Shown in pieces: positions 1-47,905 of a DNA stretch of 47,905 nucleotides (the first letter of the stretch is position 1; the number at the start of each line of letters is the position of its first letter). The position numbers and the translations under genes were made by a program. The notes under the pieces are model-generated. The model had not been told where the DNA came from, ran no database searches, and was given only the letters and a program-made list of their open reading frames with translations. The DNA comes from a virus: positions 1 through 47,905 of IMG/VR virus record IMGVR_UViG_3300028025_003813; one strand, given 5' to 3'.

Positions 1-1
1 T

Positions 2-211
2 ATTTCTTGTTTTACTTCTAATGGTAAAACAACACAAAGTCCTTTAGCTTATGAAAGGATCGATATATGGAAAGAGATATATAAGTTCTATACTTATTAC
101 TATGATAAATATAGTGGTGTTAAAGTTGTTAAAGAAGTACAGCCAAGAAAGTTTATAAAAGAAGAACCAGTAAAGCAAAAAGAAAAACCAATAATAAATA
201 CTTTATTTTAA
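2..211 (+). CDS. C-terminal part of an unidentified protein (5' truncated by window edge)
   Basis: The frame starting at base 2 is open from the window edge to a TAA at 209-211, giving 69 residues. The stop lies two bases before the ATG of the ThyA-family gene, the tight spacing seen throughout this plus-strand block, so the frame is likely real. The visible part has a Tyr-rich stretch (YKFYTYYYDKY) and a Lys/Glu/Pro-rich tail. I do not recognise the family. The frame is also in register with the ORF that runs off the right end of the window, which is discussed as a finding. Confidence 0.55.
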   Translation: MSCFTSNGKTTQSPLAYERIDIWKEIYKFYTYYYDKYSGVKVVKEVQPRKFIKEEPVKQKEKPIINTLF

Positions 212-212
212 T

Positions 213-980
213 ATGACAAAATACGAAGCACAATATAAAGAATTGTTATGGAAATGTATGACGAACGGGGTATATCGTAAAGATAGAACAAACGTAGGTT
301 GTTTATCAATATTCAATGCTGGCTTAAGAATTAATCTTAATGAAGGTTTCCCTTTATTAACTGGTAGAAAAATGTTTCAAAAGACTTTTGATACAGAGTT
401 TGATTGGTTTATGAATGGTGAAACTAATATTCAAAGATTCAAAGATGCTGGCGTAAAGATATGGGATTCTTGGGCGGATGAGAATGGAGATCTAGGACCA
501 GTATATGGCTATCAAATGCGTAACTTTAATGGTGCTGGAGGTGATCAACTTCAAGCTTTAATAACAAGTTTAAAAAATAATCCTGATAGCAGAAGACATA
601 TAATATCACTATGGAATCCATTACAGTTACATCAAATGGCATTGCCACCGTGTTATTTATATTTTCAATTCTTTGTAGAACAAGACAGACTTAATATGTT
701 TGTAGTTCAAAGATCAGGCGATATTTTTTTAGGGATACCTTATGATGTAGCTTTGTTTTCAAAAATACTTCTGTATATTGCAGAACAAACTAATTTGAAA
801 GCAAACTATATTGATATACAGATCGTGGATGCGCATGTTTACAGCAATCAACACGATGCTATACGCAAATATCTTGATCAAGAAACTTTTCAAGCACCGG
901 ACTATATTTACAAAAACGGAGCATTATCCTTAATAAATTACAAACACGGACCAGTAATAACGGCAAAAGTAGCCATTTAA
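213..980 (+). CDS. Thymidylate synthase (ThyA) family protein, predicted dCMP-specific methylase or hydroxymethylase
   Basis: This 255-residue protein has the complete ThyA fold signature: RKDRT at 22-26, Glu62, IWDSWADENGDLGPVYG at 83-99, SRRHIISLWNP at 126-136, the catalytic cysteine in ALPPC (Cys147), QRSGDIFLG at 166-174, His208/Tyr210, and the C-terminal AKVAI. Length matches bacterial ThyA (about 264). Two substrate-contact residues differ. The Asn that recognises the uracil ring (Asn177 in E. coli) is Asp178 here (GIPYDVA), and the His after the catalytic Cys is Tyr148. Known work shows that Asn-to-Asp at this site shifts specificity from dUMP to dCMP, and T4 dCMP hydroxymethylase carries Asp at the aligned position. 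I infer dCMP as substrate. The retained Trp84/Trp87 leave methylation and hydroxymethylation both possible. A plain thymidylate synthase is the alternative. It is the first complete gene of the plus block, next to two MazG-family genes. Confidence 0.9.
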   Translation: MTKYEAQYKELLWKCMTNGVYRKDRTNVGCLSIFNAGLRINLNEGFPLLTGRKMFQKTFDTEFDWFMNGETNIQRFKDAGVKIWDSWADENGDLGPVYGYQMRNFNGAGGDQLQALITSLKNNPDSRRHIISLWNPLQLHQMALPPCYLYFQFFVEQDRLNMFVVQRSGDIFLGIPYDVALFSKILLYIAEQTNLKANYIDIQIVDAHVYSNQHDAIRKYLDQETFQAPDYIYKNGALSLINYKHGPVITAKVAI

Positions 981-988
981 TCTTAATT

Positions 989-1888
989 ATGTATTATATA
1001 TATCACATTTTTGGTAAAAAGATCGGCGTTACACGTAATCTTAATAAGAGAGTTGAAGTTGCTCAGGGCTATATGCCAGGAGAATATGAAGTGATCGAAA
1101 TGCATGACGACATACATCATGTTTCAAATCGCGAAAGAGAACTACAACGACTTTATGGTTATAAAGTTGATCGAGATTCCTACAAACAAGTAATAGACAG
1201 TAAAAATAAACTAACTAAATCAAATAAAATGAAATTAAACATCACAGAACAAACGATTACGTTTCCATGTCCTCCAAATAAATTAAAGGGACAGCTCTTG
1301 GACGCATTAGGGCTTACATTTGAAACACAATACGGCAAGTATATATTGAATGCTGAATTAATAGATTGGATTGTCCAGAACGCTTCTGTGTCAATGTTTA
1401 ATATCAATCGTAGTTTTGTTTACAATAAAGCTTTATATAATGCTTTTAATAAAGCACCCGAAAAACTAATAGAAACCTCGTCTCAGCCAGTTGATATGAA
1501 AAGATCAATTAATGAACAATTAGAGGCAGCTTTTTCTAGTTTTTATGATGCAATGAAACAAGCTGAAAATAATAAAGAAAATAAACAGACTAGTAATGTA
1601 TACGACTTAATTAGAGAATGGGCTAATGATAAAGGTATTTACAAATCAGGTGATTCCAAAACACAATATGTTAAACTTATGGAAGAGTCTGGTGAATTAG
1701 CAAGAGCAATTCTAAAGCGAGATAAAACAGAAATTAAAGATGCGATTGGTGATATGATTGTTGTATTGACTAACTTAGCATATCTTGAAGGTTTTAATGT
1801 TGAGGATTGCGTTACGTCTGCTTATGATGTAATTAAGAATAGAACAGGTAAAATGGAAAACGGAACTTTTATGAAATCTACATTATAA
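989..1888 (+). CDS. GIY-YIG-like N-terminal domain fused to MazG-family nucleotide pyrophosphohydrolase
   Basis: The protein has 299 residues in three parts. Residues 1-70 (YYIYHIFGKKIGVTRNLNKRV, then a conserved-looking RERELQRLYGY) resemble a GIY-YIG nuclease core: paired Tyr motifs, an Arg after NLNK and a Glu on the next helix. Residues 85-160 are unassigned. Residues 205-299 form an all-alpha MazG-like domain with the metal-binding pattern EESGE followed by EIKDAIGD. MazG-family enzymes hydrolyse (d)NTPs to monophosphates. Beside a predicted dCMP-modifying enzyme, a dCTPase-type role is attractive but only inferred. The gene lies 8 nt after the ThyA homologue and 1 nt before the next gene, suggesting one operon. 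The MazG call is firm; the nuclease call is moderate because the first motif is degenerate. Confidence 0.8.
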   Translation: MYYIYHIFGKKIGVTRNLNKRVEVAQGYMPGEYEVIEMHDDIHHVSNRERELQRLYGYKVDRDSYKQVIDSKNKLTKSNKMKLNITEQTITFPCPPNKLKGQLLDALGLTFETQYGKYILNAELIDWIVQNASVSMFNINRSFVYNKALYNAFNKAPEKLIETSSQPVDMKRSINEQLEAAFSSFYDAMKQAENNKENKQTSNVYDLIREWANDKGIYKSGDSKTQYVKLMEESGELARAILKRDKTEIKDAIGDMIVVLTNLAYLEGFNVEDCVTSAYDVIKNRTGKMENGTFMKSTL

Positions 1889-1889
1889 T

Positions 1890-2351
1890 ATGCAAAAACA
1901 AGAAATTGAATTTAGAGACCCAGTTGTACAACAAGTAGTTAATAAATTTGTATCAAGATCTGATGTTGGCTTTGCTAAATATGGCAAGACTATGATTGAT
2001 GACAAGTCTGATATTAAAGTTTGGCTTAATCATGTACAAGAAGAATTAATGGATGCAACATTATATATTCAAAGATTAAAGATTGAAATTAATGATTTAA
2101 TTGAAGAACGTGTTACTAGAAACGAGATACAAGCTTTATTAGATTGTATTAATGTTGTTGATCCTGAATTTGTTTCTCCACAAGTTGAGTCGTTTAATGG
2201 TATATATGAAACTATTGCCAAGCACGAAAAGAAAAAGAAAAAGAAAAAAGCTTACAAGGTTGGAAGAGGTGATACTTATTCTTTTACTATTGATGACGAT
2301 ATTGAATCTGTTAGATGGCAATGTGATTGGTGCGGGCATGGCAAAAAGTAG
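1890..2351 (+). CDS. Second MazG-like (all-alpha NTP pyrophosphohydrolase superfamily) phage protein
   Basis: This 153-residue protein has an N-terminal half (SDVGFAKYGKTM, then VWLNHVQEELMDATLYIQRLK at 44-64) that matches the common phage helical family with a G-x-x-KYG motif followed by EE-x-x-D-A (Glu51, Glu52, Asp55). That family belongs to the MazG/dNTP pyrophosphohydrolase superfamily. A run of seven lysines (about residues 113-120) leads into a C-terminal tail ending in CDWCGHGKK, a single CxxC that could bind metal only with a partner. The gene starts 1 nt after the GIY-YIG/MazG gene and overlaps the endonuclease gene by 14 nt. The function is inferred from the helical motif, and the substrate is unknown. 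Confidence 0.65.
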   Translation: MQKQEIEFRDPVVQQVVNKFVSRSDVGFAKYGKTMIDDKSDIKVWLNHVQEELMDATLYIQRLKIEINDLIEERVTRNEIQALLDCINVVDPEFVSPQVESFNGIYETIAKHEKKKKKKKAYKVGRGDTYSFTIDDDIESVRWQCDWCGHGKK

Positions 2352-2799
2352 AAAAAAAGGTCCAGTAACAGCAAAGAAGATAATATATGATGGTATTACC
2401 TTTGCTTCAGGTCTTGAGAAGTATATGTACAAAGCTTTAAAAGACGCTGGTATAGATTTTAAATATGAGGGGGTAACGTTTGAATTGTTACCCTCCTTTA
2501 TATTTGAAAATGTTTCAATAGAAAGACAATCAAATGGCAAGGGAGATTTTATTAATAGGGGTCTAAAAAAGATATTAAACCTTAAATATACTCCAGACTT
2601 TGTTGGTGATAATTTTATAATTGAAACTAAAGGTAGAGCTAATGAATCTTTTCCATTACGTTGGAAACTATTTAAGAAGTGGATGATGGATAACAAAGAT
2701 TACCGAACATTATATAAGCCTCAGAATCAAGCTGAGTGTCTTAAAACAATTGAATTAATATTAGCTAATACAAAACAAAAAAAGAATGAACAAATTTAG
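2338..2799 (+). CDS. PDDEXK endonuclease, T7 endonuclease I/Holliday-junction-resolvase-like
   Basis: This 153-residue protein starts at MAKSRKKG. The same frame is open upstream to 2152, but that part is low-complexity shadow of the previous gene, so the start at 2338 is chosen. Motifs of the PDDEXK nuclease fold are in order: Glu27 in FASGLEKYMYKAL, Asp87 in KYTPDFVGD, and Glu96-x-Lys98 in FIIETKGR, followed by a basic helix (RWKLFKKWM). This arrangement matches phage T7 gp3-type endonucleases, which cleave branched DNA during recombination and before packaging. It may instead be a generic structure-specific nuclease. The gene overlaps both neighbours by 14 nt, implying translational coupling. 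Confidence 0.75.
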   Translation: MAKSRKKGPVTAKKIIYDGITFASGLEKYMYKALKDAGIDFKYEGVTFELLPSFIFENVSIERQSNGKGDFINRGLKKILNLKYTPDFVGDNFIIETKGRANESFPLRWKLFKKWMMDNKDYRTLYKPQNQAECLKTIELILANTKQKKNEQI

Positions 2800-2935
2800 T
2801 GAAAAAAGTTGGTCAATATCTATTGGCCTGTATACAGGAATCTTATTAGGATTCAGAGCGTATGAGGAAGAATATTATACAACCTATGTATTGTATTTGC
2901 CATTTGTTGATGTTGCATTAGAAATTGATAATTAA
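2786..2935 (+). CDS. Small protein of unknown function (49 aa)
   Basis: The ATG at 2786 lies inside the end of the endonuclease gene (14-nt overlap). The frame runs 49 codons to TAA at 2933-2935, nine bases before the reductase ATG, so it fills the only real gap in this block. The product begins MNKFSEKSW and has a central hydrophobic stretch (SISIGLYTGILLGF) too short for a confident membrane helix, then an aromatic/acidic segment (YEEEYYTTYVLYLPF) and ends in EIDN. I cannot assign a function. Position and overlap pattern support a real gene. Confidence 0.5.
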   Translation: MNKFSEKSWSISIGLYTGILLGFRAYEEEYYTTYVLYLPFVDVALEIDN

Positions 2936-2944
2936 AAAATAAAT

Positions 2945-4813
2945 ATGAGCCTTAGTTTAGACAAACAAATATTAAGTGATATTACTGTATACACAAAGTA
3001 TGCAAAGTACGTTCAATCAAAAGAGCGTAGAGAAACGTGGGAAGAATTAGTAACAAGGAATATGGATATGCACAAAGCCAAATTTCCACAAATGAAAGAA
3101 GCAATTGAACAAGTATACAAAAATTTCGTATTCACTAAAAAAGTGTTACCTTCAATGCGCAGCCTACAGTTTGGTGGGAAAGCTATTGAACTTAATAATG
3201 CTCGCATTTATAATTGCGCTTTTTTACCTGTCGATAATATTCGTAGTTTTTCTGAAACTATGTTTTTACTTCTTGGAGGCACTGGCGTTGGATATTCGGT
3301 ACAAAATCACAACATTGATAAACTACCTGAAATAAGAAAACCTAATTATGATCGCAAAAAACGTTATGTTGTTCAGGATAGCATTATTGGTTGGGCTGAT
3401 GCAATTAAAACATTATTCAAATCGTATACAGGAGAGTTAACTTCTCATATTGAATTTGATCTTTCAGATATACGCCAGAAGGGAGCATTGCTTGTAACGG
3501 CAGGAGGTAAAGCACCAGGACCGGAACCATTAAGATTAGCATTAGTTAAGATTGAAGCTATTCTTCGTGAAAAAGAAGACAGATCAAAATTAACAGATAT
3601 TGAATGCCATGATATTCAATGTCATATTGCCGATGCGGTTTTAGCTGGCGGTATTCGTAGAGCAGCAATGATTTCATTATTCGACCTTGACAGTACCGCA
3701 ATGTTAAATTGTAAAGCTGGAAATTGGTGGGAAGAAAATCCACAAAGAGGTAGAGCTAATAACTCAGTTGTTTTAGTACGCCATAAAATTGATAAGAAAA
3801 CATTTGATAAAGTATGGGAACGTATTGAAGCATCTGGATCAGGAGAGCCTGGAATTTATCTTACCAATGATAAAGATTGGGGTACAAATCCTTGCTGTGA
3901 GATTGCATTGAGACCATATCAATTCTGTAATTTAACAGAGATCAATATGGCTAACATCGAAGATCAAGAAGATTTTAATGCACGAGCATCTGCTGCCTCA
4001 TTCTTAGGAACATTACAAGCATCATACTCAGATTTTCATTATCTTCGCGATATATGGCGAAAGAATACAGAAAAAGATGCCTTACTTGGAGTTTCAATGA
4101 CGGGTATTGCGTCTAAGTCAAACTTAGAATTAAATTATGAAGAAGCAGCAAATACCGTTAAAGAAACAAACAAAGAAACAGCTAAAGCGCTTGGGATTAA
4201 TATCGCAGCAAGAACGACGGCCGTTAAGCCAGCTGGTACAACTAGCTTGGTACTTGGTACTTCTAGCGGGATACATGCTTGGCATAATGACTATTATATA
4301 CGTCGTATGCGCTTAGGCAAGAATGAAGCAATCTATTCTTATCTTGCAATTAATCATCCAGAATTACTCGAAGATGAATACTTTAATCCAACATTACAAT
4401 CAGTTATTTCAGTCCCTCAGAAGGCTCCAGATGGCGCTATAACACGACATGAATCAACATTAGATCTATTGGAAAGAGTAAAACTTATATCTAGAGATTG
4501 GGTTAAGACTGGCCATGATAAAGGTAACAATACACACAATGTATCCTGTACCGTTTCTGTTAGAGATGATGAATGGAAAATAATTGGTGAATGGATGTGG
4601 GCGAACAAAGAGTACTATAATGGACTATCTGTTTTGCCATATCACGGAGGTACATATAAACAAACTCCATTTGAAGATTGTACAAAAGAAGTGTACGATG
4701 AAATGATGTCTACTTTAAAGAATGTAGATTTATCGAAAGTAGTTGAGATACACGATAATACTAACTTTGCTGATTCAGCCGCTTGTGGAGGGGGAAATTG
4801 TGAGATTGTATAG
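2945..4813 (+). CDS. nrdJ: Adenosylcobalamin-dependent (class II) ribonucleoside-triphosphate reductase
   Basis: This enzyme reduces ribonucleotides to deoxyribonucleotides using coenzyme B12. The 622-residue sequence follows the monomeric class II pattern: LPSMRSLQFGG at 68-78, Cys91 in IYNCAF, NPCCEI with the expected thiyl cysteine Cys317, Cys328 in QFCNLTEIN, PAGTTSLVLGTSSGIH, and a C-terminal redox pair Cys614/Cys619 in CGGGNC. The 11-residue spacing of Cys317/Cys328 equals that of the thiyl and redox cysteines of Lactobacillus RTPR (408/419). At 622 residues it is shorter than that enzyme (739), so an allosteric insertion may be absent. It supplies dNTPs for phage DNA synthesis alongside the ThyA and MazG homologues, and activity would depend on host or environmental B12. 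The start at 2945 follows an A-rich leader (AAAAAATAAAT). Confidence 0.93.
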   Translation: MSLSLDKQILSDITVYTKYAKYVQSKERRETWEELVTRNMDMHKAKFPQMKEAIEQVYKNFVFTKKVLPSMRSLQFGGKAIELNNARIYNCAFLPVDNIRSFSETMFLLLGGTGVGYSVQNHNIDKLPEIRKPNYDRKKRYVVQDSIIGWADAIKTLFKSYTGELTSHIEFDLSDIRQKGALLVTAGGKAPGPEPLRLALVKIEAILREKEDRSKLTDIECHDIQCHIADAVLAGGIRRAAMISLFDLDSTAMLNCKAGNWWEENPQRGRANNSVVLVRHKIDKKTFDKVWERIEASGSGEPGIYLTNDKDWGTNPCCEIALRPYQFCNLTEINMANIEDQEDFNARASAASFLGTLQASYSDFHYLRDIWRKNTEKDALLGVSMTGIASKSNLELNYEEAANTVKETNKETAKALGINIAARTTAVKPAGTTSLVLGTSSGIHAWHNDYYIRRMRLGKNEAIYSYLAINHPELLEDEYFNPTLQSVISVPQKAPDGAITRHESTLDLLERVKLISRDWVKTGHDKGNNTHNVSCTVSVRDDEWKIIGEWMWANKEYYNGLSVLPYHGGTYKQTPFEDCTKEVYDEMMSTLKNVDLSKVVEIHDNTNFADSAACGGGNCEIV

Positions 4814-4861
4814 TTACCTAGGAACAAGATGTTGGATTTACACATTATATATAAATAAAAT

Positions 4862-5077
4862 ATGAAAGAACAAACATTAGTTGAAATGAAAAATAAGGTT
4901 GACGCAATCACACGAGTGCTTCAACAGTTGATCTACGAGCAAGATAACTTGCGGACTTTAACAGTTGGTATTATGGAAACCATTAAGGCTATGCCCGATT
5001 ACGAAGAAGCATTGCAAGTTGTTAAAGATAAAGTAAAGGAGCAGGAAAAAGACAACGCTCCAAAGTTAGAAGTTTAG
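4862..5077 (+). CDS. Small coiled-coil protein of unknown function
   Basis: This 71-residue, charge-rich, largely helical protein (KNKVDAITRVLQQLIYEQDN, then LRTLTVGIMETIKAMPDYEEAL) reads as a short coiled coil with a Lys/Glu tail. It is the last gene of the plus-strand block, 48 nt after the reductase and 16 nt before the hairpin terminator. Its ATG follows an A-rich leader (AAATAAAAT) like its neighbours. No catalytic motif is visible and no function is assigned. Confidence 0.65.
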   Translation: MKEQTLVEMKNKVDAITRVLQQLIYEQDNLRTLTVGIMETIKAMPDYEEALQVVKDKVKEQEKDNAPKLEV

Positions 5078-5093
5078 TTTAGTTTATTAATCA

Positions 5094-5131
5094 GAAAAGG
5101 GGACCGCGAATTATCACGAGTCCCCTTTTTT
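5094..5131 (+). terminator. Rho-independent terminator at the convergent gene boundary
   Basis: A perfect 10-bp stem pairs AAAAGGGGAC (5095-5104) with GTCCCCTTTT (5120-5129) around a 15-nt loop and runs into TTTTTT (5126-5131). It lies 17 nt after the last plus-strand stop codon. The A-rich left arm gives a U-tract on the other strand too, so it may work in both directions between the convergent arms. Confidence 0.85.
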
Positions 5132-5138
5132 CGGTTAT

Positions 5139-5180
5139 AGGAATATTTAGGTATGGTGCCTAGTTATCTTTATTCCTTTT
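5139..5180. terminator. Second nested hairpin at the convergent boundary
   Basis: An outer stem AGGAATA (5139-5145) pairs with TATTCCT (5171-5177), and an inner TAGG (5148-5151) pairs with CCTA (5159-5162). On the plus strand it is followed by TTTT at 5177-5180, which overlaps the stop codon of the giant minus-strand gene (5179-5181). It could back up the first terminator. The large internal loop makes it weaker. Confidence 0.35.
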
Positions 5181-8100
5181 AATCACCGCCCATTTTTCTC
5201 TTTTTCCTTTTAGCTAAAGCTTTTTCTCTTTTCTTTTTAGCTTCCATTCTAAGATAATCATTTCGTTCATTAATTGAAAGACCTTTTAAAGAATCTCTTA
5301 GTGCTTCCTTTTTAGCTTTTCTAGTTATAGAAGCTTTTTTAGTGCCTTCAATTTTTCTTTCAACTTTTGCCTCTTCAATAATTTTAATATCACCTGGTGT
5401 TTTTTCTATTCCAACTGTCCAAGGAGTGAATCCTAATGCAACAGCTGCTCTTTGCCAAGCTTTGTTTTGATCATTAAATGCTTGAGATATATTCTCTACT
5501 TTATTTACAAAACGATCCATTGGTACATTTAATAATACCTCTGCTCCTTTGCCGGTTACAGAATACATAGGACCAAGATGAACTCTTCCGTCTTGCATTA
5601 CTCCCCATCCTCTTTCTTTTATTAGATCTTTGTCATATTCTGTTTGCTCTAATGCTGAATATGCTTTTCTTAGTTTAGATCCAATTGGAGGAGATATATT
5701 AGCGGCTTCAAATACAACCTTAGCGTAATCCTTTTGTTTTTTATCTTGTTGTTCTGCGTATTTTATAGCTACATTTTTAAGCGTAGCAGCGATACCACCA
5801 TAAAATCCGGTACCTCTAAGAACGGTATCAAGAACATTGTTAGCTAAATCAATTGCTTTATTATCGCCTTTCTTATTTCTTTTTTCTTCTTCTTCATCAT
5901 CTTCAAACATTAAAGCAAATAATCCTTGCTGTAATATTGAGAATATAGTATTTTGAATTATTAAGTAATAACTGATTTTAGCAATATTAGTTTTAACATC
6001 ACCTCTACCATTTTTAAGATCAAGGTAAGCTTTCTTAACTAATCTAGATTGTTGCATTGCAGTATTCTGGAATGTTAATAATAATCTACCAGCTCCACTT
6101 GCTTGTTGTTTAGATATATCTTTTGGATCCCCAGATTGTTGTGTTTCATCTGCTATTTTTGAAAATTCTTCCCAAGCTAATTTTTCAGCTTCAGTTTCAG
6201 ACATGCCTTCTGAAATATGAGTTTTGATTCTATTTCTATAATATGGAGCACCTCCTGAAGCAATTGCAAAACTATCCGCTAATTGTGTTGGTGTATAACC
6301 TATTTTTAATAAGTAAGCAACCACAGCCGCAGCTTTATTTTTACTACCAGCAGCAGCATTCGCAATTTCAGCAGCAGCAACATCCTCACGTAATCCGCCA
6401 CGTCTTTCTTTCATTTTATCAGAGTTCCATATAGTAGCAAAATCACTCCAATATTGTTTCTGATTAGCAAAAGCTTTTCCAGCAGCCACAGGATTATTAT
6501 CTCTTAAGTTTAAGAAGTTAGCCGTACTGATTAACTGTAATACAGCAGATCTTGTATTAAGGAACATAATAACTCCGGTTGATCCATTAACCCAATTACT
6601 CCAAGCGCTTGTTTCTTTGTCTTGACCATAACTACGGTTTTTACCATTTATCATCCTATATAATGAATCTTCTAAAGATTCACGTACATTTGTTCCATAT
6701 ACGGCTTGGATCTTATTCATGTTAGGGCCTACTAATTTGCCAGCTTCCCATTTTCCAAAGATAGTTTCAACATTTTCAATAAACTCTCCTAAGAATTTTT
6801 TTCTTCCTCCGGATTGTGTTATATTAAATAGATCAGAAACTATTGTATCAGTATCCCAATGTTCAGATGGTTCAACCCAGCCGTTTTCTTGACGACTCAT
6901 AGCTTTTAATCCTTCCTTGAATGCAAGCAATTCTGGATCGCCATTAACCATTTCAACAAGTTTCTTATTGTCTCTTTGTGTTAATCCAGGTATTTCTATT
7001 CCTGCATCATTCCACAATGCAACACGTATTGCTTGATCATAAGTAAAGTCACCGTCTGGATTAAGTTTTTCTAATTTCTTTTGTACATCTGGGAATGCTT
7101 TTATCAATGCTTTGTATGATCGTTTAATTGATTGACGTGCACCGTCCATTAAATTAACACCATTAATATATGGTTTTAATAAAGCTTCATCAAAGAATTT
7201 TTGTTGTTCTTCTCCGCGTTTACCTTTGCCCATAAACTTATATAGTAATAATTCAAAGTCTGCCGCAGATGGTGGAACAAATAAATCAAATTTGTTTTTG
7301 CCAGCACCACGTCTTTTTGCTACAATATCAGAATATACTTTGTAACTCTCTACTCCTTTGTTCTCTTCAATAATTTTATTAAATTCATTGGACATAGATT
7401 TGCTAAACTTAATTTTAGCTTGTTGTATTTTTGCCTTAACATCTAATACATCAAGAGCGTCTTTAACTGCAGTAACATTTTGGATCGCATCGTCTGCAAA
7501 ATAGAAATCATTATATCCTTCATTTGCTTTTTCAACAATCCAATCAGCTTTTGCTTGACCTGTGCTATTGCCTAACCCTGTAATATTCTCTAATGGTATG
7601 TTAATATCTATTGAAGATAAAAACTCCTGTATAGGAACAGCAGCAGCCTGAGGTCTTGCGGTTAATATAAAGAAATTTTCTGGTCCAAATTTGCCAATCA
7701 TTTTCTTAATCTTTTCAACCATAGGACCTGGCTTACCGTCAATTACTTGACTAAATTCAGAAAAATCAAATTCAGCGCCTTCAGAAAGTAATCTTGATCC
7801 ATCTTTTGCAAATTCCTCGGCATTTAATTTGCCCCCGGTGCCATCAGGCATTGTGTATAGCACATTACCTTTAGTTATGCCTAACGTATCATCAAAATCA
7901 AAAACAGATATTCCTTTTTGAGGATTATTGTTAGATAAAGAATATAGTACGCCTTTTGAATTTTCTATATTTTGTAAACTTTCTTTGGAATTTACACCAG
8001 ATTTAGCAAGTTTAACAAGTGCATCAAATTCTTTTTTAGATCCATACTCGCTTTCTATATTAAATATTTTATATCCATCATCAATTAATTCTTGCAAATA

Positions 8101-11100
8101 TAATACAACTTTTGGATCATGCATTCTATTTTCACCTTCCTTATATGCCGGTAAAAAATCATTAATTTTAGCAGGTACTAAATTTACTTTAGAGTTATCA
8201 ATAAAATCTCTTAATTCATTCTCCGTAATATCACCATTGAAATAATCAACAGCGCGTTTCATAATATCGTAATTTGGTGGATTATGCTCTAAATACGGTT
8301 TTTGATTCCGAGTTAATCCCAATACACCAAGCCCAGCTTTAGAAACTTTTCTAGCTAAACCACGTTGGTCAAATTTTAATACAGAGAAATAAGCTTTAAG
8401 ATCATCAGCAGATACTCCTAATTGTTTAAATTCTTTTATTATATCTATTAGTTCATTGGTAGCAATTTTTGCTTCCTCATTAACTATATCAACATTTTCT
8501 TGCCAATTCTTTTTGATTAATTCAGTATCTTTCCAAGCTCTTGCTTTTTCTTCATCTAAATATATTGATTCTCCTCTACCAGCTTTAGCTAATTTATATT
8601 CTTTACCATCAAATACACCGCTATATTTAGAGTTAGCCATTATAATAGGCATTAACATTTTTTCAAATAAACCTCTATTGGTAGTTAATGGATGATCTTT
8701 ACCTAAAATTACATAGGCAAGTGTTCTTATTGATCGGCCATCACTTGCTAACCAATTGTTTATTACTCTAGCTTCATCCGCGGCAGTTTCAGCGTTAAAT
8801 ATAGCTTTTGCTAATCTATCTTCAGATATTTGTACTCCGCGTATTATAGTTTTTGAAAACTTAATATTCCCGCGATCAGCTTGCTTATTAAATTCCTGAA
8901 CTATTGATTCACCTATTTTTACGCCTTGTCTTTCTTGGTTAGTAGCAAACGCTTCTGATATTGGACCATTTGTTTCAAAATCATTCTTTATTATATCGAA
9001 TGCCGCCTCTTCTGCAATTGCTTTTGCTAATGATTCTTTTCTACCTCTAATAGGATTACCATCAATTTCTAATATTTGCCCTAAATAATCAGCATCCGAA
9101 ACATTATTAAATACATTAGGCAAACGTCTTGCTAATTCCGCCCCAGAGGTTCTTCCTGCTAAATCAGTTGATACTGACTCTCTGTCTATTTTTTTACCAA
9201 CCCAATCTGGATAATTTACATATTTACCATCAATACGTTTTTGAATAGCTTGAGGAATACCACCTTTGCCATCGGCGCCCATTAACCATGTTGTGGTCAT
9301 ATTTTCAAGTACATAACGTTTATGGTCTAATAACCATTTACGTAATACACCGTCTTTTTTACCACCCATTATAGTCTTAAGATCTATATCAAGTTGCTTA
9401 CCAATCGCATCTCTAATTTCAGCAATAATAGGTGTAACAGTTCTATTTATAGATACTGGAGCATCAATACGATTTTTCAATGTTCTTACAACAGTTAATA
9501 TCTTATTTTCAGCTGTTTTAAGCTCTTCTGGTGTAAAGATTTTAGACTCTAATGCATTCTTATACTTTGGCTTCTCTTTAGCTGATTCTACAAATCCTAA
9601 ATCAGCCGTTTCAGTGGCTATTAACCCTTTTTCTTCAGCAGCATCTTTCTTAAAATCTTTATCTAAAACTCTTCTTGAAGCCGTAATTGCTCTAACTGGT
9701 AAATACTTATTAATATAAGCAGCTAATGGGGTACCAGACTTTGGATCATATTTAGATATTAAATCTAAAATACCACCAACACCCGTTTCTATTTCATCTG
9801 TTAATAACTCTCTGTCAAATCCAGGAGCATCACGTCTTTTATCTACAATCTTTTTAGTAATTGGACCAAACAATTTTATAATGTCTAATGCTCCTTCAAC
9901 CCCTTTTTCATTGTATATTTGTTGTACCTTATCAGATGATATTGATCCTTTAGAGTCTGCTATTAGTTCTTTTATTTCTGCCTCTGCATCAATAGCTGCT
10001 TTTTTCTTAACCTCTGGTTTCTTTTCAACTTTTACCTCTTCAACAACCTTACGTTTTAAATCAGCTTCCTCTTTTTCTAAAGCAAGCATCTTAATTTCAT
10101 AAGTATCGTAATCAATTTCTCCTTCATTAAGTTGGTCATCTAAAGCATCCATTCTTTCTTCAATAGACTTAGAATATTTTATAGTAGTAGGAACTTGTTT
10201 TCCAGCTAATAATTCTTTAGCTCTATTGCTTATTCGACCTTTACTAGCATTTGATTGATATTCTTTTAAGAAATCATAAAAATCTCTTCCTTCACTAAAT
10301 TTGGCATTGGAAAATCCTAACTTTCTTAATACCTTAAGTATTGGTCTTGCAGCTCTTCTTAATACATCTTTAACTTGGTTCTTATCGCCAATTTCCCCAT
10401 AAGCAATAGCATCAATAAAAGCGGTAAAATATTCTTCTAAATCTTCATCTTTTAATTTGCCTGTTTTTTTATCTATATAATTTTCATTAATACGTTTTTG
10501 TACAACTGCTCTTTCATTAGCAGTTAATACAGATAAAAATCCATTAACAACTTTTTTTCTTTCAATAGGATTACTAAGTGCTTTACCTAATACTTTATGC
10601 AAAAATTCATGCTGAGCAACATTGATTGCTCCAGTTCTTGATGCAACACTAAAATTAATTACTGATTGTCCATTTGGTAAACTAAATCCATCTGATTTTG
10701 CTGCTTCTTCAACTTCATTATTGATCTGGTCATCAGATTTTATTTCTGTATTAGCAGGCAATTCTTCGTTTAATATAGCTTTTTTAACAGATTCATTTTC
10801 TGTTATCAACCATTGCTTATAAGCTTTTTTAAGTTCATCTGTATTCTCAAATACAGCAATAGATCCTTGATTACCTATTTTATTAGCAATTTCTTCTTCG
10901 CCTAGACCGGCTACAATCTTTTTAATATTATTAACATTGCTATTTATAACTGCTCTATTGCCTATTATCTTATTTATTTCAGCATATTGTCCAGTTAATA
11001 AAAATTCTCTTTCACTCTCTAATCTACTAAATTCATTTTTTAATTCAGCAGCTTTATCTTTCTTAATTTCTGGAGAGAAATTAGACTGAGATAATTCTAT

Positions 11101-13245
11101 GTACGAATTTTTTAAATCCTGTTGTTTTCTATTTATATCTAAAACGGTAGTCATATCCTCAGTAGACATGTCATAAACTCTATCTTCTGAATTTTCAATA
11201 ACCTTTACAGATTCATTTGATAATGTTTTTATTTCAGATACTATCTCCTCACTTTCTTTACCAGACAACTTTGTGTTTGTTTGTAATTCTGTCTGTAAAA
11301 AATCTATGCGGTCCATTATATTTTTACTAGCAGCCATTTCTTGAGCTGTAGCGTAATTTTTTAATTCTTTTACTACAAGTGTAGAAACACCACCGCCAAG
11401 TTGCATTCCTCCTCCCATAAATGCTCCGCCAGCATAAGCTTCTTTAAATCTTTTAGATCTTTCAGAAGACGCAACAGTTTTACCCAGTAAGTGTTCGTCT
11501 AATAACATATCTAAGCCTTCAGTTAGCACTTCAGTTCCTCCTTCAATTTGACTTTCAATACTTACAATACCTGCTGTTTTTAAGCTTGACTTAATAAAAT
11601 TTTCTTTAAATATTTGTCTAGGCTGATTACCTACAGAAGACATAACACGCTTCATGTTATCAAACATTCTTAATGTACCTAATTTTTCTGGTACAAATTC
11701 TGCAAGAGCAAAACCATATCCGGCTAATAATTTAGTACCTAAATCATAGTCAGATCCAATTTCGTCTTCCATCTCTTGAATCTTTTGCCCACCAGAGCCT
11801 AAAGATACGGCAGCTGCTCCATAGTTTCCGCCAAAATACATTGATGCATATACCGGAAGTTGTTCAGATAATAAAGCTGCAGAGTATTTACCAAAGTCAG
11901 CAAATGAAGTAACATCATCAAAAGATATATTTTTTACATCTTCTTTAATTCTATTGCCCATTTTTATATTAGCTTCTCCAATTTCTCCCAATAATCCGCC
12001 TAACCCAGCTTTGTCTCCTTCTATATATTCTACAGTGGATCCTAATATTTTTGCAGTACCGCCAAGAATGTTAATACCAGTGCCAACTAGTCTGGCCATA
12101 TTAGCGGTAACATCGTCATAATTATATTTAAAGTATTCTAACTTTTCTTCGTCACTTTTTATTTTATCAATGTAGTTTGGAAAATTGTCATATACTCCTT
12201 TTAAACTTTCCACAGCTTTTTTAGCATCCTCTTGACGCACACCGTATTTTGCTATCTCTTCGTCAGTGACATTGCCAGCCGTATATTTTGCTTTAAATTC
12301 ATTAGAATATTTCTCAAATGCTGCTAACTCATTATTATAAGTTTTTGCAAGTATTGTTTGTTGGCGAGCTAAATCAGAAGATACTAATACATCCTGAGCT
12401 GCTCTAATTTTAAGTTTTTCTTTTTGCTCTGCAACTTCTGGAATATATAATGGTTGACTATCCCAATATTCCTCAGCAGTTTTTCCTTGTTGTATTAATA
12501 CTTTCTCTTTATAAAATATATCTTTTGCAACAGCATCAATATCCGCATTACTTATTTTCTGACCTTTTTTCTTGCCTCTTGATAGTATAGCTATAGCTTC
12601 CTTTTTTTCTTTCTCTAATGGCTTGTATGGAGATATAGTAAGATCTATATCCGCCCCGATGGATTGTCCAACCATAGAAACAGGACCTAATACCATCTCA
12701 TTAAAGAATCCCTTAGCTCCTTCTCTTATATTATCTATTGCTTGCGAATTATTTATTTCATTATTATATTGCTCATCTATTAAATTATAATCAATAGGTT
12801 TGCTTTTTATATAATTTACAACTTCTGTTTCTTTATCCTCTAATTTTTCAAATTCTTGTTTTACAGGAACATTAGCAGCACTTTCAAGAGTCTTTTGAAT
12901 TTTTGCCGCAGGATTTAAAATAGATTGAAGTGGATCTTCTGGAGCAAGTATATTAGCAATGTTCTGTTGATCAACAAAACTAGAAACTTTTTCAGTATTC
13001 TTTTTTATATTTGCTTTTTTTGCTTTATTATCCTTTTTAAATGTATCTAAGAATCCTATCTCTTCTTTTGGTTTTGGTTGATCACTCCAGGGGTATTTTT
13101 TTGTGGTAGCAGTGGTTTTAGAAGATTTTTTCTTTAAGCCTTTGCTACTTATAATAGCATTAGCCGAGGTTTTTTGCTCGGCTGCCATTTTGTTTATTTG
13201 ATCCTCTGTATATATTTGCCCTGAGGCGTCAGTGTATTCAAACAT
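5179..13245 (-). CDS. Giant (2688 aa) polyvalent protein: metallopeptidase-like, sigma-like, HAD-like and membrane-active segments; candidate ejected internal virion protein
   Basis: Read from the N terminus: a Lys-rich, charged start; hydrophobic Gly/Ala-rich stretches around 440-530 and 600-640; a zincin motif HEFLH at 879-883; a sigma-region-2-like block around 1150-1190 (GVGGILDLISKYDPKSG, Tyr1166); a HAD phosphatase motif VFDFDDTLG (Asp1783, Asp1785) with LTARP and DFYFADDA further on; a helix-rich C-terminal third with a hydrophobic segment near 2415-2445 (YYLIIQNTIFSILQQGLFAL) followed by an acidic EDDEEEE run; and a very basic tail (KKKREKALAKRKKRKMGGD). Three K[FY]SK[ST] peptides (1023, 1462, 1946) sit between these parts. 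This mix matches the large polyvalent proteins described for phages and conjugative elements, which are thought to enter the cell with the DNA. Its place downstream of nozzle and gp14/gp15-like genes fits the slot of T7 gp16 or Crassvirales cargo proteins. The role is inferred. Confidence 0.8.
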   Translation of the reverse strand: MFEYTDASGQIYTEDQINKMAAEQKTSANAIISSKGLKKKSSKTTATTKKYPWSDQPKPKEEIGFLDTFKKDNKAKKANIKKNTEKVSSFVDQQNIANILAPEDPLQSILNPAAKIQKTLESAANVPVKQEFEKLEDKETEVVNYIKSKPIDYNLIDEQYNNEINNSQAIDNIREGAKGFFNEMVLGPVSMVGQSIGADIDLTISPYKPLEKEKKEAIAILSRGKKKGQKISNADIDAVAKDIFYKEKVLIQQGKTAEEYWDSQPLYIPEVAEQKEKLKIRAAQDVLVSSDLARQQTILAKTYNNELAAFEKYSNEFKAKYTAGNVTDEEIAKYGVRQEDAKKAVESLKGVYDNFPNYIDKIKSDEEKLEYFKYNYDDVTANMARLVGTGINILGGTAKILGSTVEYIEGDKAGLGGLLGEIGEANIKMGNRIKEDVKNISFDDVTSFADFGKYSAALLSEQLPVYASMYFGGNYGAAAVSLGSGGQKIQEMEDEIGSDYDLGTKLLAGYGFALAEFVPEKLGTLRMFDNMKRVMSSVGNQPRQIFKENFIKSSLKTAGIVSIESQIEGGTEVLTEGLDMLLDEHLLGKTVASSERSKRFKEAYAGGAFMGGGMQLGGGVSTLVVKELKNYATAQEMAASKNIMDRIDFLQTELQTNTKLSGKESEEIVSEIKTLSNESVKVIENSEDRVYDMSTEDMTTVLDINRKQQDLKNSYIELSQSNFSPEIKKDKAAELKNEFSRLESEREFLLTGQYAEINKIIGNRAVINSNVNNIKKIVAGLGEEEIANKIGNQGSIAVFENTDELKKAYKQWLITENESVKKAILNEELPANTEIKSDDQINNEVEEAAKSDGFSLPNGQSVINFSVASRTGAINVAQHEFLHKVLGKALSNPIERKKVVNGFLSVLTANERAVVQKRINENYIDKKTGKLKDEDLEEYFTAFIDAIAYGEIGDKNQVKDVLRRAARPILKVLRKLGFSNAKFSEGRDFYDFLKEYQSNASKGRISNRAKELLAGKQVPTTIKYSKSIEERMDALDDQLNEGEIDYDTYEIKMLALEKEEADLKRKVVEEVKVEKKPEVKKKAAIDAEAEIKELIADSKGSISSDKVQQIYNEKGVEGALDIIKLFGPITKKIVDKRRDAPGFDRELLTDEIETGVGGILDLISKYDPKSGTPLAAYINKYLPVRAITASRRVLDKDFKKDAAEEKGLIATETADLGFVESAKEKPKYKNALESKIFTPEELKTAENKILTVVRTLKNRIDAPVSINRTVTPIIAEIRDAIGKQLDIDLKTIMGGKKDGVLRKWLLDHKRYVLENMTTTWLMGADGKGGIPQAIQKRIDGKYVNYPDWVGKKIDRESVSTDLAGRTSGAELARRLPNVFNNVSDADYLGQILEIDGNPIRGRKESLAKAIAEEAAFDIIKNDFETNGPISEAFATNQERQGVKIGESIVQEFNKQADRGNIKFSKTIIRGVQISEDRLAKAIFNAETAADEARVINNWLASDGRSIRTLAYVILGKDHPLTTNRGLFEKMLMPIIMANSKYSGVFDGKEYKLAKAGRGESIYLDEEKARAWKDTELIKKNWQENVDIVNEEAKIATNELIDIIKEFKQLGVSADDLKAYFSVLKFDQRGLARKVSKAGLGVLGLTRNQKPYLEHNPPNYDIMKRAVDYFNGDITENELRDFIDNSKVNLVPAKINDFLPAYKEGENRMHDPKVVLYLQELIDDGYKIFNIESEYGSKKEFDALVKLAKSGVNSKESLQNIENSKGVLYSLSNNNPQKGISVFDFDDTLGITKGNVLYTMPDGTGGKLNAEEFAKDGSRLLSEGAEFDFSEFSQVIDGKPGPMVEKIKKMIGKFGPENFFILTARPQAAAVPIQEFLSSIDINIPLENITGLGNSTGQAKADWIVEKANEGYNDFYFADDAIQNVTAVKDALDVLDVKAKIQQAKIKFSKSMSNEFNKIIEENKGVESYKVYSDIVAKRRGAGKNKFDLFVPPSAADFELLLYKFMGKGKRGEEQQKFFDEALLKPYINGVNLMDGARQSIKRSYKALIKAFPDVQKKLEKLNPDGDFTYDQAIRVALWNDAGIEIPGLTQRDNKKLVEMVNGDPELLAFKEGLKAMSRQENGWVEPSEHWDTDTIVSDLFNITQSGGRKKFLGEFIENVETIFGKWEAGKLVGPNMNKIQAVYGTNVRESLEDSLYRMINGKNRSYGQDKETSAWSNWVNGSTGVIMFLNTRSAVLQLISTANFLNLRDNNPVAAGKAFANQKQYWSDFATIWNSDKMKERRGGLREDVAAAEIANAAAGSKNKAAAVVAYLLKIGYTPTQLADSFAIASGGAPYYRNRIKTHISEGMSETEAEKLAWEEFSKIADETQQSGDPKDISKQQASGAGRLLLTFQNTAMQQSRLVKKAYLDLKNGRGDVKTNIAKISYYLIIQNTIFSILQQGLFALMFEDDEEEEKRNKKGDNKAIDLANNVLDTVLRGTGFYGGIAATLKNVAIKYAEQQDKKQKDYAKVVFEAANISPPIGSKLRKAYSALEQTEYDKDLIKERGWGVMQDGRVHLGPMYSVTGKGAEVLLNVPMDRFVNKVENISQAFNDQNKAWQRAAVALGFTPWTVGIEKTPGDIKIIEEAKVERKIEGTKKASITRKAKKEALRDSLKGLSINERNDYLRMEAKKKREKALAKRKKRKMGGD

Positions 13246-13261
13246 AAATACGTATTTTAAT

Positions 13262-14662
13262 TTATTTAATTTTACCCGTTTTTAAGTACTCAATAACCTC
13301 TTTTTTAGTATTGAAGGCTATACCTTTATTTGGACCAGATGCTATTGTAAATACTGCTCCATCATAACTTACTTTTTTATTGCCCCAAGTAAAATCATCA
13401 GCAGACCCTGCTTCTTGTTCCCATATTAACTTTGAAACATCCGTAAATGTAGGTTTAGTTGTTTTGGCTTTTGGAGCAGATTTAGTTTTAACTTTTGGTG
13501 TTACATCTTCTTGCAATATTATATCAGAATCTAGCTTTGTTATAGGTTGCCATTCTGGTATTTGTGTTGTGAAAAAATGATCAACATAAGCATCTAAAGC
13601 TTCTGCTCTTTCTCTTTCATCTAATACATTATCAGCATCGAGATATATTGGCTTTAATGCTCTTCTTTCTCTATCAGCATTAACCGTATTATTAATGTGC
13701 AAAATTAATTCTGTATCAGACATACCAATAGCTTGCCCTCTTACTTGCTGCATTACCGGTGATGCTTTTATTTGATCAATGTCTACTTTTGCTAATGTTT
13801 TATAAGTATTTGTTCCTGGTATATATTCTCTTTTAACTTCAATCTTACCTTCTTTCTTTCTAAGATATGCATCAGTTATTTCGCCTGTTGCTTGAAATTT
13901 ACCAGGTTTAACTTCTTCTACTTTGAACACGGAGTTATTATTAGCCTTTACCATTTCATTACTAACGGAAGTATCTGGAACAACTCGAATATATTCATTG
14001 TCAGAGGTATCTATTTTATTTATTTTAGCAGCATCATAAGATCTTACTTCAATACCTTTGTCATCATAGACTTTCCATAATAGTTTTTTTGGATCCGCGT
14101 TTTCATAAACAGCCTTAACTTCCCCTTTTAATTTACCTTGCATTATTTGTAACGCTCTAATATCTTCTGGGTTTTGATCTTTAGCTAATCCTCCAACAAC
14201 ACCGGTACCTCGTATAAATGCTTTATTAACATCTTCTCCCCAACCTGTAAAACTAGTTAAATTTGAAGTAAAATCACCAGATATTGTATTATTTATATCT
14301 GCTAACTTTTGCATAGCTACTTGTCTATCTTTTCCAGATATTGTATTATTTAATAATCCAGATTTTAATTTTACTGCTTCTTGTACCAATGGTTCAAAAG
14401 TTTCAGCCATGTTGATCTTACTATCAACTGGAGTAATCTTACCTATAGTATTTCTAACTTCAAATTCATATTCTTCTGTCTCACGCTTTATTTCGTCTAT
14501 CTTCTTTTTATTAAGATCCAATTGTCTCTTAATCTCTTGTTGTTTTACAGCATAACTTTCTGCATAACTAGAAAATGAACTAGCTATAGTTGCTTGTAAA
14601 TTTCTAAAATGCTGCCCGGTTTGTGTATCTACTAATTGTGCTGGATTTTCGTATGCTCCCAT
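13262..14662 (-). CDS. Putative internal virion (cargo) protein
   Basis: This 466-residue soluble protein has a helical N-terminal third rich in Gln/Lys/Glu (YAVKQQEIKRQLDLNKKKID, coiled-coil-like) and no signal peptide. The middle and C-terminal parts are mixed alpha/beta with a Lys/Pro/Thr-rich linker (TPKVKTKSAPKAKTTKPTF) before a compact end domain. It lies 16 nt upstream of the giant gene and 20 nt downstream of the Ala/Gln-rich protein gene, so it occupies the position of T7 gp15 between gp14- and gp16-like genes. I recognise no enzymatic motif. An internal or ejected structural role is inferred from synteny. Confidence 0.65.
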   Translation of the reverse strand: MGAYENPAQLVDTQTGQHFRNLQATIASSFSSYAESYAVKQQEIKRQLDLNKKKIDEIKRETEEYEFEVRNTIGKITPVDSKINMAETFEPLVQEAVKLKSGLLNNTISGKDRQVAMQKLADINNTISGDFTSNLTSFTGWGEDVNKAFIRGTGVVGGLAKDQNPEDIRALQIMQGKLKGEVKAVYENADPKKLLWKVYDDKGIEVRSYDAAKINKIDTSDNEYIRVVPDTSVSNEMVKANNNSVFKVEEVKPGKFQATGEITDAYLRKKEGKIEVKREYIPGTNTYKTLAKVDIDQIKASPVMQQVRGQAIGMSDTELILHINNTVNADRERRALKPIYLDADNVLDERERAEALDAYVDHFFTTQIPEWQPITKLDSDIILQEDVTPKVKTKSAPKAKTTKPTFTDVSKLIWEQEAGSADDFTWGNKKVSYDGAVFTIASGPNKGIAFNTKKEVIEYLKTGKIK

Positions 14663-14682
14663 TGTATCTTTTTTATAATAAT

Positions 14683-15552
14683 TTATCTAGTTGGTACAGT
14701 TATACCTCCCGAAATTGCGCTTTCTAATTGATCAGACACAGCCGTTGAGTCTTCTCTATATGAACTAGTAGTAGGAGTAGTATCAGGCATAGTTCTATTG
14801 GTTGAACCAGCCGAACTCATAAATGAACTAGCTATTGAAGACAATCCTCCAACCATTCCTGTAATTGCTCCTGTTCTATCTGCATTTGCCTGCATTAACT
14901 GAGCTCGAGCTATATCTTGTTGACCAGCAACACGATTCATTTTAGCAATTTCTCTTTCTTCTCTAGTACCAAACATAAATGCTTTGCCTTGAGCTTCTGC
15001 ACTTTGTACTCTTTGAGCTTCAGCCATTTTAATTTCCTGTAGCTTTTGTTCTCCTTGAGCTCTCAATTGTTCGTTATTTGCTTCTTGCTGTTCTATACTT
15101 GCAGATATTTGTTTTTTACTTTGTAATGCGGCTTGAGCTAAAGCTGTTGCTCCTCCGGCTCCTGCTCCAGTTTGTTGTAATGTATCTAAAGTGTTTGCTA
15201 ATGAAATATCAGCTTGTTCAGCTTGAAATTCTGCTGCTTGTGTTGCAACACCTAAACTAGCATAAGGATTAGACATCATAGAGCTTACGTCTTTAATGCC
15301 TTCGTATGGATTAATAATAGCTTGTCTAGTACTTTCTAAAAATTCTAGTTCCTTAGCTCTTCTCTTCGCCTCAGCTGCTGCTTTTCTAGCCGCTTTCTTT
15401 GCGCTACTAGCCCCAAAAAGACCACCAACAATTTGAGCCCCTGCTCCAATTAATGCAGCCCCAACCATAGGAGCAATAGCATATTGAGTAGCAGGCATTA
15501 TATCTTTTATTAGTCCAAAATTGGGAACATCCAAAAATATGTTTAATAACAT
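14683..15552 (-). CDS. Putative internal virion protein B-like (T7 gp14-like) protein
   Basis: The product is Ala/Gln-rich. It has a hydrophobic glycine-rich N-terminal segment (APMVGAALIGAGAQIVGGLFGASSA), then a long helical region rich in Ala, Glu, Gln and Lys, and a Gly/Ser-rich hydrophobic segment near the end (GAITGMVGGLSSIASSFMSSAGS). This is the usual look of phage proteins that insert into the membrane during DNA ejection. It is the first of three genes ending in the giant protein. The annotated start gives 289 residues. An internal ATG at 15498 (MPATQYAIAPMVG, 271 residues), preceded by GATATA, is equally plausible and removes an odd hydrophobic leader. Confidence 0.7.
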   Translation of the reverse strand: MLLNIFLDVPNFGLIKDIMPATQYAIAPMVGAALIGAGAQIVGGLFGASSAKKAARKAAAEAKRRAKELEFLESTRQAIINPYEGIKDVSSMMSNPYASLGVATQAAEFQAEQADISLANTLDTLQQTGAGAGGATALAQAALQSKKQISASIEQQEANNEQLRAQGEQKLQEIKMAEAQRVQSAEAQGKAFMFGTREEREIAKMNRVAGQQDIARAQLMQANADRTGAITGMVGGLSSIASSFMSSAGSTNRTMPDTTPTTSSYREDSTAVSDQLESAISGGITVPTR

Positions 15553-15597
15553 AATATGTTAATTTAAAAGTTTGTATTTATTATATTTTTATTTAAT

Positions 15598-17157
15598 TTA
15601 GTAAGATGACTCTGTATATTCAGTAGATGCTGCAAATAATTCAGTTCTGGTTGAATATTGTGAATTATTAAGGCTAAATGAGCAGATTGCATAGAAACCT
15701 TTAATACCTGACATAGATTGGCCTTCTATAACATCTCCACCGCCACCTGCTGTAATATTTAATATGTTTGCAAAGTATTTATTTTCTTTTGCTTTAAAGT
15801 TATTTACTAACAATTGACTTTCTAAAGAAGCTAAAGTAGCCATACCACTATAATTAATTGCGGGCTCTATAGCTGCCGATGTATCAGTATTTGTCTGTAT
15901 GCTGTCTACTCTCCACCCAATATCTCCCTCATAATTTAAAGTATTAAAGTTTTTAATTAAAGAAGGATTAGCATTAAGTATTACAACAACTTGAGAAAGA
16001 TGATCTGCTGAGTAAAAATTACCTCTTGTTACAGCTGTAGAATAGTGCTGCCAAGTTTGTCCATCTTTAAAACTATAATAATTGTTTATTAAGCTACCTA
16101 TAAAATCAGGTTTATAACTAAAGAAACTGGTCCACCCATTAGCGTCTTCATCAAATGACAATGTAGAATAACTGCTTATTTGGGCTGGTTGTATAGATAA
16201 TACATATTGTTTATTATGCATATCCCAGCCACCTATTAATTTACCAGTATTTCCTACATTACTAAAAGCATCTCTAAAATAATCGCGCATGCCATAGTCA
16301 GAAATTTCTGTAATACCATCTTGTGATAATCTTAAAACTGCATTTTTGTTTTTATCTGTGAAGTATTTTCTATATCCATAAACAGCAAAGCTTTCTGGAT
16401 TTCTACTTATTCCGTATTCACCAGCATAAGCTTGTATTTGCCCAATTACTTGAGCACCAGAAGTTGTTATTGGCATACCTTCTGCAGAATAAATAGCATC
16501 TTTATCAATAAGAGCTCTACTTACTTTTAACTCTTGAAAAATTATTAGGTTGGTATCTTCTGCATATAATTTCTGAATTGATCCTTGTGCAGGATTAACA
16601 GATCTGCTTATATCTTCGCCAACTGAAAATTGATTTGTATTATTAACCCCAGTTCTTGAGTTAAATATACCTGAATATATTAATGAACTAGGTCTAATTT
16701 GTTGATTATTATTGTCTTCAACTAAATATGCTTTAACGCCAAAGTCAACAGAGGTATTATTATAACCACCTCTAATTCTAGCTTCTTCTATATACCAATC
16801 TGTATCAAGTTCTTCGTAAGCTTGAGGTATATATTTAAAATCCACTATTTCACCAAATGTTAATGTTGTACCAACTGGCAATGTAACCTCAAGAGGCTCC
16901 TGCAATGTTAATACATCACCGGTAACAAATGATCTTATTATTGATGAATATATAACGCTAGCTATAGTGTAATATATAATTTGACCAACGCCAACATTTG
17001 GTTGTACGTGGTCTAATGTTATAACCGAAGATCCAGCTAAGGCTTCAACGGTTATACTATTATCATTTTCTGTTTCACTTGGGGATACGTCAACAACAGA
17101 TGTCATTTTCTTCAGCCAAAATGAATTGAAATACTTTAATTCTAATGTTGCACTCAT
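15598..17157 (-). CDS. Tail nozzle-like beta-propeller structural protein
   Basis: This 519-residue beta-rich protein begins MSATLELKYFNSFWLKK, a typical opening for small-protein-rich virion components. It contains repeated short beta-strand/turn units (for example ESFAVYGYRKYFTDKNKNAVLRL and GKLIGGWDMHNKQYVLSIQP) that resemble propeller blades of tail nozzle proteins such as T7 gp12. No catalytic motif or membrane segment is visible. It lies 56 nt downstream of the larger nozzle gene and directly upstream of the internal-protein genes, fitting the distal tail. The nozzle call is from strand pattern and synteny, so moderate. Confidence 0.65.
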   Translation of the reverse strand: MSATLELKYFNSFWLKKMTSVVDVSPSETENDNSITVEALAGSSVITLDHVQPNVGVGQIIYYTIASVIYSSIIRSFVTGDVLTLQEPLEVTLPVGTTLTFGEIVDFKYIPQAYEELDTDWYIEEARIRGGYNNTSVDFGVKAYLVEDNNNQQIRPSSLIYSGIFNSRTGVNNTNQFSVGEDISRSVNPAQGSIQKLYAEDTNLIIFQELKVSRALIDKDAIYSAEGMPITTSGAQVIGQIQAYAGEYGISRNPESFAVYGYRKYFTDKNKNAVLRLSQDGITEISDYGMRDYFRDAFSNVGNTGKLIGGWDMHNKQYVLSIQPAQISSYSTLSFDEDANGWTSFFSYKPDFIGSLINNYYSFKDGQTWQHYSTAVTRGNFYSADHLSQVVVILNANPSLIKNFNTLNYEGDIGWRVDSIQTNTDTSAAIEPAINYSGMATLASLESQLLVNNFKAKENKYFANILNITAGGGGDVIEGQSMSGIKGFYAICSFSLNNSQYSTRTELFAASTEYTESSY

Positions 17158-17213
17158 ATATTATGATCACTTGTTTTTTTTAATTTTTAGTAATATCGGT
17201 ATATTTCATTATA

Positions 17214-20200
17214 CTAATCAGGTATAATACCACATGTACTGTCTATTGCACAAGGTGCTGATGTTACAAAATTAGATTGCTCAAATCCTCCAACTCCTCC
17301 TAATGTAAATTGTTCTAAATTACCTTCTTCATCTAAATAAGTAGTTTGACAAAAAGGACCATCGGTATAAGATATATAATCTACAGAGTAATCTTCTGTA
17401 ATTCTAACCGCTAATCCATCTTTTTTATTAGAAGCTATATCAAATACAGCAGCAGAAGTATAAGTTAATTTCCAACTACTGGCGTTTGTTGGGTCATATA
17501 CTTCAAATCCAGATTCAGGGCCCCCAAACCACCAATGACCTTCTTCAGTTAATTTTTCAAATGCACCAGCGGCTGTTCTTTTACCACCTGGTAAAGCCGT
17601 AAATAACGTACTATTTGTTGCTCCAGTATTTGGGTTATCCCAATGATCAAGCCCTTGTTCTTTTAAAGTACCTCCTGCATTAGAGGGTGTATTTGATGTA
17701 CAAGACCACAATGCACACAATTCTGTTTGATGACCCTCTAAAGAACCTGATCCATTCGAAGCATATATAACATGATAACCCGTTGGAGCAAATTGTTTAC
17801 GCAAACTAGGATTAGCTAATGATGCCGCATTATATATTCCCATAACGGCATACCAATTATATAATTTACCATATACCGCACCTGTTGCAGAATCATTGTT
17901 ATAATAACACCATGCTCCTGTTTCTAAAGCCGCCCATGCTGTGGAATTTGAAACTTCCGGTATTGGCGTACCATCCGAATAAGTTACCCAATCCGCATTA
18001 CGAGATCCCCAGCTTCTACCGCATATTTCAACAGTGCCAATAGATATTGTTATTGTACATTCGTCTGTTTGTGATCTATATTTTAATTGAGGATCACTAG
18101 TAGGTATGCCAAATGAATTAACAGCATCCTTAACTTGTATATTTAATGTAAATACTTCTGATGTTGGGAATGTATCTAATAAGAAAATTTCTCCATCGCC
18201 AGTTGTTGGATTTTTTACTATTGAAAATAAATCTTCCCAGCCTGCAGTAGAGGTATTTAATATCTTCCAATCAAGTTCAATTTTCTTAAGTGTATTTAAA
18301 TGTGCTCCGTTATCCGCTTGATATATATATATTGGAACACCAGGGGTTGGATTGGGAGAAGGCAAATCTAATGTAACAGGACAAGTATTTAATATTGTCG
18401 GGGCTACATTTTCTAGTCTACCTATTTCTTCAAACACAATAGGAGTAGGGGAATCTTCAGTCGTTATAGATATTTCAAATGTAAATGTTGTTGAAGCGGT
18501 ATCGTTTATAAAAACAAAATCGTCTTGTATGTATAATCTATAATGATTAATACCACCACCTACGTCAATTGTTTCAATACCAAATTTACCTGTAACTATA
18601 TTTTGGTCAACTGTATTATCTCTAACAACTATAGTAGCTCCTGTAGAAGGCAACTCTGTAGAGGTTAATGATACAGGCCAAAATTCGCCAGAAATATATT
18701 TTTCTGTAATACTCAACGGGTCATTTGATTCTTTAAAATCCCAGTTTATATCTGATAATCCAACGATTCCCTCATAGCCCGTTAAAACATCGGCATTTAA
18801 ATCTGATATTAATCCAGATGTTGAAGTTTCCCAAAATATATCTAATAAAGAGTATACAGGTTTTGTTTCATATATACTTAAATATGGCTGCATATTATTA
18901 TCAGCGTTAGTATATGCAACAGTACTTTCAACAGCTGTTACGCCCATTGCATCAGAAGTTGATATTCTGGCTATAAGGGGAGTAGTCTCTAATTGATAGA
19001 AATTAAATACGGCCGATCCTAATGTATTATCAACAGATGAAGTGTACATGCTTAAATCATCGGCGGTACCAATAGCAATAGCCACATCGGCTTTTGAAGA
19101 TGGATAATACTGCACGTTATTTGCGTCTTGTCCATCTATTGTATTTTGCACTCGCCCAAATAATTGAACACTACTTCTATATAACTTTTGATCTGGTCCT
19201 ACCTCCGTTAAATCACGAGGTATTTTATTTATATTATCATTTATTAAAACGGTATGTGCAACTTTATTTATTTCTGCTACTGGAAAAACTGTTGTATTTA
19301 TTCCATTATCTAATGACGGTGTCCCAGCTGTATAATTAACTTGCGACCCATAAGTCTGCCCTTTCGGGTAACCATTAAGCATACCGGGAAGGTATACATT
19401 GTAATATTCCTGTTCTTGTTGCCTAACAACTACTTTGTAAGAATACCAACCTAATTGATTAATATTGTACGACCATTTGGTATCAGTAGGATCATTCAGA
19501 GGAACTCTTTTATAAAAGTCGTTTACTTGTGCCTCCGTTGTAATTACATAAGTTGGGGCTGCAGTTGCATCAATAGCTGTTATTTCTACATAATCAACAT
19601 ATTGCCCTCTTAAATATTCCCCTACTGTTGGTATAGTTCCATCGGCTACAGTGAATGTATAAGTTGTACTTGTTATTGTTGTAGTGCCAGTTAAATTAAA
19701 CCCTCCTACAGAAGCAGTTGTTGCATATAAACCAGGTTCTCCAGTAGCTGTATTGTTATTTGAGTTTATTGGAGTTTCAACCAAAACAGATAAAGCGTTC
19801 CCAAACCAGTTTTTTATTACCGGTACATTGCTTTCTGTAAAATAAGGTGAATATATTGTTGATCCACCATATTTATTACCTTCAGAAACTGTTGCAAGAG
19901 TATCTAATGAAGATAATATAACAGATGATTGTCTTCCATATTTGTCTGCTAAAATAAATCCAACTTGGTATGTTCTGTTCTGTTTTAATGTATGATTTGG
20001 GTATTCTATAAAATTTAATGAATAGTCTTGCTTTTCATTAACAGAAACTTTATAACCAATAGATCTTGGAGCAGTATGATTTTTTACAAAATTACCATAA
20101 ACAATTCTATTGCCTACTGACTCTTGAGCTAATGCTCTAACAGGAACCATATCATAAACTCTTGTTGTTTGATCAGATGGTAATACTTTATATGGTTTTG

Positions 20201-21389
20201 TGGATTGGTACTCGTATATGTATACATTAGAATCTGTTATAGCTTGAAATTCTGTAGCAGGTATTGTTTCAACAACACTAACAGCAATTGCATCGGATTC
20301 TTTGTATAATATATCAAGAGCTTGTATTTTATATGAACCTGTAGAGTTTGAACAAATATCTGGAAATGGAATTAATAATTGTATATTATTAATATTATTT
20401 TCCATCCAATTTAAAACAGTACTTGTGTAAGCATTTGTTTCATCCCCATTTATGAAGTATCCTTTTTGATTTGGTATAAATACTATTTGAGTAAATGGTG
20501 CCATTATTGAATATTCACCATCATCAAATCTAAATCTATAACTAAATCTAACATATCTACCAGTTAAATAAGCGGGATCCCCTGGCCATAATGGTTCTTC
20601 AGAATCATCACTCATCGTGGATATTAAAAATAGTAATTCTGCATTATCTGCCAATGTAACAGGAATAGATACCGTTACAGTTGATGCACCGGTATTAACG
20701 CTTTCTACTAAAACGAATGAACTATCGACAAGTCCTCCACCTATAACTGTCATACCTGGAATTATCCCAGTTGTACTTGCTACTGTTATTATTGTAGATG
20801 CTGCAGAAGGTTCTGTTGTGGTTGTTTCTACTTTCTTTACTAAAGATATAGCTTCTACCGGAGCATATCTTGCTACAGAAATTTGATGTTCTTGTGTATA
20901 ATAAGGATTTAAACTTGTTGCCGGAGATAATATAGCTGATTGTACATTTATTTTTCTTGGCTGATTTCTATTGTCAGTCCAGAATAATAAATTTTCAACT
21001 AAATTAATACCAGTTATTATATTGTCTTGTGAAAAATTTAAAAAATCACCAGACACTAATACTATTGGGTTAGGACCAATATTTAGATCGGCAACGCATA
21101 TTGCATTATATTTATTACCGGTAAAGGAAGAATAATTATTTGTTAGAAATTGATATATACGATTATTAGGATTGTCCATAAAATAACCGATACATTTAGT
21201 TCCTTCAGGCAATGAAATACTTCCGAATATACTATTACCTAATACATTCTGCACAGCACCAACATCATCGCTTTCCGATTTGCCAATAGATATATTTAGA
21301 GCATCTCTGTACTCGCCGTTAGGAATAAGTCTATTATCTAAATCTTTATTCATTTTAGATAATAGAAAAGTATTTTTAATTTCTGCCAT
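17214..21389 (-). CDS. Large tail nozzle/muzzle protein with C-terminal FISUMP domain
   Basis: The 1391-residue product opens with LSKMNKDLDNRLIPNGEYRDALNISIGKSES and goes on to NNRIYQFLTN and LLFWTDNRNQPRKINV, a pattern typical of propeller-type tail tube B/nozzle proteins that close the podovirus tail. The middle (about 170-1100) is a series of beta-rich, Thr/Ser-rich modules. From about residue 1125 a cysteine-containing FISUMP-type domain follows (VEICGRSWGSRN, then GKLYNWYAVMG and a LCALWSC segment), a family seen mainly in Bacteroidota and Fibrobacterota surface proteins. The domain may decorate the tail tip and contact the host. It lies 6 nt downstream of the connector gene. The FISUMP call is good; the nozzle call is moderate. 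Confidence 0.75.
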   Translation of the reverse strand: MAEIKNTFLLSKMNKDLDNRLIPNGEYRDALNISIGKSESDDVGAVQNVLGNSIFGSISLPEGTKCIGYFMDNPNNRIYQFLTNNYSSFTGNKYNAICVADLNIGPNPIVLVSGDFLNFSQDNIITGINLVENLLFWTDNRNQPRKINVQSAILSPATSLNPYYTQEHQISVARYAPVEAISLVKKVETTTTEPSAASTIITVASTTGIIPGMTVIGGGLVDSSFVLVESVNTGASTVTVSIPVTLADNAELLFLISTMSDDSEEPLWPGDPAYLTGRYVRFSYRFRFDDGEYSIMAPFTQIVFIPNQKGYFINGDETNAYTSTVLNWMENNINNIQLLIPFPDICSNSTGSYKIQALDILYKESDAIAVSVVETIPATEFQAITDSNVYIYEYQSTKPYKVLPSDQTTRVYDMVPVRALAQESVGNRIVYGNFVKNHTAPRSIGYKVSVNEKQDYSLNFIEYPNHTLKQNRTYQVGFILADKYGRQSSVILSSLDTLATVSEGNKYGGSTIYSPYFTESNVPVIKNWFGNALSVLVETPINSNNNTATGEPGLYATTASVGGFNLTGTTTITSTTYTFTVADGTIPTVGEYLRGQYVDYVEITAIDATAAPTYVITTEAQVNDFYKRVPLNDPTDTKWSYNINQLGWYSYKVVVRQQEQEYYNVYLPGMLNGYPKGQTYGSQVNYTAGTPSLDNGINTTVFPVAEINKVAHTVLINDNINKIPRDLTEVGPDQKLYRSSVQLFGRVQNTIDGQDANNVQYYPSSKADVAIAIGTADDLSMYTSSVDNTLGSAVFNFYQLETTPLIARISTSDAMGVTAVESTVAYTNADNNMQPYLSIYETKPVYSLLDIFWETSTSGLISDLNADVLTGYEGIVGLSDINWDFKESNDPLSITEKYISGEFWPVSLTSTELPSTGATIVVRDNTVDQNIVTGKFGIETIDVGGGINHYRLYIQDDFVFINDTASTTFTFEISITTEDSPTPIVFEEIGRLENVAPTILNTCPVTLDLPSPNPTPGVPIYIYQADNGAHLNTLKKIELDWKILNTSTAGWEDLFSIVKNPTTGDGEIFLLDTFPTSEVFTLNIQVKDAVNSFGIPTSDPQLKYRSQTDECTITISIGTVEICGRSWGSRNADWVTYSDGTPIPEVSNSTAWAALETGAWCYYNNDSATGAVYGKLYNWYAVMGIYNAASLANPSLRKQFAPTGYHVIYASNGSGSLEGHQTELCALWSCTSNTPSNAGGTLKEQGLDHWDNPNTGATNSTLFTALPGGKRTAAGAFEKLTEEGHWWFGGPESGFEVYDPTNASSWKLTYTSAAVFDIASNKKDGLAVRITEDYSVDYISYTDGPFCQTTYLDEEGNLEQFTLGGVGGFEQSNFVTSAPCAIDSTCGIIPD

Positions 21390-21395
21390 TATATT

Positions 21396-22631
21396 TTAAT
21401 GTTTTATCCATTTAGATTTGCCTCGCATTACCTGTACAATTTCATGTAACTTAATATTAGATAATCTTAACTTAGCATTTCTTAGTTTTGCAAATTTTTC
21501 TTTATTTAATCTTTGTACCAAATATTCAGGATAATTAGCTCGCGTAGATACTATTGAATGTAATATATAAGCATACATCGCGTCTTCTGCCATTTTTGGT
21601 ACTCTAGAATCTAAATCATAAGCTAATCCATCAGATATATAGTCCAATGTTATAATCATTTTATGTAGATTACTTGAAAAAGATACTTTGCCTTCTCTAT
21701 CGTTTATTGTAAACCAACCATTACCTTGAGCATATTGAGGATCTAATCCGTATTGTCTTCCAACAATACCAAAGTTATCCCAACCATAATCATAAATATC
21801 TAGTCCATTATTGTAATTAACTGCATTAGCAAGGTATGTGCCGTTAAGCATATCTGTATTGGCTCTTCTCCAACGCTCCTCAATGATAGGTTCCGTATTA
21901 ATGTTGTTATTAAAACTGTCTTGTATTTCTACTCCTAAATCGTCCTGTAAAGGAGCTTCTGAAGGATTAGAAGTTAAGTTATTAGCTGGATAGATTGGAT
22001 GCTTCACGCCTTGTCTATCGATCCAATACATGCCAACATAGTTAACATAATCCTGAGGTAATACAACGCTTAGTGAGTGAGGTATTGTTAATTCCTGAGA
22101 CTTGATGCTTTTCAATGTGTCATAGCTAAATTCTTGCATTGCGCGTTTAGCATGGAATATAACATCTGTTCTTTTTACGTCTTGTATTAATTTACCGGGT
22201 CCTACATAAGCAACTATAAAATTGTTTATTACATCAGATAATTTAGTATACTGGTAACCTCCGTAGTTTTCTTCCACGGTAGTCCCGTAGGCATCGTCAT
22301 CCCCATAGTTACCGCCTGTTAATACTTTTAATTGTACAACAATATATTCTCCATCTGCAGGAACGTAAGTAGAAAATGTTATTACATTGTTAACAACTGT
22401 GTATACTTCAAAGCATTCTGTATATGTACCAGGTAGTCCAGTAGGGCTAGTGAATAACTTAAAGTTATTTAATGCGTAATTTTCACTATTAGGATCATAC
22501 GAATAAAAAACTAAATTTGTATTAAATGTTGTTTCAAATTGAATTGTAGAATTATCACCAATGAAGCCCTGGGCTCCTTCATAATATTGTCTATTAGTTT
22601 CGGTGATTAACCCTCCGTTTGGCATTGGCAT
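21396..22631 (-). CDS. Tail tubular protein A-like connector/ring protein
   Basis: This 411-residue protein has a beta-rich N-terminal half (GFIGDNSTIQFETTFNTNL, VNNVITFSTYVPADGEYIVV) and a helical C-terminal half (VIFHAKRAMQEFSYDTLKS, then ALHSI-like helix and LNKEKFAKLRNAKLRLSNIKLHEI). The VIFHAKRAMQEFSYD segment is typical of head-tail adaptor/tail tube A proteins that bridge portal and nozzle. It ends with a basic WIKH. It sits 5 nt downstream of another connector candidate and 6 nt upstream of the large nozzle gene. The start could also be Met3. The assignment rests on fold pattern and gene order. Confidence 0.65.
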   Translation of the reverse strand: MPMPNGGLITETNRQYYEGAQGFIGDNSTIQFETTFNTNLVFYSYDPNSENYALNNFKLFTSPTGLPGTYTECFEVYTVVNNVITFSTYVPADGEYIVVQLKVLTGGNYGDDDAYGTTVEENYGGYQYTKLSDVINNFIVAYVGPGKLIQDVKRTDVIFHAKRAMQEFSYDTLKSIKSQELTIPHSLSVVLPQDYVNYVGMYWIDRQGVKHPIYPANNLTSNPSEAPLQDDLGVEIQDSFNNNINTEPIIEERWRRANTDMLNGTYLANAVNYNNGLDIYDYGWDNFGIVGRQYGLDPQYAQGNGWFTINDREGKVSFSSNLHKMIITLDYISDGLAYDLDSRVPKMAEDAMYAYILHSIVSTRANYPEYLVQRLNKEKFAKLRNAKLRLSNIKLHEIVQVMRGKSKWIKH

Positions 22632-22636
22632 AGTCC

Positions 22637-23560
22637 TTAAGATTTAGAGTTAATTTGTTCTGCTTGTATTTGCTGAGCAGCTACTTGCACTATTTGAGCA
22701 TTTTGTATAACAACTCCAGCATATAATAATATTTTTAATATAACATTTGTTTGTTCCGCTACTGTCAACTCAAAATTCTGCGATGTAGCCGGATTAAATA
22801 CGTATGTATAATTTGGCGCAGTACTGGTAAAATTCCAAATAACATTCTTTGGTTTTCTAACAAATGATGTTGAAATACCAGTTGATATTGTTGTTGGATA
22901 AAGAAAAAGTTTTTCTCTTTCATATACGTACAATGGGTACTGTGTAGTCGGCTTTGTTAATGGGGAACTATTTATATATAATAAATCATTTCTTTGTACT
23001 CTTTGAACTTCAGTATCATCATTATATATAACAGTACCAAGTCTATAAAAATCTGCATTTGATATTGTAACTAATATCTGAAAAGAGGTTGCTCCTGGAA
23101 CCACTGATAAGAATAAGTTGGTCCCAACTATAGAGTATGCGGTAGTTGGTTGTAAAATACCATTAAAATAAACTTGAGGTGTTCCGGCACTGATTTGTGT
23201 AGTAGTTAAAGTAAGTGCATATACTGAGACCCCTGATGAAGTATTTATAACAGGGTTTGTAAATAATGGGGCAGACGATGATATAGGGACCGCAAATTCA
23301 TTGCCTCCCATATAATCACAATTGCCTATTGTTTTAAATATAGATAAACTACCATCTAAATTTTTTATACGATCAGCATATTCGCTATCGTTATCTGGCA
23401 CTCTTAATTGCTGGTTTAAATCATCAAAGTATGATTCAAATATTTCTAATTGAACCTGCGTTGCTACTTTGTTAAATTCATCAGGAGTCATATAGCCTCG
23501 CTGTTCTTTATTAAGTATTAATAAAACCGTTTTGTAAACTGTATCTACATTTATTGCCAT
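22637..23560 (-). CDS. Connector/ring structural protein
   Basis: This 307-residue protein has a helical N-terminal segment (MTPDEFNKVATQVQLEIFES, then YFDDLNQQLRVPDNDSEYAD), a middle region of beta strands with Thr/Ser-rich turns, and a helical Gln-rich C terminus (VVIQNAQIVQVAAQQIQAEQ). Such proteins occur between capsid and tail-tube genes in Bacteroidota podoviruses and probably form a ring of the neck. It is 76 nt downstream of the 254-residue gene and 5 nt upstream of the tail tubular A-like gene. No enzyme motif is seen, and the exact ring position cannot be told. Confidence 0.6.
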   Translation of the reverse strand: MAINVDTVYKTVLLILNKEQRGYMTPDEFNKVATQVQLEIFESYFDDLNQQLRVPDNDSEYADRIKNLDGSLSIFKTIGNCDYMGGNEFAVPISSSAPLFTNPVINTSSGVSVYALTLTTTQISAGTPQVYFNGILQPTTAYSIVGTNLFLSVVPGATSFQILVTISNADFYRLGTVIYNDDTEVQRVQRNDLLYINSSPLTKPTTQYPLYVYEREKLFLYPTTISTGISTSFVRKPKNVIWNFTSTAPNYTYVFNPATSQNFELTVAEQTNVILKILLYAGVVIQNAQIVQVAAQQIQAEQINSKS

Positions 23561-23636
23561 CTTGAGTATTTATTATAATATTTAGGCAGTTACTGCACTC
23601 TGTGTACAATAACTACCTATATATTAGTATTACGTA

Positions 23637-24401
23637 TTATTGAAGTTTTTTCTCAATAGATTGGAATATTTCTATACCTTCATCTGTTTTGAAAAATGCT
23701 GCCATAGCCGAATACGGATTTTCATCAAAAGGAACGGTCATTAATTTTTTACCGTTTGTTGCCCATTTGAAATCACGTTGATCAGGTGACAACTTTATAA
23801 TGTTAGCTTCGCAAGCTTTAATAGCAAAATTACGTAGCTGAATATTTTCATCATTAACCAAATCTAAGAATAAACTTGGGTTTCTTTTAGCAAAGATCAA
23901 CAAATCTCTTTTTATCTCCTTAGAAGTCATCTTAGATACCTTAGATCCAATCTCAACTCTTAGTATTGCTTCTGCTTGATCAATATCCATTGCTTTAGCT
24001 GCAGTCATTGCCTCTAATTCCATTTCCAATGTATCAAGCTCATCCACCGCAATAAGTACTGCATCAAATTCTTGATACTTCTTATTTAACATGGGGTGAT
24101 AAAGTGATAATAGTTTTTGTAAATTTTGCTTTTCTTTTGAAACAGTAAGTGTTCCGTTCTTGAACATAATATGTCCTAATGTTGCTTCCCCTTTTTGTTC
24201 ATCAACAAATGGAGAGTTTTGATTAGTTGCATATCTTAATTCTCTTTGTTCTTTTAAATCTTCATCAAACCATAATAATGGAAATCTTCTTGAATGTCTT
24301 GATGAAATTGTGTATGTTAACGGACTATGAGGTCCTGTTAAAATGTATGTTCTATCTTTAACCTCCCAATTTTGAGGCTCGGTTTGTTTTAATTTTGACA
24401 T
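23637..24401 (-). CDS. Conserved phage protein of unknown function next to the capsid gene
   Basis: This 254-residue soluble protein has an aromatic, beta-rich N terminus (NWEVKDRTYILTGPHSPLTY) and a helical remainder (DELDTLEMELEAMTAAKAM, AKRNPSLFLDLVNDENIQLR, LSPDQRDFKWATNGKKLMTV, ENPYSAMAAFFKTDEGIEIF). It reads as a structured globular protein without membrane segments or known catalytic motifs. It follows the capsid gene after a hairpin terminator and has its own A/T-rich leader (AATTATATTATATCATG), so it may be a head-associated or head-to-tail protein expressed below capsid level. The function is not recognised. Confidence 0.55.
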   Translation of the reverse strand: MSKLKQTEPQNWEVKDRTYILTGPHSPLTYTISSRHSRRFPLLWFDEDLKEQRELRYATNQNSPFVDEQKGEATLGHIMFKNGTLTVSKEKQNLQKLLSLYHPMLNKKYQEFDAVLIAVDELDTLEMELEAMTAAKAMDIDQAEAILRVEIGSKVSKMTSKEIKRDLLIFAKRNPSLFLDLVNDENIQLRNFAIKACEANIIKLSPDQRDFKWATNGKKLMTVPFDENPYSAMAAFFKTDEGIEIFQSIEKKLQ

Positions 24402-24429
24402 GATATAATATAATTAATTATTTTTTTAT

Positions 24430-24480
24430 TTCGAGAGTAAAAAAGAGTAAAAGTTACCCCCGTAATTTCAACGAGGGTAA
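24430..24480 (-). terminator. Intra-operon terminator/attenuator after the major capsid gene
   Basis: TTACCC (24454-24459) pairs with GGGTAA (24475-24480), continued by C-G and G-C pairs after one C.A mismatch, with a 9-nt loop. On the minus strand the stem is followed by a T-rich tract (CTTTTACTCTTTTTTACTC, down to about 24435). It lies 22 nt after the capsid stop codon and may limit read-through from the highly expressed capsid gene. Confidence 0.6.
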
Positions 24481-24501
24481 AATTTACACTAATTATTAGT
24501 A

Positions 24502-25953
24502 TTAAGATACTGAAGTGAACAATACAAAGTTGTTAGCACCTTGTACACATAAACATCTTTCAGACAAGAAGTTTACCTCCATTGCATCTAAATCAGATGT
24601 ATATGCTCCACCAACAGATCCAAGTACCCAAGATTTCATTCTACGGTCATCAGCTTGTGAAGCTCTATAACGAACGTGTAAGAATGGTCTACGAATGTTT
24701 GTACCTAATACTTGATCGTAAACAGTTGAAGTACCAGCTGGAACTAAAATTCCATCAATAGCTGATTGAGCAACTGCTCCACGAGTAGAAGCATCATTCA
24801 AATATTTCCAGTCAGTTTTATAGAAATCGTAAGATCCTCTACGGAAACCAGAGAAACCTAAGTTTAATGCCATTTCAGAAGAGTTTTCAAACAATCCAAA
24901 AGCAACACCACCAGCAGTTCCAGAAGAAATATCAGCTAACATATCATCAAAGTCTAATGAAGTTTGACGGTTTAAGAATAACATGTTCTCTTCAATAGCT
25001 CCTTGAGTATCTAAGTTTCTTAAGATTGAATCAAATTCAGCTAATCCAGCAGCAGCAGTAAAGTTGTTCAATACATTACCTCTTTCTTCAACAGCAGAGA
25101 ATAAACCTTGAGTACCTTTTTTACCAGCAGCTAATGCAGCAGACCCTGTTGCAGCTAATTCTCCCTCAACTACAGACATTTCTAAGTAATCTTCAAAACG
25201 TAATCTTGTTTCAGACTCTGCTTTTAAATACCACATAAAACCACCTGCTCCGTCCTCAGTAGCAATTTCTACCCAACCAATCTGAGCAGTGTCAGAACCA
25301 TTAACAACATATTTGTTACGAATGATAATAGGAGAGTTAGAGAATTGTGTGAAGCTAGGCTCAATGCTAGTGTAGTTGTCATTTGTTAATGTAGACCCTT
25401 TAGCATACTCAGAACCATAAACGAAGATTTTTAAATCGTCCATACCATCTGTAAATCCGGCAGCAGCTAATGTAGCAGCGGTATAAGGAGCAACAGTTAA
25501 TGCGCCAGTAGTAATATTACTAGCAGTAACGATAGCTTTAACTTCTAATCCAGTAGCAGGATTCATAATAACGATAGTCTGATTAATAGAAATAACGTTT
25601 TGCACGAAATCTGCAGGGTTAGCTGGAGTTAAGTCAACAGGAATAAGTAATGTATTTGCAGCAGCACTTACAACATCAACACCTGTATAAGCAATATGTA
25701 ATCTATTTTGTTCTGACCAAATAACCTGATCAGAAGCCATTGGCATCTCAGCTCCTACCATACGTAAGAAACCAGATAAAGTTCTATTACCATAACGCTC
25801 TACTTCTTGTTCGTAGATCTCTGGTAAATATTGTTGAGCGAAAGATACGAAATCCGCATTGTTAGGATCCGTAAAGTTTAAATAATTTGTATCTAAAGCT
25901 TGTTGCTTCTGAGACGGTTTAATGGTCCCAAAGTTAGGCGTAACATTTGCCAT
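24502..25953 (-). CDS. Major capsid protein (HK97-fold, inferred)
   Basis: The 483-residue product starts MANVTPNFGTIKPSQ, then has an N-terminal helical region (FAQQYLPEIYEQEVERYGNR), a long mixed beta/Ala-rich middle (about residues 85-260), a helical spine-like segment (GLAEFDSILRNLDTQGAIEEN) and a C-terminal region ending in RCLCVQGANNFVLFTSVS. Composition (Ala/Gly/Asn/Thr-rich, few Lys) and length match major capsid proteins of Bacteroidota podoviruses of about 490 residues. The gene sits directly downstream of the acidic scaffold-like gene and upstream of a terminator hairpin, the classical capsid position. The leader is extremely A/T-rich with no Shine-Dalgarno. No head protease gene was recognised and no delta domain is obvious. 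Confidence 0.8.
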   Translation of the reverse strand: MANVTPNFGTIKPSQKQQALDTNYLNFTDPNNADFVSFAQQYLPEIYEQEVERYGNRTLSGFLRMVGAEMPMASDQVIWSEQNRLHIAYTGVDVVSAAANTLLIPVDLTPANPADFVQNVISINQTIVIMNPATGLEVKAIVTASNITTGALTVAPYTAATLAAAGFTDGMDDLKIFVYGSEYAKGSTLTNDNYTSIEPSFTQFSNSPIIIRNKYVVNGSDTAQIGWVEIATEDGAGGFMWYLKAESETRLRFEDYLEMSVVEGELAATGSAALAAGKKGTQGLFSAVEERGNVLNNFTAAAGLAEFDSILRNLDTQGAIEENMLFLNRQTSLDFDDMLADISSGTAGGVAFGLFENSSEMALNLGFSGFRRGSYDFYKTDWKYLNDASTRGAVAQSAIDGILVPAGTSTVYDQVLGTNIRRPFLHVRYRASQADDRRMKSWVLGSVGGAYTSDLDAMEVNFLSERCLCVQGANNFVLFTSVS

Positions 25954-25966
25954 AATTTTTTAAATT

Positions 25967-27157
25967 TTAATTGTTAAATTTGTTTTTGATTTTCAGTTTT
26001 GTAGAATCAACACCATTAACTGCTTTTACTTTAAAACCATTTACAAATATTTCACCGCTCGAAGTTTGTCTTGGAGCTGTATTTATATTATTTGATTTTG
26101 CCGTAATTTCTTTAATTGCATCGGCTTTCCCTTGCTCATAAAAATGGTGAGCTAAAGTATCTACGTTTTCAGCAGCATACATTGCTTTATGATAACCTTT
26201 CAAATCTGTTACTTCCCCTTTATCGTTCAAGAACTTCTTGACTAAGTTAGTAATATTTGATTGTTTATCAGCTACACTCTCTGCATTTTGAACACCATAT
26301 CTAAAATTCTTTTCACCTAATTTGAAATCAAAACCTTTGAAATCTTGGGTAAAGAAACTTTTCGTGTCGTTCTTAAACTTTGAATGTTGGCTTTCAACAA
26401 CTTCCTGCTCTTTTTGGTAGCGATTAAAAAAGTCCATTGCCTTTTGCTGATCTTTGTTTATACTTGGTCGTAACCTTACTTCCTCATAATATTTAGACTT
26501 AAGATCCTCTAAAAAACCCTTGGCTTTTGCAACCTCTTCCTTAAACGCTAATTTCTTTTTACGGATTTCACGTTCATCGTCCTCGTCTTCATCGTATGCA
26601 AATCGATCATCCATAAGAAAATCAATTTCATCTTCATTTAGATGAGGTCTAGTTTTTTTATAATATTCTTTTAATAATAATTCATTGTTAACATTTGAGT
26701 AATCTGCATTCAATCTAACGTAGTCTTCAACAGATCCACCCGTGTCTTCCATAAATGAAATTAACTTCTCAATGTTTTCTGGTAATTGTTTGCCAGTTGC
26801 TTCTGCAACATTAACGGCTTCCTTAGCTTCTTCAACTAATTCTTGTGCACTTGCAACAACCTCCTCTTCAGTTATTTCTTGTAATGCATTAATTTGTATT
26901 ACTTCTTCGTCTTGCGTTTTACTGTCTTTGGCAACGATTGTGGGTTCGGGGTTTCCTTCATCCACTCTCGGCAATTCCACTTTGGTGACTTCATTGACCA
27001 GCACGCTTTCATTTGTTGTTTGCTCTTGAACGGCATTCTCTTCTGTTTTAGTTTGTAAATCAACTTTTGCTACTATAGCAGGCTTATTTAATTTACGGGG
27101 GGCAGCTTTTGGTTTTTGTAATTTAAAAGTTCCCTCTTGTTTTACTTCTTCTGACAT
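25967..27157 (-). CDS. Capsid scaffolding protein
   Basis: This 396-residue, highly charged helical protein has a Lys/Pro N terminus, a Glu-rich region (QEITEEEVVASAQELVEEAK, about residues 90-112), a strongly acidic DEDEDDERE run around residue 190 and a long Lys/Glu helix (RKKKLAFKEEVAKAKGFLED). The end is basic and Asn-rich (KLKIKNKFNN), suitable for capsid-protein contact. This composition and the position between portal and major capsid genes, 13 nt upstream of the latter, fit a scaffold. No protease triad is visible. The first 100 residues look disordered. Confidence 0.7.
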   Translation of the reverse strand: MSEEVKQEGTFKLQKPKAAPRKLNKPAIVAKVDLQTKTEENAVQEQTTNESVLVNEVTKVELPRVDEGNPEPTIVAKDSKTQDEEVIQINALQEITEEEVVASAQELVEEAKEAVNVAEATGKQLPENIEKLISFMEDTGGSVEDYVRLNADYSNVNNELLLKEYYKKTRPHLNEDEIDFLMDDRFAYDEDEDDEREIRKKKLAFKEEVAKAKGFLEDLKSKYYEEVRLRPSINKDQQKAMDFFNRYQKEQEVVESQHSKFKNDTKSFFTQDFKGFDFKLGEKNFRYGVQNAESVADKQSNITNLVKKFLNDKGEVTDLKGYHKAMYAAENVDTLAHHFYEQGKADAIKEITAKSNNINTAPRQTSSGEIFVNGFKVKAVNGVDSTKLKIKNKFNN

Positions 27158-27190
27158 GATATAATAATATAAAATTGGTTAATATTTTTT

Positions 27191-29593
27191 TTACATAAGA
27201 CCTAAGTCAAATTCTTCTGCTCCAGAGTTTTCAAAATCTTTTGGCAATGTATTGTTTTTTCTTTGCTCAATTAATTCTGATTGTTGTGTAGCTTGTATTT
27301 TTGTTCTTTGATCTTTTCTATCTTCTGCTTGTTGCAGTTTTTGATTAGCAATATCCACTTGTAATTTTGCTAATTCGAAATCATATTGAAATTGTTCTGC
27401 CATAAGCAATTTCTTAATTTCTAATTCCTGTTGCATTCTTTGTATCTCAAATTGAGATTTTGATTGCAATACTTGTATTTCGGTTTGAGCCAATGCCTCC
27501 CTTTTCTGTACCTCAGCCATAGCGGCCGCTTCTGAGGCCTGTGCTTGAGCTTGACCCTGGGCGCGTATCATTTCTTGTTGGTTAGCTTGGTCTTTCTCTT
27601 GTTTTTTCTTCTTCTTGAATTTTAAAGCTTGATTAGCTAAACCTATATTGCTTATTTGGTTTAAATCAATTACATCTTCAAGATCTATATTACCAGATTG
27701 CAATGCTATTTGTACATTTCTTTCAAATGCTGCTTTTTCTTCTTCTTCTGGTTCTAACTCTAAGAAAATACCGAAGTCATGCATATTAAGATTCTCAATT
27801 TCCTTTAGTGTTTCAACATTGAATAAAGATATACTCTCTATTAAGGATTGTTTTGTCAATGGAAAATTAAGCGAATCCGCAATTCTTAAAGATATATTCT
27901 CACAAGTTCTCAATGTTAAATATAAACTAGCATCTTTAATATGTCTTGTAGCAGTATTAGAATTTGCTGCAGCCATCTTTTGTAATCCAACTAATGCGTC
28001 TTTATCTGGAGTACTTCCATCTCTTGCTTCATTTAATCCCGTAACATCACGTATCATTTGTAAGTAATACTGGTATGTACCTATCAATGCTTGTATTTTA
28101 GCATTTCCGTTTGATGTTTGTAATTCTTGAATTGGCACTTTGCCAGGATTCATTCCTCCATCTTGCGACATAGAACGACCAACAATACTACCTGTTTGGA
28201 AATACATATTTAAAGCTTCCGCTGGATTATAATTTGTTCCATTGCCTAGATCAACTTCGGCTAATCCATCAACATCGACAAATACACCATCAGGGACCAT
28301 TCTTGATAACACTTGTTGTAACTTAAGATGCGTTAACTGAATCATATCAGCAAAAGTAGTTGTTCTACTTACCAATGATTCAATTCTGCCTTTATATATT
28401 CTTGGTGCACAAATGTTATAATTCATCTGTACCTTTGTTGTATCAGCAAATGGTCTAGTCATATTTTCAGCTAACTTCCATTCTAACATTTTCTCAAACC
28501 CAAGAATCTTAGCACCTGAATATAATACCTCAATACTTCTTGATACTCTTTTAAAGTTATCATTTTCTGGCGGATTAAAACTATCGTCTTTCTCTATAGC
28601 TTTCTCTAACCCTTGCTCATTATATTTTATTTTAAATACTTGATTTGAATATGTTTTGTATTCAAAGTATAGTACTTGAACAGTTGTATTATCATTACTT
28701 TGTCCAGGATAGTTACGAATATAATTCATATCACCTGGATATTTTTCAATTTCTTTTAAATCCTCATCAGATAAATATGGAAATTGTTTCTTTAATTCTT
28801 CTAAGCTAATAGCTTTAACTTCTCCAACATAATAAACGTCTTCGAAGTTAGGATCTTCTGTATATGAATATACTAAATTTGCAGGATCAACATAATCAAT
28901 AACAATACCATTAGCAGGATTCCATGATGTTTTTGCACATGCAATACCTATAACAGTTAAATCATAATTAAGTCTTTTAGCAATTAAATCATATTTATTT
29001 GTTGCTAATACTTGATTTATAACTTCTTCTTCAGCAATTTCAATAGCTGGCTTATAGTCAAGCTGTAATCTCATTTCTAACTCTTCTGTTGATTCAGGCA
29101 AGTCGTCTGGATTAGTAGTGTTATACATATTGACACCTAGCTTATTTTGTATTTCTGCAAGAAATTCACGCGCCATCATATCTCTAATTATACCTGCAGC
29201 ATAATCAGTTTTTGCTTTAGTGGATGCGGGATCCTGAGCATAGGCTTTTATACTATAACTCTTATTTGATATACCATTAACAACAATGTCAACAAACTTA
29301 GGTAGAATAGGAATTGGTTTCCAGTCTAAATTCAAATAAGATAAATCACCATTAATTGATAATTCATCTTTATATTTTTGTATAGGTTGTTCACCTCTAG
29401 CGTAGAGCCTTAGTCTATGGAAGTTTTGCCAATTAGAACCAAATCTATCATTGCCAGCTCCTCCAACCCTATCTCCCCTAAACCATTCGTTTTCAATAGC
29501 TCTACCAACTAAAGCTCCGTATTCGAGTGATTCCTTTACACTATCAGGTACTACCTGGCTTGGAAAAGAACTGTTACTATTAGTATAAATCAT
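27191..29593 (-). CDS. Portal protein
   Basis: The 800-residue product begins after an A/T-only leader. It has a core with WKPIPILPKFVDIVVNGI at about 90-110, an AKTSWNPANG and IDYVDPANLVYSY segment near 220-245, and a long helix (FADMIQLTHLKLQQVLSRMV) typical of portal stems and crowns. A 100-residue Gln/Ala-rich coiled coil (AQGQAQAQASEAAAMAEVQK, then QRMQQELEIKKLLMAEQFQY) forms the C-terminal barrel-like extension. Length equals that of portals in large Bacteroidota podoviruses. It sits 3 nt downstream of TerL and upstream of the scaffold gene. The portal forms the dodecameric DNA channel and motor docking site. Confidence 0.82.
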   Translation of the reverse strand: MIYTNSNSSFPSQVVPDSVKESLEYGALVGRAIENEWFRGDRVGGAGNDRFGSNWQNFHRLRLYARGEQPIQKYKDELSINGDLSYLNLDWKPIPILPKFVDIVVNGISNKSYSIKAYAQDPASTKAKTDYAAGIIRDMMAREFLAEIQNKLGVNMYNTTNPDDLPESTEELEMRLQLDYKPAIEIAEEEVINQVLATNKYDLIAKRLNYDLTVIGIACAKTSWNPANGIVIDYVDPANLVYSYTEDPNFEDVYYVGEVKAISLEELKKQFPYLSDEDLKEIEKYPGDMNYIRNYPGQSNDNTTVQVLYFEYKTYSNQVFKIKYNEQGLEKAIEKDDSFNPPENDNFKRVSRSIEVLYSGAKILGFEKMLEWKLAENMTRPFADTTKVQMNYNICAPRIYKGRIESLVSRTTTFADMIQLTHLKLQQVLSRMVPDGVFVDVDGLAEVDLGNGTNYNPAEALNMYFQTGSIVGRSMSQDGGMNPGKVPIQELQTSNGNAKIQALIGTYQYYLQMIRDVTGLNEARDGSTPDKDALVGLQKMAAANSNTATRHIKDASLYLTLRTCENISLRIADSLNFPLTKQSLIESISLFNVETLKEIENLNMHDFGIFLELEPEEEEKAAFERNVQIALQSGNIDLEDVIDLNQISNIGLANQALKFKKKKKQEKDQANQQEMIRAQGQAQAQASEAAAMAEVQKREALAQTEIQVLQSKSQFEIQRMQQELEIKKLLMAEQFQYDFELAKLQVDIANQKLQQAEDRKDQRTKIQATQQSELIEQRKNNTLPKDFENSGAEEFDLGLM

Positions 29594-29596
29594 TTA

Positions 29597-31816
29597 TTAT
29601 ATTATTTTTGAAGTATTGCCATTATTGTCGTATCTCTTAAAATTCAAAGGCACTGTCTTTTTTTGTACCTCATGAACGGGAGAATACATGTGCCTATTAC
29701 ATGCCATTATAGCTAAGCCCGAACTAATAGAGGCATCATGCTTTGTTCTATCATTGATATTAAATCTTGCCCAGTCATTTAGTGTCTTTTGAAAATACAT
29801 ATCCCCATGATAATCGCCTTGGATGCCAACATAATTTTCTATATACGTTTCGATTGCTGCTGCATGTGCTTGTATAATATCTTGACCGGAGTTAGGTATA
29901 CCGCCAATCTCTTTCTCTGTTGGAGATAATTTATTCCATGTCTTATCTGGTCTATTCATTGAAAAACCCCTATATCCTCTTCGTTTAAAATAATATAACA
30001 ATCTAGCTTTATTATTCTCTGCTAATATAGGCATACCATAAAACACGCAAGCCATTAATACTTCTTCAAAGAATATTTCCGCTGTTTGCGGTCTGGCTAC
30101 ATATTCAAGAAAGAAATGGTTTGCAGGTATATTTTCCATTGAAAATTTTGTTAACCCGTGTAAAGCTCCGTTAGAACCTCTTGTATCAACTGTTCCTGAT
30201 ATATCATAACTATCACAGCCAAAAGCGCCACAGTGTTCATTACCAGGATATTTGACACCATCTTTTATTATTACGCGGTTTTGTAAGTATTTATCGGGAA
30301 CCCAGGTAATTAAGAATCTTCCATCTTGATTTGGGTAAAACATTACTTTTGAATCTTGTATTCCGTTTTCCCATTGAAAACTTCCACGAGTAATAACATT
30401 TGTATTTCTTAAATCATCATTATAATCAATCTGCTCATATATCTTTGTCAAATTGAATAATGATTGTTTTGTTTCGTCTCTAAAAGCGTGTTGTTCTGTT
30501 CTTGGAAACTGACGGTAATATTCATTTAATGCATCAGAATCTCCTTTTAAGCCTTCAACTTCATTTTGCCAATGCTCAATTACCCCTATTTCAATCCAGT
30601 TGCCATCAACGCCTTTTATTGGTTTTGTCGGAGTATCGAAGACAGGTAGGCCATAAGTATCAATGAATCCCTCGTACGACCATTCCATAGGTATGAACAA
30701 ACTATATAATCCTGAAGCAGTCTGTCCATTGCGGTTTCTTTTTGTAACATCTGAATTGTAATAAAGTTTTTTAAAGTTTTCTCCTCCCTTATCTAAAGCA
30801 TTTGATGTTGATCCCATCATACACTTACCAATAATTCTTGATCCTAATCGTAGACAGGTTTTAGTAACACGCCAGTTATTTAATATATTATCAGGTCGTT
30901 CCCATTTACCACTTTCATCGTGTACTAGTAACTTTAACTTTTCACCATCATAGGAGTTATCTCCTGTGTTCTTCCAGTCAATAGTTGTATCCAATCCATC
31001 TAACTCTTCTAACTTTTCATTAGTATCAAGTTTTTTACGCGTAAGTTTTGATGCAGGTATTCTATATGCTAATTCTGTTTTTGGTCTATCCATACCATCT
31101 TGGATAGGTTTAAAAAAGAATGGGTAATTTATAGATATTGGCACTACTTTGTCTGTGAACATCTTTTTAGCATCTGATCCTGACTTAGAAAGTATACCGT
31201 ATCTGGAATCGCTTGATATAGTGGCTTGATTAACTAGCTCAGCAGAGGACATAAATGAAAACCCGGAACGTCTATTTTTTAAATAAGACATACCGTAACA
31301 TCTACTATCTGCTTTACAAGCTTCCCAGAATATAAAGAACAATCTATTAGATTCTCTGAAATCTGGAGCACCAATATCTATCTTACTCCATTGCAAGTAC
31401 ATGTAGTGTGTACCCGTTATATAAGTAGGTTTCCCATTATTATAAAAAGCGAAACCCTCTTCTCTATATTTAAATTCTTGATCGATGTAATCATACCAAT
31501 GCTCTTTAAAAGCCTCCGGGTATTTATTCCAATCAAAAACATTTTTTATTTTTGATATTTCTTTTGGAATTTCTAATTGTTCCCAATATTGATCTTCCTG
31601 TTTATTAGATCTTTTATATGCTGCGTCTATTAAAGGCAAAGCAATTTTAAGATTTTGTATTTCGTATATTTCACCAATCTTTCCAGTCTTACTGATAACA
31701 ACAACATCATGCTCACGGTTATATCCATATTCCCATTTGTTGTGTCTATTCTTTTGCTTTATTATATTAGGCCTAATGTGATCGGTAATTTCTTTATATA
31801 AAGTTTGTTCGTACAT
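29597..31816 (-). CDS. terL: Terminase large subunit (packaging ATPase/nuclease)
   Basis: In the 739-residue product the ATPase motor comes first. A deviant Walker A (KNRRSGFSF, Lys180 to Phe188) lacks the usual Gly-Lys-Ser. Walker B with catalytic carboxylate is KLLVHDESG (Asp300, Glu301), and a coupling-motif-like MGSTSNALDKGGENF follows. The C-terminal part contains FGCDSYDISGTVDTRGSNGA near residue 530, consistent with an RNase-H-like nuclease aspartate, and ends with NDRTKHDASISSGLAIMAC. The start codon overlaps the stop of the upstream 91-residue gene by one base, and the portal gene begins 3 nt downstream. TerL drives DNA into the prohead and cuts concatemers. Confidence 0.88.
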   Translation of the reverse strand: MYEQTLYKEITDHIRPNIIKQKNRHNKWEYGYNREHDVVVISKTGKIGEIYEIQNLKIALPLIDAAYKRSNKQEDQYWEQLEIPKEISKIKNVFDWNKYPEAFKEHWYDYIDQEFKYREEGFAFYNNGKPTYITGTHYMYLQWSKIDIGAPDFRESNRLFFIFWEACKADSRCYGMSYLKNRRSGFSFMSSAELVNQATISSDSRYGILSKSGSDAKKMFTDKVVPISINYPFFFKPIQDGMDRPKTELAYRIPASKLTRKKLDTNEKLEELDGLDTTIDWKNTGDNSYDGEKLKLLVHDESGKWERPDNILNNWRVTKTCLRLGSRIIGKCMMGSTSNALDKGGENFKKLYYNSDVTKRNRNGQTASGLYSLFIPMEWSYEGFIDTYGLPVFDTPTKPIKGVDGNWIEIGVIEHWQNEVEGLKGDSDALNEYYRQFPRTEQHAFRDETKQSLFNLTKIYEQIDYNDDLRNTNVITRGSFQWENGIQDSKVMFYPNQDGRFLITWVPDKYLQNRVIIKDGVKYPGNEHCGAFGCDSYDISGTVDTRGSNGALHGLTKFSMENIPANHFFLEYVARPQTAEIFFEEVLMACVFYGMPILAENNKARLLYYFKRRGYRGFSMNRPDKTWNKLSPTEKEIGGIPNSGQDIIQAHAAAIETYIENYVGIQGDYHGDMYFQKTLNDWARFNINDRTKHDASISSGLAIMACNRHMYSPVHEVQKKTVPLNFKRYDNNGNTSKII

Positions 31817-32091
31817 TATCTAGACCTCCCTTCTGCAAAACCTTTGAAAACTTTTGTTTCAGTAGTATTTTCTGCTTCATCCATCATTCGCTCTTCTTCC
31901 TGAATACGGCTTAATATTTCAAATGCATCAAAGATTGCAAGCTTTTTTGTGGCTGCTGCATTTTTTAATTTGTCAGCAGATAAATCATCTTCTCCATTTT
32001 CGAGGATAGCTTCTTCGGCCACTTTGATTAATTCTAATACAGCTTTATGACCAGCGGCTATTATATTCCTCTTCGTCTCCTTTATATCCAT
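31816..32091 (-). CDS. Small helical protein upstream of TerL, candidate small terminase subunit
   Basis: This 91-residue helical, Ala/Glu/Lys-rich protein (IIAAGHKAVLELIKVAEEAI, then AATKKLAIFDAFEILSRIQE) ends in KVFKGFAEGRSR. It lies immediately upstream of TerL with a one-base stop/start overlap, the usual place of TerS. Its 5' end overlaps the GroES-like gene by 47 nt in another frame. No helix-turn-helix is obvious and the size is small for TerS, so the role is a proposal from position, helical content and oligomerisation-like pattern. Confidence 0.5.
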   Translation of the reverse strand: MDIKETKRNIIAAGHKAVLELIKVAEEAILENGEDDLSADKLKNAAATKKLAIFDAFEILSRIQEEERMMDEAENTTETKVFKGFAEGRSR

Positions 32092-32647
32092 ATTTAATTA
32101 CAATATCATTAGATTTCATACAATATAATCTCTGATCATCTATGATAAATTCAAATTCCCCATAAGGTTTGTATCCAACTAGATCACCAGGATTGATTCC
32201 GAGCTTGTTTAAGGACTCGTTTCCATATTTTAGTATTCCAATATGCTTACGCTCTTTATCAAGCTTAAATTGGTCTATATTTTTTATTGGTTTAACAAAG
32301 CAACGGTCTCCATAAGAGTGCCATTCATTATTTTTGTTATACAAATAAATTTGGTCAGGAGCACAAAAGTATAAATCTTCTTTGAAGTATGATCTACTAT
32401 TCTTTTGTCTACCTTTAATATCATAAAAGCGTCTAAATACATTATGGTGTATTACAATAATATCACCAGGTTTTATATCGGTTTCAAAAGCCAATGGTAC
32501 AGAAACTACTTCTGCCAATTTATTAACTGATTTGAAACTTTCTATTCTAGTATTTATTATTAATTGTTTACCATTAACATCAATACTATTATTATATCTA
32601 GAGCCTACAGGTTTAATTATAAAATCAAATACAGCTGTCATATTCAT
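32045..32647 (-). CDS. Tandem GroES-like (two-barrel) protein beside the terminase
   Basis: The 200-residue product reads as two GroES-like beta-barrels. The first (about 8-105) starts FIIKPVGSRY and includes DIKPGDIIVIHHNVFRRFYD and an end like EDLYFCAPDQIYLY. The second (about 110-190) starts YGDRCFVKPIKN and includes GINPGDLVGYKPYGEFEFII and LYCMKSNDIVIKYG. These match the GroES pattern of a strand with GDR-x-x-V-K-P, then V-x-x-GD-x-V-x-Y/F, then EY-x-x-x-x-x-x-DI. No clear mobile loop with the hydrophobic GroEL-binding tripeptide is visible, so it may not bind GroEL. It starts 1 nt after the 75-residue gene. The fold is inferred by eye and the function is unknown. Confidence 0.6.
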   Translation of the reverse strand: MNMTAVFDFIIKPVGSRYNNSIDVNGKQLIINTRIESFKSVNKLAEVVSVPLAFETDIKPGDIIVIHHNVFRRFYDIKGRQKNSRSYFKEDLYFCAPDQIYLYNKNNEWHSYGDRCFVKPIKNIDQFKLDKERKHIGILKYGNESLNKLGINPGDLVGYKPYGEFEFIIDDQRLYCMKSNDIVIKYGYKGDEEEYNSRWS

Positions 32648-32648
32648 T

Positions 32649-32876
32649 CTAATATTCTAAATCATATTCAACGGAGATTGCCATGTTTGAATTAAATTTC
32701 TTCCAAGGCATTACTTCTTCGTCTTTTTTAATATATATATTATACGAATTGTCGGTATTATCTAATAAAATATAAGAGATGCGATGCCCTCCGTAAACCT
32801 CTTGACCTACGGAGTAATGCATTGCATCGTCTTTATAATTAGTCCCTATACTTATTTTTCTAACGACTGAGTCCAT
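32649..32876 (-). CDS. Small beta-rich protein of unknown function
   Basis: This 75-residue product contains the strand-turn pattern GQEVYGGHRISYILLDNTDN and YNIYIKKDEEVMPWKKFNSN, ending VEYDLEY. It looks like a small beta barrel or sandwich. It is packed 3 nt after the coiled-coil gene and 1 nt before the GroES-like gene, in the late operon. No motif allows a functional call. Confidence 0.55.
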   Translation of the reverse strand: MDSVVRKISIGTNYKDDAMHYSVGQEVYGGHRISYILLDNTDNSYNIYIKKDEEVMPWKKFNSNMAISVEYDLEY

Positions 32877-32879
32877 TAT

Positions 32880-33131
32880 TTACGCTGGTGCTTGTTCTAG
32901 TACAATTTCAGTATATGATCCATCAGATAGATCAATATTGATTGCCCCATATTCTTTTTCTAATTCAGCTTTGAACTCTTCTGAAGCTTGGTTAACTTCT
33001 GCAACTTGGTGTAGTAATGCGTGTTTTTGCGCTTCTAACACTCCAATATTTGAAAACAGGATGTTTAAATCTTTTTGTTGCTTTGTAATAGTTTCTAATT
33101 GTTCTTGTGTAATTTGTTTTACTACTTCCAT
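32880..33131 (-). CDS. Small coiled-coil protein
   Basis: The 83-residue product is almost entirely helical (EQLETITKQQKDLNILFSNI, GVLEAQKHALLHQVAEVNQA, EEFKAELEKEYGAINIDLSD) with a short beta-like tail ending in QAPA. Heptad-like hydrophobic spacing suggests an oligomeric coiled coil, and the EKEYG-x-INIDL ending recurs in phage proteins I have seen without a known role. It has an A/T-rich leader and lies in the block of small genes upstream of the terminase. Confidence 0.6.
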   Translation of the reverse strand: MEVVKQITQEQLETITKQQKDLNILFSNIGVLEAQKHALLHQVAEVNQASEEFKAELEKEYGAINIDLSDGSYTEIVLEQAPA

Positions 33132-33180
33132 TTTATTTAATTTGATTGTTAATTATTATTATAATGACATTAAAAATATT

Positions 33181-33702
33181 TTAATTCATTTTTTTAGCTT
33201 TACCTAAATTAACTAATATTTGCTTTTCTTTTTCTGTAGCTTTATTGGTTGATTTAGCGCCGCTGGTAATATTATATTGTGTTTTGTTAGTTTCTCTAGC
33301 TTTTGAAGTGAATGCTTTTGCTCTTTCAAATTCTTTCTTAAGTTTAGCATCTTCGCCAAGCTTTGCTTCTTTAACTAATTCTCCTACCCCGCTTACTATT
33401 TTAGCCCTAACTCCTTTTGCCATATTCCCGGGAATATATTTTTTTTCATAAGATTTTGCAGTAGCTGCTCCAGTAGTAACATCAACATTTATGCCTTGAG
33501 TTGCTTTTAAATCAGCAACCTTACCAATTGCTTTTCTAGCCGTTGCCATTTTTTCTTTACCAGCATCATACTTTCTTGTTAATTCGATTTCTGTAACAGG
33601 CTCTTGTTTCATTGGAGAGCAATTCATTAGTGTTGGTGGAATACCATTACCAGTTTTAGGCATATTACCACGACCAGGAGTCATTTTAAATGGACTTTTC
33701 AT
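33181..33702 (-). CDS. Basic Lys/Ala-rich protein with N-terminal Ser-Pro motifs
   Basis: The 173-residue product begins MKSPFKMTPGRGNMPKTG and has CSPMKQEPV at 28-36, the same short Ser-Pro-x-Lys style as several small proteins at the right end of the window. The rest is basic, Lys/Ala/Thr-rich and helical with repeated charged segments (AGKEKMATARKAIGKVADLK, KLKKEFERAKAFTSKARETN). No enzyme motif or membrane segment is present. It may be a DNA-binding or minor head protein. That is inference from charge only. Confidence 0.55.
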   Translation of the reverse strand: MKSPFKMTPGRGNMPKTGNGIPPTLMNCSPMKQEPVTEIELTRKYDAGKEKMATARKAIGKVADLKATQGINVDVTTGAATAKSYEKKYIPGNMAKGVRAKIVSGVGELVKEAKLGEDAKLKKEFERAKAFTSKARETNKTQYNITSGAKSTNKATEKEKQILVNLGKAKKMN

Positions 33703-33712
33703 TCTTTTTGTT

Positions 33713-34069
33713 TTAGTTGTTTAGTTTTCTTTTATATATTAATTGACCAGGAGCATCACTAACGTAATCTGCAACCATAGTATTTTTATCCACAATTATA
33801 AATTTAGCAATGCTACCCCAGTTATTTGGCTCATGTAACATTTCTAAATAAAAAGCATTTTTGTTAAATTGATAACCAATTGTTTTAAAATAATTATCAG
33901 TTACCATAGAATAAGCAGAAATATATAAATCTTCTTTACTTTCAACTTTGAAGTTTAATATCACTGTTTCGGATTCCCATGTTCCCACTAAAAATTCTTT
34001 TGTTATTTTTTGGGCGCTTAATGATAAACAAATAAAAAATAATGCTAATAATAATACTAATTTTTTCAT
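33713..34069 (-). CDS. Secreted small beta-barrel-like protein with signal peptide
   Basis: The 118-residue product has a clear signal peptide (MKKLVLLLALFFICLSLSAQ) with a type I cleavage site after SA, leaving an N-terminal Gln, typical of Bacteroidota exports. The mature part (ITKEFLVGTWESETVILNFK, then YQFNKNAFYLEMLHEP and an end YKRKLNN) has the GTWE-plus-strands pattern of small lipocalin-like domains. No lipobox cysteine is at the cleavage site. In a late phage operon a periplasmic or surface role such as host-envelope modification is possible but unproven. It overlaps no neighbour and has an A/T-rich leader. Confidence 0.65.
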   Translation of the reverse strand: MKKLVLLLALFFICLSLSAQKITKEFLVGTWESETVILNFKVESKEDLYISAYSMVTDNYFKTIGYQFNKNAFYLEMLHEPNNWGSIAKFIIVDKNTMVADYVSDAPGQLIYKRKLNN

Positions 34070-34110
34070 AATATATTAAATTAAAGTTATAATATTATTA
34101 TTACACGTAT

Positions 34111-34425
34111 TTATTGCTTTTTATAAGCTTCTGCTTCCCAAGGTAATGTTTTAGCTCCTTCTTTCATTTTTGAACGTGGATATTTTTTACCCTTCCAGTA
34201 AACATTTGATTCATCATAGCCCAAGTCACCTCTTTTCATTTGATCAATGTGTATAAGCTCGTGCTCAACCGTTTTATTCTTTTTTAACTCAATTGGCGAT
34301 ATATCTTTATTAACTAGGATTGTGCCATTAGATTGCGCCATCCCTAATACATTATTGTCCATGTCCTTACTATATATTGGAGTATTGTCAATATTGTAAG
34401 GCGGTCCAGCCATCTTGAATGCCAT
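34111..34425 (-). CDS. Small zinc metallopeptidase-like protein (HELIH motif)
   Basis: The 104-residue product carries HELIH at 55-59 in KTVEHELIHIDQMKRGDLGY, followed by a basic segment and PWEAEAY (Glu97 or Glu99 as possible third ligand). This is the minimal zincin pattern H-E-x-x-H plus downstream Glu. The N-terminal region (AGPPYNIDNTPIYSKDMDNN) looks like a substrate or assembly tail. Candidates are a virion-maturation protease or an inactive structural relative; no family is recognised with certainty. Its ATG follows a CAATATATC leader. Confidence 0.65.
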   Translation of the reverse strand: MAFKMAGPPYNIDNTPIYSKDMDNNVLGMAQSNGTILVNKDISPIELKKNKTVEHELIHIDQMKRGDLGYDESNVYWKGKKYPRSKMKEGAKTLPWEAEAYKKQ

Positions 34426-34440
34426 GATATATTGCTTTAA

Positions 34441-34605
34441 TTATTTATCTTTATTTTTATCTCCAAAGTGACTATATATTCTAATTGCAGTATAACCAAT
34501 AGAAAGTATAAGAAGAATTATTTTTAATGCTGGTTCTAAATTTGTCATTGACAGAGATAGCGCTGCCGCATTTAATCCATATAGTTTAATATCAGTTGTG
34601 TCCAT
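34441..34605 (-). CDS. Small single-membrane-helix protein, holin-like candidate
   Basis: This 54-residue frame starts with ATG at 34605, sharing one base with the stop of the upstream gene (TAATG), and ends with TAA at 34441. The product has a short polar N terminus, one hydrophobic helix (ALKIILLILSIGYTAIRIY) and a charged C terminus (GDKNKDK), like small class III holins or membrane accessory proteins. It fills the only gap between the metallopeptidase gene and the 67-residue gene. It lies 3 kb from the lysis cassette, so the lytic role is uncertain. Confidence 0.5.
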   Translation of the reverse strand: MDTTDIKLYGLNAAALSLSMTNLEPALKIILLILSIGYTAIRIYSHFGDKNKDK

Positions 34606-34808
34606 TAAAGTTTACATTTCGCTCTCTGAGTGATAGGAGCAGCGTTATACATAGTGGGAGTCTTTTTAACTTCCATTCCATTTTTTCCGTTGCTCGAACC
34701 TGGACCCATTGGGAAACCGCTCATATCTAATGGGCCATCCCATAAAGCGTTAGCTCCTGTGATACCGTTATTTTCTATTCTTTTAACAGCAGGTGTTACT
34801 TTTCTCAT
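34605..34808 (-). CDS. Small Gly/Pro-rich protein of unknown function
   Basis: The 67-residue product begins MRKVTPAVKRIENNG and is rich in Gly, Asn, Pro and Met (GPLDMSGFPMGPGSSNGKNG), ending QRAKCKL. It appears disordered and resembles the Gly/Pro-rich protein encoded just upstream. The stop overlaps the start of the next small membrane gene (TAATG). Low-complexity composition makes the call cautious, but overlap and spacing suit a real gene. Confidence 0.45.
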   Translation of the reverse strand: MRKVTPAVKRIENNGITGANALWDGPLDMSGFPMGPGSSNGKNGMEVKKTPTMYNAAPITQRAKCKL

Positions 34809-34839
34809 ACCTTATATTTGTTATTAATCGATTACTATT

Positions 34840-35100
34840 TTAAATTGTTGGTCCCATTACACGATCATAAGATCCATCAGTAGGCATTCCAAATACACCG
34901 GTCATTGTAGACTGCATTTTTGGATTAAAATTTACAGGCGCACCAGATGGTTTTATACCTGGGTTGAATGTACTAGGTATTGAAGCTATTGGGGCATCAG
35001 GAATTGTTACCCCGCTTAAACTCATATTTGTAGTAGTTGCACCGCTTGGTAAAATGCCTGAATTATTAGGCACAGCTCCCATTTGATTGTTGTATCTCAT
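34840..35100 (-). CDS. Small Pro/Gly/Ser-rich protein of unknown function
   Basis: This 86-residue low-complexity product is rich in Pro, Gly, Ser, Thr and Asn (ILPSGATTTNMSLSGVTIPD, FNPGIKPSGAPVNFNPKMQS). It has no hydrophobic helix or catalytic motif and looks extended, perhaps a minor virion component. The start overlaps the stop of the winged-helix gene by 4 nt (ATGA), which supports translation. Confidence 0.45.
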   Translation of the reverse strand: MRYNNQMGAVPNNSGILPSGATTTNMSLSGVTIPDAPIASIPSTFNPGIKPSGAPVNFNPKMQSTMTGVFGMPTDGSYDRVMGPTI

Positions 35101-35543
35101 CTTGTTTTGTCTTTGTTTAAATTATTTATTGCTGAACGTAATACAATATCTGTATATGTATTATTCTTCATTATTTTATTGCTTCTTGCTGTAGTTGGAA
35201 TATCTTCTTCCCCTAGCATAATTCGGTACATTCTATGTATTAGTTGTTTGCACTTGAATGAAACTTTATATATGTTATACTTCTGGGTTGTACGGTTTCT
35301 ATTTCTCCATACCACTATCCATCCTTCTTTTAACAAATTGTTCCAGCGCTTATTGTCCCAACTATATGCGTATGTACCTATCTTATAATCTTGCTTGGTA
35401 AAAAAGTCCATGCAGTCAAAATATATTAATAATTCTAAATCAGCGTCAGTAAGATCATAATTTCTACAAGCCCATCTGCGTATTAACCTATAATGTTTTA
35501 ATAAGCCAAGACTTTTTATATCACTAGCCTCTATTCTTCTCAT
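35097..35543 (-). CDS. Winged-helix-like putative DNA-binding protein
   Basis: The 148-residue product is basic, with a helical region (SLGLLKHYRLIRRWACRNYD, then LTDADLELLIYFDCMDFFTK) followed by a helix and wing-like segment (WDNKRWNNLLKEGWIVVWRN) ending RTTQKYNIYKVSFKCKQLIH. This order resembles MarR/PadR-type winged-helix proteins: two helices, a recognition helix rich in Asn/Arg/Trp and a beta hairpin. The C-terminal part is basic. It overlaps groES by 4 nt (ATGA) and the next gene by 4 nt. It could regulate late genes, or be a structural DNA-binder. Confidence 0.6.
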   Translation of the reverse strand: MRRIEASDIKSLGLLKHYRLIRRWACRNYDLTDADLELLIYFDCMDFFTKQDYKIGTYAYSWDNKRWNNLLKEGWIVVWRNRNRTTQKYNIYKVSFKCKQLIHRMYRIMLGEEDIPTTARSNKIMKNNTYTDIVLRSAINNLNKDKTR

Positions 35544-35800
35544 AGAACTATTACAACATCTTGTAATCTTATAACTTGATATTCATGCCCGTCAAATTCA
35601 ATTCCATGACCTGCAGCTTTATCATAGTAAATAACATCAGCTTCTTTTAAACATTTAATATCCTCACTAACAGAAACTACAATAGCTTCTTTATATCTAA
35701 TGTTTTCTTTATCTTTTTCTTTTAATAATAAACCATTTTCCGTTTTTGATAATCCTTCTTTCCTTGGAAGGATTACTATATTATTACCTATTGCCTTCAT
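35540..35800 (-). CDS. groES: Phage-encoded co-chaperonin GroES
   Basis: This 86-residue protein has the GroES barrel: KAIGNNIVILPRKEG at the start, a mobile loop with the hydrophobic tripeptide in TENGLLLKEKD, then AIVVSVSEDI, a DVIYYDKAAGHGIEFDGHEY roof/barrel segment, and the closing RLQDVVIVL strand. It is somewhat shorter than E. coli GroES (97). It lies downstream of groEL with a 17-nt overlap, the reverse of the bacterial groES-groEL order, and its stop overlaps the winged-helix gene by 4 nt. The phage pair presumably forms its own chaperonin cage or co-operates with host GroEL. Confidence 0.88.
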   Translation of the reverse strand: MKAIGNNIVILPRKEGLSKTENGLLLKEKDKENIRYKEAIVVSVSEDIKCLKEADVIYYDKAAGHGIEFDGHEYQVIRLQDVVIVL

Positions 35801-37346
35801 TGATTCTTAAATTATTAATTATACAATCAGTTGACAATATGGTAATAGCTACAGAAGCTGCATTCATTAATGCACTTTTTGTAACAGATAATGGATCAAT
35901 AATACCCGCTTCAATCATATTAACTTCTTCTCCAGTTACAGCATTCAATCCGGATCCATCTGGACGACTTAATGTTGAACTTGGTATATCAATACCCGCA
36001 TTAGTTAATATTGTCTTAAACGGAGCCGTAATAGCTTTTAACAACGCTTCTTCAGCTTTATTCTTGAATACAATTATTCTTGATGCATCTAAAAGAGCAA
36101 TTCCTCCTCCCGGAACAATTCCTTCTTTAATAGCGGCTTTAGTTGCGCAAATTGCATCTTCAACTCTATCTGCCTTTTCTTTTAATTCAATATCAGATCC
36201 AGCCCCCACTTTTACTACTGCTACTTTTGCAGATAATCTAGCTAATCTTTTTTCTATTCTAATTACTTCAGCCGGTGGTAAGCTCGCTTCTAATTGTGAT
36301 TTTAATTCATCAATTAAAACTTGAACTTCTTCTTTTGTTTCACCAACGTGTAATATAGTTTCTGTATCACTAGTTATTGCTTTTAAACAATGACCTAAAC
36401 AATCCACATCAATAAGATCCATATCGTCTCCTAAGTCCTCATTTATAATAGTAGCACCTGTTAATAATGCTAAATCCGATAATGTATCTTTTTTATTAAT
36501 ACCGTACGTTGGGGCATTAATCACATTTACTTTAATATTACCTTTTACTTTATTCATTGCAAGAGCGGCTAATACTGTTTGCTCCATGTCTGCAATAATA
36601 AGTAATGGCTTGTTTGCTTTTATAACGTATTCTAAAACCGATTGTATTTGTCTTATAGATTCAACTGGTGATTCAATAAGCAATACTAATGGATTTTCTA
36701 ATTCAGCAACTCTTTTGTTAGGGTTAGTAATAAAATGTGAATTTACTAAACCTTTATCATATTGGACACCATCAATAATTTCTATTTCCGTTTCTGCATT
36801 TGCCGATGATTCCATCATAACAATTCCGGTTTCACCAACCTCTCTAAATGCATCTGCAATAATCTTTCCAAGTACTGGATCATTATTAGTTGAAATTGTA
36901 GCAATGTGATCTATCATATCCCCGGTTACTGAAACTTTAATAGATTCTAAATATTCTACTACTTTGTCAACTGTTTGTTCAATACCGTTTTTTAAATCTC
37001 TTGTATTAACTGTATCTTGGATTGCATAAGCTTCTTGTAAAATAGCATGAGCTAATACTGTTGCAGTTGTTGTTCCGTCTCCGGCTTCTTTAACTGTTTT
37101 TCTAGCTGCTTCTTTTAAAAGTCTTGCCCCCATATTTTCAACTGGATCAAGTAATGTAATGCTGTCTGCTACTGTAACACCGTCTTTTGTAATAATCGGT
37201 CTACCTTTTCCGTCTTCTAGCATTACACATTTTCCACCTGCCCCAAGTGTTGAACTAACTGCTTTTGTAAGTTTCTCGATACCCGCAAAAACATTGTCCC
37301 TCGCCTCTTTGCCGAAGCTGAGGTTTTTAACTATTTCATCGCTCAT
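35784..37346 (-). CDS. groEL: Phage-encoded chaperonin GroEL (Hsp60)
   Basis: The 520-residue protein has all equatorial ATPase signatures: PIITKDGVTVAD with Asp55 (E. coli Asp52), AGDGTTTATVLA with Asp90 (E. coli Asp87), and RVEDAICATKAAIKEGIVPGGG near the C-terminal domain (retaining the Asp aligned with E. coli Asp398). The apical substrate-binding rim differs. E. coli YLSPYF is LVNSHF here (Tyr199 to Leu200, Tyr203 to His204, Phe204 kept as Phe205), suggesting altered client or co-chaperonin preference. The C terminus stops at INEGNR without the Gly-Gly-Met tail of bacterial GroELs. It is the first gene of the groEL-groES pair and probably folds phage structural proteins. The leader is A/T-only. 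Confidence 0.95.
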   Translation of the reverse strand: MSDEIVKNLSFGKEARDNVFAGIEKLTKAVSSTLGAGGKCVMLEDGKGRPIITKDGVTVADSITLLDPVENMGARLLKEAARKTVKEAGDGTTTATVLAHAILQEAYAIQDTVNTRDLKNGIEQTVDKVVEYLESIKVSVTGDMIDHIATISTNNDPVLGKIIADAFREVGETGIVMMESSANAETEIEIIDGVQYDKGLVNSHFITNPNKRVAELENPLVLLIESPVESIRQIQSVLEYVIKANKPLLIIADMEQTVLAALAMNKVKGNIKVNVINAPTYGINKKDTLSDLALLTGATIINEDLGDDMDLIDVDCLGHCLKAITSDTETILHVGETKEEVQVLIDELKSQLEASLPPAEVIRIEKRLARLSAKVAVVKVGAGSDIELKEKADRVEDAICATKAAIKEGIVPGGGIALLDASRIIVFKNKAEEALLKAITAPFKTILTNAGIDIPSSTLSRPDGSGLNAVTGEEVNMIEAGIIDPLSVTKSALMNAASVAITILSTDCIINNLRINEGNR

Positions 37347-37396
37347 AATTTAATTGAATTTAATTTAATATATATATTACCTGTTTTACGGCTTTT

Positions 37397-37540
37397 TTAC
37401 CTGCCTTGTCCTCGATATTGCTTTTTATAATTTTTTGAAGACTTCAATACAGATGTTTTAGCTTTAGCATGAATACCTGGACGGCTTATGTTTTTGCTTT
37501 CTAATTTTGCAACTGTTGTTTGTGATTTTGCTTTTGCCAT
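37397..37540 (-). CDS. Small basic protein (47 aa)
   Basis: This frame runs from the ATG at 37540 to TAA at 37397 and encodes a very basic 47-residue protein (MAKAKSQTTVAKLESKNISR, then HAKAKTSVLKSSKNYKKQYR, ending GQGR). It fills the 198-nt gap between the endolysin and groEL genes, and its A/T leader (TATATAATAAG before ATG) matches neighbours. The composition resembles ribosomal or DNA-binding tails. It is likely a real short gene with unknown function, possibly DNA-condensing. Confidence 0.6.
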   Translation of the reverse strand: MAKAKSQTTVAKLESKNISRPGIHAKAKTSVLKSSKNYKKQYRGQGR

Positions 37541-37544
37541 CTTA

Positions 37545-37973
37545 TTATATATTCTTTAATTGAAAATGCATGCCATCTTTCCTGGTCCATATACCACCCC
37601 AATCAAAACCGGCATCCGTAAAACAATTAACCAATTCTTTTGACATTGTAGGTTCTTTACCTAATCCATTCCATGCTGCATTAATATCTATTGCAATTCC
37701 CCAAGAATGTAATGATAAAGATTTTAATCCACGTTTTCTACGTATATTAAAACAACCGTCCCAAGTCTTTAACTCGTTAGTTAGTTTTCTATCTATAATA
37801 TTTGTAAACGCGTTTATCAACGGCGTAACGATTGCTTTATTACAATAAAGTTTTTTAGGTATAACTCCAACTTCTAAATGAACTGGTATATCCCAAACTG
37901 TCATATATTTTAATTCGTTTGCTACGATTGTAGGATCTCCCCACTTTTTTAAACATTGATTACTTGTTACCAT
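37545..37973 (-). CDS. Endolysin: M15-family peptidoglycan peptidase
   Basis: The 142-residue protein has the zinc-ligand pattern of the M15 (VanY/DacB-like) family: His89 and Asp96 in SLHSWGIAIDIN, and DGMHFQL with His136. The WGIAIDIN and GFDWGGIW segments match M15 endolysins such as L-Ala-D-Glu peptidases. There is no signal peptide or membrane segment, so it needs the holin to reach the wall. Its start overlaps the spanin-like gene by 14 nt, forming a tight lysis cassette. Confidence 0.85.
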   Translation of the reverse strand: MVTSNQCLKKWGDPTIVANELKYMTVWDIPVHLEVGVIPKKLYCNKAIVTPLINAFTNIIDRKLTNELKTWDGCFNIRRKRGLKSLSLHSWGIAIDINAAWNGLGKEPTMSKELVNCFTDAGFDWGGIWTRKDGMHFQLKNI

Positions 37974-38586
37974 TTCCTCTTAGATTTATTTTCCAATACA
38001 TTCCAAATCCGTAATTTATTGATCCATTGAATCCAACGCCTACATTAGCTTGGTATACTCTGTCTTTTCTATCCTTATATATTAATCCAGGCGCTAATAA
38101 TCCCGATGTACCTATAAATGAATTTCCTCCTATATACATTTGTCTTTTAGGATCCTCTTTCTTAGTTATAGTTTTAGTTACAAAAGGTATTTTATAATCT
38201 TTTATATATTCCCTTTTACCATATAACTTGTTTAACCATACTGTATCTTTAACTACTATAGTTCCTAAACTATCAAGTTTAATTGTATCAGCATATACCG
38301 TTCTAACTAAATGCTCTTTAAGAAGATTCTCAAATCTAATTTTAGAAGAATCACAATTATCACTTACGGCATACTTCTCTTCCTTTAGCGGTACATATTT
38401 AATATTAGTTACCTTAACAGTTTTGAACACCGTGTCTTTAGTCTCCTTCCACACGGTGTCGGTCTTAACTGTTTCTTTAACTAAACCTTTATCATTTGAT
38501 CCATTACAACTTCTTTGCAATAATATAATTGCTACTAATGTTGCAATCAACCAATAAGAAATATTGTTTTTAATTGGTAGAGCCAT
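37960..38586 (-). CDS. Putative spanin-like lysis accessory protein
   Basis: The 208-residue product has one N-terminal membrane helix (YWLIATLVAIILLQ), a periplasmic region with repeated Val/Thr/Asp-Thr-Val-type strands (VKTDTVWKETKDTVFKTVKV), and a C-terminal beta-strand-rich part (GGNSFIGTSGLLAPGLIYKD, then VGVGFNGSINYGFGMYWKI) like an outer-membrane beta-hairpin. It overlaps the holin-like gene by 17 nt and the endolysin by 14 nt. An envelope-spanning lysis role is inferred from topology and position. A beta-barrel remnant or other membrane protein is possible. Confidence 0.55.
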   Translation of the reverse strand: MALPIKNNISYWLIATLVAIILLQRSCNGSNDKGLVKETVKTDTVWKETKDTVFKTVKVTNIKYVPLKEEKYAVSDNCDSSKIRFENLLKEHLVRTVYADTIKLDSLGTIVVKDTVWLNKLYGKREYIKDYKIPFVTKTITKKEDPKRQMYIGGNSFIGTSGLLAPGLIYKDRKDRVYQANVGVGFNGSINYGFGMYWKINLRGNGNK

Positions 38587-38776
38587 GTTTTGCTTTTATT
38601 AATCGTTCCGCTATTTCAGTGGCAGCTTGAGCTCCAATATAAATTACCGCAACAACAGTCCAGTTGTCAGAATCTATTCTTGAACTGAACAAAGCTACTG
38701 AAGCTATACCAAATGCCATTAACTTTCTACTGATCCATTTGTTAAGGAATAAATCAATCTTTTCTTTCATACTCAT
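38570..38776 (-). CDS. Holin-like membrane protein
   Basis: The chosen start at 38776 (MSMKEKIDLFLNKW) shares one base with the stop of the upstream fibre gene (TAATG), giving 68 residues; a longer frame begins at 38842 inside that gene. Two hydrophobic segments are visible: LMAFGIASVALFS and WTVVAVIYIGAQAATEI, separated by a short polar loop, with a basic start and a basic tail (AERLIKAKHGSTN). This two-helix layout and the cassette with spanin-like and M15 genes suggest a holin. The overlapping start implies coupled translation. Confidence 0.6.
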   Translation of the reverse strand: MSMKEKIDLFLNKWISRKLMAFGIASVALFSSRIDSDNWTVVAVIYIGAQAATEIAERLIKAKHGSTN

Positions 38777-39444
38777 TAGTATACTTTGCTTAATGTAAAT
38801 ACTTGTGAATATATAGAGTTTGATGTAGACGCTACTCCCCAAGTTGCTTTTATAACCAATTCATTTGCAACAGTTGTATCAAATGTTGTACTGTTCTCTG
38901 TAACAAACGTGAACCCATCTGGATTAAAATTTGCATCTTTATTATGAGAAAAAGTACCGGTAGTAAGCATTTTAGCTGTACCAGCTGCACCTATGGCTCT
39001 TACTACAAAGTTTATATTAAACAACCACTTTTTATTAGTAGCTAATCCTAAATTCATTGCTCCTGTTGAACCTAATACAACTCCTGCGGCTGTCTCAATT
39101 GTTATAAGTAATGTAACTCCGTTGTTGTTGTTTATATGTCCTACAAAACTAGCATCGAATGAATCGCCAACATTAAGTCCATTAGCTGGAAATGTTAGTG
39201 TACCATCAACTTGCCCGATTAATGATGTAGCAACTGTTGTATTAGCTATAGCCACAGAGTTTGCTATCTGAGAAGCTAAACCATAGTTTAAATTATAAGT
39301 GGATAGTACATAACTACCTATAGCGTCTGCTGTAAAACTAATAGTTCTTGCCGATCCATTATCTTCATTTTCAAACCTAGTAGCTATTAATAAATCAGAA
39401 CTGTTTAAAGAAGTAACTCTAGGATAGCTATATATTATTGCCAT
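38776..39444 (-). CDS. Tail-associated protein sharing an N-terminal adaptor motif
   Basis: The 222-residue, Thr/Asn/Ala-rich, beta-rich protein begins MAIIYSYPRVTSLNSSDLLI, the same octapeptide and pattern as the 248-residue protein at 45203-45949. This suggests a shared attachment module for tail or fibre components. The rest (GQVDGTLTFPANGLNVGDSF, then GAAGTAKMLTTGTFSHNKDA) looks like a surface-exposed beta structure, possibly receptor-binding. It lies directly upstream of the lysis cassette with a one-base overlap. Confidence 0.6.
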   Translation of the reverse strand: MAIIYSYPRVTSLNSSDLLIATRFENEDNGSARTISFTADAIGSYVLSTYNLNYGLASQIANSVAIANTTVATSLIGQVDGTLTFPANGLNVGDSFDASFVGHINNNNGVTLLITIETAAGVVLGSTGAMNLGLATNKKWLFNINFVVRAIGAAGTAKMLTTGTFSHNKDANFNPDGFTFVTENSTTFDTTVANELVIKATWGVASTSNSIYSQVFTLSKVY

Positions 39445-39458
39445 TTTATATTTTTGTT

Positions 39459-39782
39459 TTAGTTGTTAGCGAATGGTGGTGGTAATGTTACATATACAGG
39501 ATTGATAATTAATTCAATCTGTTCTGCAATATTTAATTGTAAAGCGGGTACATCCATTGTTGCTTCCATCCATCCGATAACTTCCGCTTCGGTTAAGTCT
39601 GGATAAGGTATGAATGCATCTGGTGTAGGTGTTCCTACCGCTTGTGCTCCATAAAGATTAGCTGTAATTCCGTTCTCATCTGTTCCGATGTAAATCCAAT
39701 GTACCGTTGTAACAACGTCCATTAATCCATCCTCGTCTACCCTGCAATCAAATGCAGGAAAATTCCAAGTGTAAGTAATCAT
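39459..39782 (-). CDS. Small tail-region protein of unknown function
   Basis: The 107-residue product (YTWNFPAFDCRVDEDGLMDV, then VTTVHWIYIGTDENGITANL) has a hydrophobic beta-rich core followed by an acidic helical part (YPDLTEAEVIGWMEATMDVP) and a Pro-rich end (LPPPFANN). Such proteins recur in tail-fibre clusters of aquatic phages without a defined role. It lies between two fibre-type genes, 14 nt upstream of the 222-residue gene. A fibre accessory or attachment function is plausible. Confidence 0.5.
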   Translation of the reverse strand: MITYTWNFPAFDCRVDEDGLMDVVTTVHWIYIGTDENGITANLYGAQAVGTPTPDAFIPYPDLTEAEVIGWMEATMDVPALQLNIAEQIELIINPVYVTLPPPFANN

Positions 39783-39814
39783 AATTATTTAGTTTATTTG
39801 TTATTATTTATTTT

Positions 39815-40240
39815 TTAACAAGTGTATAAATTTAAAATAGCACCATTATCAGCCTTTGATAATTCCATAATTGTTTTAGCTGGGCCATATTGAGCGTCGT
39901 AGAATCCATAAAGACCAACGGTTAACGGGGTTGTACCAGCGGAATCTGTATAAACAGTATCTCCAATCCCTGGCCAAGCCATTAAACCAGTATGCCAAGC
40001 TGGAATTTCGCAAGAAATAGAGCAAATACTATACGGATTCCCAGAATATGGATCTGTAATCCAAAATTGTGTTAACGCAGGACCACCCCCTCCAGCATCA
40101 TATCCATAAAAATCACTCATAGCGTCTGGAGTACCGAATCCAGCAAAATCAGACATATCTCTAAGAGAGTACGGAGTACTTGACTCTAACTCGCCTGCTA
40201 TATCTGATAAACTTAAAGGTCCGCTAGTTGGTAATGCCAT
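39815..40240 (-). CDS. Small tail fibre-associated protein
   Basis: The 141-residue product begins MALPTSGPLSLSDIAGELES, a typical opening of short fibre/adaptor proteins in aquatic phages, followed by Gly/Tyr/Asp-rich loops (SDFYGYDAGGGGPALTQFWI) and a beta-rich end (LMAWPGIGDTVYTDSAGTTP). It overlaps the 3' end of the large fibre gene by 17 nt in another frame, implying co-translation. It may cap or attach the fibre. No catalytic motif. Confidence 0.55.
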   Translation of the reverse strand: MALPTSGPLSLSDIAGELESSTPYSLRDMSDFAGFGTPDAMSDFYGYDAGGGGPALTQFWITDPYSGNPYSICSISCEIPAWHTGLMAWPGIGDTVYTDSAGTTPLTVGLYGFYDAQYGPAKTIMELSKADNGAILNLYTC

Positions 40241-43200
40241 TTAATATTCTTTTTATTTCATCAATTTGTTTTTGTTGTTCTTTAACGGCTTCAAATAATA
40301 CAGCTACAGCATTTTGATATTTAACCGCTTTTGTACCATCTTGGTTAGTTACAACTAATTCTGGGAAAGCAACTTCTAATTCCTGTGCTATAAACCCAAT
40401 ATTATCTTTTTCACCACTATCTATTCTGTCGTATAAAACACCTCGGGATTCAATAACTCTTTCAAGAACATTCTCAATTGGTCTTATATTTTCTTTTACT
40501 GATTGATCAGAGAAGGCAACAATATCGTAATCAGCATAGATAGACACATTTGATACTTGGGGAGAAACGTGTAATGGATAATTCGAAGTAGCAATACCTA
40601 TTCCAACTAACCCGCCTGACGGGTTAAGAGATAATCTAAATGCTGCTCCGTCAGAACTTCTTATAGACTGTATCCAAGTACCATATCCTCCAGAGGCATA
40701 TTGCCCTGTTATTATACCAACATCTGCTCCATATATATGAGACGCTGCATTTGCAATACTTACTGTATCGCTTTGAGCTCCTGCGGCCACTGTTAACCTA
40801 CTGCCTGGACTTGTGGTGCCTATACCAACTCTATTTGATGAGTCTATTATTATGGGCGTTGCAGAAATATTAAAAAATCCGTCCGCTGTTTTTTGAACTC
40901 TAAAGGTGCCATCATTATTCAATGTCCATCTAAAGCCCGTCCCCGATGCAGCTTGTAATGCTGTAAAATTACCAAAACTTGTTACCGTAGCTATAGGGCC
41001 ATTTACTTGTAGTTTGTAATCAGGGCTTGTTGTCCCTATTCCAACGTTACCACTATTTGTGATACGCATTTTTTCGGTTGCGTTTGTTACAATAGCCAAA
41101 TTGTGATTGCTTGAAGCACCCATTCCAACAACATTTGTGTCAAATGCGGGGTAAACTTGAAATTCGTAACCGCTTAAAGAACTTTTGAAGTTTCCGACTA
41201 CTTCTAATTTTGTTGACGGACTTGATGTTCCAATTCCAACGTTACCAGATGGCGTGATCCTCATCTTTTCAGATGCAGACGCTCCTGTATAAAATGTTAT
41301 ACCAGCTGATCCTCCATCATTTTGTTTTATTCTAAATTCACCAGTATTAGCATTATATCCTAATGTTGAATATCCTCCAGTGTATGTGGTGCTTTGTAAC
41401 CATATTTGATCGTCTCCTGCTGTAGCGGATGAAACTTGTAATCTACCACTTGGGCTGCTTGTTCCTATTCCTACATTACCTGTAGAAGTAATACGCATTT
41501 TCTCAGTAATAGCAGAATTAGATTGTGTTGTTCCAAATAATAAAGCTCCGTTCCAACTACTAGCGCTTCCTTCTTTTACACCTTGTATCTTTCCAAAAAC
41601 GTATGGAGTGGTACCAGTCGTGGTATTTGTTCCTCCTAATGCTATAGACCCTCCTATATTTGTAGCGGCAGAGTCTGTAGTGAATACGTTTATATTTCCG
41701 TATCCATCAAATACTTTATTTGCATCAGCAATATGCAATTTAGCTGTTGGACTTGAAGTACCGATTCCTACACTACCTGAAGAGTTTATTCGCATTCTTT
41801 CAGCTGAGTTTGTACCCAATACAAAAGCAGAAGCAGTTGAAGTTCCTATAGATAATCCATTTGCTGCGTTACAAGTTATGTCAGCTGAATTTGCACCACC
41901 AGGCCATAAAGTTCCATAAGGATATGCAGAACCGTAAGCTTGTATTTGAATACCTACATCGCTATTGTTGTAGAAATAACTTCTATTAAAATTAGTTGAA
42001 CTTGTATTCTTACTTAAAAAAACAACTGAACTTGCTGTTTCAATTTGCATTCTATATCCAGCGCTTGCTGTTCCAATTCCAACATTGCCAGATGGCAATA
42101 TATACATAGCTGAATTATTGTAAGCTGTACCTCCAAGAGCTAACCATTGCTGACTTGTTCCACTTCCATAATTCCATATACCACTCAACGCAGTTCCTCC
42201 TAACTGGCTGTTGAATAATATTCCAGTTGCATATGCTGCCCCATCTCCATTTATATCTATTCTTCCAACACTATTACCTTCTATGACAACACTTCTTCCT
42301 CCAGTACCAGTAAATCTACTTGCACCAGCAACTTCTAATTTTGCCCCAGGGGTTGTTGTACCTATACCTAAGTTTCCAGCTGAGGTAAGTCGCATTCTTT
42401 CTGAACCAGATTCTGGTTTGAAAATAACATCATTACCTCCAATTTGTATATTTGTTGAATCTCCCCAGGTAAACAACGATAGTACACCTGAGTTTGATTT
42501 TATTAGTCCAGTACCTGTTGCTGCATAAGAAGCTCCTATTCTTAATTCACCACTTGCATATAGGTTTCCAATTACATCTAATTTTCCTGAAGGACTTGTA
42601 GTTCCAATCCCTACGTTTGTTCCGCTTGTTCTAAAAATTTCATTTCCATTTGTTTCAAAAGAAAAATAACCGTCAGATTCTCTATTTTGAAAAACAAAAG
42701 CGCTTGTTCCGCCAATTAATGCAAATTGAACTCCATCGCTTGAAGTGTCGCCAGTATAATTATTTTTAAAAGCCAATCTTGTTTGTCCCGCTTGACCATT
42801 TAAAACAAGACCTAATCCAGACGCAACACTCGGACTTGTTGTTCCTATACCTACATTAGTTCCATTATCATAAATTAAACTATTACCTAATGCAGTAGTT
42901 CCTGTAAATTTAGAAACGTAGTTTGTTGTACCACTTGCATTGGCTGGAGTGTAACCAAGTATTGTAGGTATAGATGCAGTTTTCCACTGGGCTGGAGAAA
43001 CAGTATTATCATACCATAATGTATCTTTTAAACTTGGGGTTTGTGCCTGTACATTATGAAGTTCGTCTAATTCATATCCATTCTGTACCCTTACATACCA
43101 TCTTCCTGAAGATCCATTACTTGCTGTTGTTACTGTCCCTAAATAAACTAAATGATTCGGAGCGTATTGTTTAACATTTGTAATGCTACCCGCTGTAGTT

Positions 43201-44066
43201 CCAAGATATACAGTATCGCCATCCGCCCAAGTTGATGTCGGGAGAATACTAAGCCCGTCTAAAAGTCCTTCAATAATTATAATACCTTTTTGATTAACTG
43301 CAATTGAAGATGTTAAAACAACCCCAATCGTTCTAGCAGAGCCAGCGTCCGATGTATTAAATGCCCTTTTAACCGTAAGCCTATCTCCTGTTCCCCCAAA
43401 AGCATAAACAGGTTGCCCCTTGGTTATAGCTACTGAATCAGCATTTGTAACATAAGCAAATAGACTATTAGAGGAGGTACCAATACATTGGAATGCAGTA
43501 AGCATGGAATTATAAATACAAAGCATCTCAGCACCATCCCATATATCCCCCCCAATTACAGCCCCATCATTATTTCTATAAAGTGGTATTGCCCCTAAAC
43601 TATTTATGTTTAATGTAGCACCGGTGGTATTCCCATTTGTAAATCGAACCAAATAAGCATCTCCATCAGCATAAGCAGTTGCCCCTGCTATTGTAACTGT
43701 ATAAGTATCTGTACCAGCAGCTGTTCCATGCAGTATATTACTAGGAGACCCTGATGATGATAATGTTCCGCCTGAAAGAGCAAGACCTGAACCAATTGTA
43801 ATTTCTTCCATTACCCCCGTTCCCGCCGTGCTTCTACCAATAAGCTTATTTGTAGCCATTGATGTAGATATGACTGGTGTTGTTCCACCCGTTGATGTAA
43901 TAGGACTTGTTGCAGTAACACTTGAAATAGCCCCTATGTCAGATAGTACCTCCGTTCCAGTTCTGTATTTTACGGTACTATTGTCAGACACTAAAAATTT
44001 ATTTGTGTCAACAGTAGCATTGTTTAAAGCCTCAAGCTGTACTTCACTGTAAAATTTTTGACTCAT
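40224..44066 (-). CDS. Large tail fibre/spike with C-terminal S74 intramolecular chaperone
   Basis: The 1280-residue protein starts MSQKFYSEVQLEALNNATVD, continues through Thr/Ser/Gly-rich repeats and ends in a Peptidase S74 chaperone. Ten copies of a G-x-VGIGT-(T/S)-SP type motif (spanning about 41-43 kb of the window) punctuate the shaft. The S74 domain starts near residue 1184 with FSDQSVKENI (Ser1186 as cleavage nucleophile, Lys1191), then GFIAQELEVAFPELV, ending in a coiled coil (VLFEAVKEQQKQIDEIKRIL). In this family the C-terminal domain trimerises the fibre and then cleaves itself off. The central repeats likely form the trimeric shaft and host-binding surface. Confidence 0.85.
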   Translation of the reverse strand: MSQKFYSEVQLEALNNATVDTNKFLVSDNSTVKYRTGTEVLSDIGAISSVTATSPITSTGGTTPVISTSMATNKLIGRSTAGTGVMEEITIGSGLALSGGTLSSSGSPSNILHGTAAGTDTYTVTIAGATAYADGDAYLVRFTNGNTTGATLNINSLGAIPLYRNNDGAVIGGDIWDGAEMLCIYNSMLTAFQCIGTSSNSLFAYVTNADSVAITKGQPVYAFGGTGDRLTVKRAFNTSDAGSARTIGVVLTSSIAVNQKGIIIIEGLLDGLSILPTSTWADGDTVYLGTTAGSITNVKQYAPNHLVYLGTVTTASNGSSGRWYVRVQNGYELDELHNVQAQTPSLKDTLWYDNTVSPAQWKTASIPTILGYTPANASGTTNYVSKFTGTTALGNSLIYDNGTNVGIGTTSPSVASGLGLVLNGQAGQTRLAFKNNYTGDTSSDGVQFALIGGTSAFVFQNRESDGYFSFETNGNEIFRTSGTNVGIGTTSPSGKLDVIGNLYASGELRIGASYAATGTGLIKSNSGVLSLFTWGDSTNIQIGGNDVIFKPESGSERMRLTSAGNLGIGTTTPGAKLEVAGASRFTGTGGRSVVIEGNSVGRIDINGDGAAYATGILFNSQLGGTALSGIWNYGSGTSQQWLALGGTAYNNSAMYILPSGNVGIGTASAGYRMQIETASSVVFLSKNTSSTNFNRSYFYNNSDVGIQIQAYGSAYPYGTLWPGGANSADITCNAANGLSIGTSTASAFVLGTNSAERMRINSSGSVGIGTSSPTAKLHIADANKVFDGYGNINVFTTDSAATNIGGSIALGGTNTTTGTTPYVFGKIQGVKEGSASSWNGALLFGTTQSNSAITEKMRITSTGNVGIGTSSPSGRLQVSSATAGDDQIWLQSTTYTGGYSTLGYNANTGEFRIKQNDGGSAGITFYTGASASEKMRITPSGNVGIGTSSPSTKLEVVGNFKSSLSGYEFQVYPAFDTNVVGMGASSNHNLAIVTNATEKMRITNSGNVGIGTTSPDYKLQVNGPIATVTSFGNFTALQAASGTGFRWTLNNDGTFRVQKTADGFFNISATPIIIDSSNRVGIGTTSPGSRLTVAAGAQSDTVSIANAASHIYGADVGIITGQYASGGYGTWIQSIRSSDGAAFRLSLNPSGGLVGIGIATSNYPLHVSPQVSNVSIYADYDIVAFSDQSVKENIRPIENVLERVIESRGVLYDRIDSGEKDNIGFIAQELEVAFPELVVTNQDGTKAVKYQNAVAVLFEAVKEQQKQIDEIKRILNGITN
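40565..42865 (-). repeat. Degenerate coding repeat (GIGT motif) in the fibre shaft
   Basis: Ten approximate copies of the peptide motif (S/G)(N/S)(V/L)GIGT(T/S)(S/T)P, each followed by a K/R-L-x-V strand (for example SGKLDV, GAKLEV, DYKLQV), are spread unevenly over this stretch. They reflect repeated shaft or pseudo-repeat domains, one copy being degenerate (GIGIATSNY). The DNA copies are similar but not identical, so slippage or homologous exchange between them could change fibre length. Confidence 0.6.
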
Positions 44067-44083
44067 ATTGAATTTGTATTAAA

Positions 44084-45199
44084 TTACCCAACCTTAGTAA
44101 CTAATACTCTAATCGGATTGGTTGGTGCTGTAGCAAATGTTACCGTAACAGTATTTACTGTTGGTCTAGTTACATCCGCAAATATAGTTTCAAATGTTAC
44201 TGTATCATATAATTGTACATTAACATCTTTTGTGTTTAAATTATGAGTTACTGTAGAGGTAACCGATATTGTAGTTGCATAAGAAGTTGCTGCCGGCGTA
44301 GCTAAACTTACAGCCCCAGCCGTTACAACGAAATCTGTTGAACTGAATGACGCAATACCAGGTTCAGTATATGTTGCTAAATCAATGTTATTTTGTAATG
44401 TTGTCCAATCAGCTAAAGTTGTTGGGGCATTTACATTAGCAATTAATAAATCACCAATTCTAACCTGCTCAGTAAAGAATGTACCATCAGCAGTTACTGC
44501 ATACGTCCATCCTGTTTTAATAGACGGTGATGGTGATACATCCAAGTCTGGTGTATTAGTTGCAGCATTATATCCTCCTTGGTAAATTAAAGCACTAGTT
44601 GTTGATGAATCAATATAATTCTTAACTAATGTTAATGCGGCCATCGGAATTGCTCCAAATGTGGTTTTCTTAACATTGCCATCAGCATCATCGTTAAACA
44701 ATATTGCATCATCCGCAGAAGCTGTTGCTGTAGTACCAATAACAATAAAGTTATCTACGCCAGCATAATCAAGCGATATAGTTCCAGTGGTTGTAATTGT
44801 GCCACCAGTTAATCCACTACCAGTTGCAACAGAAGTCACAGCCGTAGTTAAATATCCTTGCCCGGTAACAAAATCATAAATCTGATCACCCGTCGCTAAG
44901 GATGTTGAACCATTCGTAACCGCAGCAGTATTAATAGCTAACGACGGAATTGGCCCAGTACCGTTGGTAATGGTTAATTGATCTGAGGTTGTAGTTTGGA
45001 TCTCAGTAATATCTCCATCCTGCCCAACATCTACCCACGATGTACCGTTATAAAGTTTTAATTTTTTATTTACCGAGTTATAGTACACCTGTCCTTCAAC
45101 AGCTGTATATAGCGTTGGATTTGAAGTAGCAGGTTGTATAACCGCATATTGTAATTGGTTCGTAGTTAAATTTATACTACTTAAATATTGTATTGCCAT
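44084..45199 (-). CDS. Tail fibre protein
   Basis: The 371-residue Thr/Ala/Asp-rich product begins MAIQYLSSINLTTNQLQYAV and contains VEGQVYYNSVNKKLKLYNGT, the strand-turn-strand pattern of fibre shafts, then a beta-rich head (GDLLIANVNAPTTLADWTTL, ending PIRVLVTKVG). It lies 17 nt upstream of the large S74 fibre and 3 nt downstream of another fibre-type gene, so it may be the proximal fibre segment. No chaperone or enzyme domain is visible. Confidence 0.65.
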   Translation of the reverse strand: MAIQYLSSINLTTNQLQYAVIQPATSNPTLYTAVEGQVYYNSVNKKLKLYNGTSWVDVGQDGDITEIQTTTSDQLTITNGTGPIPSLAINTAAVTNGSTSLATGDQIYDFVTGQGYLTTAVTSVATGSGLTGGTITTTGTISLDYAGVDNFIVIGTTATASADDAILFNDDADGNVKKTTFGAIPMAALTLVKNYIDSSTTSALIYQGGYNAATNTPDLDVSPSPSIKTGWTYAVTADGTFFTEQVRIGDLLIANVNAPTTLADWTTLQNNIDLATYTEPGIASFSSTDFVVTAGAVSLATPAATSYATTISVTSTVTHNLNTKDVNVQLYDTVTFETIFADVTRPTVNTVTVTFATAPTNPIRVLVTKVG

Positions 45200-45202
45200 A
45201 GT

Positions 45203-45949
45203 TTAGTTCATATATGCTTGTCCTGAGAAAGCACCGTTAAAAGTTATAGTTAAGTTATTATTGTCTATATATTCTACTCCACCAAATACTTGTGTATTGT
45301 CATCATTAACAACAGATACCGAAGGAAATTTATCTAAATCATGTTGCACATTCCATGTTGCAGCAGCAACCGCCTGTGTGAAAACAAATGTTTTATCTCC
45401 AACATTAGGATCGATGTTTGGATTAACAAATCCTGGATATACCGCAACGCCATAGAACTTATCCTCTAAGATATTACCATTTGCATTTACTGCTTCTATA
45501 GTTATATCTAAGAAATTTACATTACCAACTACTGCGGATATACTAATACATTTATATATACCAAAGTTATTCAAGTTATCTACTTGAGCAATTATGATAG
45601 CTTCGTTTGCCAATGTAGCAAGATACTCTGCAACACTGTTTCCTGATGTAGCAAATTTACTTATGCGTATAACCGTTATATTATTAAACGGTGTATTTGC
45701 CCCTCCTCCTGAAACAAAGCTTATAGATCCAGCTTTTCTACCAGGAGCAATATTGTTTTGGAAAAAGAAATTATTTTGACCAGCAATAGCAATAGCGCTA
45801 GTATCATTAAAAAAAGTAGCTATAGCTCCAATCTCGAAATTCTTAGTTATATTCTTCCTCCTCCCGTTAACGATCTTCGTGGAAGTACCAACTACTATAT
45901 CTGTGGATAGTATATCCGTATTTTTCGGATAACTGTATATTATAGCCAT
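45203..45949 (-). CDS. Tail fibre/adaptor protein with MAIIYSYP N-terminal motif
   Basis: The 248-residue product starts MAIIYSYPKNTDILSTDIVV, sharing the first eight residues and the following pattern with the 222-residue protein at 38776-39444. The rest is beta-rich with Asn/Gly/Phe residues and ends FNGAFSGQAYMN. It is the first gene of the fibre block, 3 nt before the next fibre gene. The shared N terminus probably docks onto one common virion partner, while the C terminus varies. The fibre role is inferred from position and composition. Confidence 0.6.
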   Translation of the reverse strand: MAIIYSYPKNTDILSTDIVVGTSTKIVNGRRKNITKNFEIGAIATFFNDTSAIAIAGQNNFFFQNNIAPGRKAGSISFVSGGGANTPFNNITVIRISKFATSGNSVAEYLATLANEAIIIAQVDNLNNFGIYKCISISAVVGNVNFLDITIEAVNANGNILEDKFYGVAVYPGFVNPNIDPNVGDKTFVFTQAVAAATWNVQHDLDKFPSVSVVNDDNTQVFGGVEYIDNNNLTITFNGAFSGQAYMN

Positions 45950-45969
45950 ATAATGGTTTTATATGTTAA

Positions 45970-46278
45970 TTAGCATTTCTTTTTCTTCATTGCCATAGGG
46001 CTTGCTTTAACAATAGCAGCAGCTTTTACCATTGGTTTTTTACCTACCACTGGTTTTGTTTTAACTACTACAGCAGCAACCTTACCTTTTTGTTTTAATG
46101 GTGGACGCATATTTTTGTTAGCCATCGCATCTTTGATATTCTTTTTTTCCAATGCTGTTTGAGATGCTTTCATAGTACCTCTCTCTTTAGCCTCAGTTTT
46201 TTTAGTTTCTTTTTTTTCGTGCATTGCTTTTTGCTTTGCATTTTTGTAAGTCTCTTTTCCGCCGTATTCTTTTATCAT
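45970..46278 (-). CDS. Small very basic protein with Ser-Pro-Met motif
   Basis: The 102-residue Lys/Ala/Glu-rich protein (KQKAMHEKKETKKTEAKERG) has an Ala/Lys/Val tail (KAAAIVKASPMAMKKKKC) ending in Cys. It resembles histone H1-like or DNA-binding tails and carries Ser-Pro-Met like its neighbours. It probably binds DNA or packs with capsid contents. No structured domain can be recognised. It starts 28 nt downstream of the Cys-rich basic gene. Confidence 0.5.
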   Translation of the reverse strand: MIKEYGGKETYKNAKQKAMHEKKETKKTEAKERGTMKASQTALEKKNIKDAMANKNMRPPLKQKGKVAAVVVKTKPVVGKKPMVKAAAIVKASPMAMKKKKC

Positions 46279-46306
46279 TTTTATTTTTGTTTTATATAGT
46301 TATTAA

Positions 46307-46645
46307 TTAGCAATTCCATTTGTCCAACGCCAGTTTCTTTCTCGTGGGTTCCCCATTTGGTTTCTTCAACGGGCCTGGCATACCAGACATTCTAGCACAA
46401 AAAGATTTACGTCTCTTTGCATCTTTACTACCCGGTTTTAATTCCGATGGTTTTTTAGTAACCGCTGTTTGTAGTTTACTACCTGGATTCTCTCTTCTAT
46501 AGCTCGCTACCCCTTTCGCGTTCAATCCGCCAGTCGCAGACTTCCCTTCTTTACGTGTCCAAGCCGCAGTTTTTTTCTGCATAACCGGTGATTTCTTTAC
46601 AGCAGATGTACCACAAGCACACTTACCTTTACATTTACATGACAT
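46307..46645 (-). CDS. Small Cys- and Lys-rich protein (DUF-type, common in aquatic phages)
   Basis: The 112-residue product begins MSCKCKGKCACGTSAVKKSP, a cysteine cluster (CKCKGKCAC) that could bind metal, then SPVMQKK, then a conserved-looking segment with AWTRKEGKSATGGLNAKGVA and SYRRENPGSKLQTAVT, and ends LDKWNC. I have seen near-identical segments in many uncultured aquatic phage genomes, where they remain domains of unknown function. It lies in the cluster of basic late proteins. Confidence 0.65.
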   Translation of the reverse strand: MSCKCKGKCACGTSAVKKSPVMQKKTAAWTRKEGKSATGGLNAKGVASYRRENPGSKLQTAVTKKPSELKPGSKDAKRRKSFCARMSGMPGPLKKPNGEPTRKKLALDKWNC

Positions 46646-46659
46646 ACTATATATTTTAT

Positions 46660-46914
46660 TTATGAAACATTACTACTACTAGATCTTCTAGCACCCATAC
46701 CAACTTTCTTCTTAGCTGATACAACTTTTGTTTTTTCCGCTTGTGTCATTTGACCCCAAGGCTTTGGAGAATCTTTATTAACCCTAACAGATGGTCTACA
46801 AGCTTTCACTCCTTTTCTATCAGCAGATCCACATACATTACCTTCCTCATCGGTCCACTTCTCTTTGAACCATCTTTTTAAGGATGCGCCTTTCTCTGTT
46901 TTTCGTATAGCCAT
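46660..46914 (-). CDS. Small basic protein with paired cysteines
   Basis: The 84-residue product starts MAIRKTEKGASLKRWFKEKW and continues TDEEGNVCGSADRKGVKACR with SVRVNKDSPKPWGQMTQAEK, giving Cys-x10-Cys and a Ser-Pro-Lys-Pro-Trp segment. The Lys/Arg-rich C terminus ends in SSSSNVS. Its pattern of a basic helix, two cysteines, RPS and a Pro-Trp motif is common in small phage proteins of unknown function. It abuts the next gene by a single shared base (46914). Confidence 0.6.
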   Translation of the reverse strand: MAIRKTEKGASLKRWFKEKWTDEEGNVCGSADRKGVKACRPSVRVNKDSPKPWGQMTQAEKTKVVSAKKKVGMGARRSSSSNVS

Positions 46915-47198
46915 TACTTTTTGCCTTTATTTTTTCTACACTTAGCGATAGCACCACTAGCATAAGCCGAAGGAAATACATCATATGTAGCCTTTACTTT
47001 TTTATAACATGCATCTTTTAATTTCAAAGGAGATTCAATAACTCCTCTACCAATCAATACATCTTTCTGGGTAACTTTACCATCACCACTCAAATCCTTT
47101 AACTTCTTCATAGGGCTGCTACCAGATCCAGATCCAATAGTATACCCATTGTTTGTTTTAACACCTAATCCCTGAGGACCTATACCTTTTGCGTTCAT
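46914..47198 (-). CDS. Small protein with EF-hand-like loop
   Basis: The start at 47198 (MNAKGIGPQGLGVKTNNGYT) is preferred to the longer open frame, because the upstream part overlaps the next gene and is not protein-like; the start lies one base after that gene's TAG. The 94-residue product contains SSPMKKLKDLSGDGKVTQKD, in which DLSGDGKVTQKD fits the EF-hand loop consensus D-x-S-x-D-G-x-V-x-x-x-D, followed by ESPLKLKDACYKKVKATYDV and a Lys-rich end. A calcium-binding or structural role is suggested. Confidence 0.65.
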   Translation of the reverse strand: MNAKGIGPQGLGVKTNNGYTIGSGSGSSPMKKLKDLSGDGKVTQKDVLIGRGVIESPLKLKDACYKKVKATYDVFPSAYASGAIAKCRKNKGKK

Positions 47199-47199
47199 G

Positions 47200-47472
47200 C
47201 TATTTAGTTTTATATTTTTTACCACTCTCTTTCTTTGTTCCCTCACCTTCATTACCTCTATTCTGTTTAATAGATTCAAACCTACCATCTTCATGATCAT
47301 AATCCATACCATTCTTACCAGGATGCTTGCGATGCATTCTCTGTGCATGTGCCTTCTTATCCTTTCTATCATCCGTCTTGGCATACGCCAAATCTCTTTC
47401 AGCTTTAGCCTTAGCCGCTTTAGGAGATAACTTCTGCTTTAATAACGGCGATTGTGATCTTAATTGAAACAT
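47200..47472 (-). CDS. Small basic protein, first gene of the long minus-strand operon
   Basis: The ATG at 47472 (MFQLRSQSPLLKQKLSPKAA) is preferred to the upstream in-frame one at 47517, because it follows a promoter-like element. The 90-residue product is Lys/Arg/Asp-rich (AERDLAYAKTDDRKDKKAHA) and ends DYDHEDGRFESIKQNRGNEG plus a basic tail. It carries two Ser-Pro motifs. Similar DYDHxDGRFES proteins occur in aquatic phages without known function. It is the promoter-proximal gene of the late block. Confidence 0.65.
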   Translation of the reverse strand: MFQLRSQSPLLKQKLSPKAAKAKAERDLAYAKTDDRKDKKAHAQRMHRKHPGKNGMDYDHEDGRFESIKQNRGNEGEGTKKESGKKYKTK

Positions 47473-47487
47473 AGTTTGTACTTTAAT

Positions 47488-47501
47488 ATAGTATATACTA
47501 T
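47488..47501. promoter_or_regulatory. 14-bp perfect palindrome overlapping the -10 region (operator candidate)
   Basis: The sequence ATAGTATATACTAT equals its reverse complement and sits 16 nt upstream of the first late gene's ATG, across the predicted -10 box. A perfect palindrome in this position is typical of a dimeric repressor or activator site. An A/T-rich region makes chance palindromes commoner, so confidence is limited. Confidence 0.4.
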
Positions 47502-47517
47502 TACGCGTCGATCTCAA
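47490..47517 (-). promoter_or_regulatory. Sigma-70-like promoter for the late minus-strand operon
   Basis: On the minus strand TTGAGA (47517-47512) is followed after 16 nt by TATACT (47495-47490), close to the TTGACA-N17-TATAAT consensus, and transcription would start just before the ATG at 47472. The Bacteroidota housekeeping consensus (TAnnTTTG) is not matched, so this could be a chance resemblance or a phage-specific promoter. Confidence 0.35.
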
Positions 47518-47593
47518 TTCTTACAACATAAAGAAGTGTGACATTAGCCTACTATTTATATACTTAATAAGCTTACGTCACCTTTTTGGAAAT

Positions 47594-47665
47594 TTGTATC
47601 AGATATTTGTAACTAAGGGGTAATTTGTAAAATATTGTATTAGATATTTGGAAGTAAGGGGTTAT
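47594..47665 (+). repeat. Imperfect 31-bp direct repeat, 41-bp period
   Basis: Two copies (47594-47624 and 47635-47665) of TTGTAT(C/T)AGATATTTG(T/G)AA... agree at 27 of 31 positions, including the GATATTTG core and the TAAGGGGT block. The arrangement lies in the divergent intergenic region between the late operon and the plus-strand ORF at 47700. It could be iterons of an origin, paired operators, or activator sites. Confidence 0.7.
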
Positions 47666-47699
47666 ATACTATTTTTAACATAAACTTTTACAAAAGAAA

Positions 47700-47905
47700 A
47701 TGATTTTGTTTTTCACCCCCCGGGTACCTGTTTTTGGTTTTGTTCCAAATGTTTTGCCTTTTCCGGTTTTTGAATGGTACTGCTTGAGCTATTCGGATGC
47801 TGGTAACTATTTTAGCATACAGTACTGGCACGATGCGGTATTGATAATGTATGTACAGATACATACTCTGCCTAGGCGGAATGAACAGGCGGAGCTGTGC
47901 ACACA
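47700..47905 (+). CDS. 5' part of a plus-strand ORF of unknown function (3' truncated by window edge)
   Basis: An ATG at 47700, behind an A-rich leader (ACAAAAGAAA), opens a frame of 68 codons that is still open at the last base. The partial product is aromatic-rich (MILFFTPRVPVFGFVPNVLP, then FEWYCLSYSDAGNYFSIQYW). Base composition is about 43% GC, clearly higher than the rest of the window. It is divergent from the late operon and could be the first gene of the early plus-strand operon. It contains no recognisable motif. A non-coding control region is the alternative. Confidence 0.4.
   Translation, partial: MILFFTPRVPVFGFVPNVLPFPVFEWYCLSYSDAGNYFSIQYWHDAVLIMYVQIHTLPRRNEQAELCT

Follow-up and report, generated by a model that had tools for sequence, protein, structure and literature searches.

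Cytosine modification of phage DNA is a known shield against bacterial restriction, and the change of specificity that an Asn-to-Asp replacement brings about in thymidylate synthase (TS) is a textbook case. In the DNA of phage Xp12, 5-methylcytosine replaces cytosine (PMC9206674). The laboratory versions of the replacement, N229D in Lactobacillus casei TS and N177D in E. coli TS, lose the preference for dUMP (cited in PMC8670742). MetaGPA, which selects enzymatically for phage DNA with modified cytosines, places 177 and 147 at the top of the TS positions associated with cytosine-modified contigs, and also finds that TS and PRA-PH domains co-occur, often specifically in modified contigs. Both the two positions and the pairing of TS with PRA-PH are thereby tied to cytosine modification independently of the present analysis (PMC8670742). 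The related hydroxymethylases have a signature of their own, drawn from the T4 ternary complex: Asp at the third residue before the catalytic Cys (Cys-3), where TS has Leu; Ser at the second residue before the catalytic Tyr; Val in place of Trp83; and no C-terminal tail (PMC6400193). A dCMP methylase in Xp12 and Asp177 enzymes of the TS family in modified phages are already known. Below, "position" or "column" refers to E. coli TS numbering.

The locus and its carrier phage

The DNA analysed here ("the window"), a fragment of 47,905 nucleotides from a virus record, has a GC content of 33.7%. Flavobacterium elemoviruses, Maribacter phage Panino and a Manatee Spring podovirus genome encode major capsid proteins that share 42-50% identity with the one in the window; for Cellulophaga phages phi38:1 and Calle_1 the figure is ~37%. 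The carrier is probably a podovirus-type phage of Bacteroidota, as far as such protein likeness can tell. A megablast search of the region against named phages returned no match. The features at the start of the window, all on the plus strand, are:

2-211 (+): end of a small gene (cluster c19), cut by the contig end; in relatives it lies between primase-helicase and the ThyA homologue
213-980 (+): ThyA-family enzyme, 255 aa, predicted dCMP methylase (PF00303, alignment to E. coli TS, AlphaFold model)
989-1888 (+): GIY-YIG-like (MUG113/T5orf172) N-terminus fused to a MazG/PRA-PH pyrophosphohydrolase (PF03819 8.6e-8; PF01503 above cut-off)
1890-2351 (+): small conserved protein (cluster c47), same gene run; matches only unnamed PHROGs
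2338-2799 (+): DUF1064 / Holliday-junction-resolvase-like nuclease, same gene run (PF06356 3e-8, phrog_190; start inferred at ATG 2338)
2945-4813 (+): ribonucleotide reductase, probable deoxynucleotide supplier (phrog_367 3e-130)

In relatives (up to 68 kb) the order is sigma factor, ERF, exonuclease, primase/helicase, small gene and ThyA homologue, followed by MazG fusion, small gene, nuclease and ribonucleotide reductase. Elsewhere in the window a GroEL is encoded at 35784-37346, together with a GroES-like ORF at 35540-35800. In one relative, G009 (L037-L040), clusters c1, c56, c2 and c3 recur at both contig ends (first and last ~1.4 kb), which suggests that the ~66-kb genome is complete and either circular or terminally redundant; among the Pfam and PHROGs matches listed for its 73 proteins there is a primase-helicase and no DNA polymerase family.

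A ThyA-family enzyme with Asp in the Asn177 column

The ORF at 213-980 is intact, and its product matches PF00303 over the entire 255-aa length (E 2.9e-76). The best PDB matches of its AlphaFold model (15 homologues, pLDDT 83.7) are E. coli TS, with a Foldseek TM of 0.88-0.89 and a sequence identity of ~39-40%. All catalytic and folate-site residues of E. coli ThyA are present: the Cys147 nucleophile, Trp84 and Trp87 (W80 and W83), Tyr98 (Y94), the Arg pair R127/R128, Arg167-Ser168, Asp170, His208 and Tyr210, as well as a TS-type C-terminal tail (VITAKVAI; GIKAPVAI in E. coli). Leu144 stands at Cys-3. In fold and catalytic residues the protein conforms to thymidylate synthase, and the curated NCBIfam model for that enzyme, TIGR03284, scores it above cut-off, as it does other Asp177 enzymes. 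It differs from E. coli ThyA at three positions. Asp178 (codon GAT) aligns with Asn177, the residue expected of an enzyme that uses dUMP; Tyr148 (codon TAT), directly after the catalytic Cys, aligns with His147; and Tyr177 aligns with Phe176. An earlier note on this DNA had given the same coordinates and residue numbers and had claimed that the ThyA catalytic and binding residues are present, that the Trp pair (84, 87) is kept, that Tyr replaces the His after Cys147 and that Asp178 replaces the uracil-reading Asn. Alignment to E. coli TS bears out each of these, including the last, for which it was the check that could have overturned the claim. The specificity change is the same single replacement on a TS scaffold as in the laboratory mutants, but the window version is natural, fixed in a phage lineage and accompanied by Tyr at positions 147 and 176.

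Two scans of viral contigs yielded 48 close homologues (L059-L106; 53-99% identical), and all 48 carry Asp177 with Tyr147, so the two residues (Asp178 and Tyr148 in the window) are not sequencing errors. The next relative, L107, combines Asp177 with His147. The window protein falls within a supported set of 16 Asp177 enzymes in a tree from which columns 147, 176 and 177 were left out; supported contrasts number only two, too few to test Asp177 associations on independent lineages. When T4 gp42 and the DLP4 enzyme are included in a tree, both form long branches, and the tree does not place the origin of Asp177 relative to them.

The same residues were followed more widely by scanning viral contigs with two otherwise equal DNA patterns that end in Asp or Asn codons. 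After deduplication at 90%, the matches listed comprised 98 Asp177 and 100 Asn177 enzymes, and counts in these samples are of contigs rather than of independent origins. Among the matches listed, position 147 is His in all 100 Asn177 enzymes, a residue that the window protein lacks, while the 98 Asp177 enzymes have His (51), Tyr (42) or another residue (5). Position 176 is Tyr in 91/98 Asp177 enzymes versus 1/100 Asn177 enzymes, again among the matches listed.

The MazG partner and enzyme exchange in one slot

The gene for the MazG fusion begins 8 bases past the ThyA stop, and its MazG domain spans about residues 226-285 (nt 1664-1843). Between this domain and the GIY-YIG-like N-terminus lies a conserved middle region (NVTEQTTTFPCP). 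The fusion adjoins the ThyA homologue in all 48 contigs of the clade. In the motif samples, a MazG profile seeded with proteins found beside Asp177 enzymes located a MazG within 3.5 kb of 86/98 Asp177 genes, mostly directly downstream, versus 0/100 Asn177 genes, and near 69 of the 79 Asp177 genes whose products are less than 50% identical to the window protein (same distance; all among the matches listed). The counts stayed the same when the profile was iterated with a distant archaeal MazG and the DLP4 protein included. In one case, L112:4762-5064, a MazG domain alone adjoins the Asp177 enzyme. The same MazG subfamily is common in many phages outside this pairing, and for that reason the linkage runs one way only: the idea that MazG specifically marks cytosine modification was considered and rejected, and the subfamily alone is not a dCTPase marker. 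The Asp177 enzymes of MetaGPA resemble the window's in Asp177 itself, in position 147 being altered as a class and in the co-occurrence with PRA-PH/MazG. Its modified contigs differ in that they often link to carbamoyltransferases and deaminases, none of which was seen for the window lineage.

The position between primase/helicase and MazG fusion, here called the slot, does not always hold the same enzyme. Three further phages of the capsid group (G029, G031 and G032) share ~69-71% capsid protein identity with the window's relatives. In G031 the slot holds a TS-family enzyme with Asp177 and His147 that is 36% identical, and in G029 and G032 it holds gp42/MilA-like enzymes. The slot enzyme of G032 (L481:3841-4491) matches MilA (2e-19) and T4 dCMP hydroxymethylase (1e-16) before any thymidylate synthase. 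At L483:174-827, as at the L481 locus, such a T4 gp42/MilA-like, hydroxymethylase-type enzyme stands in for the ThyA-like gene. By sequence, then, the MazG slot accepts a dCMP hydroxymethylase instead of the ThyA-like enzyme. The ribonucleotide reductase of the relative L481 (L481:6317-10310) looks two-subunit (322-aa and 573-aa ORFs), as against the single 622-aa protein of the window, and is a second exchange in the same region.

A scan anchored on the MazG fusion found 80 loci, 78 with a readable upstream neighbour; in the two without a TS-family match, the contig extends just 96 and 222 bases beyond the fusion on that side. All 78 readable neighbours are TS-family genes with Asp177, and Asn occurs in none (0/78). 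With Cys-3 residues counted directly from the sequences (gaps shift alignment column 143 in gp42-type enzymes), 50/78 have Leu at Cys-3, the methylase scaffold; roughly half of these carry Trp83 and Tyr147 like the window and roughly half Asp83 and His147. The other 28 are of T4 gp42/MilA type: they have Asp at Cys-3 and Thr147, and Ser stands two before the catalytic Tyr in 27/27 gp42-type enzymes that reach that position. The slot takes either scaffold, always with the cytosine-reading Asp, and this is the strongest sequence evidence here for a cytosine-nucleotide substrate.

Probable substrate and product, and likely protection of phage DNA

We consider it likely that the 213-980 protein is a dCMP-specific methylase on a nearly canonical TS scaffold, making 5-methyl-dCMP for phage DNA. 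For its substrate, product and purpose and for the DNA content we infer the following course. Asp178, in place of the uracil-reading Asn, would hold cytosine and protonate N3, as T4 Asp179 and the laboratory Asn-to-Asp mutants suggest. Cys147 would attack C6, and the added carbon would come from methylene-tetrahydrofolate. The exocyclic methylene would then be reduced to methyl by hydride transfer rather than hydrated, because the Trp87/Leu144 wall and the closing TS C-tail are kept. The adjoining MazG-family enzyme would probably hydrolyse dCTP, which would both supply the methylase with dCMP and reduce the pool of unmodified dCTP. Host enzymes would phosphorylate the 5-methyl-dCMP and recycle dihydrofolate, and a polymerase would place 5-methylcytosine in phage DNA, where it would likely confer resistance to host restriction. 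The pathway appears to lean on the host, since no dCMP deaminase (PF00383) was found in 28 clade records, many of them nearly complete in length, and no DHFR or nucleotide kinase among the Pfam families listed for G009 (25 of 27 families, 73 proteins, mostly of the early region). The earlier note had read dCMP as the substrate, a reading that the alignment, the MazG neighbour and the hydroxymethylase exchange in the slot all support.

Points against the methylase are this lean on the host, the TIGR03284 score, the spread of the MazG subfamily beyond the pairing, and the His147 kept by half of the Asp177 enzymes (motif sample, among the matches listed); three other outcomes have to be weighed. 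In the closest of them dCMP is still the substrate, and the exocyclic methylene takes up water, so that the phage would contain 5-hydroxymethylcytosine. T4 gp42 and MilA CMP hydroxymethylase share the fold, the catalytic Cys and Asp177 with the window protein, and their relatives occupy the same slot by the same MazG in other phages of the group. The hydroxymethylase signature, however, is absent. At Cys-3 the window protein has Leu144 where T4 has Asp145, and before the catalytic Tyr it has Pro96/Val97 instead of Ser-Asn (T4 Ser94). It also keeps Trp87 (T4 Val85) and the TS-type tail that T4 lacks. Because it fails all four marks and keeps the TS state at each, while the gp42-type slot enzymes show the first two, methylation is the better call, on a signature drawn from few characterised enzymes and shown cleanly in neither state by the DLP4 enzyme. 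The Pfam families listed for the 73 G009 proteins likewise include no glycosyl- or carbamoyltransferase. A hydroxymethylase at 213-980 is accordingly an improbable reading, and the mild lean of the earlier note to methylation has gained strength, as the shared Asp is the only signature residue present. Comparison with dCMP methylase (EC 2.1.1.54, Xp12 type), for which the Xp12-like phages DLP4 and AXL1 served as stand-ins, shows a common TS family, Asp in the Asn177 column and an adjoining pyrophosphohydrolase gene. The window protein has the TS-type reductive scaffold (Trp83, Leu143, C-tail) looked for in such a methylase, a state that the DLP4 enzyme itself does not have. Close kinship is lacking: the DLP4 enzyme sits on a separate, long branch far from the window protein. 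It has Phe83, Pro147 and, at Cys-3, Asn, it lacks a TS-like C-tail, and its cassette also includes dCMP deaminase and DHFR.

The protein could also be a thymidylate synthase that still uses dUMP despite Asp178 and boosts dTMP for an AT-rich phage. The TIGR03284 score, the low GC content, the nearby ribonucleotide reductase and the lack of a second TS in 19 relatives would all fit. We nevertheless hold this to be unlikely, given the loss of dUMP preference in the L. casei and E. coli mutants (cited in PMC8670742), the invariance of Asp across the clade, and a slot that accepts Asp177 hydroxymethylases and never an enzyme with Asn. Far less probable is a detour in which 5-methyl-dCMP, once made from dCMP, is deaminated to dTMP, leaving the DNA unmodified. 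In favour of it, the marine phage L052 has a distant Asp177 enzyme with an adjoining dCMP deaminase, but the 28 clade records are without that deaminase. L052 is the autographivirus MedDCM-OCT-S28-C10, in which one run (L052:2164-4185) combines an Asp177/Tyr147 "thyA", an NTP pyrophosphohydrolase, the deaminase and a nucleotide kinase. The run, annotated as thymidylate synthesis, is probably a further cassette for cytosine modification.

On the dCMP-methylase reading the phage DNA would be protected, and restriction-site palindromes bear on this. Five relatives without a TS gene in the entire record (four complete genomes and the near-complete elemoF) were compared with 29 slot-enzyme contigs; G030 and G033-G037 do not cover the slot and were left out as evidence for lack of a TS gene. 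Each of the five has lost at least one 4-base palindrome that contains C/G: GATC (0/117) and CCGG (0/16) in MW202828, GATC (0/132) and CCGG (0/45) in Panino, CATG (0/90) in elemoF, and CGCG in phi38:1 and Calle_1. By record, GATC, CCGG, CATG, GGCC or CGCG are purged in the TS-lacking L050, L051, L363, L486 and L487. Only one of the 29 slot-enzyme contigs shows a loss (G009, CATG 32/186); in these contigs GATC and CCGG are at expectation, and CATG is mildly under-represented in many that carry the gene. The pattern fits protected DNA, in a comparison confounded by host, habitat, isolation and GC content and between groups that are not independent lineages. Very probably, to judge from sequence, phages with a cytosine-type slot enzyme build DNA with modified cytosine, most likely 5-methylated.

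New here, and not found in the open-licence papers searched, are this lineage, the MazG fusion as its fixed partner, and a single slot in which methylase-type and hydroxymethylase-type enzymes replace each other. We give an even chance to the broader proposal of an exchangeable cassette for cytosine modification, carried by a large uncultured phage group (represented here by podoviruses with kinship to Bacteroidota phages). In this cassette a constant MazG partner would work with TS-family enzymes that can stand in for one another, two types with the methylase scaffold and one of hydroxymethylase type. Close relatives would thus differ in 5-methyl- versus 5-hydroxymethylcytosine, perhaps under pressure from modification-dependent restriction, and the slot swap would be a natural experiment on how phages choose between the two. 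The enzymes are also natural versions of the classic Asn-to-Asp mutation, with testable companion changes at 147 and 176. Such genes are now annotated as plain thymidylate synthase; the two residues and the MazG neighbour flag probable cytosine-modifying enzymes, by which many viral genomes could be re-annotated, and they predict which environmental phage DNA would resist cytosine-sensitive cutting and bisulfite-type conversion.
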